A stretch of 46,252 nt of DNA from a virus, in IMG/VR virus record IMGVR_UViG_3300025087_000713, positions 1-46,252 of that record. One strand, 5' to 3'. Both the position numbers and the translations under genes were made by a program. Below are positions 1-46,252 of this stretch, piece by piece; the stretch's first letter is position 1, and each line of letters opens with the position of its first letter. The notes beneath the pieces are model-generated. The model was given only the letters and a program-made list of their open reading frames with translations, searched no databases and was not told the DNA's origin.

Positions 1-15
1 AAAGGAGACAGAACA

Positions 16-726
16 ATGAAAGTCGGAATTGTTATTGTACATTACGGACAACAAGAATTACTTGACAATTGCTTAAAAAGTTTTTTTGGTCTTGATTGGA
101 AACATGCTGACCCACGTGTATTTGATTGTAATAAAAATAACATTGGATTTTCTCGTGGCAATAATGTTTTAATCAAAGAGATGTTGTCTGAATATGAACC
201 AAGTGATTGGATATGGCTTCTCAATAACGATACAACAGTTCCAAAAGAAACTCTCGACAATCTCGAGAAGGTATTGTCAGAAGTTCCAGATGATGTTGGT
301 ATTTTAGGATTTCAAATTCGTTCAATGGATGACCCAGATTTGATTCACCACGCTGGCACGCATCAATCGTATCCTGGTGGTGTTCATAAGTCTGGTTCAG
401 TGAAGTTAGGACAATTCAATGAAAAGACATTCGAGAAATGGGTTACCTTCGCATCAGTCCTTATTAGGCGTGAGGTTTTTGAAACTGTCGGTTTGCTTGA
501 TGAACGGATGTTCAACTATTACAGCGACTCTGATTTTTGTTTCCGCTCACGGTATTGTGGCTGGAAAGTTCAATATATACCCGAATTAGTGATTTATCAC
601 AAGATTGGCTCTTCTCAAAATCCCAATGAAAAACAGGTTCAGATGATTAAAATGGACCAATTAATGTTCGAGAACAAATGGATGAACGGAAAACTATTCT
701 TCGACCTTGAAAACGAGGTTTGTTAA
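16..726 (+). CDS. Family 2 glycosyltransferase
   Basis: This 236-residue protein has the features of a GT-A fold family 2 glycosyltransferase. An N-terminal beta strand (IVIVHY) is followed by NNIGFSRGNN at residues 41-50, which is typical of rhamnosyl/glycosyltransferases of this family, and by the nucleotide-sugar/metal motif NND at 70-72. An acidic SDSDFCFR segment near 170-177 is followed by a conserved-looking histidine at 195. It has no signal peptide or membrane helix, so it should act in the cytoplasm. AAAGGAG lies just before the ATG. Its TAA overlaps the ATG of the next virion gene (TAATG), so it is translationally coupled to structural genes. A role in decorating virion proteins is inferred from this position; sugar and acceptor are unknown. 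Confidence 0.85.
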   Translation: MKVGIVIVHYGQQELLDNCLKSFFGLDWKHADPRVFDCNKNNIGFSRGNNVLIKEMLSEYEPSDWIWLLNNDTTVPKETLDNLEKVLSEVPDDVGILGFQIRSMDDPDLIHHAGTHQSYPGGVHKSGSVKLGQFNEKTFEKWVTFASVLIRREVFETVGLLDERMFNYYSDSDFCFRSRYCGWKVQYIPELVIYHKIGSSQNPNEKQVQMIKMDQLMFENKWMNGKLFFDLENEVC

Positions 727-1499
727 TGGCTTATTGTGCTGGCGAACACTTTGAGAGAATTCTTGAAGGTTTTGCTACATTATATTATGGCACTCAAGCT
801 GGTGGAACTGGAACCATTGAGATTGCTACTTCTACGTTTCAAAGCGATATCAATTCGTCTTTCAATCGAATCAACAATGTTCTTGATGGTTTCGACAGAA
901 TTATGGCGACTCCTGTTGGAACTGAGTCCAATGGAAGTTACAATCAAGCATTAGTTGATTGGAATGTTCTTGATACCATTTACACCAAACTTGTTGCACG
1001 ACATTGGATTCAACTTCAAGGCAATATGCCTGATTGGATGTCGGAGTTTGGTTCAAGAGCAAGAAAAATTGAATGTGACATAAAAGACGGATATATCACG
1101 TTTGAGTCTGATACCACTAAAAAAGGTATTGGATATCCAGTTCGTGTTGCTGGTTCAAGTGTCGCACCGTTCTATTCTAATTGGGATACAGGATATTATG
1201 AAGGCTCTGATTTTGAAAAGGTATTTCATTTCAGAATCAATAGTGTAGCTGATGGAACAACTCCGAATAAAGCTCAATTCATAGTATCTGATAATGGTGG
1301 ATATTCTTGGTGGGATGGGACATACACCACAGGAACTGATTGGGCTTCTGTCAAAGATGGTTTGTATGTAAGATGGGGTTATACCACTGGCACCACTGCT
1401 ATGCTTGCTGTGGGTGATGAATGGAAGATTACTTGTATTCCTGTAAATAAAATTTCTCAGGGACAGTCATCTGGTTATAAAACATTCAGGAGAGGGTGA
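726..1499 (+). CDS. Virion structural protein, possible head-tail connector
   Basis: This 257-residue protein was not recognised. I chose the ATG inside the preceding stop (TAATG) over an upstream TTG. The N-terminal half is helical and polar. The C-terminal half is rich in aromatic and small residues and looks like beta structure (DNGGYSWWDGTYTTGTDW, KDGLYVRWGYTTGTT). There are no membrane segments. It sits after head genes (across the window ends) and before the probable tail terminator and tail tube, the usual place for connector or neck proteins. That is a positional inference; a decoration or minor capsid protein is also possible. Confidence 0.45.
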   Translation: MAYCAGEHFERILEGFATLYYGTQAGGTGTIEIATSTFQSDINSSFNRINNVLDGFDRIMATPVGTESNGSYNQALVDWNVLDTIYTKLVARHWIQLQGNMPDWMSEFGSRARKIECDIKDGYITFESDTTKKGIGYPVRVAGSSVAPFYSNWDTGYYEGSDFEKVFHFRINSVADGTTPNKAQFIVSDNGGYSWWDGTYTTGTDWASVKDGLYVRWGYTTGTTAMLAVGDEWKITCIPVNKISQGQSSGYKTFRRG

Positions 1500-2002
1500 T
1501 GCCATTAACAACGCCATTTAATTTTGAAGAATTTGCTGTGCTTGTTCGTGACGAACTGAAAAATTCAGCAACATTGTCGTATATACGTGATGACAGTATC
1601 ATAATCGTTGAACAAAGTAATAAAGACTTGGTTCAGACTTTCACTGATTATATGATTAGATTGTCAGCACCTGAAAGTGGCTTCTTGCAAAAGATACCCA
1701 AGATTGGAAAGTATTATACGAATTATTACAGTTTGGCTATTGAGCTGTGGCTAAAATCACCCCAAAGCATTGTGGCTAAAGGTGTCAATCGGTTGTTGTC
1801 TGGCTCACTAATCGGAAGACAACAAAAAGGTATATTTGAAATACTTCAAGACGTATCGGGCGTTTTGGAGCACAATACGTTTAATGGGCAACTTGACCCA
1901 TTTCCTGGCACCAATATTGGTGACCCAGTTGCTCTTGCTGGAACTGAAGGTGAGAGTGGTGTGTCATTCATATATACGGTTCGCCAAAATAACATAGCGT
2001 AG
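1499..2002 (+). CDS. Probable tail terminator / tail completion protein
   Basis: This 167-residue protein starts at an ATG overlapping the previous stop (TGATG), with AGGAGAGGG just upstream. It opens with a short amphipathic region and a charged helix (FEEFAVLVRDELKNS). It ends with a beta-rich tail containing GDPVALAGTEGESGVSFIYTV. Size, order and overall look match the tail terminator or tail completion proteins encoded directly upstream of tail tube genes in siphoviruses. No diagnostic motif is visible, so the call rests on synteny: the next gene is the tail tube candidate, 8 bases away. Confidence 0.4.
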   Translation: MPLTTPFNFEEFAVLVRDELKNSATLSYIRDDSIIIVEQSNKDLVQTFTDYMIRLSAPESGFLQKIPKIGKYYTNYYSLAIELWLKSPQSIVAKGVNRLLSGSLIGRQQKGIFEILQDVSGVLEHNTFNGQLDPFPGTNIGDPVALAGTEGESGVSFIYTVRQNNIA

Positions 2003-2010
2003 GAGTTTGT

Positions 2011-3036
2011 ATGCCTGGTTTTGATTCGCTCATTCGAATTCAAAAGGCGGATAGTTGGGGAACAGCTGGAACTGTTACAAATCGTGGTATGTTTTTGTAT
2101 GCAGACAGTGAAAATCTCGACTATGGTGCCCAAGCGACTGAGCGTGATGCTAAGTTAATTGGACAGAGGGAAAGTCCTGTTGATACGTTTTCAATTGATA
2201 AGTATTTTCCGAAAGGTAATATCGTCATTCAGCCACGTGTTGATGACTTGTTGCCTTTGCTCATGGCTCATTTTCAGAATGTTGTTGTTTCTGGAACAGG
2301 AACATATACTTTTTATCCAAATCCGAAACCGCTGAAGTTTACACAAGGTGGTTCAAATATCGGAACACATCCATACACAGTGAATGTCGACCTTTATTTT
2401 GGACAATCTTTTGCGACTGGCACACAATCAAATGGTATTCGGTTTATGAACGGACTCGTTGATAAGCTCACATTTGACTTGCGTTTCGGTGAGGATTTGA
2501 AGGTTACTCCTGAATTCAAATTCTTGGCGGGAAGTTATTGGGTATATCCTGCTGGATTTGCGGCTTTGAGTGCATACGGTTCATTCTCTGGTTTTTCACG
2601 ATTTGTGGATTATCTGGGAACTGTAACTGTTGGCTCGGAAGATTTCGATATTGATTCATGGTCTGGAATGTTTTCGAACAATTCAGAAGATAAGTCAAGA
2701 CTCGGAAAACGTGGATACAACAGATTTCCGTTGACAGGTCGATATGTTGCTGAAGGTAATTTTGACATGGAGTTGAATCGTGATTTGAACATTCTTGCCG
2801 AAGGTGTCTACACATCAATTGTGATAGACATGAACGGTGGAGTGGCAAATAGGGTTTATATTTCACAGCCAAACATTGCCAACAGACCTTTCGATATTCC
2901 TTTGAATGGTGGCGACCAAATCGTCCAGCTTTCTAAAGGTTATCGAGCATATCCACCTTCTGGAACTACTGGTCCAAGCACTCAGGTTATTGTCTATACG
3001 GGAACAACGTTTGGCACTAACTTGTTTGGTTTCTAA
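2011..3036 (+). CDS. Major tail tube protein
   Basis: This 341-residue protein resembles siphophage tail tube subunits: an N-terminal IQKADSWGTAGT-type opening, many short beta strands, a segment around residues 60-90 that sets up the hexameric ring, and a C-terminal region suggestive of an added Ig-like or tube-surface domain (roughly 285-341). It follows the tail terminator candidate with GGAG before the ATG and is followed by a factor-independent terminator, as expected for a highly made virion subunit. The order tail terminator, tube, chaperones, tape measure is standard, which supports the call. Confidence 0.7.
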   Translation: MPGFDSLIRIQKADSWGTAGTVTNRGMFLYADSENLDYGAQATERDAKLIGQRESPVDTFSIDKYFPKGNIVIQPRVDDLLPLLMAHFQNVVVSGTGTYTFYPNPKPLKFTQGGSNIGTHPYTVNVDLYFGQSFATGTQSNGIRFMNGLVDKLTFDLRFGEDLKVTPEFKFLAGSYWVYPAGFAALSAYGSFSGFSRFVDYLGTVTVGSEDFDIDSWSGMFSNNSEDKSRLGKRGYNRFPLTGRYVAEGNFDMELNRDLNILAEGVYTSIVIDMNGGVANRVYISQPNIANRPFDIPLNGGDQIVQLSKGYRAYPPSGTTGPSTQVIVYTGTTFGTNLFGF

Positions 3037-3040
3037 GTGA

Positions 3041-3068
3041 TGGGTGGAGTAATCCACCCACCATTTCT
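3041..3068 (+). terminator. Factor-independent terminator after tail tube gene
   Basis: Perfect 8-bp arms TGGGTGGA (3041-3048) and TCCACCCA (3053-3060) enclose a GTAA loop; a short T-rich tract follows. It lies directly after the tail tube stop codon and probably raises the tube transcript relative to downstream tail genes. The T run is modest, so some read-through is likely. Confidence 0.65.
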
Positions 3069-3071
3069 AAA

Positions 3072-3152
3072 TTCCTAAGTCGTTTTTATTAAGGCAATGC
3101 GATATACTAATATACGCTATATCGTTTAATAGAGATTAGGAAAAATGCTACA
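3072..3152 (+). promoter_or_regulatory. Copy A of the phage two-part regulatory element
   Basis: TTCCTAAGTCG (3072-3082) and GGAAAAATGCTACA (3139-3152) are 67 bases apart. The same pair occurs on the minus strand at 18966-18886 (also 67 apart) and on the plus strand at 34804-34883 (66 apart). Each copy lies in a gene-free interval and faces the next genes. This copy sits between the tail tube terminator and the HNH/tail gene block, so a promoter or transcription-control role is likely. The AT-rich middle includes TATACT and TATACG, but no good -35 box is evident. Confidence 0.55.
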
Positions 3153-3183
3153 TGAACCCCTTTAAAATAGAGGTTTCGACTTT

Positions 3184-3516
3184 ATGCTTAGAGACATATT
3201 AAAACTCGATGATTATTCTTTTGATGAAAAGAAAATATCTGTCAGATACAGACAATACAAAAATGGTGCCAAAGTAAGAGGAATTTTATTTAAACTAACA
3301 TATATTGAGTTTAGAAGTTTTTGGAATTCCAATTGCGAGTATTGTGGCGACAAAATTAATGGTATTGGAATAGACAGAATTGATTCAAATGAAGATTATG
3401 AACTTGATAATGTTGTTTCATGTTGTAAAATATGTAATAGAATGAAATCTAATCACGATGTGGTATTTTTTGTAAATCATTGTACGAAAATTTTTAGAAC
3501 ACTTCATAACTTTTAA
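3184..3516 (+). CDS. HNH homing-type endonuclease
   Basis: This 110-residue protein has a compact zinc-bound HNH fold. CEYC (near 51) and CKIC (near 81) form a CxxC pair on each side of the GIGIDRID catalytic segment, followed by NxxSCC. It closely matches the C-terminal half of the HNH protein at 10100-10543 (shared WNS-C-YCG, INGIG-DRI, NV--CC), so the two are paralogs. HNH nucleases in phages often behave as selfish inserts; this one separates the tail tube from the tail chaperone genes. AGAGG lies about 10 bases before the ATG. Confidence 0.85.
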   Translation: MLRDILKLDDYSFDEKKISVRYRQYKNGAKVRGILFKLTYIEFRSFWNSNCEYCGDKINGIGIDRIDSNEDYELDNVVSCCKICNRMKSNHDVVFFVNHCTKIFRTLHNF

Positions 3517-3562
3517 CAATATAATAAACAAATCACATTCATATTAATAAAAGGATTATATT

Positions 3563-3808
3563 ATGCACTATCGAAATGGACGTGAAGCAAAAAATGGTGA
3601 TAAAATTGTCCAGTTAGGCGATACTGGTCAAATCACAGCGTTGGGAGTGTTACATAGTGCAACACCAGGAAATGATTATTGCAATGGTGCAATTGCTCCA
3701 ATTCAACAGGTTTTCACAACCGCTTGTATGGTTGACTGTCTGCATGTTGACGATGTTGCGGCAATGCTCACAGAAAAAGGATTGGAAAAACGACCAGCAG
3801 GTAAATAA
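3563..3808 (+). CDS. Small conserved-type phage protein, unknown function
   Basis: This 81-residue protein begins with a basic NGREAKNGDKIVQLG segment, a pattern seen in many small phage proteins that likely fold as an SH3-like barrel. Three cysteines follow (CNGA, ACMVDC), then an LHVDDVAAML helix. AAAAGGATT provides the ribosome site. It lies alone between the HNH gene and the tail chaperone gene, so it may be a cargo gene moved with the HNH insert or a minor tail gene. No function can be assigned. Confidence 0.6.
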   Translation: MHYRNGREAKNGDKIVQLGDTGQITALGVLHSATPGNDYCNGAIAPIQQVFTTACMVDCLHVDDVAAMLTEKGLEKRPAGK

Positions 3809-3855
3809 AACCGCTTTTTGGCGGACAGCACATTCATATAACAAGAGGAAAAACA

Positions 3856-4314
3856 ATGATTAAAACAGTTGGAAAATCCGTTCTTCATTTCATCTCAAAG
3901 GCTGAGAAGGTTGACCCGAAGCCGACAATCGTTTGCTTCAAGCCGATGACAAAGAGAGAATATGATGAGTACATGGACTCTCTGACAGAGTTCAAACGTG
4001 GTAAAGTTGTTTCTAAGGCTTCAAAAGCTGGTGAAATTCTTTATCGAAGAGCTTTGTCGCCTGACGATAAAGACGAAATCATGACGCTTGAATCTGGCGT
4101 TAAGGTCAAACGTGAAAAGGGTGTGTTCATCTACAATGCTTTCTATGATGGCAAAGAACTTGAACAAATCAAAGACCGTGACATCGCTGTTGAATTCCTG
4201 ATGGGAGTTGTCGACATTGATTGGGCAAACGAACTCGAATCAACGATGAGAGGTCAATCAATTCTCGATGAGGAAGAAGAAAAAAACTCCGTTGGGCAAT
4301 CAGACTCTCATTAG
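3856..4314 (+). CDS. Tail assembly chaperone, short (G-like) product
   Basis: This 152-residue protein is the unshifted product of the tail chaperone pair. It is helical and charged, with an acidic C-terminal stretch (DEEEEKN) that carries the slippery site. It lies between the tail tube and the tape measure, the standard place for lambda G/GT-type chaperones that hold the tape measure during tail assembly. RAGAGGAA precedes the ATG. The acidic end and the downstream overlapping frame with no stop support a -1 frameshift product. Confidence 0.75.
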   Translation: MIKTVGKSVLHFISKAEKVDPKPTIVCFKPMTKREYDEYMDSLTEFKRGKVVSKASKAGEILYRRALSPDDKDEIMTLESGVKVKREKGVFIYNAFYDGKELEQIKDRDIAVEFLMGVVDIDWANELESTMRGQSILDEEEEKNSVGQSDSH

Positions 4315-4334
4315 CATTAAATGATGCTGAAGAG
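4281..4334 (+). promoter_or_regulatory. Programmed -1 frameshift site
   Basis: The heptamer A-AAA-AAC occupies 4281-4287 in exactly the register needed for -1 slippage of the 3856 gene. A stem-loop follows at 4305-4334, with CTCT and AGCAT pairing with ATGCT and AGAG. After slippage, translation enters a frame open to 4835. Stop codons close the zero frame at 4312-4314. Confidence 0.75.
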
Positions 4335-4835
4335 AATGCGTCATCAGTTGGTTATAATTGTGACCTCTGCATTGCCAAAGATTTAATGGGCAAACGACCT
4401 GGCAGATTGTGTATGATTTACCAGGTTGATTTAGGTGAAGACATTCTTGAATATAATACCGTTACTCGTGAAGGTCCACTCAATGGAGAAATCAAGTCCA
4501 TTGATGACCTTTATTACGGTATCAATAAACTACTCCAACACCATAAAACTGAAAGAGTTGATTTGGTGTTGCGGTATATCAGATTAAAAGGTACACGGTC
4601 TTCAGGTCTTTGTCCAAAGTCTTATCCAAAATCAGAACTATCTACACGATTACTTGGAAAATTGAACATATGTTTGGGTGGTGAGAATGGAACAGAGCTT
4701 GTCCACTTTCCATTTGATGGAACTATAATGGACCAACCAAACCTATTTATTGAAGCTTTTTATGTATGGGTTGATGAACTCAGCCGATATATAAGAGAGA
4801 AACAGAAAACAACTCCAAATGAAAATCGTAGATAG
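4287..4835 (+). CDS. Tail assembly chaperone, frameshift (T-like) extension
   Basis: This is the -1 frame portion of the G/GT-type product. The fused protein would have 144 residues from the upstream frame plus 182 from here (about 326). The in-frame ATG at 4386 lacks a clear ribosome site, supporting expression through the slip. The extension contains a cysteine pair (CDLC) soon after the junction and several later cysteines, and ends in a basic tail (TTPNENRR). In the lambda model the extension contacts the tail tube while the common part binds the tape measure. Confidence 0.7.
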   Translation, partial: LRWAIRLSLALNDAEENASSVGYNCDLCIAKDLMGKRPGRLCMIYQVDLGEDILEYNTVTREGPLNGEIKSIDDLYYGINKLLQHHKTERVDLVLRYIRLKGTRSSGLCPKSYPKSELSTRLLGKLNICLGGENGTELVHFPFDGTIMDQPNLFIEAFYVWVDELSRYIREKQKTTPNENRR

Positions 4836-5430
4836 GTCAAATGGATTTTGGTTGAATATCCTCACCAAAAGAACATCTCCTGAAGTTGCCTTCGAACAAA
4901 ATTATATGCCTGACCCAACAATGACAAGATTGTTGGGTGAGGAAATAATTTCTGGAATGAAAGGTTCCAAAAAACACAAGTTTATGGTTCGCCATTTGAA
5001 TGGCAAGCTCGTCATTTCTCGTGTTCCAAACGGTAAATATCAAACAGGTATCTTGAGAAGAACATCTCCTGATGGAACACCTTATGTTCCATTATCAGAA
5101 TCAACACTTGCCATAAGAAAAATAGATGGCAATACTCGTGGTCCAGCATTTATTCTTCGTGAAACTGGCAAGCACATAATGGATGGCTTGAAAATCATTA
5201 CATCCTCTTTTGGAAGAAAACGCTCCAAAATGTCTATCGGTTGGACTGGTGAAGATGCTGAAATTGCCGCTAAACAAAATAAAGGCTTTGAAGAAGCCAG
5301 ACCATATCGAACATCAACAGATGAGCTGAGAGATTTCAGTGTAATTATTCCAGCACGTCCGTTCATAGGTATATCTGAAGAAGTTCAAACAGTATTGCAA
5401 CAAGCTTGGAACAAAATAGGTAAAGTATGA
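4819..5430 (+). CDS. Tail completion / virion morphogenesis protein (Mu G-like)
   Basis: This 203-residue protein resembles Mu gpG-type virion morphogenesis and tail completion proteins. It has an RRTSPDGTPYVPL segment, a LRETGKHIMDGLKI helix-strand and the C-terminal IPARPFIGIS motif that is characteristic of the family. It starts 17 bases before the end of the chaperone extension and its stop overlaps the tape measure ATG, so all three are coupled. It probably helps finish or cap the tail. Location between chaperone and tape measure is somewhat unusual, as these genes often lie nearer the head-tail joining genes. Confidence 0.6.
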   Translation: MKIVDRSNGFWLNILTKRTSPEVAFEQNYMPDPTMTRLLGEEIISGMKGSKKHKFMVRHLNGKLVISRVPNGKYQTGILRRTSPDGTPYVPLSESTLAIRKIDGNTRGPAFILRETGKHIMDGLKIITSSFGRKRSKMSIGWTGEDAEIAAKQNKGFEEARPYRTSTDELRDFSVIIPARPFIGISEEVQTVLQQAWNKIGKV

Positions 5431-8400
5431 TACCAAGTTTTTCACGGTCAGCAACTCAAGTATTTTTAGAGATTTATGCTGATACTTCAAAATATGACCC
5501 AAAGAAGTTGACAGACCTTGCAAAAAATCTTGAAACTGCTGATGTTTCAGGAAAGAAAGTAGTAGGAACTGTCAAAAACTTATTGGATAAGTCCATACTG
5601 TTGTCAAGAACTCCATTCCTTGATATTAAGTCTTTGAACGCTGGTGCAAGAATTATCCAATCCTTAAGGAAAAATGTTGTTGATTTGGGTAGAGATTATG
5701 CTGATGCTATTGCAAAACAAAAAGCCGCTCAAGTCAATCTTACACAAGTTGGTCTTACAGGGATTGGTGATAGAGACAATACATTTGCTGTTAAACAAGC
5801 TAAAAGAGAATTACAAGAAGCAAAGACGACAACATTGGGTGTAAAACGGGAACTTGCTGAACGTGCAAGAGCTTTGAAAAATTATGTTACAGCTTACGAT
5901 GCTTCAAATAAAAGATTAAATCAAATTGATGCAAAACGTCATCAAATGGCTAAATCCATTTATTCATTTGTTGATAATCGTAGATTTATGACTGAAGCTC
6001 AACGTTCTCAAGCATTTGCTATTGCCAATGTGTTTGAATCATCCAATCCAAAAACAAAGACTGGTCAAAAAGATTTAGCAACAGCCGCCAAAGATTGGGA
6101 TAGATTGACCGCATCAATGGTTCGTCAAAAAGCTGAGATGTCAGGCGTCCATCGTGCTTGGGAAAAGTTCAGAGTTGTGTTCTCACGTGTTCTTGATGCT
6201 TTAGGTTCATTTGTTATTATCAATACAGCTCAACGATTGATAGTAGGTTTTATGACAAGCATTGTTAATTCTAACCAATTGCTTGAAAGACTTAATGCAC
6301 GACTATCATTGCTGACACGTAATAATGCAGAGCTTGTTGGAATTCAAAAAGAGTTGATTCGATTAACAGTTAAGACACCTTTTGATATTCAACAATTAGT
6401 TGAAGGTGCTGGTCTTTTACGTGCATACAGTAAAGATATTGTTGGAAGTATGAAGTTTGTTGCTGACTGGGCTTCATCAGTAGGTCGTGATGTTGAAGAT
6501 ACTGCTGTGGCTTTCGGTAAGATTGTCGCACATTCTCCACGAACTAACTTATTGTTATCAACACGTGGTTTTGACCCAGCTTTATATGAGTCTTATGTAA
6601 GAAAATTTCAAGACAGAGAAATTGCACTTCAACAGATGATTGCGGATAACTTTGGTGGAATGGCTGAAAGACTTTCGAGAACAATGGAAGGTATTCAAGC
6701 CAATATAGGTGATATGTGGGTTCAACTGTCTGCAAAACTTGGTGCTCCATTATTTGAAACATTAAAATCAGATTTGTTCTATATCTATAAACAATCTGAA
6801 GATATTGTTGAAAATGGAGAATCAGTAGTTTCTATTATTGCAGAATTAATCAATTATTCTGTTAAATTTGCGGCTATTGGTGCTGTGGCTGGCGGTGTTG
6901 CTCTGTCCTTTAAGCACATTGTAAGTTGGGTAACACTTTTAATTCCAGCATTACGAGCCGCTGAAGTTATAATGTTGAGATGGAGTAAAACTGGTGTCTT
7001 TGCCGTTCTTTCAGCTATATTGGTTGGCATTGGAGAAATATATAGTTCAAAGAAACTTGCCACAATTAAAAAAGATTATGATGATTTGCTTAATCAACGA
7101 GTGGGTGCGAAATCAATGCAAGAAAGGATGATTGTTGAAGAGCAAATTCTTGAAAATCTTAAAATGCAAAATGCTGAAGCAAGCTGGTATTTGAAAACAA
7201 ATTCTCCAAGAGTATCTGCTGAATTAAACGCAATTGGTAGACTTGAAATAAGAATTCAAAAACAAAAAGATTTACTTGAAATAACAAAACAACAACTTGA
7301 AATATCTAAACTTGCTGATGCCGCAGAAGTGGCTCGTGGTAATGAGTTTGAAAAATATCAAGCCATGAAACAACTGTCTGATAAAGGTGTTTTGAAAGAA
7401 ACTATTCAGCCACTTGTTAATGCTGGCTCTATACAAGAAAAATATCTACTTGGAAAACTTAGAGAAGCACAGCAATTCGGAACAGCCATTGTTAACGGAA
7501 AACCAATGACTGAACATGAATTGACAATTGCTTATAGTATTGCTGAAAATCGTCTCAAGATGTTGTCTGGAATTATGACTGGAACTCTTTCAAAAGCAAT
7601 TCAATCTATGAATCAAAACATGGTTGCTTTTTTGTCAAAGACAATGAGCGGAGATGCTCTTAAACAGGCAACGGAAGATTGGCGAACATTCATGGAGTTT
7701 ATCGAGCAAACTGTTTCAATTATTGATAAACCAGCTAAAGGTGGCTCCATATTTGATGATGCAAAATGGGCTGAACTTACAGGAAGAATTGAAGCTTATG
7801 ATACTTCATTAAACAAAGTTTATTCTGATTTGACTGGACACTTGAAGCGATATCAAGAATTGTCTGGTAAGACAGATGAACAGATGAAATCTCTTACAAT
7901 TCAGTCTTTGATAGAAGAACAATCAACTCTTAAAAAGACTGAAGGTAATTTGAAATTGAAAGGTGCAATGGCTGACTTGATTGATGTTTATGTCAAGTAT
8001 ATTGATGCTGTTAAGAAAAATAAGATTGACACTAAAGATATTGATGCTTACAATTCTAAAATTCTTGTTCTTCGTAGAACAATGATGAATTTTAGAAAAG
8101 AACTGACAAAAGAAAAGATGTCACGTTATGGCGTCAATGAGTATGGTCAATTATTTGAATTTGCAAAGGGTAAGACCAAAAAGGCTGAGGAGATGTTCTA
8201 CAAATCCACGCCTGGCTCAAAAGAACATTTGAAATATGCCGAAGATTACTTAAAGACTCTTCAAAAAGAATATGAGATGTATCAACTCTTACATAAGTCA
8301 TCTACGAATTTTGGAGAAGCTTATCTTGGTATTCTTGGAGATGTTAGAGCAAAGAATCAACAGATATTTGATGATTTGGCTAAAATCTCATATGAATTCT

Positions 8401-9128
8401 TCACGGATACTGGAAAAGGTATCTTGAATGAATTATTGTTTGGAGATACCACTGAGAAACTGACGCAAGAGATTGATGATTTACGTTTCAAGTTGATTGA
8501 AATTCAAGCTGAGAAAGCTGGACATCAATTAATTGAGGATACAGAAGTTTCTACACTTGCAAGAATCAATGAACTTGAAGCTGAACGTGCAAATGTGATA
8601 CTTCCTATTCTTGAAAAATCACTTCAATCTGTAACAGATAAGATGAGTGATATTGTATTCTCTCAATTGGCTGAAGAAGCTTTGTCTGGAATACTTGGAG
8701 ATGTTGAGGCAAAGAAACTTTCTGAAATTCAGTCATATCAAGACAAAATAGCTGAATTAGAAAGCCGTCTTCAAACAATAGCTACGGTTCAATTGGTTGC
8801 TTTGAATGGTATGCTTGATGTTACGTTATCAAAATATGACTTGATACTGATGAAAATTCAGCAAATCAATTCAGCTTTGATTACTAAACAATTTCTTGAT
8901 GTTGGACTCGGTCAAAACTTTAGTCCAATTCCGAAAGGTGGCTCATCTTCAGGTGATGGCACTCCAACAGAACAAATGGGTAGTAAAGTTGTTCGACCAA
9001 TCTATCGTAGCGGTCAAAGCGTAAACAATAATTATAGCTTTGTAATTCCTGGAAACATATATGGATATGATGACTTCAAGAATAAGGTTGATGGTGCCAT
9101 TCGTGACCTCAAAAGGAGAAGCGTCTAA
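5427..9128 (+). CDS. Tape measure protein
   Basis: At 1233 residues this is the largest protein in the window. Residues about 290-430 match the conserved tape measure domain (TPFDIQQLVEGAGLLRAY, then SVGRDVEDTAVAFGKI and FGGMAERLSRTMEGIQANIGDMW). Hydrophobic segments follow at about 475-515 and 517-536, as in many siphophage tape measures that may insert in the host membrane. The rest is mostly charged helix and coiled coil. Using about 0.15 nm per residue, it implies a tail of roughly 185 nm. The ATG overlaps the previous stop, and its stop overlaps the next ATG. Confidence 0.9.
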   Translation: MIPSFSRSATQVFLEIYADTSKYDPKKLTDLAKNLETADVSGKKVVGTVKNLLDKSILLSRTPFLDIKSLNAGARIIQSLRKNVVDLGRDYADAIAKQKAAQVNLTQVGLTGIGDRDNTFAVKQAKRELQEAKTTTLGVKRELAERARALKNYVTAYDASNKRLNQIDAKRHQMAKSIYSFVDNRRFMTEAQRSQAFAIANVFESSNPKTKTGQKDLATAAKDWDRLTASMVRQKAEMSGVHRAWEKFRVVFSRVLDALGSFVIINTAQRLIVGFMTSIVNSNQLLERLNARLSLLTRNNAELVGIQKELIRLTVKTPFDIQQLVEGAGLLRAYSKDIVGSMKFVADWASSVGRDVEDTAVAFGKIVAHSPRTNLLLSTRGFDPALYESYVRKFQDREIALQQMIADNFGGMAERLSRTMEGIQANIGDMWVQLSAKLGAPLFETLKSDLFYIYKQSEDIVENGESVVSIIAELINYSVKFAAIGAVAGGVALSFKHIVSWVTLLIPALRAAEVIMLRWSKTGVFAVLSAILVGIGEIYSSKKLATIKKDYDDLLNQRVGAKSMQERMIVEEQILENLKMQNAEASWYLKTNSPRVSAELNAIGRLEIRIQKQKDLLEITKQQLEISKLADAAEVARGNEFEKYQAMKQLSDKGVLKETIQPLVNAGSIQEKYLLGKLREAQQFGTAIVNGKPMTEHELTIAYSIAENRLKMLSGIMTGTLSKAIQSMNQNMVAFLSKTMSGDALKQATEDWRTFMEFIEQTVSIIDKPAKGGSIFDDAKWAELTGRIEAYDTSLNKVYSDLTGHLKRYQELSGKTDEQMKSLTIQSLIEEQSTLKKTEGNLKLKGAMADLIDVYVKYIDAVKKNKIDTKDIDAYNSKILVLRRTMMNFRKELTKEKMSRYGVNEYGQLFEFAKGKTKKAEEMFYKSTPGSKEHLKYAEDYLKTLQKEYEMYQLLHKSSTNFGEAYLGILGDVRAKNQQIFDDLAKISYEFFTDTGKGILNELLFGDTTEKLTQEIDDLRFKLIEIQAEKAGHQLIEDTEVSTLARINELEAERANVILPILEKSLQSVTDKMSDIVFSQLAEEALSGILGDVEAKKLSEIQSYQDKIAELESRLQTIATVQLVALNGMLDVTLSKYDLILMKIQQINSALITKQFLDVGLGQNFSPIPKGGSSSGDGTPTEQMGSKVVRPIYRSGQSVNNNYSFVIPGNIYGYDDFKNKVDGAIRDLKRRSV

Positions 9129-9571
9129 TGTATGGTTTGAGAATCAGAACAGTTAGTTTATCTCTTGGAAGTTTCTGTGATTTTTTCATTCCAGACGAAG
9201 ATATGCCAGCTGAAGTAAACACTCGTGGCTATGAAGTTTTCAGAGATGATTTACGTGCACCAAATGGAAATACGTTCAGCTATGATAAAGGGCGTGTTAA
9301 AACTTGGAGCTTAAACTTTGAAGCTATATCCACAAGAACAAAGGATTTAGTTGAGCATTCTGACCACGGTTGGCTGGGTAAACAACAAGTATCAGTTATA
9401 TTCTTTGGAACTGAGGTAACTGGAACTACTCAATCACCTGGAACATATTCAGCTTCACAGGTATGGGGAACTGGCTATGTTCGTCTTCAGAAAGCACCTG
9501 ATGAAGTTATGTTTGATGCTTGGAATCTCGGAATTACTATAACACAATTTGGAACTAATCAAAGTTTTTAA
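9128..9571 (+). CDS. Probable distal tail protein
   Basis: This 147-residue protein starts on the last base of the tape measure stop (TAATG). It contains an FSYDKGRVKTWSLNFEAIS segment that resembles distal-tail or minor tail proteins capping the tube, and it is otherwise beta-rich. Being the first gene after the tape measure supports a role at the tail end, where a ring would join the tube to the tip complex. The protein is shorter than most Dit proteins, so it may hold only the ring domain. Confidence 0.5.
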   Translation: MYGLRIRTVSLSLGSFCDFFIPDEDMPAEVNTRGYEVFRDDLRAPNGNTFSYDKGRVKTWSLNFEAISTRTKDLVEHSDHGWLGKQQVSVIFFGTEVTGTTQSPGTYSASQVWGTGYVRLQKAPDEVMFDAWNLGITITQFGTNQSF

Positions 9572-9581
9572 GGAGAGTCTT

Positions 9582-10082
9582 ATGTTTGATACACTACCAA
9601 AAATACACGGTCATTTGGAAGTATACAAAATTACTTCTGGTGGCGAGCGATTGAGAATGTATGGAAAAAAGAACACAATCAATGTTGACTTATATACAGC
9701 ATTACGTAATTCATTGCTGACAAGAGCCAACGAGATTGCTGTTGATGCGATTGCTTGGGGTTCTTGGAAAGACCCATCAGCTGGTTCGTTTGTTGATTCC
9801 GACTACGCTGGAACAACAGGTGCTGGAACTCAAGGAGCTTTAATTCAATCACAAGTTGGTTCAATTGCTGCAAAGTTTAGTGGAACATTCAGCTTTTCTT
9901 CCACAAAACAAATCAATTTCTTTGAATTGGGTGACGGATATGTGCCAGCTGCTGGTGGTGTAACTGAGCTATTTACTAATAGGTATTGTTATGACAACTC
10001 ACTTCTCACAGGTTCAACCTATCTTACTTATGAAAATGGTGAGTCGTTAATCGTGGACTGGACAATAACAGTTGGCTCTTAA
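9582..10082 (+). CDS. Tail tip structural protein, unknown
   Basis: This 166-residue protein starts at the ATG behind AGGAGAG rather than at an upstream in-frame codon overlapping the previous gene. It has KIHGHLEVYKI near the start and a YGKKNTINVDLY segment, then glycine/threonine-rich beta regions. No membrane segment or enzyme motif is visible. It lies between the distal tail candidate and the tail hub and is probably part of the tail tip. An HNH gene has been inserted right behind it. Confidence 0.5.
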   Translation: MFDTLPKIHGHLEVYKITSGGERLRMYGKKNTINVDLYTALRNSLLTRANEIAVDAIAWGSWKDPSAGSFVDSDYAGTTGAGTQGALIQSQVGSIAAKFSGTFSFSSTKQINFFELGDGYVPAAGGVTELFTNRYCYDNSLLTGSTYLTYENGESLIVDWTITVGS

Positions 10083-10099
10083 TTTAACAGCAAACTAAT

Positions 10100-10543
10100 A
10101 TGAGCTTAAAAAATATTGTTTTCAAACAGTTGTCTTCCAGAAGAAAAGAATACCTAAATAATTGGAAGAAAACTGAAAGAGATTCAAATAGAGAAAAATA
10201 TAATCAATATAATCGTGATTATTATTCATCTACTGGAAAAAACAAGAAAAAAGAATATCATGAATCTCCAAAAGGCAGGTTTGATTCCTATAAACAAAAT
10301 GCAAAGAAACGAGATATTGAGTTTTGTTTAACATTTGAACAATTTGTTAATTATTGGAATTCAAAATGTTCTTATTGTGGTGAAGAAATAAATGGAATTG
10401 GTTTAGATAGAATTAACAATAATCTTGGATATATTGATGGTAACGTTACGCCATGTTGTTATTCATGTAATTGGATGAAAAGAGATATGACAAAAGAGGA
10501 GTTTTTACAAAAATGCAGAAAAATTTTAAGTTTTTGTGGATGA
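10100..10543 (+). CDS. HNH homing-type endonuclease, second copy
   Basis: This 147-residue protein has a very basic N-terminal half (residues 1-75, rich in K, R, N and Y) that likely binds DNA. A zinc-bound HNH domain follows: CSYC near 96, INGIGLDRIN, NVTPCC and CNWM. The nuclease half is clearly related to the protein at 3184-3516, which lacks the long basic N-terminus. It interrupts the tail-tip genes. Its 3' end overlaps the start of the lipoprotein gene by 31 bases, so the two may have arrived together. Confidence 0.85.
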   Translation: MSLKNIVFKQLSSRRKEYLNNWKKTERDSNREKYNQYNRDYYSSTGKNKKKEYHESPKGRFDSYKQNAKKRDIEFCLTFEQFVNYWNSKCSYCGEEINGIGLDRINNNLGYIDGNVTPCCYSCNWMKRDMTKEEFLQKCRKILSFCG

Positions 10544-10770
10544 TACTTTCACTATTGGCTCTTAGTTGTAATGATAATCCAGTTACCTATAAAACAATTA
10601 TTCACGAACATACCGATATTGTTTTAACTTTAACCCATTTTGATGGAAGAAGTGGTAGCTGGATAAATCCAGATGATACTATTTGGATTGCAAGATACGA
10701 AGGTTTGGACAAAATCTCTGAAATAACATTAAAAACAAGTAAAAATGTTGTTGTCATAAGGTTGTATTAG
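10513..10770 (+). CDS. Small lipoprotein, candidate superinfection-exclusion factor
   Basis: This 85-residue protein has a textbook lipoprotein signal: basic start (MQKNFK), hydrophobic core (FLWMILSLLAL) and lipobox LALSC with the lipidated cysteine at residue 19. I chose the ATG at 10513, with GGAG 11 bases upstream, because longer in-frame starts would bury the signal peptide. The mature part (about 67 residues) is beta-rich and would be anchored in a host membrane. It lies just before the tail hub gene, as phage T5 places its receptor-blocking lipoprotein Llp beside its receptor-binding gene. Blocking of reinfection is therefore a plausible inference, with no sequence match claimed. Confidence 0.65.
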   Translation: MQKNFKFLWMILSLLALSCNDNPVTYKTIIHEHTDIVLTLTHFDGRSGSWINPDDTIWIARYEGLDKISEITLKTSKNVVVIRLY

Positions 10771-10771
10771 T

Positions 10772-13558
10772 ATGCCAAGAGCTTGGACGTTTGATGTTGA
10801 TTCTTATCCAATATTTGAAGAGTATGGAACTTTTGCACAAGCCAGAGCCATGCTTGAGAATTTGTATGCAATTCAAATAAAATCAAATGGAACTGTTATT
10901 GGAACTGGTTATTATCCAAATGGTGATTTTGGCTGGATAGCTAATGCTGATTCAAATGCAACAATGAGTTTTACTGTCACAAAAAGACAAAAGTCATATT
11001 TTAACAGTTACGTCAGAGTTGATGAGAATGATTATGCACAAAATAGTTATATAAATCGTGGCGATTCATTATTCCTCAGTTTCAGAGGTGTGGGTGGTGG
11101 TGAAGTTGGAACTTTTTACAAATTCTTTTTTCCTGAAATTCAAGAATACTCTGCTGTTGATTTATATGTTGGCACAAAAGGTGAAACTTATTATGATTCA
11201 GCATATGCTACATTAGCTTGTGGTTATGTCGGAACAAGAACAATATCTGATGTAGCAACAGTTTATGAATCAAAAACTCGTAAAGGTAACACCAATCTTT
11301 TTGAAGATGTTTTCTTACGTGAAAACATTCGTTGGAGTCCCAGAAAATACTTTGAGAACTTTTCAGCATCTGACTATATAAACACAATTTCAGTTAAGCT
11401 TCAATCTGGAACTTCTTGGTTATTCGCACCTGATTATCGCATTCTTGTTGACTTAAACAATTCTGGTGAATTTGCAACAACCAATTGGCATGAAAGAGTA
11501 ATTGATTATGGGAATGTAGATAAAGCTCAAAAACATTGGTCTGGAAATTACGAAGTGTCAGAGTGGAGTCCGACATTTGCCGACCCATACAATGAAATGT
11601 ACGGCTCACTCTACACTTCGTCTATTGATGGTCGTGATAAATTGATAATGATGCGTGCTATGGTTAAAGACAGACCTTTAATTTGGCATACTCAATTTAC
11701 AGGAAGAATCAAGCAAACATCTTGGAAAGATGGTAAATTAACAGTAAAAGCTCAAGATGAAATTCGTGGTTTACCTGATAATGAATTTGTTTACGACTAT
11801 CAGAATCTTGGCACTGTCATTTCTGGGAAAAGCTATGGTGTTGTAAAAGCAATTGTTGGCACTGAAGTAATGTTTGACGACAAAGGTGAAGTTAGTTACA
11901 TTGTCCGCAAACAGAAAACAAGTGCTAATTGGTTCAACATTGCTTGGAATACTGTTCTTGCGGCTCATTCAGCTGTTAGTGGAAATTTTGTTGGAGTTGG
12001 TTTATCTGGATTGAATATAGCTGTTGAGCTTGGCAAAGGTGGAGAGAAGATAACAAACTCCTACACTCAAATTCAGGATGACAATTTGATTCCTGATGAT
12101 TCTGTATTTGGTGGAGTTTTGAAATTCTTTGGCGGTAGTTTTGCTGGAACAGCGGACAACAAAAATTCACCATTATATCAATCAAAAGAATATCGTGCTG
12201 TTGGCGGAACTTTTGTAAATGGTCTTTATGCTACATTATCTTTTGATGATGTTTCTGGTATAAAGATTGGTGATTATGTTTATGCAAGAAAACCTTTACT
12301 GTTTTCTGGAAATCCAAACGAAGTAATCAGAGCTATTCTTTGTGGTTCTAATATCACAAACAAGTATAGTTATCCAAGTGTAGCAACTGTTGGAGATGAA
12401 GTTACTAAGTCATGGTTTGGAAGAAACGCAAAGGTAGTTTCAAAGAATGATTTTGATTCTAACTGGAATTCAGAATTTTCTCCATTAGCTCAAATGTCAA
12501 TATGGAGAATTGTTGATGAATCATCTCCGTTTGAAGAAATTAAAAAGATTGCTGAGTCCTGTCAATTTTATTTCTACATCAATGCTGATAATAAATTTGC
12601 TGTTTCAGTTTTGAATGGTAAAGATGTATTAAAAACAGCTACAAACATAAGTACATACTCTCAAACCTATGGAAATATCCTTGATGGTTTTGAGTTTAAT
12701 CGTTCAACAGAAGATGCTTATGGCGGGTTGACATATAGATATGGATTTGATGAAAAAAGAAATACTTTTTCAAAGAAAATTGAATTGTATAATAAATACA
12801 GCCAATTTGCTGGTAAACCAAAAGAAATTGAAGCATATTGGATAAATGATGACGATGACGCTTATGTATTGGCTCATCGTGCTTTGATGCGGTATGGAAC
12901 TGGTGTTGATACTGCAAGAATTCCAACAAGTTTATATGGTATTCTGAATAATGTTGGAGATTTGATTAGAGTTCAACATACTTATGGTTCATTAAACTAC
13001 AATACCTTTGAAATAGTTTCTCAAGGTAAACGCTTTGGAAATTCTGAGATAAGCTTTGATGCTGAATCCGTTGAATATGTTAATGCTCAAGGAATTGCTG
13101 AGTGGGGTAATGGATTTGGAACTTATGTTTCAACTTCTAAAAATACTTGGAGTTGTGTCGGGCGGAATGGGGATAGTATTGGAACGGTTGGAACGCTTTC
13201 GTCAGCAATAACTGTATTTGGAACTTATGTCTCAATTACTGGCGACAAGAGTGCATATAGCAATAGATATGTGTGCTTTGGTTCTAATTCTTTTGGAAGA
13301 GTTGAGATTGCGGCATTGAGATTTTTGTCGAGATTTGGTGGAATTACAACATTTGCAATGACTCGTGGTCTTTTTAATACAGTTTCAAGACCATTGGTTG
13401 CTGGCGACAGTGTCTATGATTGTGGTCCAATATCATTAAAAGCTGGATATACGACAGTGACACGTGAAGGACTTCAGCCGAATAGTATTTCTGGAATACA
13501 GTTTGCTACAACTCAAGGTATAAATACAGCAATTGGAACATCATTTAGGTTTTTCTAA
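10772..13558 (+). CDS. Tail hub / tip protein
   Basis: This 928-residue protein is the second largest in the window. The middle has hub-like features: PFEEIKKIAESCQFYFYINADNK near 585-610, followed by a NILDGFEF segment and GDLIRVQHTYGS near 735. These resemble baseplate-hub and central-tip proteins, in which such segments build the ring around the tail end. The C-terminal 150 residues are glycine/serine/threonine-rich and could form the host-facing part. It begins one base after the lipoprotein stop, and its stop overlaps the next ATG. No peptidase motif was recognised. Confidence 0.65.
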   Translation: MPRAWTFDVDSYPIFEEYGTFAQARAMLENLYAIQIKSNGTVIGTGYYPNGDFGWIANADSNATMSFTVTKRQKSYFNSYVRVDENDYAQNSYINRGDSLFLSFRGVGGGEVGTFYKFFFPEIQEYSAVDLYVGTKGETYYDSAYATLACGYVGTRTISDVATVYESKTRKGNTNLFEDVFLRENIRWSPRKYFENFSASDYINTISVKLQSGTSWLFAPDYRILVDLNNSGEFATTNWHERVIDYGNVDKAQKHWSGNYEVSEWSPTFADPYNEMYGSLYTSSIDGRDKLIMMRAMVKDRPLIWHTQFTGRIKQTSWKDGKLTVKAQDEIRGLPDNEFVYDYQNLGTVISGKSYGVVKAIVGTEVMFDDKGEVSYIVRKQKTSANWFNIAWNTVLAAHSAVSGNFVGVGLSGLNIAVELGKGGEKITNSYTQIQDDNLIPDDSVFGGVLKFFGGSFAGTADNKNSPLYQSKEYRAVGGTFVNGLYATLSFDDVSGIKIGDYVYARKPLLFSGNPNEVIRAILCGSNITNKYSYPSVATVGDEVTKSWFGRNAKVVSKNDFDSNWNSEFSPLAQMSIWRIVDESSPFEEIKKIAESCQFYFYINADNKFAVSVLNGKDVLKTATNISTYSQTYGNILDGFEFNRSTEDAYGGLTYRYGFDEKRNTFSKKIELYNKYSQFAGKPKEIEAYWINDDDDAYVLAHRALMRYGTGVDTARIPTSLYGILNNVGDLIRVQHTYGSLNYNTFEIVSQGKRFGNSEISFDAESVEYVNAQGIAEWGNGFGTYVSTSKNTWSCVGRNGDSIGTVGTLSSAITVFGTYVSITGDKSAYSNRYVCFGSNSFGRVEIAALRFLSRFGGITTFAMTRGLFNTVSRPLVAGDSVYDCGPISLKAGYTTVTREGLQPNSISGIQFATTQGINTAIGTSFRFF

Positions 13559-13998
13559 TGACATTTGCAACTTACGCATCAGATTACAACCCTTGGACTC
13601 CATCAGTATTATTGCCAGAACCTAATGATTCAATAACTTGGGATTGGTATGATACTGTTGCACAGTTTTCTCAAAGACTAAGGAAAACTGTTAGTATTGT
13701 TCCAGAATTAGTTTATGGAGAAGTTTATGCGTTTGACTATTCTGCTTTGGGTTGTGATTTCTTTCCACCAATTTTGAAAGCATATTATTCAGCTGGAACA
13801 GATGCTAATGGTCCTTGGCGACAGTTCGATTTTTATAACACTATATTCAATGGAACAGCGGCTAAGATTGGAAGAACAGGAAATATAGGAAGTTATGCCA
13901 GAGATTATATCCAATTTTATGATATTGGATTGGGTAGTTGTAATGTTTTAATCAATGTAAATCAAACTCTCTATTGGAAATTTATAGCTTATATGTGA
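13558..13998 (+). CDS. Tail-tip accessory protein (paralog 1)
   Basis: This 146-residue protein starts at an ATG overlapping the hub gene stop (TAATG). It has a PEPNDSITWDWYDTVAQFSQ opening helix region, an FPPILKAYY strand near the middle, and ends in LYWKFIAYM. The next gene shows the same plan (PEDGDNITLMW at the start, YPPSVFLYH in the middle, VYYRVIGA at the end), so the two appear to be diverged copies. Both probably decorate the tail tip or fibres. Confidence 0.5.
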   Translation: MTFATYASDYNPWTPSVLLPEPNDSITWDWYDTVAQFSQRLRKTVSIVPELVYGEVYAFDYSALGCDFFPPILKAYYSAGTDANGPWRQFDFYNTIFNGTAAKIGRTGNIGSYARDYIQFYDIGLGSCNVLINVNQTLYWKFIAYM

Positions 13999-13999
13999 T

Positions 14000-14431
14000 A
14001 TGGAAAACATTGATTTTGGAAATACATATTTCTCCACAAAGGGTATGATGCCTGAAGATGGCGATAATATCACTTTAATGTGGGCAAGAAAGCTTGTCAA
14101 AAATCTTGCTAATGCTTACGGTATTATTGGAACTGTTAATTTCAATAATGGTCGTGGTTATCGAACTATCAATTTGCAATTGACAAAACGATATCAATAT
14201 CCACCTTCAGTATTTCTATACCATAAAGCCAGCAATGGATTATTGGCTATGCCAATAGAAACTACTCCGCCAATTGGGGAATTTAATACTATTATTGACA
14301 ATAAACAGTATGAAATTTTCTTCAAAAGTGCAAGAAAAAATTTGTGGGCAATTATCAATGGTGACGCTTTGACAATACTAAATGCGAGCACAGATACAAC
14401 GTATGTTTATTATAGAGTGATAGGTGCTTAA
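14000..14431 (+). CDS. Tail-tip accessory protein (paralog 2)
   Basis: This 143-residue protein follows its probable paralog with a one-base gap. Shared features are the acidic PE--D-IT opening, an aromatic PP strand in the middle and an aromatic beta end. No enzyme motif or membrane segment is visible. Its stop overlaps the ATG of the next tail gene. Placement at the end of the tail operon suggests a host-contact or tip-trimming structural role; this is inference. Confidence 0.5.
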   Translation: MENIDFGNTYFSTKGMMPEDGDNITLMWARKLVKNLANAYGIIGTVNFNNGRGYRTINLQLTKRYQYPPSVFLYHKASNGLLAMPIETTPPIGEFNTIIDNKQYEIFFKSARKNLWAIINGDALTILNASTDTTYVYYRVIGA

Positions 14432-15024
14432 TGGCTTATGATATTTCCATAAATCCAAAAAGTCCAAATCAATTCACTGGTTGGACATCTTTACCTGTTC
14501 AATTACCACAGATAAGTGCTATTGGAACTGTGTTTGAGATGCCAGCTGGATGGGGAACAAACATTGGAAAAATCGCTGGAAGAGCCAAAGGATTTGCTGG
14601 AATTGGAACTGTAAGGAAGGATTCAAATGCAACAGTATTTTTTCCTGAAGGTTTTAGTGATACACCTATTGTTGACATACAAATAATGGCACCAACAGGA
14701 TTTTCGCAATTGGACGATATGGGATACAGTCCAAAACCTTCTGGTAGTCCTTGGTTTGATATTGCAAAAACTATACTGTTTACTGGTGATAGAAATCAAA
14801 TATACAGCAGTCAAAGATTTGTACACAAACTACGTGAACGTAGAGATGTTCCAGTGAAATTAACTGTTTTCAATACAAACAATGGATTTGCACTGGAACA
14901 TGACCACGCTAACTTTTCAGTTTATGCAGTAAATCCTGTTGGAATTGATGAATATATTCCATATGGTGAATTTGATGGAAGAGTGCTGGATACCATATTC
15001 ATTTGGCACGCTTTTGGAGTTTAA
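14431..15024 (+). CDS. Tail-tip or fibre protein, last gene of the rightward arm
   Basis: This 197-residue protein starts at TAATG with the previous gene. It has a small-residue-rich N-terminus (GKIAGRAKGFAGIGT), then DTPIVDIQIMAPTGF, again a variant of the strand seen in the two genes before. An LEHDHANFSVYAV strand with histidines lies near the end. Its TAA overlaps the TAA of the leftward operon by 3-4 bases, with no terminator between them. Confidence 0.5.
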   Translation: MAYDISINPKSPNQFTGWTSLPVQLPQISAIGTVFEMPAGWGTNIGKIAGRAKGFAGIGTVRKDSNATVFFPEGFSDTPIVDIQIMAPTGFSQLDDMGYSPKPSGSPWFDIAKTILFTGDRNQIYSSQRFVHKLRERRDVPVKLTVFNTNNGFALEHDHANFSVYAVNPVGIDEYIPYGEFDGRVLDTIFIWHAFGV

Positions 15025-15290
15025 TCTTCTTCAATCTCAGTTGATTGACATTCATTACAAAGTTCACCCACTAATGACTTGAACAATGTTTCCTTTGGAA
15101 CCCAAGTTCCACATTGGTCACATTGTTCAAGTCCAGTCTGTTCTTCAAGTCTGAACCGCAATAATTCACGGTCATCTTTGTCGATTTCAAGACCGTAAAC
15201 TTCCATTATATCTTCGATTGATATTGACCGACCTTCTAAGTCAGAACAGATTTCATCAATCTTTTCTTGAGGAATTTCGCTGACTTTCAT
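15021..15290 (-). CDS. Small zinc-ribbon protein
   Basis: This 89-residue acidic protein ends in a zinc ribbon: CDQC near 57 and CNEC near 78. The N-terminal half is helical and charged (IPQEKIDEICSDLEGR). It is the last gene of the leftward arm, and its start overlaps the end of the resolvase gene by 4 bases (ATGA-type), so the two are coupled. A role as an adaptor or DNA/RNA-binding accessory of the replication genes is possible, but nothing defines it. Confidence 0.6.
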   Translation of the reverse strand: MKVSEIPQEKIDEICSDLEGRSISIEDIMEVYGLEIDKDDRELLRFRLEEQTGLEQCDQCGTWVPKETLFKSLVGELCNECQSTEIEED

Positions 15291-15964
15291 TCTTTGTATC
15301 CTTCCAATTTATATAAAAAGTCATACAGCATTAAACTTCCAAATTTCTCTTTCAACATCTTTGTAAATCTTCTCTCTTCACAATCAACAATACTCAAACT
15401 CTTTTTACCTTCAGTTGCTTCGATAAGCTGATTGGGTGTAAATTTATATACAACTCCGCCAGCACTACGAACCTGCCAAAGGAAAAACACCACGAATGAT
15501 GTATTGTTTTCCATCCATGACATCTTTTCCAATTGATGTGCTTTAATGCCAACCCGTTCATCATAGACAGGAATTCTCCCTTCTGTCGTTGTTTTTGCTT
15601 CAATGAAAATCGGTTGATTAGTGTCAATTATTCCACCTATGTAATCAAACCCAGTTTTCTTTGTGTACATCATAAAACCTTTTTTCATCTGCTTGGTTTT
15701 TGGGTCAAATCTTGGTGGAATAAATGTTGTTTTTGGAAAGAATTTTTGGATATAAGCAATGTTCAAACTTTCATAAACATGGATAGTTTCTTCCAATTCT
15801 TTCTCAAATGTTGCTCCAATCTTGGCTGTCTTTCCACGTCCACCAGTTAAAGCAGAGTTGAGGGTTGATTCTAATTCCACCTCAACCTGTTTTCTGTCAT
15901 CTTTTGTATTTGGAGTTTTAACAACAGTCCTTCGATTGGCTACATCTTTTAATGAGAAAGCCAT
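15287..15964 (-). CDS. RecU-type Holliday junction resolvase / PD-(D/E)XK nuclease
   Basis: This 225-residue protein carries the RecU-like PD-(D/E)XK core. A conserved E lies in ATFEKELEE (about 53), D107 in DYIGG, and the ExK pair is E122/K124 in IFIEAKTT. A following helix has HQLEKMSWM, and a strand with FVVFFLWQV fits the family. It would cut branched DNA formed during recombination or packaging, matching the RecT and exonuclease genes in the same operon. AAAGGAG precedes the ATG. It overlaps the HD protein stop by one base. Confidence 0.7.
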   Translation of the reverse strand: MAFSLKDVANRRTVVKTPNTKDDRKQVEVELESTLNSALTGGRGKTAKIGATFEKELEETIHVYESLNIAYIQKFFPKTTFIPPRFDPKTKQMKKGFMMYTKKTGFDYIGGIIDTNQPIFIEAKTTTEGRIPVYDERVGIKAHQLEKMSWMENNTSFVVFFLWQVRSAGGVVYKFTPNQLIEATEGKKSLSIVDCEERRFTKMLKEKFGSLMLYDFLYKLEGYKE

Positions 15965-16515
15965 TACAAAACTCCTTTACCAAATAATTTGTGAAACATT
16001 TCAGTGTATTTGATGTATTCAAATCGTTCTTCTTCTTCGGTGTAGTTCAATCTGACAAACTTCGAATTGACATGACTCAATTCGGTCGGAACCCAACTAT
16101 TGTTTACCATCAATTCATTACCTTCCATAGCAAGAGCCATATCATCGTAATGCTTGACAGTTTTCATTGTCTTGTCAAGATAATCTTCAATTCCAAGACG
16201 TTTGAGTAAAGCAAATTGTATTTTGTTCTCAAAATCTTTGAACTTTTTTCCAAGAACTTGCTTTACAGGTCTTGTAATGTCACCAATAAAAGCTTCGTGA
16301 GCATCATGGACCAATGCTAACTTTTGACAATCTTTATCAAATGAGCACAGTTCTGCAACCAGCATTGAATGCTCAGCAACTGTCCAAGAATAATTGGTAT
16401 GACCGTTAAATCTTGGAATTCTTGATAATGGAATTGCAATATCATCAAGAACTATTCGAGAGAAGTCTGGATTTGTAAGGTCTATTTTTTGACCTGAATA
16501 GGTATAGATAATCAT
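15964..16515 (-). CDS. HD-domain phosphohydrolase (5'-nucleotidase-like)
   Basis: This 183-residue protein has the HD-domain pattern of YfbR/5'-deoxynucleotidase-type enzymes. H49 (VAEHS) is followed by HD at 70-71 in ALVHDAHEAFIGDITRPVK, which fits the metal-binding core and the GDI-RPVK motif of the family. A later D in the KHYDDMALAMEG helix could complete the metal site. It probably dephosphorylates nucleoside monophosphates or degrades host nucleotides. Start overlaps the stop of the small membrane gene (ATGA). Confidence 0.75.
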   Translation of the reverse strand: MIIYTYSGQKIDLTNPDFSRIVLDDIAIPLSRIPRFNGHTNYSWTVAEHSMLVAELCSFDKDCQKLALVHDAHEAFIGDITRPVKQVLGKKFKDFENKIQFALLKRLGIEDYLDKTMKTVKHYDDMALAMEGNELMVNNSWVPTELSHVNSKFVRLNYTEEEERFEYIKYTEMFHKLFGKGVL

Positions 16516-16673
16516 GATTTTGACTCCATTATTCTTAATATGATTGCAAATGCTGATACTGAAAAAATTGTTGAAGCATATTTTGCAAATTCATTAAAAG
16601 ATTCAGCGGCAAAATAAGCAATACATACCATAACAAGAGTGTATATTGTTATTATTTTTACAAAAGATTTCAT
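16512..16673 (-). CDS. Small two-helix membrane protein
   Basis: This 53-residue gene fills a gap that would otherwise be empty. It starts at an ATG overlapping the exonuclease stop (ATGA) and its TGA overlaps the HD protein start (ATGA), so both junctions are coupled, which strongly supports a real gene. Two hydrophobic segments are visible, about residues 5-23 (VKIITIYTLVMVCIAYF) and 35-48 (TIFSVSAFAIIL). It is predicted to sit in the host inner membrane. Function unknown. Confidence 0.6.
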   Translation of the reverse strand: MKSFVKIITIYTLVMVCIAYFAAESFNEFAKYASTIFSVSAFAIILRIMESKS

Positions 16674-17374
16674 CTTGAAAAACTCCTTTCATAATGGTGC
16701 ACAAATTTCTTCAGGAGTCTGAAAGTGATTTCGATGTCTCCAATACAATACTCATATACTTCATCTTCTTTTCCTTCTTGAAGATATTTCTTGATGTTTC
16801 TGGAATCCATTGATTTTTCTGGGTATCCAAAGTATCTGCACCACTTTGACATTGAAACATATTGTTGAGCTGAATCGAGATTGGTAATTAATGACAAATC
16901 AGCTAAATGTTGAGCCAAGTCAAAATGACCATCACGAGTGTTTTTGTAATAGGTGGGAAGTTTCAACGGAATATCGTGAAGTGCCGCTCTGAACATGAGA
17001 TATGGAAAGTCAAAGCTTCTTCCATTGAAAGTAACTAAATGCTGATACTTTTCAACAAGAGCTTTGAATTCCATTAACATTGCAAACTCATTACCAAACT
17101 TAATCATTCCGTATTCAACTTTGTTTGCAACAGTCTCCAAGTCTTGCTCATCACGCATAGTGACTTCAGCATATCCAATACAAGCGACACGTGAAGATAA
17201 TGGTGACAATGCCGCTTTGTCAATGAAATTGCGTTTCTTGTCAGCAAGTTCAGCCGCAACTTTCATTGGGTCAACTTTTGACCTTGTTCTGAGATTTTCC
17301 ATAAACGGTTCCAGTGCTTGTTCTGGATTGTCTATGGGAATTGTCTCGATGTCAATTATCAGAAATTTTTCCAT
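16670..17374 (-). CDS. DnaQ-fold 3'-5' exonuclease (PolB-exonuclease-like)
   Basis: This 234-residue protein has a DEDD-type exonuclease plan: DIET at 8-11 (Exo I), FNGRSFDFPYL at 116-126 (Exo II), and YCIGDIEITFRL near 211 (Exo III with D). The spacing and the NGRSFD motif match the PolB-related predicted 3'-5' exonuclease family rather than the epsilon subunit. It would remove nucleotides from 3' ends during replication or recombination. AAAGGA precedes the start. It is one of two DnaQ-fold genes in this operon, and no polymerase gene accompanies them. Confidence 0.8.
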   Translation of the reverse strand: MEKFLIIDIETIPIDNPEQALEPFMENLRTRSKVDPMKVAAELADKKRNFIDKAALSPLSSRVACIGYAEVTMRDEQDLETVANKVEYGMIKFGNEFAMLMEFKALVEKYQHLVTFNGRSFDFPYLMFRAALHDIPLKLPTYYKNTRDGHFDLAQHLADLSLITNLDSAQQYVSMSKWCRYFGYPEKSMDSRNIKKYLQEGKEDEVYEYCIGDIEITFRLLKKFVHHYERSFSR

Positions 17375-17678
17375 GGCTTTTCCTTTTGTATGATGTGAAT
17401 GGATTATGTTCTAACAGCTTTTTCTTTGCAATTTTTCTTGTTTCTGACCAAGGTCTTCCAGGTCTTGGAGTAAAATCCTCAGTCGGAAATAAAACAAAAT
17501 CAACATCTTTTATTGTGATGTGTTTTCCAGTTTCATAATTATACTTGAAACCATCACGTTTTTCTTCAATCCCATATTCTTCAACAAGTTTTGGAAAATC
17601 AATAGAACTTTTGAAGAAATTTTCACCATTATCCATCTCCACAGAATAAGAATTGTTTGGATAAACGGTTATCTTCAT
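17352..17678 (-). CDS. Unknown protein between two exonuclease genes
   Basis: This 108-residue protein is not recognised. It starts with KITVYPNNSYSVEMDNGENFF, predicted beta, and ends in a very basic tail (SYKRKSHGKISDN, preceded by KIAKKKL), which suggests nucleic acid binding. GGGGAG precedes the ATG. Its start overlaps the upstream exonuclease stop by one base, and its end overlaps the next gene by 23 bases. Its position suggests help to the exonucleases. Confidence 0.55.
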   Translation of the reverse strand: MKITVYPNNSYSVEMDNGENFFKSSIDFPKLVEEYGIEEKRDGFKYNYETGKHITIKDVDFVLFPTEDFTPRPGRPWSETRKIAKKKLLEHNPFTSYKRKSHGKISDN

Positions 17679-18250
17679 TACATGACTCCCCGCTTTTTGA
17701 GTTCATTGAAACATTTTGCAGTGATACGAATATCAGCCAAAGCATTGTGAGCATTTTCAAATTCTTCGCCAAATAAAACTACGTGCAATTCTTGGAGCTT
17801 GGGCCATTTGAACTGACCGAATCTCATTCCAGGTAATTGACAATAATCGGTTGAAGATTTCATTGTGCATTTGCAGGGTTTGGCTGGAATCTTCATATTG
17901 GCTCTGAGAAACTCTGCACCGACAACATTCATGTCAAAACTGATATTGTGCCCAACAATTACATCGACACCATACATTGCCGCTTGAAATTCTTCGAGAA
18001 CAAGCTGTAAATCATGACCTTCATTCATTGCTTGTTCGTGAGTGATTCCATGAATCTTTGAAACTTCTTCTGAAATGGTAAATCCATTTGGCTTGATAAT
18101 ATAATCAGCCAATGCCAATTCTTCGCCATTGTCATCTTGGACAATATACGCAAGTTGTACAAGCCTTGGCCAATTGTCGAGGTCTGTTATCAAAGCTCGA
18201 TAATCTTTGGGTTTACCTGTGGTTTCTGTGTCGAAGAAAAGATATTTCAT
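17678..18250 (-). CDS. DnaQ-like DEDDh exonuclease
   Basis: This 190-residue protein is a DEDDh-type exonuclease. Exo I is FDTETTG (D7, E9), Exo II is GHNISFDMNV near the middle, and the third block HNALADI near 167 has the catalytic H and D. A cysteine-rich loop (KPCKCTMKS) precedes the third block. It resembles stand-alone DNA polymerase III epsilon-type subunits and could proofread for a host polymerase. GGAGG lies just before the ATG. It overlaps the neighbours by a few bases on each side. Confidence 0.85.
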   Translation of the reverse strand: MKYLFFDTETTGKPKDYRALITDLDNWPRLVQLAYIVQDDNGEELALADYIIKPNGFTISEEVSKIHGITHEQAMNEGHDLQLVLEEFQAAMYGVDVIVGHNISFDMNVVGAEFLRANMKIPAKPCKCTMKSSTDYCQLPGMRFGQFKWPKLQELHVVLFGEEFENAHNALADIRITAKCFNELKKRGVM

Positions 18251-18582
18251 TGTGCCTCCACTTGTTTGATTAATTCTTTGGCGTAATCTATTGAAACTTT
18301 AATCGTTGATTCTTTGCTATTTGCATAAGATTCTGGACAAGCAAGCATTCCAATAAGAACTTGAGCTGAAACATTGAGAAGTTTATCTTTTTGTTGCTTT
18401 TCTGAATACTCCTCAATTACAACACGAAAATCTTGAATAGAATCAACAATACTTTGTTTATGTTCTTGTAAAGCAGATTCCATTGTTGACGCAGACCTTG
18501 CTATTATATCAGCCGCATCAGATATTCTTCCTCCAGCTCTTGCAACATCTTCTGAGCCTTGGAGATAAACAGATTGTCCCAT
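18247..18582 (-). CDS. Helical protein, unknown function
   Basis: This 111-residue protein is almost entirely helical, with a likely coiled coil from about residue 20 to 75 (RISDAADIIARSASTME, then EYSEKQQKDKLL). The C-terminus is also helical (YAKELIKQVEAQ). No catalytic motif is visible. The GAGAGGAT ribosome site lies in the 3' end of the previous gene, so expression is coupled. It may be a structural or regulatory partner in the replication operon. Confidence 0.5.
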   Translation of the reverse strand: MGQSVYLQGSEDVARAGGRISDAADIIARSASTMESALQEHKQSIVDSIQDFRVVIEEYSEKQQKDKLLNVSAQVLIGMLACPESYANSKESTIKVSIDYAKELIKQVEAQ

Positions 18583-18585
18583 ATG

Positions 18586-18825
18586 CTATCCTCTCATAAA
18601 ATGGTATGACGCTGTTCCAATTCTTACTGGAAAGTGTCGGAAATTAGTTAGGTGAATTTGATTAACAATTGCAAGGGCAATAAAACCAGCCGCTTCATAA
18701 GAAATACTTTCACAAATGAAATGAGTGTTTCCATAGTATAAAACATTCTCAGCCTCCAAAACATCTGTTATCACTGGAAGTGCTTGGTCGCAAGTTAATG
18801 CACCATTTTTATATTTGAAGGTCAT
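18586..18825 (-). CDS. Small protein, unknown function
   Basis: This 79-residue product starts at the ATG at 18825, which has AGGAAAG about 8 bases upstream; that site overlaps a further upstream ATG at 18840, which has no ribosome site of its own. It is a mixed alpha/beta protein with a small-residue helix (SYEAAGFIALAIVNQI) and a basic end. It is the first gene after regulatory copy B, so it heads the last leftward transcription unit. Confidence 0.5.
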   Translation of the reverse strand: MTFKYKNGALTCDQALPVITDVLEAENVLYYGNTHFICESISYEAAGFIALAIVNQIHLTNFRHFPVRIGTASYHFMRG

Positions 18826-18885
18826 AGCTTCTTTCCTCATATTGTTTTTTGCAGTTACTTTATAGACTTGCCGTAAAGTCGACAG

Positions 18886-18966
18886 TGTAGCGTTTTTCCG
18901 TATCTTGAGTATGCTTTTTTACCCTGTTTAAGCACTTATATTGACTTTATTTTTTCGACTTAGGAA
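18886..18966 (-). promoter_or_regulatory. Copy B of the phage two-part regulatory element
   Basis: On the minus strand, TTCCTAAGTCG begins at 18966 and GGAAAAACGCTACA occupies 18899-18886, a spacing of 67 bases. It sits in the 134-base gene-free stretch between the helicase stop and the 18825 gene, facing that gene. The 11-base left part is identical to copy A. A GTCGACTTTACGG segment follows; GACTTACGG also appears near copy C. It likely starts or controls transcription of the last leftward unit. Confidence 0.55.
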
Positions 18967-18974
18967 AAACGAAA

Positions 18975-20330
18975 TTATATTTTGGATGCACTTTTCAAAG
19001 GTGGAACAATGGATGGCTGTGGAACTTTAGGAACATCAAGCACCTTACAAACATCAGGCATAAAATATGAAACGGTATCTTTGACTTCAGCGTATCGAGT
19101 TTTGTCGAATATCCACATCAATCTATTAGCCAAAGACTTTTCTCTTGTATACTTATATTTGTACAGTAATAAAATAATATCTGCACCAATCCATGTTAAC
19201 AAGTCTGATTCCGCAAGGTCACCAGCTTCTGGTCGTTTAGTTTCTCTGGCTTCAACATTACGATTGAGCTGTGCATAGAATACATATCCACAATTGTGCA
19301 TCTTTGCAAACCGTTTGGCTGACATTGCAACACGTCCCATCTCTCTACGAGTGTCGTCTGTCTGCATACCTTCCATAAAGTTAATAAAATCAACAAACAC
19401 TACATCAGAACGATTTGCTTTGACAATCTTATTCATGGAAGTGATGTCATAGATATCATCGTGGATAAACAATCTATCCTTATACTTTGACATCATCTGA
19501 TTTGCTTTAATCAAATCATTCTTATCTTGGTCGTTGAGTTTATTCAATCGAATACGTTCAGAAGAAACATTTCCAAGATTAGATAACCACTTACGTTTCA
19601 AAGACTCTTTAGACATTTCCAATTCAAATATCGTGACACGCTTGTCAGGATTATGGTCCAGTATTGACCTTGACAATCCAATACAAGTCGTAGTTTTACC
19701 GTGTCCAGGTCTGGCTCCAATAAAGGTTACTTCTTGAGTTGCAATTCCACCTGTAACAGAATCAATAAATTCAAGACCTGTTGGAACAACCATTCTCTCA
19801 GCTGTTCCTTCCAACAATCCACTTACTGTGTCGTTAAATTCTTTCTCAAGGTTGAATTCAACATGCGTTGATGTGATTTTATCAAGCTTCTCTGCCGCTG
19901 ATAAGAATATCTCAGATGCTGAGAATGGATTGGCTTGGATTGCATTTTTAACCATCTCCAAAATAGCATTTGATTCCCTTTTGATAAAAAATTCTTCAAT
20001 TTTATCTCCAGCTGATGAAGGACTGTATTCGTGTGGAACTTTTGATATTATTTTGTCAAGAAGTGCTTTTGCTTCTTTTGTACCAATGGCTTTTGCTATA
20101 TCAGAGTATATTGCTATATAATCACAAAAACCTGTTTCATCTTTACATTTCTTGATTGCATTAAATACAAGTATGTTGTCCTTCTGAATGAAATGCTTTG
20201 AAGTCTTCCCTGAAATTTCCTCACCATCAGTAACACCGCTGACGATAGCTCCAAGAAACATATCTTCAAAATCATAAACCGAAGAGGTCGTCTTGTCTGA
20301 TGGTTGGCTCGACAGGTCTGTTAATTTCAC
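18975..20330 (-). CDS. dnaB: Replicative DNA helicase, DnaB-like
   Basis: This 451-residue protein is a DnaB-type hexameric helicase. An N-terminal helical domain is followed by Walker A GARPGHGKT at 205-213 and Walker B VVFVDFIN around 300. FYAQLNRNVEAR then matches the H3-like motif, and the RecA-like core follows. It would unwind the replication fork together with the primase at 24371-25252. The start is taken as GTG at 20330, with AAAGGA upstream; an ATG at 20261 is an alternative. The first 59 bases overlap the end of the methylase gene. Confidence 0.9.
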   Translation of the reverse strand: MKLTDLSSQPSDKTTSSVYDFEDMFLGAIVSGVTDGEEISGKTSKHFIQKDNILVFNAIKKCKDETGFCDYIAIYSDIAKAIGTKEAKALLDKIISKVPHEYSPSSAGDKIEEFFIKRESNAILEMVKNAIQANPFSASEIFLSAAEKLDKITSTHVEFNLEKEFNDTVSGLLEGTAERMVVPTGLEFIDSVTGGIATQEVTFIGARPGHGKTTTCIGLSRSILDHNPDKRVTIFELEMSKESLKRKWLSNLGNVSSERIRLNKLNDQDKNDLIKANQMMSKYKDRLFIHDDIYDITSMNKIVKANRSDVVFVDFINFMEGMQTDDTRREMGRVAMSAKRFAKMHNCGYVFYAQLNRNVEARETKRPEAGDLAESDLLTWIGADIILLLYKYKYTREKSLANRLMWIFDKTRYAEVKDTVSYFMPDVCKVLDVPKVPQPSIVPPLKSASKI

Positions 20331-21273
20331 GCTTTGGATTTCCTTTCATTTTTTGCTCTTGTTCAAATTCAGCTTCGTGTTTCAACTTAATTTCTTTTTC
20401 AGCTTTCATTCGTTGTGCATCAGTTACTTCTTCAAAAGTTAAATCCATTGCAGTGGACTCATCAAAGATATCGAGTTGTGGCTTCTTTGCTTTGTAGTTC
20501 GTTACTATCAGCTCTTCCTTCTTCAGCTTTTGATTCTTTGCACCTGCAAGATATGTAACTCCCAACCGATACAGATTGTATTCTTTGTAAAGATTAACAA
20601 TCTCTGGACGGTCATCGTAAGTTACATACCAATCACATTTGCAATTCTTCAAAGCAAGCTTCAAGAAATCATGTTGCTCTGTCTTGAATACAAACTCATA
20701 GTATTTGGCACCAACTTCTTCGCTTGTAACATAATAAGGTGGGTCAAGAAACATCAATGTGCCAGACTTGTCATACTTTCCGATGATTCTTTCAAATGAC
20801 ATATTCTCAATAACAACTGCATCAAGTTTTTCTCTGGCAAGTTTAAGTCTTTGTATTAACTGAAGATTAAAACTTGTGGTATTCTTTTCTGAAAAGTCTG
20901 TTTGGATTTGAGCATTGAAAGAAGAGCGTATCAAGAATAGATACATCATGGCTTTGGTGACATCATCTATTCCTTTGAAATCATTCTGGTAAAGCTTGTA
21001 AAACTTTTTGTATTCATCTCTGGAATTAAGAGTCCAATAAACTTTTTCAGCCAAAGCATCATAATTATCTCTGACTTGCACAAAAAGATTTACAAGATTT
21101 CCATTGAAGTCGTTGAGGATATTTTCTGGAGCTTTTGGCTTATTAAAGAATACAGCTGCTGAACCCATAAATACTTCAACATATCGTTTATGTTCTGGAA
21201 ACATTGATATGATTTGGCGACTTAACTTCTGTTTTCCACCATACCAATTGAGGATTGTTGGAAGTAAGCTCAT
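20272..21273 (-). CDS. dam: DNA adenine methyltransferase (Dam, D12 class)
   Basis: This 333-residue enzyme has the order of a D12-class N6-adenine methyltransferase. NWYGGKQKL at 9-17 is the N-terminal anchor, VEVFMGSAAVFF near 32-43 the AdoMet site, and DPPY at 177-180 the catalytic motif. A C-terminal extension from about 240 has no counterpart in a minimal Dam and holds a charged helix and a short QDDLFGL end. It may protect phage DNA from host nucleases. No strong ribosome site precedes it. A 15-residue open frame lies just upstream. Confidence 0.85.
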   Translation of the reverse strand: MSLLPTILNWYGGKQKLSRQIISMFPEHKRYVEVFMGSAAVFFNKPKAPENILNDFNGNLVNLFVQVRDNYDALAEKVYWTLNSRDEYKKFYKLYQNDFKGIDDVTKAMMYLFLIRSSFNAQIQTDFSEKNTTSFNLQLIQRLKLAREKLDAVVIENMSFERIIGKYDKSGTLMFLDPPYYVTSEEVGAKYYEFVFKTEQHDFLKLALKNCKCDWYVTYDDRPEIVNLYKEYNLYRLGVTYLAGAKNQKLKKEELIVTNYKAKKPQLDIFDESTAMDLTFEEVTDAQRMKAEKEIKLKHEAEFEQEQKMKGNPKREINRPVEPTIRQDDLFGL

Positions 21274-21297
21274 TTGTTTTTTTCTTTCATAATAGCA

Positions 21298-21345
21298 TTA
21301 ACAAGAATATGACTCACCCGTAAGGAGCATTAGTGTTTTCATCAT
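21298..21345 (-). other. Possible 15-residue mini-ORF
   Basis: ATG at 21345 lies behind GGAAAGGGAGA, part of the same junction that ends the gene at 21342 and matches the junctions of the next two genes upstream. It encodes a hydrophobic 15-residue peptide (MMKTLMLL, then TGESYSC). It may be a remnant of a fourth gene in that series or a small peptide; no function is visible. Confidence 0.2.
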
Positions 21346-21668
21346 TCTCCCTTTCCTATGAGGTTGGATATTGTTTTACCATAATCACTGGTAAATTTTT
21401 CAACTTCGCTTTTTAGTTCGTCAAGAGTATCACACTTAAAGTATTTTCGCAAGATTTCTTTATCAAGAAAAAGCACCGAGACATTGCCCTCCCACCAATC
21501 ACCTATATTGTAATGTGGCGGATAAAACCTACTGCTTATTCTCAGCAAAGCACCGTCAAAGTCTAACTTAAAATTGCAATCAAAACGCCATTCGGGTTCG
21601 GCGTAAACATCTTTTCCCATGTTGGCATTGTCTTGCCAAACCTTTGCGTTATCCCAAGTAAGTGTCAT
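21342..21668 (-). CDS. Unknown protein with shared junction (gene 3 of 3)
   Basis: This 108-residue protein is not recognised. It has an aromatic N-terminal half (WDNAKVWQDN, EPEWRFDCNF) and a middle beta segment (FYPPHYNIGDWWEGNVSVLFL), then a helical end finishing NLIGKGE. The last residues NLIG and the bases coding for them are shared with the two genes upstream, which end NLIGDKK and NLIGEKK. Its start overlaps the previous stop (ATGA-type). Confidence 0.5.
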   Translation of the reverse strand: MTLTWDNAKVWQDNANMGKDVYAEPEWRFDCNFKLDFDGALLRISSRFYPPHYNIGDWWEGNVSVLFLDKEILRKYFKCDTLDELKSEVEKFTSDYGKTISNLIGKGE

Positions 21669-21940
21669 TTCTTATCTCCTATGAGATTTTCAATCATCTG
21701 TTTCGCCTGAGTTGCCGTAAATAGATTCGTTCCAATGGGTGAACAATTAGAATTGAAAGATATTCCTCCATCGGGATTAAAGTCTGACGGCAATTTCCAC
21801 GCAAGAAACCTGTCAACCATTTTGTCAATGTCTTTAGACGTTGCTTCGTCAATCGCCTTTTCCAATAATTCTCTGATGGAGTGTATTTCCCCATTAAACC
21901 ATTGTGCTTGATATTTCGCCATTATCTCTTTCTTGTTCAT
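21665..21940 (-). CDS. Unknown protein with shared junction (gene 2 of 3)
   Basis: This 91-residue protein is mostly helical (IRELLEKAIDEATSKDIDKM) and ends MIENLIGDKK. It begins at an ATG overlapping the previous stop, with AGGAGAAAAG in the coding end of gene 1 as ribosome site. No family was recognised. Its 3' end repeats the CTCATAGGAGA junction, giving gene 3 its own ribosome site. Confidence 0.5.
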   Translation of the reverse strand: MNKKEIMAKYQAQWFNGEIHSIRELLEKAIDEATSKDIDKMVDRFLAWKLPSDFNPDGGISFNSNCSPIGTNLFTATQAKQMIENLIGDKK

Positions 21941-22263
21941 TTCTTTTCTCCTATGAGGTTGTTGAGTTTTCTTTTTGCGTGAACGGTATCAAGCGGATAA
22001 GAGTCTAAGTATGCCAGCGTTTCTTTAACCCCCTCCCTGATGCGGGAGAGTTCTTTTATGGCTTCTCGTCCATTAAGTAATTCTGTGACCATTTCATTGA
22101 CAGCATCAACACCCATTCCGAATGGGAGCATTACATCAAGTCGTGCTTGTAATTCATCGTTCTTTTTTATCAACTCTTTGATTTCCTGCTGTTGGGATTG
22201 CAAGCGTATGTTTAGGTTTTCAATTTGTTGGTGCTGTTTGGTGATAATATCTTCGTTGTCCAT
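21937..22263 (-). CDS. Coiled-coil protein with shared junction (gene 1 of 3)
   Basis: This 108-residue protein has a coiled coil at about residues 8-45 (IENLNIRLQSQQQEIKELIKK). A short helical domain follows, and it ends KLNNLIGEKK. A strong GGGAGGAAT ribosome site precedes it. It heads the three-gene series that shares the NLIG end, and it lies directly downstream of the tRNA-like element, which is in its leader. Function unknown. Confidence 0.5.
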   Translation of the reverse strand: MDNEDIITKQHQQIENLNIRLQSQQQEIKELIKKNDELQARLDVMLPFGMGVDAVNEMVTELLNGREAIKELSRIREGVKETLAYLDSYPLDTVHAKRKLNNLIGEKK

Positions 22264-22299
22264 TTTATTCCTCCCTTTGTCTTAAATTAGGATTGTTTG

Positions 22300-22367
22300 T
22301 TGGACCGACAGGATTCGAACCTGTAATCACCGTTACCGGTCATTTTGCCAATTAAATGTACAGTCCA
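22300..22367 (-). ncRNA. tRNA-like element with no normal anticodon arm
   Basis: On the minus strand, a 68-base cloverleaf-like structure can be drawn. Its acceptor arms TGGACTG (22367-22361) and CGGTCCA (22307-22301) pair over 7 bp with one G-U. TA precedes a D-arm (CATT, loop with GG, AATG) of the classic AATTGGCAA type. The T-arm (ACAGG, TTCGAAT, CCTGT at 22324-22308) is perfect. Between D and T arms only about 15 bases remain, forming ACCG, GTAA loop, CGGT and then GATT. There is therefore no 7-base anticodon loop. It could be a decayed tRNA, a tRNA mimic or a recombination remnant. Confidence 0.55.
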
Positions 22368-22388
22368 AACCACTAACAGACAGAACTG

Positions 22389-22871
22389 TTAGAATGGTGT
22401 ATCTGTTGCTCTTTTGATTTCCTCTTCAGTTGCGGCACGAATGAATTGGTCGATTTTGTTCGATTTCAATTCTTGTCCAGCGGCTGAGCCAGTTGTTGGC
22501 GTGAAGGTATCTTGTCTTACAGTGAAGATGACAAAATGACCGAGAAAATCTTCAGCTTCCAAAACTCCTGCATTTGCTTTGTCGGTAAGACCAAGCATTT
22601 GAGTGAGTTCTGATAAACGCCTCACCATTGGTTTCTTGTAAGTCAGAATATCGTCAATATACACGATATCAGACGGACGATTGACCTGAACGGTGAGCTT
22701 CAAATAATCCGAGCCATCGCCTTTTGCTTGAGCTTCTTTTGCTGACGAAATTGAACCGATGTAATGGCATTTTACCATCTTTTCAATTCCATCGACAGTT
22801 GCAAGCTCTTCAACTGGCAATAGTTCAATCTCTGGATTATTCAGAGTTGATGGTGTTACTTTTAACGGCAT
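22389..22871 (-). CDS. Possible ssDNA-binding-type protein (DUF669-like)
   Basis: This 160-residue protein lies directly downstream of RecT's neighbour and looks like an OB-fold protein of the DUF669 kind found next to phage recombination genes. It has a beta-rich core (KCHYIGSISSAKEA, YLKLTVQVNRPSDIVYIDD) and HFVIFTVRQDTF, with an acidic helical tail. GGAGTA precedes its ATG. No definitive SSB motif is visible. If it binds single-stranded DNA, it would act with RecT, primase and helicase. Confidence 0.4.
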   Translation of the reverse strand: MPLKVTPSTLNNPEIELLPVEELATVDGIEKMVKCHYIGSISSAKEAQAKGDGSDYLKLTVQVNRPSDIVYIDDILTYKKPMVRRLSELTQMLGLTDKANAGVLEAEDFLGHFVIFTVRQDTFTPTTGSAAGQELKSNKIDQFIRAATEEEIKRATDTPF

Positions 22872-22873
22872 AA

Positions 22874-23266
22874 CTACTCCTTTGGTATTGTTGATGAATC
22901 AGTGGATTGGTATTCTGGATATATTACTATCATTCTGCTTAAATCTGCACTTGGAATGAAGGTTGTTACAAATGAATCAACTCTATATTGATTTGCAATA
23001 AAATCTCTGAAAACAATTGTACCAAAAAGTTCTCGTAATTCACCGTGTGAATCACGAACGAACTCCATTACTCTCATCTGTTTTGAGATTTCCGCTGGGC
23101 GTTGTTGAAGTAGCGGGAGTGGTGGTGCTTTCGGCTTTGGCTGTTGGAGTATCGGTGGCTCCAGCTGTTCCGACACTGTCTGTTGACTCGCTGTCGATAA
23201 TGCCGTTGGCTGACTCTGTTGTTGACTCTGCGGGTTTTTCTTGTTGATGTAATCCGACAATGACAT
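22874..23266 (-). CDS. Unknown protein overprinted on the RecT C-terminus
   Basis: This 130-residue protein starts at the ATG at 23266 behind GGAG, 6 bases upstream. The first 72 residues are disordered (Q-, P- and S-rich: NPQSQQQSQPTALS, PKPKAPPLPLLQQ) and are read in a different frame over the 215-base end of the RecT gene. The last 58 residues (MRVMEFVRDSHGELRELFGTI) look folded and use DNA no longer shared. The overlap is longer than others here. It stops 3 bases before the next gene. Confidence 0.55.
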   Translation of the reverse strand: MSLSDYINKKNPQSQQQSQPTALSTASQQTVSEQLEPPILQQPKPKAPPLPLLQQRPAEISKQMRVMEFVRDSHGELRELFGTIVFRDFIANQYRVDSFVTTFIPSADLSRMIVIYPEYQSTDSSTIPKE

Positions 23267-24041
23267 ATTGGTCTCCATGTTTTTTTGCTATCATATTGTA
23301 GGTATTCATAATCAATCTCTTCTTGTTGTCAGGAAGTTTCTCGATATCAGAAAGATTGACTTCTATGAATTGTTTAATATCTTCAATGGGAGTGGATTTG
23401 TTTTCGATGTATTTACGAAGTTGATTGTTAATTCTTTCAAACTCAAGTTTCTCATCGAAAACTATTTCAGCAGGAACAATAACTTCTCCTGTTTCATTGA
23501 TAACAACAGGTGCACCAAGCTCTTCTGGTGTATAAACCAATCCGTGAAGAAGATGAGAAAATTGCTGACGATAATTGATTGCTTCAGCTCTGGCTCTTAA
23601 CATATCCTTTGGATAACTTTTCCAATTATCCTTAGTCATAAGACCAGCTGTTCTCGCATCTTGAATTGTAAACAATGAGGTGAATTCTTGACCGTCTTTT
23701 CTTTTGGTGTATACTCTACAAAGACCATCACTTTCAGTGATTTTCTTTTCAACACATTGCCCAGAAGCGTCAATAATAGCACGCATCAAATTCACTTCCA
23801 AGCCAACTTTTCCATTGACGATGTACATTGCAGATATACCTGTCATTGCAGGTAAGCCAAGTTCATGACATTTCATAAATCCCATCATGATTTTAGCAGG
23901 TGAGTCCCAAACCTTGTTTAGCATTTGGGCTTTATAAACTGTTGTTGCAATTTGTTCCCATTTAGCCCATTGTTGATGGAATATCAGAGCTGGGTCATTA
24001 AGAACAACAGCATTTTGTTCGCTTTTTACTATGTCGCTCAT
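23052..24041 (-). CDS. recT: RecT-type single-strand annealing protein
   Basis: This 329-residue protein has RecT-family features. MMGFMKCHELGLPAMTGISAMYIVNGKVGLE near 52-82 is the conserved core, and YPKDMLRARAEAINYRQQFSHLLHGLVYTPEELGA follows near 147-180. It would pair single strands for phage recombination, together with the exonucleases and the RecU-like resolvase. The last 65 residues are a low-complexity S/T/P tail that shares DNA with the next gene in another frame. GAGGAT precedes the ATG. Confidence 0.85.
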   Translation of the reverse strand: MSDIVKSEQNAVVLNDPALIFHQQWAKWEQIATTVYKAQMLNKVWDSPAKIMMGFMKCHELGLPAMTGISAMYIVNGKVGLEVNLMRAIIDASGQCVEKKITESDGLCRVYTKRKDGQEFTSLFTIQDARTAGLMTKDNWKSYPKDMLRARAEAINYRQQFSHLLHGLVYTPEELGAPVVINETGEVIVPAEIVFDEKLEFERINNQLRKYIENKSTPIEDIKQFIEVNLSDIEKLPDNKKRLIMNTYNMIAKKHGDQYVIVGLHQQEKPAESTTESANGIIDSESTDSVGTAGATDTPTAKAESTTTPATSTTPSGNLKTDESNGVRS

Positions 24042-24374
24042 TTAGTTATCCTCCAATTCTCCCATTGAGTCGTATTGTTCGCCCAAGGGTGTGTCGTGAT
24101 TATCCTGTTGATTATCAAATTCATTTTCTTGTTTTGCAAATGCACTCATTTGATTATTCCATTCATCTGATGGAACAACTTCGTAATTACCATCATCAAT
24201 ATCAGAACTAACTTTTGCATATTCTTCTTCAGAAAGAAATTCAGTAGCACATTCACATTCAAGAGTTTCTGTTGCAGTTGTCGAGCCATATGGATGGTGC
24301 TCATAATAAAAGCCAGAGCCATGACAAGTCTTACAATTTGGATTGGCTTTCAACTGTATTTTTTGCTTACTCAT
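24042..24374 (-). CDS. Zinc protein with DnaJ-type CxxCHGSG motif
   Basis: This 110-residue protein has CKTCHGSGFYYE near residue 14 and CECA near 40, which resembles half of the DnaJ zinc-finger repeat (CxxCxGxG). The rest is acidic and glutamine/asparagine-rich (DIDDGNYEVVPSDEW, QQDNHD), with no J-domain. It lies between RecT and primase, with its start overlapping the primase stop by 4 bases. It might be a redox or protein-binding accessory of the replication proteins. Confidence 0.55.
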   Translation of the reverse strand: MSKQKIQLKANPNCKTCHGSGFYYEHHPYGSTTATETLECECATEFLSEEEYAKVSSDIDDGNYEVVPSDEWNNQMSAFAKQENEFDNQQDNHDTPLGEQYDSMGELEDN

Positions 24375-25252
24375 ATTCGCCTCTGTATTTTGAGTAGTTT
24401 GAAAATATCTTTCTTTTGTTTAACATAGTCAGTAACATCAACTTTCTTAATTTCATCTTGAAAGGGTATTGTTATAACTTCCACAGTTCTGGCAACCTCT
24501 TTGATTGTGCTTGCCACAACTTCTGAATAAAAGATTCCAGGCTCATCATTATCAAATATAATTTTAACATTCTTCTTTGTAAAGAAGTATTTCCAATCAT
24601 CTTCAAATGAAGCAACACCACTTGTTGAAGTTATAGCGTTAATACCCAAAGAATGAAGAACCATACAATCAAACTCTCCTTCACAAAGAACAATATCCTG
24701 TTTGAGAATCGCTTGTATTGGAAATAACTTTCGTCCACCATTTGATGAGGAGTAATAAATTGCTTTTGGTTCAAGAAAAGATGAATGTAATTTAATGTTG
24801 AGAAATTTGCCAGACCTTGATTTTATTGGAAATGCTATTCGATTACTCATTGGGTCATAGCCCAATAAAAACTTTCTAACAGTGAAGAATGAGACAAGTC
24901 TTTCACGAGTAACATATTCCAATAATGATTTATTTCCAAGAAGATTTTTATGGAACTGTTCAACTATAACAGGATTTATAGGTTGAACTAATTGTTGTTC
25001 TTTCTGAGGCTCATCTACAAAATCCCTGTCAACTTGGATTTTATCATCTGGTCTGCCAACCTCATCAAGAAATGTATATACATTACCAGTAACACCACAA
25101 CCGAAACAAATATACTGCCCAGTAGTAGAATTAACAAAGAAACTTGGAGTCTTCTCTTTGTGGAATGGACAGCACGCTTTGTATTCATCGCCATGGCTTT
25201 TTTTGAGGTCAGGTATATACTTGAGAAAAAAGTCAATTGGACGATTTTGCAT
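24371..25252 (-). CDS. dnaG: DNA primase (zinc-finger and TOPRIM)
   Basis: This 293-residue primase carries a CHC2 zinc finger (C28, H31 in CCPFH; C49, C52 in CFGC) at the N-terminus and a TOPRIM core beginning at VLCEGEFDCMVLHSLG near 181, with the DND pair near 212. It lacks the long C-terminal helicase-binding region of bacterial DnaG, as usual for phage primases. It makes RNA primers for the fork driven by the DnaB-type helicase. The ATG overlaps the end of the previous gene by 20 bases. Confidence 0.85.
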   Translation of the reverse strand: MQNRPIDFFLKYIPDLKKSHGDEYKACCPFHKEKTPSFFVNSTTGQYICFGCGVTGNVYTFLDEVGRPDDKIQVDRDFVDEPQKEQQLVQPINPVIVEQFHKNLLGNKSLLEYVTRERLVSFFTVRKFLLGYDPMSNRIAFPIKSRSGKFLNIKLHSSFLEPKAIYYSSSNGGRKLFPIQAILKQDIVLCEGEFDCMVLHSLGINAITSTSGVASFEDDWKYFFTKKNVKIIFDNDEPGIFYSEVVASTIKEVARTVEVITIPFQDEIKKVDVTDYVKQKKDIFKLLKIQRRI

Positions 25253-25538
25253 TTTTCAACATTTCCCGAATTTGATATGACGCTGAAGATACATTCTCAG
25301 GATTTTTAACTTTTTTCAAACCTTCCTGAAAAGACATATACAGTCCCTGATATGTACAGGTTTTCCTATTGGGAATTTTGAAAAGCCAGATTGTTGAGTA
25401 TTTTTCTATCGGAGTGTAGTCAATGATACCCATTGTTCTCAATTGCCTGAGTTCTCTTTTGAGAGAAGGTTTATAACCCTCAAGAATATCAACAATCTTA
25501 TTTGTATCCAATTGAAACTTAACACGCTTTTTAGTCAT
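25233..25538 (-). CDS. Winged-helix-like protein, unknown
   Basis: Reading from the ATG at 25538 gives 101 residues (MTKKRVKFQLD onward). The ATG overlaps the previous stop by 8 bases, with a GCAAGG site near it; other in-frame starts at 25550, 25571 or 25580 are possible. The sequence has helices followed by an aromatic beta segment (IIDYTPIEKYSTIWLFKI), a pattern consistent with a winged helix, and a basic C-terminus. It precedes the primase by overlap and could guide origin recognition; this is inference. Confidence 0.45.
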   Translation of the reverse strand: MTKKRVKFQLDTNKIVDILEGYKPSLKRELRQLRTMGIIDYTPIEKYSTIWLFKIPNRKTCTYQGLYMSFQEGLKKVKNPENVSSASYQIREMLKNAKSSN

Positions 25539-26088
25539 ACCTTGCGTCATAATCAGACTCTTCAGCTCCATCTCCCCCATCGTTGTCCCACTCGTCTCGT
25601 CTTTCAGTTGCTGGAGCAACAGCTCCGATAATGTTTGAAGGATTTTTTCTTTTTGGTTTACCATGTTTTTCTTTTGGTTTATTTACTTCTGATTCAGTCT
25701 TGATTGCTATGTATTCGTGTATAAATTGCCAATGTGCACCTTGAAGATTTCCTTCAGAACCTATGTCTGACGTAAACTCTCCAGGCTCTGGAACTATGAA
25801 AACTTTGGTATCAGGAGATTTCTTTGAATACTCATATCCCCTGACAACTTCTATTCCACCAAAAATTGCTATGTCTTGAAAGAACGGTGGAAACACATTG
25901 CTTGTTCTTACTTTTGCTTTGATGTTATCAATCTGAGAACCATACTTCTTGTAGAGTTCAGTGATATGTTCATCATTTATTTTGTAAGAAGTTACAAAGG
26001 TGAATTCAGCATTTTTGATTCCTTTGAGAAAGTTATTCATCTCTTGGTCTCTTACTGCTGACTCATGTATTAAAATTCTACATTTCAT
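25531..26088 (-). CDS. Unknown protein with basic/acidic C-terminal tail
   Basis: This 185-residue protein starts at 26088, with GGAAGAAAT before the ATG, rather than at the longer in-frame start at 26139. It opens as an alpha/beta fold (KCRILIHESAVRDQEM), then has an FFQDIAIFGGIEVVRG core and a C-terminal tail that turns from basic (KPKEKHGKPKRK) to acidic (EWDNDGGDGAEESDYD). No family was recognised. Overlaps at both ends suggest tight coupling to the replication genes. Confidence 0.5.
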   Translation of the reverse strand: MKCRILIHESAVRDQEMNNFLKGIKNAEFTFVTSYKINDEHITELYKKYGSQIDNIKAKVRTSNVFPPFFQDIAIFGGIEVVRGYEYSKKSPDTKVFIVPEPGEFTSDIGSEGNLQGAHWQFIHEYIAIKTESEVNKPKEKHGKPKRKNPSNIIGAVAPATERRDEWDNDGGDGAEESDYDARYD

Positions 26089-26515
26089 ATTTCTTCCTGT
26101 AAATATCAAAGAGAAACAACAACTCTCTTCTGATGTCATTCGTAGTCAACAATGAAAATTCAGAAACTTTTTCAAGGTTGTTTACTTCTTGCCAATAGTC
26201 GAAAAGCTCACTACATTGTTCTTGAATAAGTTGCTCTGTTGGATTATACCACCACTCACCAAACTTTACTACTATCTTGGGGATATCCATTTGATGAACG
26301 CCAGTCAGATGAAAAATCTGTGCTGATACCATCTTATTTCTCAAAAAGACATAGGGTTGGTATCTGAAGAATCTTCTCATCAATGATGAGCGTCCTTCAA
26401 AGCGTCCATTTTCATACTTCATGGAAATTTGAGACAAGAGTAGTGAAGTGTCTTTTAATTCTTGCTCAAGTAAGTCAAGAGTGAGGACTCTTGGTGGAAT
26501 AATCCAGAGTTTCAT
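26078..26515 (-). CDS. Unknown helical protein
   Basis: This 145-residue protein has an N-terminal LWIIPPRVLTLDLLEQELKD segment and a basic middle (SLMRRFFRYQPYVFLRNKMV), then WWYNPTEQLIQEQCSELF. Its start overlaps the membrane-gene stop (ATGA). No known motif is visible. It lies upstream of the primase block and is probably co-transcribed with it. Confidence 0.5.
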   Translation of the reverse strand: MKLWIIPPRVLTLDLLEQELKDTSLLLSQISMKYENGRFEGRSSLMRRFFRYQPYVFLRNKMVSAQIFHLTGVHQMDIPKIVVKFGEWWYNPTEQLIQEQCSELFDYWQEVNNLEKVSEFSLLTTNDIRRELLFLFDIYRKKYEM

Positions 26516-26697
26516 ACTATGTAAATTTTACTCCAAAGAATGTATGCAATCAAAAGAAAAGCAACAATCAAGATAACTTCGCCTATTGAAATTTCTTTTT
26601 CTTTGATTGAAGTTGAAAGTTCTTGTAATGATGCAATTATCAGAACAAGTCCAACAAGCAACAGGATTGTGTTCCAAAGAAAGTCGAAGATTGTCAT
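26512..26697 (-). CDS. Small membrane protein
   Basis: This 61-residue protein has two hydrophobic segments: about residues 4-22 (FLWNTILLLVGLVLIIASL) and 42-60 (VILIVAFLLIAYILWSKIY). They are separated by a charged loop. It starts within the stop of the previous gene (ATGA), so it is coupled at both ends. It would sit in the inner membrane. Small two-helix proteins like this can act in lysis control or exclusion, but nothing defines the role. Confidence 0.55.
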   Translation of the reverse strand: MTIFDFLWNTILLLVGLVLIIASLQELSTSIKEKEISIGEVILIVAFLLIAYILWSKIYIV

Positions 26698-26954
26698 AAG
26701 AACTCCATTGTTAGTTGTTTAGTTTTGTCAATTTCGTGTATTATTTTATCACGTCTGTAAACTTTTTTACCAATTCTTATTTGAGGTAATCTTTTCAACA
26801 ATCTTAAATTGCGAGCCAATGCCTCACTTCTGGCAAAGTTAAAATCATTTGTTTTATAGATTGTTTGATTGAGATGATTCTCAAGAAAGTATCGGTATTG
26901 ATACTTTGTTCTTTTCGAACCCAATTTTTTGATTTCGGTAGTCCTGATAGACAT
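26694..26954 (-). CDS. Small basic protein, unknown
   Basis: This 86-residue protein starts at the ATG at 26954 with AGGAAAGG upstream, in preference to an upstream GTG. It is strongly basic (SKRTKYQYRYFLENHL, KVYRRDKIIHEI), which suggests DNA or RNA binding. The first 74 bases overlap the previous gene in another frame. Function unknown. Confidence 0.5.
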   Translation of the reverse strand: MSIRTTEIKKLGSKRTKYQYRYFLENHLNQTIYKTNDFNFARSEALARNLRLLKRLPQIRIGKKVYRRDKIIHEIDKTKQLTMEFL

Positions 26955-27168
26955 ACTCACCTTTCCTGATGAATATCTTTGGTTTGTATATAACAGCGGA
27001 TAAATAGAAATTTACTACTTTACAAAAGGCGTGTGACTTTGAATAGTTTTCTGGAAAAATCTCAAGAGTTCGTTTCTTCAAAAGAAAGATAGGATTTTCT
27101 TGATAGTAACATTCAATATCTCCATTCTCTCGAATTCTACAATTGATTGCCTTCAGGTTTTTGGACAT
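26881..27168 (-). CDS. Small basic protein, unknown
   Basis: This 95-residue protein has repeated aromatic and basic strands (CRIRENGDIECYYQEN, KIFIRKGEYVYQDYRNQ). It starts only about 20 bases after the strong terminator at 27196-27219. It must therefore be fed by read-through or by a start site inside that short spacer. No clear ribosome site precedes its ATG. Function unknown. Confidence 0.45.
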   Translation of the reverse strand: MSKNLKAINCRIRENGDIECYYQENPIFLLKKRTLEIFPENYSKSHAFCKVVNFYLSAVIYKPKIFIRKGEYVYQDYRNQKIGFEKNKVSIPILS

Positions 27169-27189
27169 GTTTAGAATGGTTGAGTAAAT

Positions 27190-27219
27190 AAAAAACCACT
27201 GGGGATTGCTCCCCAGTGG
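27190..27219 (-). terminator. Strong factor-independent terminator
   Basis: On the minus strand, CCACTGGGGA (27219-27210) pairs perfectly over 10 bp with TCCCCAGTGG (27205-27196) around a GCAA (GNRA) tetraloop, followed by six Ts (27195-27190). This is the best terminator in the window and closes the gene at 27229-27618. It sits just before the next leftward gene, so downstream genes depend on read-through or a further promoter. Confidence 0.9.
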
Positions 27220-27228
27220 ATGATGATG

Positions 27229-27618
27229 TTACTGAATACCACGTTTCTCCAAGAACTTCTGGAGAACGATTCTGAACGTGTCCGCACCAGGCGTGGTGGC
27301 AGGAATGTTCAACGCTTTGCAGAGTTCGATGTGATTGTCGAACACTGTTGCGTCCTCTTCCGTCTTGATGCTCATCTTTTTGCCGATGAACTTCGAGCCG
27401 TCAGCCGACTGTTTCGAATCTTCAGGCACTTCTTCGCCTGTCAATTCAGCGACCATCGCATCGAGAACAGCCGAGCCAGGAACATCAAGGCTGAAGTTGA
27501 GCATGTTGTACAACTCCGCAACATGTTCTTTGACGAGTTTGATGCCATTGTATTGAGAGTCTTTCTCTCCTTTGGTGGCACGAACTTTGGGTTTTAATGC
27601 GTCAGATAGTGAACCCAT
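27229..27618 (-). CDS. Isolated highly-expressed-looking protein, unknown
   Basis: This 129-residue protein starts at MGSLSDALK, behind GGAGGAT, and not at an upstream frame without a ribosome site. The DNA is richer in G and C than its neighbours (codons such as GCC, GTG and CTG), suggesting a different origin or strong translation. It has a helical N-terminal half (VKEHVAELYNMLNF) and a KFIGKKMSIKTEEDATVFDNHIELCKAL domain. A structured leader precedes it and a strong terminator follows, so it forms its own transcription unit. No function recognised. Confidence 0.65.
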   Translation of the reverse strand: MGSLSDALKPKVRATKGEKDSQYNGIKLVKEHVAELYNMLNFSLDVPGSAVLDAMVAELTGEEVPEDSKQSADGSKFIGKKMSIKTEEDATVFDNHIELCKALNIPATTPGADTFRIVLQKFLEKRGIQ

Positions 27619-27628
27619 GGTTAAATCC

Positions 27629-27838
27629 TCCATATGGATATGAGTTTGGTGAGATGCCCTACTCACCTTGTTGTTTGTTTGAATCAGTTGGGCTACTGAT
27701 TTTAGAAGTTCCAGTCTTCATCGGATGTGCAAGAAGACTGGCTGAAATGTGTGGAATTTACAGACCACATTCACCGAGACACTGGAAAGGCGATGAAACC
27801 AAGTTTGTCATTTCAGACGTGAACATCACTATTCACGT
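27629..27838 (-). ncRNA. Candidate structured leader RNA or ncRNA
   Basis: About 210 bases carry at least six inverted repeats. They are TCCATATGGA at 27629-27638; GGTGAG/CTCACC (27648-27653, 27662-27667); AATCAGT/ACTGATT (27682-27688, 27695-27701); CCAGTCTTC/GAAGACTGG (27711-27719, 27733-27741); CTGAAATG/CATTTCAG (27742-27749, 27809-27816) enclosing TGTGG/CCACA (27750-27754, 27765-27769); and ACGTGAA/TTCACGT (27817-27823, 27832-27838). No leftward gene of normal size fits here. The first palindrome overlaps the ribosome site of the next gene. The strand is inferred from that gene. Confidence 0.45.
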
Positions 27839-28059
27839 AACTTAAAGAACTTTGTTTTCAATATCTTTACTGTAAACTGTGCATTTGAATATACTCTTTC
27901 ATTGCGATATTTTGCCAAATACCATGGACTTGACAGTTTATACTTTGAAGCAAGAAATCTCAACCTTGACGCTAAGAAGTTGAAGGCAGTTTTCCTGTTC
28001 TTGAAAAGATAATACTTGTCATGTCCACTTTGCGATATGATGACGAGTGCTATTTTCAT
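27829..28059 (-). CDS. Small basic protein, unknown
   Basis: This 76-residue protein is hydrophobic at the start (MKIALVIISQSGHDKYYLF) and basic afterwards (NRKTAFNFLASRLRFLASKYK, then KTKFFKLRE at the end). It might bind nucleic acid. No strong ribosome site is visible. Its 3' end is covered by the ACGTGAA/TTCACGT hairpin. Function unknown. Confidence 0.5.
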   Translation of the reverse strand: MKIALVIISQSGHDKYYLFKNRKTAFNFLASRLRFLASKYKLSSPWYLAKYRNERVYSNAQFTVKILKTKFFKLRE

Positions 28060-28065
28060 AAATTG

Positions 28066-28275
28066 TTATTTCTTTTCAGCTGATTGGTTTGGCTGGTAAA
28101 CTGTGGAATGTTTGTCAAGTGCATCTGCAACAATTACATGATATACAACATTTTCATATGATATTCTACATTCAACACCACCGTTTGATTCTATTGCACC
28201 TGTCAATGGATTGATGTCGCAAGCCCAAAAATCTAAGACATGTCCACCTTGAAACACTTCTTGATTGGTTGGCAT
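28066..28275 (-). CDS. Small protein, unknown
   Basis: This 69-residue protein starts on TAATG, sharing a base with the previous stop. It has VLDFWACDINPLTGAIESNG in the first half and a beta segment (CRISYENVVYHVIV) in the second. No family was recognised. It belongs to the cluster of coupled tiny genes in the early leftward arm. Confidence 0.5.
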   Translation of the reverse strand: MPTNQEVFQGGHVLDFWACDINPLTGAIESNGGVECRISYENVVYHVIVADALDKHSTVYQPNQSAEKK

Positions 28276-28490
28276 TATTGCTCCATGATTAGAAAACCAC
28301 GTTCAACATTTCTTTTTAATGTTTTCAATTTTATTTGTATGGGATATTTTATTGATGATGGATTAGATAAAATAACAATCTCCTCATTCAAGAAAGTTAT
28401 TTCCCATAACGTAGTAAAGTTGGTAAGATGATATTTCTGTCCAACTTCAAATACAATTTTCTTAGTTTCAACAGCAAGTTCGATTGGCAT
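28275..28490 (-). CDS. Small protein, unknown
   Basis: This 71-residue protein is probably beta-rich: KIVFEVGQKYHLTNFTTLWEITF, then IVILSNPSSIKYPIQIKL. The alternation resembles a small barrel. It lies a base after the 47-residue gene and shares one base with the next. Function unknown. Confidence 0.5.
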   Translation of the reverse strand: MPIELAVETKKIVFEVGQKYHLTNFTTLWEITFLNEEIVILSNPSSIKYPIQIKLKTLKRNVERGFLIMEQ

Positions 28491-28491
28491 A

Positions 28492-28635
28492 TTAGTTCAC
28501 ATATATTGGATAGAAGTGGTTGGTTTTTGTGCTTACTAAGATGATATTGAAAATATACAATTTGCCATCAAGTCTTCCCAACATTAATGGTCTTTCAAAT
28601 TCATCTGTGCCAGTGTACAGTTCATATATTTCCAT
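28492..28635 (-). CDS. 47-residue protein, unknown
   Basis: This short gene fills the only gap in the series between 28490 and 28635. Its ATG overlaps the previous stop (TAATG), and it encodes MEIYELYTGTDEFERP, then LMLGRLDGKLYIFN and an aromatic end. Coupled start and the lack of any other gene in the gap support it. Function unknown. Confidence 0.5.
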   Translation of the reverse strand: MEIYELYTGTDEFERPLMLGRLDGKLYIFNIILVSTKTNHFYPIYVN

Positions 28636-28850
28636 TATATCACCTTCAATAATGAATCAAAGGAAGTCATGAATTCTTTGTTGCCGACAGTAATCCTAAA
28701 ACCCAAATGTTCTTGTTCAATTTGGTTTACAAAGATAACAACAATCCTATTTGGATGGTCGGACTTTGGATAGATTTGTTTGGAATAAGTTACCTTGACT
28801 CTTGTAAGATATTCCTCACGAAGTTCGGTATGTTTAAGATGTACAATCAT
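28635..28850 (-). CDS. Small protein, unknown
   Basis: This 71-residue protein overlaps the previous stop (ATGA). It is basic in the first half (REEYLTRVKVTYSKQIYPK) and beta-like in the second (RIVVIFVNQIEQEHLGFRIT). No motif was recognised; it is one of the tiny coupled genes. Confidence 0.5.
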   Translation of the reverse strand: MIVHLKHTELREEYLTRVKVTYSKQIYPKSDHPNRIVVIFVNQIEQEHLGFRITVGNKEFMTSFDSLLKVI

Positions 28851-29053
28851 TCTTCTGTCGCATAAATTGTGTAGTGGTCGCTACGTTGGTAAATGTCCTC
28901 AATTACTACTTTGTTGTCTTTGGCATAATCAGTTGCAACATCTTCAACACAAACGCCTGACGGTATATCAATACTATCAATCGTTTTGTGCACTTTACGC
29001 CCATCCTTGAAAGATACAAGGACTAATGCTCTGGTTGGATTTTCAATAGACAT
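28847..29053 (-). CDS. Small protein, unknown
   Basis: This 68-residue protein has FKDGRKVHKTIDSIDIPSGV and an acidic end (DIYQRSDHYTIYATEE). It is mostly beta in appearance. AAAGGATAT precedes its ATG, which lies inside the next gene upstream. That upstream gene's last 31 bases overlap the start of this one. Function unknown. Confidence 0.5.
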   Translation of the reverse strand: MSIENPTRALVLVSFKDGRKVHKTIDSIDIPSGVCVEDVATDYAKDNKVVIEDIYQRSDHYTIYATEE

Positions 29054-29178
29054 ACTAATATCCTTTGTTTGAGTTTTAACAACCTATCGTAGCCAGCAAC
29101 AGTTCGACAGCGATTGAGTCTTATCTGTCGAACTATTTGCTGGAGTTTAGGAATTGTTAGTGGTTTGTGTGATTTCAT
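29023..29178 (-). CDS. 51-residue basic protein, unknown
   Basis: This short gene lies in a gap with no longer frame. Its ATG overlaps the stop of the 29178 gene (TAATG). It encodes a very basic protein (KSHKPLTIPKLQQIVRQIR, LNRCRTVAGYDRLLKLKQR), likely a DNA- or RNA-binding peptide. It overlaps the next gene by 31 bases in another frame. Function unknown. Confidence 0.45.
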   Translation of the reverse strand: MKSHKPLTIPKLQQIVRQIRLNRCRTVAGYDRLLKLKQRILVCLLKIQPEH

Positions 29179-29510
29179 TAGTTTTGTGATATTGGTATTT
29201 TCTTTGTTCCAGCAGGTCCATATACTTTGAATAATTCGTTGACGAGGAAATAGCCAACTGACTCTGGAAGACCAAACATCAACATTCGTCTTACCAAAAA
29301 GAGGGCACCAAATTCATTTTGAGTGAAATTTGATTGTTTGACATATTGTTCTGCACCAACAAGTGCAATAACAATCATTGCTTCTTTGGCGACTAAAATT
29401 TCCAAGTCCGTAATGTCTTGAGATCGTGGACCTTCTGATTCACATACTTGATTGTACTTGACATTTAATACATCAAGTAAAGACATTTTATCAATATCTT
29501 CTGGTGACAT
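29178..29510 (-). CDS. Unknown helical protein
   Basis: This 110-residue protein starts at 29510 behind AAAAGGAG; a longer in-frame extension would overlap the upstream gene and has no ribosome site. It is helical, with a hydrophobic helix (LVAKEAMIVIALVGAEQYV) and FLVRRMLMFGLPESVGYFLVNELF. It may bind a membrane or partner protein. Function unknown. Confidence 0.5.
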   Translation of the reverse strand: MSPEDIDKMSLLDVLNVKYNQVCESEGPRSQDITDLEILVAKEAMIVIALVGAEQYVKQSNFTQNEFGALFLVRRMLMFGLPESVGYFLVNELFKVYGPAGTKKIPISQN

Positions 29511-29524
29511 AAGAACTCCTTTTA

Positions 29525-30097
29525 TTAGTTGATAAGTTGTGCTGTGAGTTTTTCCGTTTCTTCTGTTGCCAGCATTGCTTCGTAGTGAGCATACAGAATA
29601 TCTGCGGGACAATCAATTTTAGTGGCAAGAGCAAAAATAATAAGTTTCTGTGATTCGGAATCAAGGTTGAGGAAAGTGTCTTTCATATATTTTTGAATAT
29701 CTTCACCACTATCAGATGCTAATTGATATCCAAGCACTGAAAGACGAGCACCTTGTAACAATGTTACATCGAAATCTGACGGTGATGGACCATTTTTATT
29801 TACCATGGAAATGCGGAACAGAAACATATCTGAACGTATCAATTCAATCTCATTGATAGTTCTTTTTGATATGTCTGCATACTTTGGATTGTCAGCGTGG
29901 TCTTTGCAAATCTTAGCCCAGAAATGTGGGTCTTCAGGAACTTTTGTCCAGTTAAATGCAATTTGAAGTGCTACTGAAACATTTGAGCATGGCATACCAA
30001 GTAAATGTAACTTGGCATTTGTCAATGCTTTTTGTTTTACTGACTCATCTTCAATCTGATTGAGCCAATAACCGACTGTGTTTTTCTTGTAAGCCAT
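29525..30097 (-). CDS. Unknown protein, 190 residues
   Basis: This is the largest of the small-gene region. It starts at 30097 behind GAAAGGAC, not at 30133. It is helical (ALTNAKLHLLGMP, IADPSLQ-type turns are absent) with short hydrophobic stretches (NVSVALQIAFNW). The end is also helical (YAHYEAMLATEETEKL). No catalytic motif was seen. A structural or regulatory role cannot be separated. Confidence 0.5.
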   Translation of the reverse strand: MAYKKNTVGYWLNQIEDESVKQKALTNAKLHLLGMPCSNVSVALQIAFNWTKVPEDPHFWAKICKDHADNPKYADISKRTINEIELIRSDMFLFRISMVNKNGPSPSDFDVTLLQGARLSVLGYQLASDSGEDIQKYMKDTFLNLDSESQKLIIFALATKIDCPADILYAHYEAMLATEETEKLTAQLIN

Positions 30098-30099
30098 AA

Positions 30100-30342
30100 T
30101 CAGTCCTTTCGTTTGTAAGTAGTATTTTCCCATATCGCAATAATGTATTCAACAAAAGTTGTGCTATAACCTGTTGCTACATGGTCACCTTCATGGTCTT
30201 TGGTTCTGGTGCATACAGAACCTTTGAATTTATCACAGCATATTTCGCCATCATTTGGGAAATACTTATTACATACCACTCTTGGTAGTGGACTATTGAC
30301 ATAATATGTGAGACCGTCAATAACTGTTGTCTGCTTCTGCAT
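30100..30342 (-). CDS. Small cysteine-rich protein with GDHVA motif
   Basis: This 80-residue protein has cysteines at C24 (VVCNKYF), CC near 35 (EICCDKF) and C43 (SVCTRTKDHEGDHVATG). The C-x-x-HxGDH stretch resembles small phage and bacterial zinc-binding proteins. A second frame over 30177-30431 was rejected as a shadow. Function unknown. Confidence 0.5.
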   Translation of the reverse strand: MQKQTTVIDGLTYYVNSPLPRVVCNKYFPNDGEICCDKFKGSVCTRTKDHEGDHVATGYSTTFVEYIIAIWENTTYKRKD

Positions 30343-30372
30343 AACAAATCTTTTTTATTGTAGTTGGTAGTT

Positions 30373-30558
30373 TTATTTGATATGTCTAATTCTGTAAATG
30401 AGGTCGTCAGCGATTTGGTAGAATACTGCACCGACCATTGATATTAGCCAGTCAGTCATAGTATATACGCCAAGTATGTCAAATTCTTTACAAAGCAAAA
30501 GAATAAGACCACAAGCCATGATGACTGAGAAGCGTTCTGTAAAAGACATGTTAAACAT
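30373..30558 (-). CDS. Small membrane protein with two helices
   Basis: This 61-residue protein has two hydrophobic segments: about residues 10-23 (FSVIMACGLILLLC) and 36-50 (DWLISMVGAVFYQIA). The ATG overlaps the previous stop by 8 bases, with AAGAAAGG upstream. It ends with basic residues (LIYRIRHIK). It likely sits in the inner membrane. Role unknown. Confidence 0.5.
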   Translation of the reverse strand: MFNMSFTERFSVIMACGLILLLCKEFDILGVYTMTDWLISMVGAVFYQIADDLIYRIRHIK

Positions 30559-30790
30559 TGTTTGCCTTTCTTAATTGTTTTTGTATAAATTTATTTCTTT
30601 CTTTGGAATTGTCTTTATATTCTGTACAACACTTACTTGAACAAAATGGTGTATTGTTGCTGACCTTTTTGCAATTTGGACATATGTATGTAGGTAAAGG
30701 TTTTGGAAGACGTGGATGACTGTTATCTTTATTGGCTAATGCACCCATGACTAATGCACCCATAATTATTGGAAGAATAGATTTATTCAT
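30551..30790 (-). CDS. Small membrane-anchored zinc-ribbon protein
   Basis: This 79-residue protein has a short hydrophobic N-terminus (ILPIIMGALVMGALA) and a CPNCKK, then CSSKCC zinc ribbon at about 37-57. The end is basic (KERNKFIQKQLRKANNV). TGGAGCC precedes the start. It could be a membrane-held nucleic-acid or metal-binding protein. Role unknown. Confidence 0.55.
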   Translation of the reverse strand: MNKSILPIIMGALVMGALANKDNSHPRLPKPLPTYICPNCKKVSNNTPFCSSKCCTEYKDNSKERNKFIQKQLRKANNV

Positions 30791-30813
30791 AATGGCTCCA
30801 GTTTGAATAAATA

Positions 30814-30975
30814 TTAATCAATACAATGTTCTTCACAATACCTTAAACCTTTAAGAACATTTTCAGCATGTGGTAAGTAAATTAGTCTAATATTGTCGTT
30901 GGTTATAGAAGCAATTTGCAAACCTTTGACAACATACTCTTGTTTTTCAACAAGTTCTTTAAGCATTTGTTTCAT
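30814..30975 (-). CDS. 53-residue protein, unknown
   Basis: This short gene has a strong ribosome site (AAAAAGGAGATAC) and encodes MKQMLKELVEKQEYVVKG, ending CEEHCID. It lies in the interval between the 31085 gene and the 30790 gene, with no other frame on either strand. It is helical and acidic-basic mixed. Function unknown. Confidence 0.5.
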   Translation of the reverse strand: MKQMLKELVEKQEYVVKGLQIASITNDNIRLIYLPHAENVLKGLRYCEEHCID

Positions 30976-31084
30976 AGTTGTATCTCCTTTTTGTTCGTCC
31001 TATTTCCTGTTGGTAGATGATTAGTAGTTTATGATATTGTTAGTGAATACTGCATAGTAATATAATGAGAAGAAAAGCACATTT

Positions 31085-31282
31085 TTACGGTCTTGAGGTA
31101 ATACCTCTGTTAAACATTCTTCTTCTCCTTGTCTTATTTCTATTCCGCTGTCTCCACATTTCAACGATACTTGTTCCGATAAACGCTACTGCTATCATTA
31201 TTATCAGCCATACTAAAAATTCTTCTCCTGTAAAGACAAATTCTTTTTTCAACAGATTATCTATAAAAATATCGTATTTCAT
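31085..31282 (-). CDS. Small single-helix membrane protein
   Basis: This 65-residue protein has one clear membrane helix (about 20-41, FLVWLIIMIAVAFIGTSIV). It is flanked by an acidic N-terminus and a strongly basic end (RQRNRNKTRRRRMFNR), so the basic end should face the cytoplasm. AAAGGAATAAT precedes the start. The rightward frame over 31065-31367 is a shadow. Role unknown. Confidence 0.6.
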   Translation of the reverse strand: MKYDIFIDNLLKKEFVFTGEEFLVWLIIMIAVAFIGTSIVEMWRQRNRNKTRRRRMFNRGITSRP

Positions 31283-31378
31283 AGTATTATTCCTTTACTG
31301 TACATATCTTACAGAACTCTGGATGATGCATTGGGAAGCGAAAATTGCCTTTTTTACACTGTTTTAGCCCCTTTTATG

Positions 31379-31416
31379 TACATGCTATATATACTTCGTA
31401 TATTATATAGCATGTA
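31379..31416. repeat. Inverted repeat, CATGCTAT type (copy 1)
   Basis: Arms TACATGCTATATA (31379-31391) and TATATAGCATGTA (31404-31416) pair perfectly over 13 bp, with a 12-base AT-rich middle. The shorter CATGCTAT/ATAGCATG at 33554-33573 repeats the core. It lies in the 177-base gene-free stretch between 31282 and 31460, likely an operator or replication element; T runs for a terminator are lacking. Confidence 0.5.
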
Positions 31417-31459
31417 GTAAACGGGCTGTATATTGTATTGTATTATATATACTCCGATG

Positions 31460-31885
31460 TTACGCTGTCTTGCCATAATTTGACTTGTCTGTCCCTTTTA
31501 TCTCTTTGACACGAACCGAAGTTTCACAAGCCAATTCTAATTCTTCTTTTATGTCGTTAAAAGTGGCTACATGAGTAATGTTTGTTTTTGTATTAAAGAA
31601 CCAATACTTAGTAAGATTCGTCCACTTGCTGTGAACTTTCTTTTTGAATTGATAGTGAGGATACTTACTAATAAATGCGGATATTAACAAGTGTTGGTCC
31701 TTGTTCAACAGTCTTTTCTCTACTCTCTCTTTACTGTCAACAAAGATTGATGGCTTCTCTAAAGGCACAGTAATACCGATTGGTGTCAAGGCATCAGGAT
31801 TCACGTATTGACTTCTTACTACTGCCTTGCTTACAGTGGTTTTGGTTACTGTCCTCTTTGCTACTACTTCTGATAACAAGCCCAT
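31460..31885 (-). CDS. Unknown protein, 141 residues
   Basis: This protein starts at 31885 behind TAAGGAC; a longer frame to 31927 has no such site. It is basic overall (KRTVTKTTVSKAVVRSQY at the start, then KKKVHSKWTNLTKYWFF). It looks alpha/beta without a known motif. A strong hairpin (31912-31946) lies right upstream. Function unknown. Confidence 0.5.
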   Translation of the reverse strand: MGLLSEVVAKRTVTKTTVSKAVVRSQYVNPDALTPIGITVPLEKPSIFVDSKERVEKRLLNKDQHLLISAFISKYPHYQFKKKVHSKWTNLTKYWFFNTKTNITHVATFNDIKEELELACETSVRVKEIKGTDKSNYGKTA

Positions 31886-31911
31886 TTTTGTGTCCTTAGG
31901 AATAAACATAG

Positions 31912-31946
31912 CAATAGGCAAGCACAAGGATTGTGCTCACCTATTG
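31912..31946. repeat. Long hairpin between two early genes
   Basis: CAATAGG (31912-31918) pairs with CCTATTG (31940-31946) and AGCACAA (31921-31927) pairs with TTGTGCT (31931-31937). A CA/CA internal loop and a 3-base loop complete a 14-bp hairpin. It separates the genes at 31958-32209 and 31460-31885. No T-run follows, so it may stabilise or process the mRNA. Confidence 0.5.
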
Positions 31947-31957
31947 TATGCAATTAG

Positions 31958-32209
31958 TTATTTTGTAATTGCTTTTTCTGCGACTTCGTTATATTTTGCG
32001 AGCAAGTCTGCCGCTTTCAATTCCTTGCTTACAAATTTGTCAATGTATTCCTGTTTTTGCTTATCGGTAACCTTTGTACCGATTGTAAGTAAAGCATACA
32101 GTGTACCCGCTTCTTTGCAAGTTACCGACATGTATAGCGGAGATTTTTCCGTATACGTTTTGTCGGATTGCTTTTTTGTACCGACAACAGCCGAAAGTAA
32201 GTTACTCAT
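31958..32209 (-). CDS. Small lysine-rich protein, unknown
   Basis: This 83-residue protein has a lysine-rich helical second half (TDKQKQEYIDKFVSKELKAADLLAKYNEV) and a beta N-terminal half (LYMSVTCKEAGTLYALL). AAAAGAGGTGC precedes the ATG. It follows the longest gene-free stretch of this arm. Its expression is probably set by the operator-like repeats upstream. Function unknown. Confidence 0.55.
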   Translation of the reverse strand: MSNLLSAVVGTKKQSDKTYTEKSPLYMSVTCKEAGTLYALLTIGTKVTDKQKQEYIDKFVSKELKAADLLAKYNEVAEKAITK

Positions 32210-32470
32210 TTTGCACCTCTTTTAGTTAGTTAGTATGTAGTTAGTTAGTATAGCGTGTATCTTTGTACTCTGTTCCCTAATTTCTATAAAGAAGTTAGTT
32301 TAATGTATTCTTAAAAGCAAGTATAAAATGCAATCATTAGAATACTCTAATAACCGTTATAGATTGCAATCGTGGCATAGTAATTGCTATGTACTCTATA
32401 ACCGTTATAGGGCAGGGCATTCAACGACTGAGCGTCCGGCTGTTACCCTTGTTTTGAATGCGTGCCATGT
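32210..32470 (-). promoter_or_regulatory. Gene-free control region with direct and inverted repeats
   Basis: The 261 bases contain a 15-base tandem repeat (TAGTTAGTTAGTAT and T, at 32223-32252). Two copies of TAACCGTTATAG lie at 32351-32362 and 32399-32410, each preceded by TACTCTA. CATAG/CTATG lies at 32376-32391. A larger stem has GGCA and GCATTCAA (32411-32424) pairing with TTGAATGC and TGCC (32454-32466), around a GC-rich loop. It probably contains the promoter and operators of the gene at 31958-32209. No protein frame was found. Confidence 0.45.
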
Positions 32471-32719
32471 TTAGGATAAAAGTTGTTCAAATCTCTCAAC
32501 AGTCTTTTTCAAATCAAGTATCCTTGACTTATTAACAGCATAAGATTTAATCACCATAAAAACTGGATGCAAATCATGAAAAACACTGTTAGATGGAAAA
32601 TCACCACTATACAGTAACTTACCTTTACAAACATCTTGTAATTCAGTAAATATCTGATGCTCAACCCTACTCATCTCAACAATCTTATCTCCGTTATCCT
32701 TTGTTCCGATGGTGTTCAT
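32471..32719 (-). CDS. Small protein, unknown
   Basis: This 82-residue protein opens MNTIGTKDNGDKIVEMSRVEHQIF (hydrophilic, helical) and ends with a helix (SRILDLKKTVERFEQLLS). Its start overlaps the previous stop by 4 bases. It lies on the upstream side of the 261-base control region, which begins at its stop. Function unknown. Confidence 0.5.
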   Translation of the reverse strand: MNTIGTKDNGDKIVEMSRVEHQIFTELQDVCKGKLLYSGDFPSNSVFHDLHPVFMVIKSYAVNKSRILDLKKTVERFEQLLS

Positions 32720-32904
32720 GTCATATCCTCTCTTTCAATGTTTTTAATATCGACAATTGGATTCACAACAGTTAACATTGCTGTGCACTTGTCTTTGTCA
32801 ACGAGAACAGCAATCTCTGTAACATTTTCAAGGACTACATTCCCGTCTTCATTGGTTACTGTGGTTCCTTTTGGTGTTCCATCAGATACTATCTTGAGCT
32901 TCAT
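32716..32904 (-). CDS. Small beta-rich protein, unknown
   Basis: This 62-residue protein looks like a small beta fold (MKLKIVSDGTPKGTTVTNEDGN, VVLENVTEIAVLV). GAAGGAG precedes the ATG. It ends inside the next gene's start. No function is visible. Confidence 0.5.
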   Translation of the reverse strand: MKLKIVSDGTPKGTTVTNEDGNVVLENVTEIAVLVDKDKCTAMLTVVNPIVDIKNIEREDMT

Positions 32905-32929
32905 GGTTTTTCTCCTTCAATTATTTTAG

Positions 32930-33184
32930 TTATGAAAAATTTTCCAGAGGTTCTTCAAAATCTTTTATTCTGTATTTGGGATTCGCCTCATTTACACCAA
33001 AACATTCACTCTTAGGTATGAGAGTTTTGTTTTTAGATGCTTGAGTTTCTTTCTCAAGTTCCTCAATAAACATCAAAGACCTTCCAAATCCTTTCATCAA
33101 CATATTGTTATTGTTGTAGGTTTCTCTGCATTGTTCTCTATCATTGATGATTAGACTTCTTAGAATTTCACTGTCAATTAACAT
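32930..33184 (-). CDS. Small helical protein, unknown
   Basis: This 84-residue protein has a helical, charged centre (GRSLMFIEELEKETQASKNK) and a proline-poor end with IKDFEEPLENFS. Its ribosome site CAGGAGTAA spans the stop of the previous gene. No family was recognised. Confidence 0.5.
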   Translation of the reverse strand: MLIDSEILRSLIINDREQCRETYNNNNMLMKGFGRSLMFIEELEKETQASKNKTLIPKSECFGVNEANPKYRIKDFEEPLENFS

Positions 33185-33186
33185 AT

Positions 33187-33537
33187 TTACTCCTGAACAG
33201 TTTTCTTCATTGGAGGATTTGTTTCACTTGGACCACAAGCACTACCTTTATGGATAGTAACTTTGTCTTCATATGGTCCAAACCCAGCTCTAATCAATCC
33301 AGCCTCTTTCAGCTCAACATCAGATAGCCATTGCAGTTCAATATCTTGTGGCAACATGATAACACCAATCCCTCTCTTGCCATACTTTTTGAAAAGGGGA
33401 CTTGTCATCAGTGTCTTTCTTAGAAAGTTGGCTTCATTCACATTGGATTGGTTAAACTTGATAACAACGCAATCAACCTTCTCAATCGTTATATTTTCAA
33501 GTTTGTCAACTAATTGTTTTAGAATGTCGTTGTTCAC
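33187..33537 (-). CDS. Unknown protein, 116 residues
   Basis: This protein starts at GTG (33537) behind AAAGGAAT. It has a charged helix (LKQLVDKLENITIEK), a beta segment (VDCVVIKFNQS) and a KYGKRGIGVIMLPQDIE core. It ends with a cysteine in KGSACGPSETN. The short gap upstream (33538-33596) carries the second CATGCTAT inverted repeat. Function unknown. Confidence 0.5.
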   Translation of the reverse strand: MNNDILKQLVDKLENITIEKVDCVVIKFNQSNVNEANFLRKTLMTSPLFKKYGKRGIGVIMLPQDIELQWLSDVELKEAGLIRAGFGPYEDKVTIHKGSACGPSETNPPMKKTVQE

Positions 33538-33553
33538 GTTTTATTCCTTTCAT

Positions 33554-33573
33554 CATGCTATCTGTATAGCATG
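33554..33573. repeat. Inverted repeat, CATGCTAT type (copy 2)
   Basis: CATGCTAT (33554-33561) and ATAGCATG (33566-33573) pair perfectly around CTGT. The same arms start the larger repeat at 31379-31416. It lies between the ribbon-helix-helix gene and the 33537 gene, where an operator for a phage regulator would be expected. Confidence 0.45.
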
Positions 33574-33596
33574 GAAATAGTCAGTTTGCTGATTAG

Positions 33597-33824
33597 TCAT
33601 ATTTTATCCCATTCTTCATTAAGTTTTTTCTCAACATCATAGAAGTCTATTGAAGCTTGTCTAATTTTATCTTCAATCTCTTTTCTTTTATGAGTGGTTA
33701 TAAAATCAGCAACAGCAACTCTGACGAGTGCACTTTCAGTTATGTCTAATTCTTTGGCTATTTCTTCAATCTTCAATTTAAGGTCTTGATGAAATAGGTA
33801 GTTTACTCTGATAATGTTGCCCAT
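33597..33824 (-). CDS. Ribbon-helix-helix-type DNA-binding protein
   Basis: This 75-residue protein has the CopG/Arc-like plan. A short strand (GNIIRVNYLF) is followed by helix LKLKIEEIAKELDITESALVRVAVADFI, then a charged C-terminal helix. It is likely a dimeric transcription regulator. GAGGAT precedes the ATG. The palindrome at 33554-33573 lies just downstream and could be its target, though this is inference. It is one of three small DNA-binding genes in this block. Confidence 0.65.
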   Translation of the reverse strand: MGNIIRVNYLFHQDLKLKIEEIAKELDITESALVRVAVADFITTHKRKEIEDKIRQASIDFYDVEKKLNEEWDKI

Positions 33825-33831
33825 ATTATCC

Positions 33832-34056
33832 TCACTTTGAATTAATCAAATCCATTGGATTTATATTCTCTTGCTCAAGTTTCCACAATAGCTGACCTCT
33901 CGAATTCACACTAAACTTCTCATAAATTTGAGCAACCTTTTTATTGAATTTTGGATAACTTATCTCAAGCTTGTGAGCAATTTCTTTGCCTCTCAGTTCA
34001 GACTTCAGCTCAATTGCTATTTTGGCTTGAAGCTCCGTTAGTTTTATGTTGTTCAT
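33832..34056 (-). CDS. Small LuxR/GerE-type HTH protein
   Basis: This 74-residue protein starts at 34056 behind AAAGGAGT. It consists of little more than a GerE-like helix-turn-helix: LTELQAKIAIELKSELRGKEIAHKLEISYPKFNKKVAQIYEKF, with the pattern of LTxRExxVL...G.s.keIA..L..s..Tvk.h...iy.Kl. It overlaps the similar gene upstream by 47 bases. It is probably a transcription factor for early genes. Confidence 0.7.
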   Translation of the reverse strand: MNNIKLTELQAKIAIELKSELRGKEIAHKLEISYPKFNKKVAQIYEKFSVNSRGQLLWKLEQENINPMDLINSK

Positions 34057-34264
34057 TATTACTCCTTTGGACAAATTTGTTGATTAACTCCTTTTTACTT
34101 TTGACACCAAAAGCTTTGTATATTTTCATAGCTACCATAGAAACAGACCCAATACCTATATTCATTACAGTTGCAATCTCTTTGAGAGATTTTCCTTTGA
34201 GAAGTAAAGTAAATACAGTTTTTTCTCTTTGGTAAGCTTCTCTTGGTGTTATAATGGTTGACAT
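34010..34264 (-). CDS. Second small LuxR/GerE-type HTH protein
   Basis: This 84-residue protein has a GerE helix-turn-helix (ITPREAYQREKTVFTLLLKGKSLKEIATVMNIG, then VSMVAMKIYKAFGVKS). Like its neighbour it lacks a sensor domain, so it is a bare DNA-binding unit. AGGAATAA precedes the ATG. A polar tail (NNEQHKTNGASSQNSN) shares its DNA with the start of the next gene. The pair may have arisen by duplication. Confidence 0.75.
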   Translation of the reverse strand: MSTIITPREAYQREKTVFTLLLKGKSLKEIATVMNIGIGSVSMVAMKIYKAFGVKSKKELINKFVQRSNNEQHKTNGASSQNSN

Positions 34265-34266
34265 AT

Positions 34267-34785
34267 TTATTCCTGTGGTTTGAGAATGCTTAATCCATTT
34301 GGACTTCCTTCTTTCATAGTGTTGTCAATGATAATTCCAAAGTCCGATGGAATAACATGTCCAACTCTACGTAGAAGTGATACCAATAATTCGGTTTCCT
34401 TTGTTTTATTGCATTTGAAAAACTTTGATTCTCTTACTTTGACAACTCTTTTTCCATGTAGTTCATATAGTCCCCAACCAAGCTTTTCCAGCATAATTGG
34501 TTTTAGTAAGTCAGGATATGTGAAGTAATATCGTCTTTCACCCATTCCCAACTCTGGAAACTTTCTGAACATTTTCTTTTGGTCTTGATGGAAATCTTCG
34601 AGTGAACTTTTGCATTCATATAGAATTGATTTTCCTTGTCCATTCCAACCAATTACATCGGGCGATTCGCCAGCGTTAAAAGTTTTGGTTTCTGATGCTA
34701 CGATATAACATTCTGTATGACAAGCTTTTATGGCGGCTTTGACTAATTGCTCGTGAGAAGTTTTGAATAGGTCAATTAGTGGCAT
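34267..34785 (-). CDS. MmcB-like PD-(D/E)XK nuclease
   Basis: This 172-residue protein has a compact restriction-type nuclease fold. The site is D43 in ESPDVIGW, with E57 and K59 in LYECKSSLEDFHQD, and a conserved YYFTYPDLL strand follows. It resembles MmcB/DUF4268-like repair nucleases that appear in phages. It is the first leftward gene after the divergent control region, so it is expected early in infection. No ribosome site is visible before its ATG. It might break host DNA or resist host defence. Confidence 0.65.
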   Translation of the reverse strand: MPLIDLFKTSHEQLVKAAIKACHTECYIVASETKTFNAGESPDVIGWNGQGKSILYECKSSLEDFHQDQKKMFRKFPELGMGERRYYFTYPDLLKPIMLEKLGWGLYELHGKRVVKVRESKFFKCNKTKETELLVSLLRRVGHVIPSDFGIIIDNTMKEGSPNGLSILKPQE

Positions 34786-35051
34786 TGAATAAAAATCTTT
34801 AGATTCCTAATTAGTTCTAAAAATTGCCTGTATAGAGTCGTTTATCTATATATACGGGAAACAAGGTGCGGAAAAACGCTACAACGTAGGTCAAATTCGA
34901 TAGGTCTAAGATACGTCAATTTTTCCTAATATACCCATATTCTCCGTAAGTTATTACACTGTAAAGACTTACGGCATTTTTCCTATGCTTTCACCTGTTT
35001 TTGGTATATTTGCGTACATCTCGAATAGTTATAGGAAACACTTGACAAGAC
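34786..35051. promoter_or_regulatory. Divergent control region, possible replication origin
   Basis: These 266 bases hold no gene and separate the two arms. Several copies of a TAGGAA-type motif lie on both strands: minus at 34810, 34926 and 34983, plus at 35031. An inverted repeat CCGTAAGT (34944-34951)/ACTTACGG (34967-34974) also occurs. TTGCCT (34824-34829) and TATATA (34847-34852), 17 bases apart, give a sigma70-like rightward promoter; TATATA could also serve leftward. Repeats and divergent transcription fit an origin or early control site. Confidence 0.5.
34804..34883 (+). promoter_or_regulatory. Copy C of the phage two-part regulatory element
   Basis: TTCCTAA (34804-34810) and GGAAAAACGCTACA (34870-34883) are 66 bases apart. 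The right part is identical to copy B. It faces the rightward genes that start at 35052. The putative -10 box (34847-34852) lies between the two parts, so the right part would fall just downstream of transcription start. That placement favours a role as operator or transcript element. Confidence 0.55.
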
Positions 35052-35309
35052 ATGATACCTATGGCATCCACTTCTGACTCCCAGCTTGCACACATCAAAC
35101 TACCTTATCAAATTCTGATATGGTTCATTACTCTTGTATTTTTCGCTGGAATGGCTTACAGTAATTTTGTGACGAAGACTGAGTTTGAGGAGTTTAAGCG
35201 ATTGAATGAAGAAAAGACTGAACGTATGCTCACGAAGATTGACAACAAGTTTGAGAGAATTATCAGCAAACTTGATGAATTACAAAAAGATAAGGTCGAC
35301 AAAAAGTAA
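35052..35309 (+). CDS. Membrane protein with coiled coil (holin or spanin candidate)
   Basis: This 85-residue protein has a membrane helix (about 17-37, LPYQILIWFITLVFFAGMAYS) and then a charged coiled coil (TEFEEFKRLNEEKTERMLTKID, FERIISKLDELQ). One helix plus a periplasmic or cytosolic coiled coil resembles inner spanin or XhlA-like proteins. It opens the rightward arm and is followed by a fibre gene rather than lysis genes. The start could be at 35052 or 35061. Its stop overlaps the next ATG. Confidence 0.5.
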   Translation: MIPMASTSDSQLAHIKLPYQILIWFITLVFFAGMAYSNFVTKTEFEEFKRLNEEKTERMLTKIDNKFERIISKLDELQKDKVDKK

Positions 35310-37561
35310 TGCAAAACTTTGGCTCATCTTTTTGGCACAATATAATCAAACCTTGTGCTATTTGTGATTTTCGACAGTCAAATCTGGACATTAAATTCCA
35401 GTCTGGACAAGCTACGCTCAATAATGGTTTTCCAGTGATGACTGGCAAACTTGGTCAAGGTATTTATCTGGGTGGTCAGCAATATCAATCTACGAACAAA
35501 GCCAACTATCTCACCTTTTCCAGAGGCACTCAAATCTCTGGCAACAACTACACGAACATAAACACCAATCAGGGAACAATATCGTTTTGGTTTAAGCCAT
35601 ATTGGGATGGTGATGATGGAAAAAGTCATTATTTTTTATGTACTGCAACAAATCAAGCAGTAAAAATTCATAAAGATTCAACAAACAATTTAGTTTTTCA
35701 AATTTATAATTCAGGAATAACAACTCCAACATTTATTACCTCAGTAAGTGCATCTGACTGGGTCGCTGGTACATGGTATCATATAGTTGTTAAATGGAGT
35801 TTATCACAGGCTGTCGATACTTCTTATATTGCCACTGTTTATGTAAATAATGTATTGGTTGCTTCTGATGGTGGAACGGCTGAGACAACCATTGTCACAC
35901 CAACATCTGTAATGTATATTGGTTCTGATTATGCTGGAAATTATCCATTAGAAGGAATTCTTGATGATTTTGCTATTTGGGATAGAGTTTTAACAACAAC
36001 AGAAATCACTGACCTCTACAATTCAGGCACAGGTAAAGTTGCTTCAACCTATGCTGATAGTTCTTTGAAATTATATCTTCCATTTGACGCCACAGCGGCT
36101 TACTCTGGAACTGCATTAGGTTGTAGTGCTGGAAATATGCAGACAGGGAATTTAGTGCTTGATGGAAATATGGAAACGTCTGGAACTCCTAATTGGACTC
36201 CAGGCGGAACTGGTGCAAGTCTTTCAAAAATAACTTCTGGACAGTTATTTGATTTACAATCATTGAAAGTAACAAATGGTGCCGCATCAACAACAGGATT
36301 TGCTTTACAAAATATAACAGTTGCTGAAGGGAGCACTTATCATTTTGAAGTATGGGGTCATATAGGAACAAATACAGCTTGGCGTATTATTTTAAGAAAT
36401 TTTGCTTCAACTGTGACTTTAGTTGATAAATCAATTAATAATTCTGGATGGACAAAATTTGAAACAGAGATACAGATTCCATCTGGATTTGGAACATCAT
36501 TATCTATTTTATTGTGCTCCTTAGCTGAAGCTGTAGGTGATAAATATGTATATTTTGATAATGCTATTTTTGTAGCCAACAAAATCGCTAACGGTGGTTT
36601 TGAGGGAACTTATACATCAGGAATTGCACCTGATTGGGCTGACGCTGGGACAGGTACAAAAACAGAAGAAACTACAATTATAAGAACTGGTTCTAAATCT
36701 CAAAAAATTGATTATGCTTCAAATGGAAATGGAATTGTACAGGCATCTTCATCGTTTAGTGTTAATGATTGGATTATTCAATCATTTTATTCATATTATA
36801 CAGATGGAGCACCAACATTTGCAATTTACAATGCAAGTCAGAATATTGGATTATCAGCAAGTCATGGAATAAATGCTTGGGGCAAAGCAACAAAAATCAC
36901 AAAACTTACTCAAACCTCTTATTCCAAATTTTTTGCAAATTCAAATGTTGGCGGTGGAGTATGCTACCATGATGATGCTTTTCTATTTGTATTATCATCA
37001 GTCGACATCACTCTCAACTATCTTGCCCAAGCTGATTTGTTTGAGAATAATGGGACGAAGGTTGGGATTACACTTGGAGACCAATATCTATCATTAGGCA
37101 CACCAGCACAATTAACAAGAAATGGTGCTGTTTTAGTTACTTTTATTCCAAATGGACTTTACAATTCAGCTGATAGAGCTATAATTTTTATGCAAAGTGC
37201 TGGCTACATAAGATTGTTTATGGAAGCCTCTACTGGTGTTTTAACTGCACAAATAAATGCAACAACATTTTCCGTCAAAACATTTACGTCAAATACTTTA
37301 TGGCGTGTTCGTCAAAGAATAATCTTGTCATGGGATTTTGACAATAATATATATGAAGCATTTTTAGATGGCACTAAAATTGCTGGATATTATTCTGCAA
37401 TAACAGCACCAACTATTGATGGAACTATATATATTGGTCGACATTCTCAGCTTTATACAAATTCTGGAAATGTAAATGTTGAAAAGTTGATTATATTTAA
37501 TCAAGCTCTAAATCAAAATCAAGCTTACGCCATTGACAACGCTTATGAGTATGCCATCTAA
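35309..37561 (+). CDS. LamG-domain fibre or spike protein
   Basis: This 750-residue protein has two LamG/concanavalin-like regions. The first (about 85-245) has GTISFWFKP, GTWYHIVVKW, VYVNNVLVASDGG and LDDFAIWDRVLTTTEITDLYNSG. The second (about 600-745) has WRVRQRIILSW, YEAFLDGTKIAG and YIGRH. Between them are two jelly-roll-like segments (VLDGNMETSG..., IANGGFEGTY...) typical of carbohydrate-binding modules. It probably binds host surface glycans. It is separated from the tail genes, before the lysis genes. Its start is on TAATG. Confidence 0.7.
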   Translation: MQNFGSSFWHNIIKPCAICDFRQSNLDIKFQSGQATLNNGFPVMTGKLGQGIYLGGQQYQSTNKANYLTFSRGTQISGNNYTNINTNQGTISFWFKPYWDGDDGKSHYFLCTATNQAVKIHKDSTNNLVFQIYNSGITTPTFITSVSASDWVAGTWYHIVVKWSLSQAVDTSYIATVYVNNVLVASDGGTAETTIVTPTSVMYIGSDYAGNYPLEGILDDFAIWDRVLTTTEITDLYNSGTGKVASTYADSSLKLYLPFDATAAYSGTALGCSAGNMQTGNLVLDGNMETSGTPNWTPGGTGASLSKITSGQLFDLQSLKVTNGAASTTGFALQNITVAEGSTYHFEVWGHIGTNTAWRIILRNFASTVTLVDKSINNSGWTKFETEIQIPSGFGTSLSILLCSLAEAVGDKYVYFDNAIFVANKIANGGFEGTYTSGIAPDWADAGTGTKTEETTIIRTGSKSQKIDYASNGNGIVQASSSFSVNDWIIQSFYSYYTDGAPTFAIYNASQNIGLSASHGINAWGKATKITKLTQTSYSKFFANSNVGGGVCYHDDAFLFVLSSVDITLNYLAQADLFENNGTKVGITLGDQYLSLGTPAQLTRNGAVLVTFIPNGLYNSADRAIIFMQSAGYIRLFMEASTGVLTAQINATTFSVKTFTSNTLWRVRQRIILSWDFDNNIYEAFLDGTKIAGYYSAITAPTIDGTIYIGRHSQLYTNSGNVNVEKLIIFNQALNQNQAYAIDNAYEYAI

Positions 37562-37925
37562 ATTACAACCAAAAGGGTTGGAGCCATTTCCACCAAAAGA
37601 AATTCCACTTGACAAATTAAAGCCAGTTCAAGAGCCTGCATTGGTTCCAATAAAGGATAAAGTCAATTGGTTTGACTTGATTAAAGAATTTGTGCGTCAA
37701 AACTTAATTAACGATGTTCTTAACCTTCAAAAAGGAGTAACCATGTCTTCAAAAGCGTGGTATCTATCGAAAACTCTTTGGACAAACTTCGTGCTACTTG
37801 CGTGGCAATTCATCGGTCCATTGATTGGAATTCCTACCATTGACCCAGAGTTGATGGCTGGTATTCTTGCTATTGTCAATTTCCTTCTGAGATTGATAAC
37901 CAAATCACCTGTTGGTATTAGTTAA
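37551..37925 (+). CDS. Holin gene, long product with proline-rich extension
   Basis: This 124-residue product (from the ATG at 37551; 37545 also possible) holds a proline-rich, charged N-terminus (KGLEPFPPKEIPLDKLKPVQ) followed by a helical linker. It then continues into the holin-like domain of the internal start. The fibre's last codons overlap its start. If both products are made, the long one could restrain the short one, as in lambda S. The long product alone has no strong ribosome site. Confidence 0.5.
   Translation: MPSKLQPKGLEPFPPKEIPLDKLKPVQEPALVPIKDKVNWFDLIKEFVRQNLINDVLNLQKGVTMSSKAWYLSKTLWTNFVLLAWQFIGPLIGIPTIDPELMAGILAIVNFLLRLITKSPVGIS
37743..37925 (+). CDS. Holin candidate, short product from internal start
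   Basis: This 60-residue product starts at an ATG behind AAAGGAG (37731-37737), the best ribosome site in the region. It has a first hydrophobic segment (FVLLAWQFIGPLIGIP), a short DPELMAG loop, and a second (GILAIVNFLLRLIT). Two-helix proteins of this size just before an endolysin are typical holins. Its 3' end overlaps the endolysin's upstream frame, but the endolysin ATG at 37942 follows it. It would make holes in the inner membrane. Confidence 0.65.
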   Translation: MSSKAWYLSKTLWTNFVLLAWQFIGPLIGIPTIDPELMAGILAIVNFLLRLITKSPVGIS

Positions 37926-37941
37926 TTTTTGGAGTCCATCC

Positions 37942-38613
37942 ATGAAAATCGAAAGTATATCTGAACATCTCTTTGGCAAGGATTTGATTGACCTACGGGA
38001 AAATTTGAAGATAAACACTTCAAAGAAAATCCTGACAAGAGAAGTTTCAAAAATTAAACGTATTGTTTTTCATTGCACTGATGCAAATGGATGGACTCCA
38101 TATCAATTAAACGACTTTTTTCTCAATGAGCGTGGTTTCCCCACGTGTGGTTATCATTATTACGTGATGCGTGATAAGGTATATCAGATGGTTTCCGAAC
38201 ATGTTATATCTTATCATGCTTCAGGTTATAATTCTGATTCTGTTGGATTTTCTATTGATTATAATGCTACATTTGAAACTAAGATGAATGTAGCTCTTGA
38301 TGAAAATATCATCAAACAAGCTGTAAAGACAGCAACCTATTTGTGTTTTAGACACAAGCTTTTCCCTGATTCCATCAAAGGTCATCGTGAGTTGAAGGGA
38401 ACTGGTTGGATTTTTGTTTATCATAATGATAAGCGTTCCACTGCATTAGTGAAAACATGTCCAGGTTTGAAAATTGACCTGAATGATTTCAGATATCAAG
38501 TTGCGAAAGAAATTCAATCAACATTAAAGCATTTTGGAAATGATATTCTTGTTGATGGGATAATTGGTCCAAAGACAAGAAAAGCCTTTTTGGACTCTTA
38601 TGCCCACGATTAA
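37942..38613 (+). CDS. N-acetylmuramoyl-L-alanine amidase (endolysin)
   Basis: This 223-residue enzyme has an Amidase_2 domain: FHCTDANG at 43-50 with H44, GYHYYVMRDKVYQMV, then SYHASGYNSDSVGFSIDYN, and VKTCPGL with the late cysteine that completes zinc binding. The last 35 residues (LVDGIIGPKTRKAFLDS) match a peptidoglycan-binding repeat. It cleaves the bond between glycan and peptide. GGAG precedes the ATG. Its stop overlaps the small terminase start by 14 bases. No signal peptide is present, so a holin is needed. Confidence 0.9.
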   Translation: MKIESISEHLFGKDLIDLRENLKINTSKKILTREVSKIKRIVFHCTDANGWTPYQLNDFFLNERGFPTCGYHYYVMRDKVYQMVSEHVISYHASGYNSDSVGFSIDYNATFETKMNVALDENIIKQAVKTATYLCFRHKLFPDSIKGHRELKGTGWIFVYHNDKRSTALVKTCPGLKIDLNDFRYQVAKEIQSTLKHFGNDILVDGIIGPKTRKAFLDSYAHD

Positions 38614-39625
38614 AGCTGTTCTTCAAAATAATAGTCAAGCACGTGCAAGAAAAGCTGAAGGAATCATAGCTCGTGTTCTTGGCGAAGATTTTGGCTATGG
38701 CGGCTATAAACGTGAGGGTGATAAACTTGATATTGAAGATAGAAAGTCTTTGATGATTGGTGTCTTGCTGAAAATGGACACCGCCTCTTTGAATACTTTT
38801 GTTAATGACAGACGTAAAGGTCGTGACCTTGAACCGATTTTAGTTGACAGACGTGATATCTATGATTTTCGGAAAGGTTATGCTGAACTCATTGACCAAG
38901 CATACATCGCTGTCGCAACTTATATTGGTGACCTTCATCCTTACGCTGACAAAATTCATCGTGTTGGATTGTATAATGATATTATAGAGGCTCTTGAAGA
39001 TATTCCATCAGAATTGGCTTTAGGTGCCACAGAGTTAACAGTCAAGAAAGCAAACTTGCTTTTGAAGACTATGGGTGCTTTGAATGCTGAAATGGGTGAT
39101 AAGACGCTTCTTGACTTCTTTCGACCAAAAGGTAAGAAGTATTCAATTGAAGATGAGGGAAAAGAAAAAACCTTCAGTAAAGATGAGGTTGAAAAACTTC
39201 TCACAGAAAAATTTAGCAATCAACTTCCAGTTGCAACATCTAAGAAAATTGAGTTTACCGATTATACTAATTGTGCTAATGGTGAGTCACTTAATGGTAA
39301 TACTATTTGCTGGAATGATAGTATGTGTGGTGGCTCTGGTGGAAAGATTTGTGCGGTTCAAAATGGCGACATCCAAAGGTGTCCCAAATTCTTAAATAAA
39401 ACACTTCTTGAAGATAAAGAGTGGATATTGAGAATGAGGGAAAAAGTTGGATTAAATTATCGTGATATTGCGATGATGTGTGGTGCTGATAAGCTTGATG
39501 ACGACATTAAAGAAAAACTGAAATACTATTTTGCCAAACATGGAATTGATGGAAGCATCGGATTCAACTCAGGAAATCCCAAATGGACAGGACGAGAAGC
39601 GGATAGTTCAGAAGCAGCTGGATAA
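38600..39625 (+). CDS. Probable small terminase subunit
   Basis: This 341-residue protein precedes the large terminase and overlaps it. The N-terminal part is helical and basic (QARARKAEGIIARVLGEDFG). A C-terminal cysteine-rich segment (NCANGES, ICWNDSMC, KICAVQNGDIQRC) and a helix-turn-helix-like WILRMREKVGLNYRDIAMMCGAD follow. It is longer than typical small terminases. The start at 38600 lies before the endolysin stop. The HTH-like end may read packaging sites. Confidence 0.6.
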   Translation: MPTIKAVLQNNSQARARKAEGIIARVLGEDFGYGGYKREGDKLDIEDRKSLMIGVLLKMDTASLNTFVNDRRKGRDLEPILVDRRDIYDFRKGYAELIDQAYIAVATYIGDLHPYADKIHRVGLYNDIIEALEDIPSELALGATELTVKKANLLLKTMGALNAEMGDKTLLDFFRPKGKKYSIEDEGKEKTFSKDEVEKLLTEKFSNQLPVATSKKIEFTDYTNCANGESLNGNTICWNDSMCGGSGGKICAVQNGDIQRCPKFLNKTLLEDKEWILRMREKVGLNYRDIAMMCGADKLDDDIKEKLKYYFAKHGIDGSIGFNSGNPKWTGREADSSEAAG

Positions 39626-41204
39626 GCTGGTTTTTGAATCATTCTTCATCTTTCTTCTTGAAAAATGGCGTATATCATCTGGCGAGCATATTGGTGAACA
39701 ATTCTCGATGGCTGATATGCCATGTTTGGTGGATATAGTTAAGGATGACCATCCTTTCAGAGTTATCTTAAAATCAGCACAATCGAGAATATCTGAGATT
39801 CACGTTGCTGAAGCTTTACATGATTGTATAAAAGAAAAAGGAAATGTGTTGTACACGTTTCCAGCTGGTGAGCAGATGCAACAGTTTGTTGATGCTCGTG
39901 CAAGACCAGCGGTGATGAATAACCCGTTTTTGTCGAAGTATATTACTGGTTCGCTGAACTTAAAGAAGTTCAATATAAATAGAAACAGTTTATACTTTCG
40001 TGGCACTCAAAAACGTCAGCAAATGATTTCAGTTGATGCTTCTAAATTATACGCTGATGAAATTGCTGAATATGAAGATGGCTCAATTATAAATACTTTG
40101 GATAAACGTCTTGGTGCCGCCAAGAAGCCCAAAAGACGTTATTATTCAACGCCAAAGTTTAGTGGTTCTGATATTGCGTTATACTATTATGGTTCTGAAG
40201 TTCAAAAAGAACGTGGTTCAGACCAAAGAGTTTGGACGATTCAATGTGAGCGTTGCGGTCAATGGAACGAAGATTTATTGTGGTTTGAGAATGTTCTTGA
40301 TTTGAATGAAAAGGACATCAAGTTTTCGTTCTATCAACCTGATGCAATAGTTATTTGTCGTAAGTGTAAAAAACCTTTGAATAGGTTAAGCGTTGGTGAG
40401 TGGGTTGCTAAACTTACAAAGAACTCTGATTATTGTCACGGATACCATATCAGTAAGTTGTTTGCTCCAACAGCAAACTTAAATGATATGATGCTGGATT
40501 CTAAAAATCCTGTCAAAGAGCAGGAATTTTGGAATTCAGATATGGGGCTACCTTATGAGGTCAAAGGGTCAAGACTTACTGATGCTGTTATTGATAATGC
40601 TCGTGGCACTCATTTGCTTATTCATAAATCTTCTGACGAGTGCCATGTTGGCGTTGACATAGGTAGTCAAATTCACATTGTTGTCAATACTATAACAAAT
40701 GAAGGTAAGTTAAAAACAATTGCTGTTCGTGAGGCGGATGATTGGAAAGATTTGGAATACATCTATTCTGATTTTAGGGTTCGTAGTTGTGTTATTGATA
40801 TGAATCCTGATAAAGATGAGGCAATTGAATTCCAGAAAAATCACGACCATGTATATTTAGCATATTTCAAGCAACATCTCGAACAGACTTCACTTCAATA
40901 TGAAATGCAAGATGATGATATTGTGGCTGTGCATAGAAGTTTGTTAATGTTGAATACTCTTGATTTAGTTGCTGAAAAGAAAATTATATTTCCAATTGAT
41001 GTAAAGACAGTTCGTGATTTCTATGAACATTTGAAAGCTCCAATTCGTGCATTAAAGCAAGACTTGAAAGGTGATTGGATTACTTGGTTTCCACAGACAA
41101 AGAATCCAGACCATTACTTCTTTGCACTACTGTACAGTGTAGTTGCCAGTCAATTACGACCAAAACCTGCTGTTTTTAGAGTGTTAAACAAACTCGGATT
41201 ATGA
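39540..41204 (+). CDS. Large terminase subunit (GpA-like)
   Basis: This 554-residue motor has an ATPase domain: RVILKSAQSRISEIH near 72-86 is the Walker A region, and ISVDASKLYADEIAEYED near 160-178 Walker B. A GpA-like zinc knuckle (CERCGQW, CRKCKK) follows. The nuclease domain has VGVDIG, VIDMNPDKDEA and NPDHYFFALLYSVVA. Compared with the common KSAQ-x-G form, the Walker A lacks the glycine. Start 39540 or 39549 is uncertain because no strong ribosome site is visible in the overlap with the upstream gene. Confidence 0.85.
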   Translation: MELMEASDSTQEIPNGQDEKRIVQKQLDKLVFESFFIFLLEKWRISSGEHIGEQFSMADMPCLVDIVKDDHPFRVILKSAQSRISEIHVAEALHDCIKEKGNVLYTFPAGEQMQQFVDARARPAVMNNPFLSKYITGSLNLKKFNINRNSLYFRGTQKRQQMISVDASKLYADEIAEYEDGSIINTLDKRLGAAKKPKRRYYSTPKFSGSDIALYYYGSEVQKERGSDQRVWTIQCERCGQWNEDLLWFENVLDLNEKDIKFSFYQPDAIVICRKCKKPLNRLSVGEWVAKLTKNSDYCHGYHISKLFAPTANLNDMMLDSKNPVKEQEFWNSDMGLPYEVKGSRLTDAVIDNARGTHLLIHKSSDECHVGVDIGSQIHIVVNTITNEGKLKTIAVREADDWKDLEYIYSDFRVRSCVIDMNPDKDEAIEFQKNHDHVYLAYFKQHLEQTSLQYEMQDDDIVAVHRSLLMLNTLDLVAEKKIIFPIDVKTVRDFYEHLKAPIRALKQDLKGDWITWFPQTKNPDHYFFALLYSVVASQLRPKPAVFRVLNKLGL

Positions 41205-42787
41205 ATATAATTGACATTTACTCAAGAATGACATCACTGGCAAAGAACAGAAGGCTTGGTTCTTGGGCTGATGCTGTTGAAATTGAGAGTTTATTTCGTT
41301 CTCATTCTGAAATTATAATTGAGAACTGGTATATGTATTATGGTTTACACAATCTTTTCTTGCAACGATTTGAAGGTGAAGACGACCAAACATTTGCAAA
41401 GCGTGTATTTACATCAACCGTTGAAAATCACGTTAAGTTTATTCTCAACACAATTGCAAGTTATTTGTATCCAAATCCTGATTCGTTAAAACGATACGTT
41501 GAACGTGATGGAAGCACTGACAAGAATTTGATGAAAGTGTTACAGGATAGCGTTTGGAATCATAACAAATTCAATACGATTGATGTTGGCAAGGCTTTGA
41601 ATGCTCTTGTAACTGGTTACACGATTGTTCAACGAAGTTTGTATGATGTCCGAACTGATAGACCTTTCGCTCCAATATCCGATAATACTCAAAGAGCAAA
41701 GTTTGGTTACATCAAAAAGAAATTGATTGACTCTTCAAAAGCAATCCCATTGCCATATATGGATGAGTTTGGAGCTTTACATGAAGATAGACTTGGGGCA
41801 ATAGTCTTCATGGCGACAACTGATAATTATGTTGGCGTTCCCGATTTGATGAAGTTGATGGATAAGAAGCTGACAAATATCGAAGTTCTTGAATATGTTG
41901 ATGATACTTATTGGTTCAAATGGACTCGCACTGAACGCAACAAAGATTGGATTAGAGTTGACGTCAATCCTGGAACTCCATACGTAAACAAGAATCCATT
42001 TGGAGATATCAACGCATTATTTACTGTTTACAAGAACTTTGGTGACCCATTCCAGCTTACGGGAAACTCTGAAGTTACTGATTTAAAATCTATCAATCTC
42101 GAGATTGATGAGCTTGGAAATGCTGATAAAGAAACAATTAGATATCATTCATATCCAATTTTAACAGCTTTTGGTGGTGCGACAGTTCCGACCAATTTTG
42201 TCAGAACCAAGAACGCTATTCTTGAAACTGACAAATCTAAAGACAAAGCTGATTACAAGTATTTAGTTTGGGAAGGTAACCTTACAGAATCAAAAGACCG
42301 TCAAGAAACAATGCGAAGGGTAATGTCAAGTATTAGTGGTGTATCGCTGATTACTCGTGGTTTCTTGAAAGATATTGGTCAAATTCGTAGTGGACCACCT
42401 TTGAAAGCTTTATTCTCATCGGATAAAACTTCGATGAATTTACGCTTCACTTCTTTTGAAGAATGCGAAGCACTTGATATGAAAAATGATGTCAGGTTCT
42501 ATGAAAAAGTAACTGGACAAAATTTTGATGTAGATAAGACTGTTGTCTACAAAGCTAAGTTTGATAGAGATTTCCTTGGTCTTGATGAATTGCTTGATGC
42601 TCAAGTTAAACAGCTTGAAGTTGAAGCTGGTGAGGATATGTTCGCAATTATGAAGACGACACATCCTGAATGGACTGACGAAAAAATCAACAAAGCAATC
42701 AAAGATTTTAAGGAACAAAAAGAAAAACAAGAATCAAAACAGTTTACTTCTGATTCTGAAGTAAAGGGTGCAGAACAAAACAAATAA
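41201..42787 (+). CDS. Portal protein
   Basis: This 528-residue protein starts on the terminase stop (ATGA). It has portal-like order: an N-terminal helical wing, KFILNTIASYLYPNPDSLKRY, a beta-rich middle, a YHSYPILTAFGGATVP segment near 315, then RSGPPLKALFSSDKTSMNLRF near 390, which suits the stem/wing helices. A long coiled and charged tail follows. It forms the 12-subunit ring through which DNA enters the head. Confidence 0.85.
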   Translation: MNIIDIYSRMTSLAKNRRLGSWADAVEIESLFRSHSEIIIENWYMYYGLHNLFLQRFEGEDDQTFAKRVFTSTVENHVKFILNTIASYLYPNPDSLKRYVERDGSTDKNLMKVLQDSVWNHNKFNTIDVGKALNALVTGYTIVQRSLYDVRTDRPFAPISDNTQRAKFGYIKKKLIDSSKAIPLPYMDEFGALHEDRLGAIVFMATTDNYVGVPDLMKLMDKKLTNIEVLEYVDDTYWFKWTRTERNKDWIRVDVNPGTPYVNKNPFGDINALFTVYKNFGDPFQLTGNSEVTDLKSINLEIDELGNADKETIRYHSYPILTAFGGATVPTNFVRTKNAILETDKSKDKADYKYLVWEGNLTESKDRQETMRRVMSSISGVSLITRGFLKDIGQIRSGPPLKALFSSDKTSMNLRFTSFEECEALDMKNDVRFYEKVTGQNFDVDKTVVYKAKFDRDFLGLDELLDAQVKQLEVEAGEDMFAIMKTTHPEWTDEKINKAIKDFKEQKEKQESKQFTSDSEVKGAEQNK

Positions 42788-42799
42788 GGAAAATTGTAT

Positions 42800-43069
42800 A
42801 TGGAAAAGAAATCTGAGAAACAAAGCGATTATAGTGGTGTTGTGCTTTGGTTTGCTGACCATCTGGGATATGGATTTATTCAATGTCCAGATTTCACCCA
42901 AAACATTTTTGCTCATTATACACGTATAATGACAAACGAAAAGTTCAAAACTTTGTCAAAGGGACAGCATGTTGCGTTTGAGGTTGCTGAAACTGACAAA
43001 AGACCAATGGCAATCAACATTCGTGAGAATAAAATCATAAAAGTTGCTGTAACACAAATAACTCAATAG
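42800..43069 (+). CDS. Cold-shock-domain protein
   Basis: This 89-residue protein starts at the ATG behind AAGGA. It has a cold-shock OB fold: SGVVLWFADHLGYGFIQ contains RNP1 (GYGFIQ), and NIFAHYTRIM contains RNP2 (IFAHYT), followed by KGQHVAFEVAET. It would bind single-stranded RNA or DNA, and can act as an RNA chaperone or antiterminator. It lies between portal and scaffold genes, an unusual place, and may regulate late mRNA. Confidence 0.85.
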   Translation: MEKKSEKQSDYSGVVLWFADHLGYGFIQCPDFTQNIFAHYTRIMTNEKFKTLSKGQHVAFEVAETDKRPMAINIRENKIIKVAVTQITQ

Positions 43070-43091
43070 CCACAATAAGGAGAACTGTACA

Positions 43092-43733
43092 ATGGGACTC
43101 GTAAAATTTGGACAACAGACTCTTACAATTGATACTGTGCCTGATGGCTCAATCATTCTTTCTGAATCCGATTACAGGAGAATGACGGATACATCCAATG
43201 CGTATCTTTCTTTGAAATCACGAATACCTGTCGGAGTTGACGAAACTCAGTTGGGCGTTCTGGTTGAGAAAGGTCAGCGTTACGACACAGTCAATCAAGA
43301 GCTGGTAAATACGAAAACTTCCTTGACGGATGTTCAAAAGAAACTGGAAACAGCTTCTGTAAAACTTCCTGAAGGATTCACAATTGAAAAATGGAACCAA
43401 CTTACCCAGCGAGAACAAAAGGAAATTCGTGACGGTAAAATCTCTGTTCACACTAAAAACGTGATGGAGAAATTAGCGAAAGAAAATCCAAATGTTCCAG
43501 CTCCAGAAGTTGACAGCAAGTTTTTACCTGCTGACAAAGTGGCAAGTTTTGACCCAGACGCTCAGAACGCTGAGCAAACATGGGCTACGATTCTCGCTGA
43601 AGGGTATAAAGCACAAACTGAATTTCTGAAAAAGCATCAGTCAAGCGTTCCTCCAACTCCAGACCTTGGTGGTGCTGGTGGTGGTAGTCCAGCTCCAACT
43701 GATGCTCAAATATCTGGTATCGCTCAATTATAG
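43092..43733 (+). CDS. Scaffolding protein
   Basis: This 213-residue protein lies directly before the major capsid gene. It is helical with a central coiled coil (LVEKGQRYDTVNQELVNTKTSLTDVQKKLETA), then a charged part. It ends in a glycine/proline-rich linker (GGAGGGSPAPTDAQ). This is the usual layout of a scaffold whose C-terminus contacts the capsid protein. AAGGAG precedes the ATG. No protease domain was recognised. Confidence 0.75.
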   Translation: MGLVKFGQQTLTIDTVPDGSIILSESDYRRMTDTSNAYLSLKSRIPVGVDETQLGVLVEKGQRYDTVNQELVNTKTSLTDVQKKLETASVKLPEGFTIEKWNQLTQREQKEIRDGKISVHTKNVMEKLAKENPNVPAPEVDSKFLPADKVASFDPDAQNAEQTWATILAEGYKAQTEFLKKHQSSVPPTPDLGGAGGGSPAPTDAQISGIAQL

Positions 43734-43742
43734 GGATAAAAT

Positions 43743-44738
43743 ATGTCTGACATGTTGACTCCTGCGGGTGGATACGGTAATCTTTTTGGTTACAATGTAA
43801 CCAATATCCGTGCAGATGGTTTTGAGGTTCAGAATATGGGTCGTGAAGTTTTGCGACTTGCTCTTCCTCAACTCGTGTTTGCTATGGGTATGCAAGAATC
43901 ACGTAACGCTTTTGGCGTGGGCAAAGGTGGCACTTTCACAGTTCCGATTTTCAAGGACTGGGGTGCTCCAGCTACTGTATCGCCATTGGTATCGGGAACT
44001 TCTATCGGTCTTGGAACTCAAAAGACTGACAGTGTCTCGATGTCCATATACGAATACGGCACTGGTATTGCCTATGAAAAGCTTGGTGATTGGATGACTG
44101 ATATCAATCTCCGTAGGCAAATCGAACAGACTTTGGGCAATCACACTGCAAGAATGTTGAACTGGCTTGACTATGATACTTTAGTCAATACTACGTTCAG
44201 TATTGAAGTTCCTGCAACTGGTTCTTACACGGCTCTTCTTGGAACAAACCGTATCGGTGTTGTCGCTACGGCTTGGGGTGAACTCGGTTATGGCGGTGTT
44301 GCGTTAGTTCGTGACACGTTCAAAAATAACGTGGTAGCTCCCAAGACTTCTCGTGGTAAGTATCTGTGGTTCGCCACTCCTGAAACTCTCCGTAATTTGA
44401 AAGCTGGTTCAGTGTTCCAAAACCAAGTGCTTTATAGCAAAATTTCTTCACCTTCGTTCCAAGTCTTGGGCGAATTTGAGGACTTCTTGTTCGTTGAAAC
44501 CAGCGAACAACTTGGCAAGGGAACATCAATCGTCACGGGTGCAAATTCGGCTGGATTTGGCTTTGGGCTCACGCCTAAAGTTTACTTCTATAAGGATTAT
44601 GGCTCTGACGCTGAACGTCTCCAAGTTTGGAAAACTTTGTTCTATCGTGGACAAGGTCCAATCTTCCGAGACAAAGGCACGACCTGTATCGTTGTTCGCT
44701 CCAAGTCGGGTGCTTTCAACTACGGTGGTTTGGGTTAG
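43743..44738 (+). CDS. Major capsid protein (N4-gp56-like, HK97 fold)
   Basis: This 331-residue protein matches the N4-gp56-type capsid family: GGTFTVPIFKDWG near 61-73, then YEYGTGIAYEKLGDWMTDINLRRQIEQTLGNHTARMLNWLDYDTL near 100-145. It has KYLWFATPETLRNL and a C-terminal RDKGTTCIVVRS segment. No cleavable N-terminal delta domain is visible, which fits a separate scaffold. It is followed by a terminator, as expected of an abundant subunit. Confidence 0.85.
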   Translation: MSDMLTPAGGYGNLFGYNVTNIRADGFEVQNMGREVLRLALPQLVFAMGMQESRNAFGVGKGGTFTVPIFKDWGAPATVSPLVSGTSIGLGTQKTDSVSMSIYEYGTGIAYEKLGDWMTDINLRRQIEQTLGNHTARMLNWLDYDTLVNTTFSIEVPATGSYTALLGTNRIGVVATAWGELGYGGVALVRDTFKNNVVAPKTSRGKYLWFATPETLRNLKAGSVFQNQVLYSKISSPSFQVLGEFEDFLFVETSEQLGKGTSIVTGANSAGFGFGLTPKVYFYKDYGSDAERLQVWKTLFYRGQGPIFRDKGTTCIVVRSKSGAFNYGGLG

Positions 44739-44747
44739 TAGTCGAAG

Positions 44748-44778
44748 TGATGGTGGATTGCTTCCACCATCATTTTCT
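44748..44778 (+). terminator. Factor-independent terminator after major capsid gene
   Basis: Arms TGATGGTGGA (44748-44757) and TCCACCATCA (44763-44772) pair perfectly over 10 bp around TTGCT; a TTTTC tract follows. It lies 10 bases after the capsid stop and would raise the capsid transcript. The loop and style resemble the terminator after the tail tube gene. Confidence 0.7.
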
Positions 44779-44834
44779 AAAGTTTTTAGAACATTTGAAC
44801 TTATTACATTTGTTCATTAAGTTTGGAGTTAAAG

Positions 44835-45140
44835 ATGGGTTATCTGTCTGAAACTATCGCACTTGGCACTGTGAAAACACTTGCAATGCCACCGCAAAAA
44901 TTTGCGGCTCCATTGAAAATGTTCCAAATCATCAATCATGGACCAGATGCTCTTAGTCATGGAGTATTTGAATGGTCGGCTGATGAAATAACATGGGGAA
45001 CACTCGCAAGTGTTGGTGCAGTTGCGGCTGATGCTGATGCTTGGTATGCTTTACCAGATGGTCGTCCGTTTATAAAGTTTTCAGCGGCTTCAGGTTCTGG
45101 AGAAGTAGCAAGCATTACTTACAAAGCTTGGTTTGAATAA
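44835..45140 (+). CDS. Head decoration-like protein (paralog 1)
   Basis: This 101-residue protein starts at MGYLSETIALG behind GGAG. It is beta-rich and ends in SITYKAWFE. Shared blocks with the next protein (lipid-free K-F-IIN-G, TWGT, YALPDGRP, AxGSGxxxSI) show that the two are duplicates. Position after the capsid gene and before a glycosyltransferase suggests a surface head protein or a neck protein. Confidence 0.6.
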   Translation: MGYLSETIALGTVKTLAMPPQKFAAPLKMFQIINHGPDALSHGVFEWSADEITWGTLASVGAVAADADAWYALPDGRPFIKFSAASGSGEVASITYKAWFE

Positions 45141-45179
45141 TAGAACATTCACAATTATTCATTTTGATTTGAGGTTTCT

Positions 45180-45488
45180 ATGTTTGAAACTGGTGTATTC
45201 AAAATTATTGGTGTCACGAAAGCGGCTATCATTCCTGATAGATATATCGCTCCTGGTGCCAAAACGTTTACCCTGATAAACTATGGGCAAACGATGTCTC
45301 CTGTGGTCGTTGAGTATTCTAACGACCTGTCGACCTGGGGAACAGCTGATGGAACGAGTTTTGGTAGCTTGGCTGCCACTTCTCAAGCCTATTCGTATCT
45401 CATCGATGGGCGTCCATATTGGCGTGTTCAAGGTGCAGTTGGAACGGCTGGTGCCACGTCTTACGGCACTTGGGTAGTAAATTATTAA
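45180..45488 (+). CDS. Head decoration-like protein (paralog 2)
   Basis: This 102-residue protein starts behind GAGG. It shares with its neighbour the block order KTFTLINYG, STWGTADGT, YSYLIDGRPYW and ATSYGTWVV. It is beta-rich with no cysteine. The two genes are 39 bases apart and likely arose by duplication. They could decorate the head or be the glycosyltransferases' acceptors; this is inferred from neighbourhood only. Confidence 0.6.
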   Translation: MFETGVFKIIGVTKAAIIPDRYIAPGAKTFTLINYGQTMSPVVVEYSNDLSTWGTADGTSFGSLAATSQAYSYLIDGRPYWRVQGAVGTAGATSYGTWVVNY

Positions 45489-45502
45489 ACTTTGGAGAAC
45501 AT

Positions 45503-46219
45503 ATGGTAAATGGTAAAACTGTATCTTTGTGCATGGTCGTTTACAATTCAAGCGATTTGTGCGAAAGAGCAATAAATTCTGTAAAATCAATCATTGATGA
45601 GGTCGTGATTGTGGATCAAGGTTCGTCTGCAAGTGATTCAGAGAAATTGAAGTCACTTGCAGATGTTTACCTCAAGACAACCAACAAAGGTAATGCTGAC
45701 TATGATAGACAGTATTGTTATGCGTTGGCTACAAAGGATTACATTCTTGCTCTTGATGCTGATGAGTTTTTTGACGAAGTTGAATTAAAGAAAATCAATT
45801 CTGTATTTGAATATGATTTTCACGTTGTTTGGTTTCTGTTCAAAAATCTCGTTGTTCACGGAGAAGTTGAATTTGATATAAAAGATATTCTTGGTGGCGA
45901 TGACCCACATCCAAGATTATGGAAAAGAGAGATTGAGTTTCAAGGCACGAAGACAAGTCCTGTTAAGTGGCCCCATGAAGCACACAAGTTTCCTGCAATG
46001 ATATCTGATAAGCAGATATTCTCAGAAACTTTTGTTACTCATCGGAGAGAACTTGCCAATATCGTGAGAACTCATCTTCATCGTGGAAAAAATATCCATC
46101 CACAAGCACAGGAATTGGAAAGAAATTTCGTGAAAGCTGTGCTTAGCAAGTTCAAGTTTGAAACAAAGTCTGAACTTAATAAACAATTCCCTGAATTACG
46201 GCATTATTTGAAAGGCTGA
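45503..46219 (+). CDS. Family 2 glycosyltransferase (second)
   Basis: This 238-residue protein has a GT-A fold: VSLCMVVYNSSDLCERAINSV at 8-27, VIVDQGSSASDSEK at 36-48 and the DxD motif LDADEFF near 84-90. A later KWPHEAHKF supplies histidines. It starts behind GGAG. It follows the decoration-like genes and lies next to the window end; the other glycosyltransferase is at the start. Both probably act on phage structural proteins. Sugar donor unknown. Confidence 0.85.
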   Translation: MVNGKTVSLCMVVYNSSDLCERAINSVKSIIDEVVIVDQGSSASDSEKLKSLADVYLKTTNKGNADYDRQYCYALATKDYILALDADEFFDEVELKKINSVFEYDFHVVWFLFKNLVVHGEVEFDIKDILGGDDPHPRLWKREIEFQGTKTSPVKWPHEAHKFPAMISDKQIFSETFVTHRRELANIVRTHLHRGKNIHPQAQELERNFVKAVLSKFKFETKSELNKQFPELRHYLKG

Positions 46220-46223
46220 ACAT

Positions 46224-46252
46224 ATGGACAACAAGGAAAATTTGCAAATGTC
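46224..46252 (+). CDS. Partial or very short frame at the window end
   Basis: An ATG at 46224 opens a frame (MDNKENLQM) that runs to the window edge. If the ends join, it would close after 15 codons in a TGA overlapping the ATG at 16 (ATGA). That fits tight coupling to the first gene. As it stands it is only a truncated frame. Confidence 0.3.

Follow-up and report, generated by a model that had tools for sequence, protein, structure and literature searches.

A tRNA-shaped element without an anticodon loop in the early operon of an undescribed phage lineage

Analysis of the virus record IMGVR_UViG_3300025087_000713 (a 46-kb virus, the whole 46,252-nt stretch of which is referred to here as the window) confirmed that its minus strand carries, from position 22367 to 22300, a real tRNA-like shape which lacks an anticodon loop. 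This element is best explained, albeit tentatively and at somewhat less than an even chance, as a tRNA-derived gene without an anticodon that is retained as a non-decoding tRNA mimic. A preceding sequence-only reading had suggested either a mimic or a decayed gene, which proved to be the right pair of alternatives; for this copy, retention is only slightly favored over recent loss, the two being almost equally likely. The coordinates in that reading were correct, while the strand had been left unstated. The components of the element and its locus are as follows:

22300-22367, minus strand: anticodonless tRNA-like element, 68 nt including the discriminator A (22300)
22361-22367, minus strand: acceptor stem, 5' strand TGGACTG, 7/7 pairs with 22301-22307, one of them G-U
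22301-22307, minus strand: acceptor stem, 3' strand CGGTCCA
22341-22358, minus strand: D-arm CATTT-AATTGGCA-AAATG, 5 bp, G18G19 in the loop
22329-22340, minus strand: mini-hairpin ACCG-GTAA-CGGT replacing the anticodon arm, 4 bp, GNRA tetraloop
22308-22324, minus strand: T-arm ACAGG-TTCGAAT-CCTGT
22373-22392, minus strand: hairpin CTAACAG-TTCTGT-CTGTTAG (inverted repeat) upstream of the element
22389-22871, minus strand: upstream ("SSB-like") gene, 160 aa, with a homologue at 34% in the related contig G003
21937-22263, minus strand: downstream gene, the first of three overlapping small genes, its start codon 37 nt past the element
22270-22276, minus strand: Shine-Dalgarno-like AGGGAGG of the downstream gene, as read from the sequence
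21342-22263, minus strand: the three small genes; in G003, neither they nor the element occur between the SSB-like gene and the Dam gene

The Rfam tRNA family RF00005, the sole family matched in the window, aligns to the element over the full length of the model (positions 1-71) at 40.2 bits, compared to a gathering score of 29 (cmscan of the whole window with 4227 families, E = 3.5e-5), and the covariance-model comparison proposed in the sequence-only reading thus returned a match above the gathering score. All 21 standard pairs (acceptor 7/7, D 5/5, hairpin 4/4, T 5/5) and all 12 of the conserved bases counted are intact, with U8, A14, G18, G19 and the T-loop being canonical, which bears out the earlier description of a well-formed acceptor stem, D-arm with GG and T-arm. 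Read 5' to 3', the element comprises TGGACTG, TA, CATTT, AATTGGCA, AAATG, ACCG, GTAA and CGGT, followed by GATT, ACAGG, TTCGAAT, CCTGT, CGGTCCA and A. It combines a 7-bp acceptor stem with a 5-bp T-stem whose loop conforms to TTCRANY; the D-stem can form five pairs, one C beyond the Rfam consensus, pair 3-70 is G-C, and no CCA is encoded, ACAA (the discriminator A, then CAA) being present in its place.

The full cloverleaf (-20.7 kcal/mol) is suboptimal, lying 0.9 kcal/mol above the minimum-energy fold (-21.6 kcal/mol), which keeps the acceptor stem, T-arm and GTAA hairpin, lengthens the hairpin by AAU/AUU and leaves the D-stem open. The folding z-score is just -2.35, with 4 of 200 shuffles folding equally well, and this modest value would suit a chance likeness to a tRNA; that explanation, to which we assign practically no probability, is nevertheless already refuted by the Rfam score, its E value having been obtained for the whole window against all families. 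Moreover, a search requiring 7 + 5 pairs and the T-loop consensus, even without demanding a D-arm, returned one acceptor plus T-arm match in 60 Markov-shuffled windows and one in the real window.

The departure from a conventional tRNA is confined to the region between the D- and T-stems, which measures 16 nt (about 15 had been estimated) as opposed to 22-23 nt in normal class I tRNAs from the same data, and which contains the hairpin ACCG-GTAA-CGGT, as had been noticed. A 5-bp anticodon arm with a 7-nt loop and U33 is absent from the element in every register, supporting the earlier claim that the element, having no anticodon loop, cannot decode. ARAGORN called neither a tRNA nor a tmRNA in the window, and neither this program nor the Rfam scan found any other tRNA gene there.

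Two routes to such an arrangement were considered. Loss of 7 nt from an ordinary class I anticodon arm, for example CCGTT-YTNNNGT-AACGG, yields exactly CCGGTAACGG, and any 7-nt deletion within a normal anticodon arm leaves three pairs and a 4-nt loop. Because a simple deletion also yields a paired short stem, the well-formed short stem is weak evidence, and no proof, of function; the GNRA loop was likewise not counted toward function, as a deletion can leave such a loop. Loss of the whole anticodon arm from a class II tRNA, so that the remaining hairpin would be its variable arm, fits as well: CCGGTAACGG is the variable arm in several phage tRNAs having normal anticodon arms, and the variable-arm stem is closed by GTAA in 5 of 152 class II phage tRNAs. 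The D-arm of the element looks more class I-like than class II.

The element is located in a one-strand, densely packed early operon with overlapping genes, which includes RecT-like, primase, DnaB-like and Dam-like genes, and it takes up the greater part of a 125-nt spacer (22264-22388) flanked by two minus-strand genes. Its reported placement between an SSB-like gene and three small genes therefore stands, the 160-aa product of the former having neither a Pfam nor a PHROG match. The upstream gene has its stop codon within the 7-bp CTAACAG hairpin, which stops 5 nt short of the element. Elsewhere in the window, a gene located upstream of the lysis genes (35309-37561, plus strand) encodes a 750-aa protein containing a laminin-G/concanavalin-like domain, and two genes for family-2-glycosyltransferase-like proteins stand among the structural genes, one at each end of the record (45419-46219 and 16-726, both plus strand), homologues of which are present in the related contigs G002 and G003.

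The phage carrying the element is an undescribed lineage. No close relatives were found in INPHARED, a megablast of 22 kb giving no match and a blastn of the element region nothing beyond short matches by chance or to T-arms, and the SSB-like and DnaB genes identified no relatives in IMG/VR. Three IMG/VR contigs encode the terminase at 57-60%, single-sequence and alignment searches giving the same three. G003 (45 kb), which is the longest of the three and the closest of the long relatives, is largely syntenic with the window and is the only relative covering the site; its SSB-like and Dam genes lie approximately 130 nt apart, and the element and the three small genes were either inserted relative to G003 or lost in G003. 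An intact tRNA at this site in relatives, which the sequence-only reading had named as evidence against its proposal, was accordingly not seen in G003, where the whole insertion is missing. G003 does, however, harbor a tRNA-like of its own (44396-44470, minus strand; L206:4396-4470), with a perfect 7-bp acceptor stem, a 5-bp T-stem and an abnormal middle, approximately 44 nt before the start codon of a small gene; it received no tRNA call above cut-off, and its best Rfam match was tRNA-Sec at 21.6 bits.

No homologue of the element at an equivalent site was found in IMG/VR, and selection on this copy is consequently not directly visible. Pattern searches of IMG/VR for an intact relative of the element were equally negative, and the TGGACTGTA...GGTTCGAATCCTG pattern recovered only unrelated tRNAs, mostly tRNA-Tyr, from genome_contigs, where acceptor-pattern matches were mostly tRNA-Tyr anticodon arms. 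Several candidates were discarded: nearly all matches to CCGGTAACGG plus a T-arm were chance or class II variable arms; the matches listed for AATTGG...GGTTCGAATCC included many false positives with AATTGG in the variable arm or anticodon stem, which, together with those of a closer variant, were removed by a structural filter; and L158:1011-1082 (minus strand), which has CCGGTAACGGTGAT at the same place, was called as tRNA-Leu by ARAGORN and was not counted as a homologue.

Compensatory changes, for which the sequence-only reading had suggested looking, were found in two other groups of anticodonless phage tRNA-likes, termed A and S, neither of which is homologous to the window locus. Group A comprises 26 IMG/VR contigs with an anticodonless tRNA-like, many of them in large phage tRNA clusters (members include L087, L095, L110, L116, L120, L140, L177, L235, L245 and L249). 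Its mini-hairpin TCCT-AACA-AGGA (TCCTAACAAGGA) is unchanged in 26/26 contigs, an invariance which arises by construction, as the hairpin belonged to the collecting search pattern; in independent scans with the middle left free, every group A member still had TCCT-AACA-AGGA. Seven pairs in the acceptor, D- and T-stems have changed on both sides (reached by 0 of 500 shuffles, with slid controls giving at most 2), and the acceptor stem of L249 differs from that of the other members. The contig L249 also bears a Hatchet ribozyme (RF02678, 82.3 bits) at 1091-1253. The group A elements, L087, L249 and others, share the arm plan of the window element, a 4-bp/4-nt mini-hairpin and an equal Rfam score (40.3 and 38.0 for two members), but differ from it in mini-hairpin sequence, in their frequent location in tRNA clusters and in their conservation across the 26 contigs.

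Scanning of IMG/VR for tRNA-likes with a shortened middle also left, after structural filtering, a sporadic set, examples being L159/L162 (whose acceptor stems differ and are still paired), L139, L121, L113 and L136. A clearly shortened middle was seen in only a handful of several hundred distinct tRNA-like top halves from flanking DNA that the patterns had not selected, and such elements are therefore rare rather than a by-product of loose criteria. The contig L151 (IMGVR_UViG_3300032173_000003) carries a large tRNA array with 24 ARAGORN calls and several odd tRNA-likes without a normal anticodon arm.

Group S, discovered through the first search pattern, is an unannotated RNA between the tRNA-Val and tRNA-Leu genes of approximately 82 Streptomyces phage records, with copies at the following positions:

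L250:1501-1578 (LukeCage, MH590597.1, 87291-87368): group S RNA
L251 to L257, at about 701-778: group S RNA

Its acceptor is of the alanine type, with an invariant G3-U70 and A73; it has no D-stem, a GG-bearing stretch occurring where the D-arm would be, and a stem of 7-8 bp, capped by the invariant 16-nt loop AAAGCCGACAATGGAC, replaces the anticodon arm, while the T-arm is present. Both partners have changed in six pairs, a number reached by 0 of 500 shuffles. Group S looks like the tRNA domain of tmRNA minus the mRNA part, its copy in Bmoc matching tmRNA at 30.1 bits, below the gathering score of 47. Together, groups A and S show that anticodonless tRNA-likes are maintained by selection in some phages. 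Unannotated tRNA-likes with a G3-U70 acceptor, a T-arm, a larger middle and a hairpin loop GTCAG were also observed in the Microbacterium phages Rollins (L258, about 494-583) and Dismas (L259, about 386-475), the stem of the GTCAG hairpin differing between the two yet pairing in both.

Several known RNAs invite comparison. Phage tRNA genes (RF00005) resemble the element in acceptor stem, D-arm, T-arm, size class and an above-gathering Rfam score, but have the 5-bp/7-nt anticodon arm which the non-decoding element, missed by ARAGORN, lacks. The tRNA-like domain of tmRNA (RF00023) is, like the element, an upper tRNA half without an anticodon, whereas the 68-nt element is far shorter, has a D-stem, carries G3-C70 rather than G3-U70 and contains no mRNA-like domain or tag reading frame; group S resembles tmRNA much more closely. 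In the literature searched, which largely excluded subscription journals, no description of anticodonless phage tRNAs was found. Some phage tRNAs evade anticodon nucleases via mutations in the anticodon loop (PMC10264068); these have an altered loop and still decode, while the loop of the element is gone.

The strongest rival to retention, and one to which we give a substantial though minority share, is that the element is a young, decaying pseudogene, derived from an acquired phage tRNA whose anticodon arm was recently shortened by 7 nt or, in the case of a class II tRNA, removed altogether. That one 7-nt deletion gives exactly the sequence of the element speaks for this explanation and against the mimic; the GTAA-closed class II variable arms and the occurrence of CCGGTAACGG itself as a variable arm also speak for decay, short forms are, furthermore, rare and mostly singletons, and the sporadic IMG/VR elements could largely be fresh pseudogenes. 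Damage spread over the gene, as in a tRNA pseudogene, is, on the other hand, absent. Neutral survival of all pairs and the 12 conserved bases would be expected at 15%, 5.6% and 0.8% for divergences of 4%, 6% and 10%, respectively, and, since all of these are intact, any loss must be recent (under about 6% divergence). The phage also lacks any further tRNA gene, and the pattern search of genome_contigs returned unrelated tRNAs in place of an intact relative. What tips the balance slightly toward retention is that the rest of the element is intact, that the genome is dense and that other phages provide precedents: the Rfam score is on par with those of demonstrably conserved elements, 68 nt of intact fold would be costly junk where genes are so tightly packed, and the tRNA-like before a start codon in G003 was also counted in favor of the mimic.

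The core of an attachment site is typically a tRNA gene's 3' half, and the element might accordingly be an attP-like copy of a host tRNA end for integration; this is very improbable, as the 5' half is present and fully paired, no integrase turned up in the protein searches, and those of the larger products that lack a profile identity lie mostly within the block common to relatives. It is also unlikely, though less so, that the element serves as operon punctuation in cis, whereby RNase P and 3'-tRNase would cut at a tRNA shape, giving the upstream mRNA a 3' end beyond the CTAACAG hairpin and releasing the downstream leader, with the excised RNA having no role of its own. The element indeed sits in a spacer between two same-strand genes, with 5 nt separating the stop-codon hairpin from the predicted RNase P site and a start codon 37 nt downstream, much as the tRNA-like of G003 precedes a start codon by approximately 44 nt; ordinary tRNA genes in operon spacers look no different, however, and the demonstrably conserved groups reside among tRNA genes. 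A precedent is provided by the t-elements of plant mitochondria, which undergo cleavage and receive a CCA tail without being charged (PMC11658184). These share with the element a tRNA-derived, non-decoding nature and a position at mRNA ends in a polycistronic setting, the element likewise lying at the end of an mRNA-coding gene, but the element is from a bacterial virus and its cleavage is putative.

If the element is retained as a mimic, it would be co-transcribed with the operon and excised at its acceptor stem by host RNase P and 3'-processing enzymes, with subsequent addition of a CCA tail; such excision would also split the upstream from the downstream mRNA. The element has a complete acceptor/T-arm half, together with the D-loop GG that docks to the T-loop, and may occupy enzymes whose recognition is limited to the upper tRNA half, while the lack of an anticodon loop would preclude both entry into decoding and cutting by anticodon nucleases. 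As to what the element acts on, we infer that candidate partners include RNase P, the CCA-adding enzyme, EF-Tu, an anticodon-independent synthetase and a defence enzyme that attacks tRNA tails.

Phage tRNAs are usually seen as decoding helpers or as substitutes for tRNAs cut by host defences. It is conceivable, at roughly one chance in three in our estimation, that several phage lineages (group A, the Streptomyces group S and the window element) keep upper-half tRNA mimics as decoys or as non-decoding amino-acid carriers, for example against defence enzymes that attack tRNA tails. If true, a non-decoding phage tRNA which keeps the half recognised by enzymes would mean that phages use tRNAs as protein-binding mimics, and the conserved groups, above all the Streptomyces RNA with its G3-U70, bring this idea within reach of laboratory phages.
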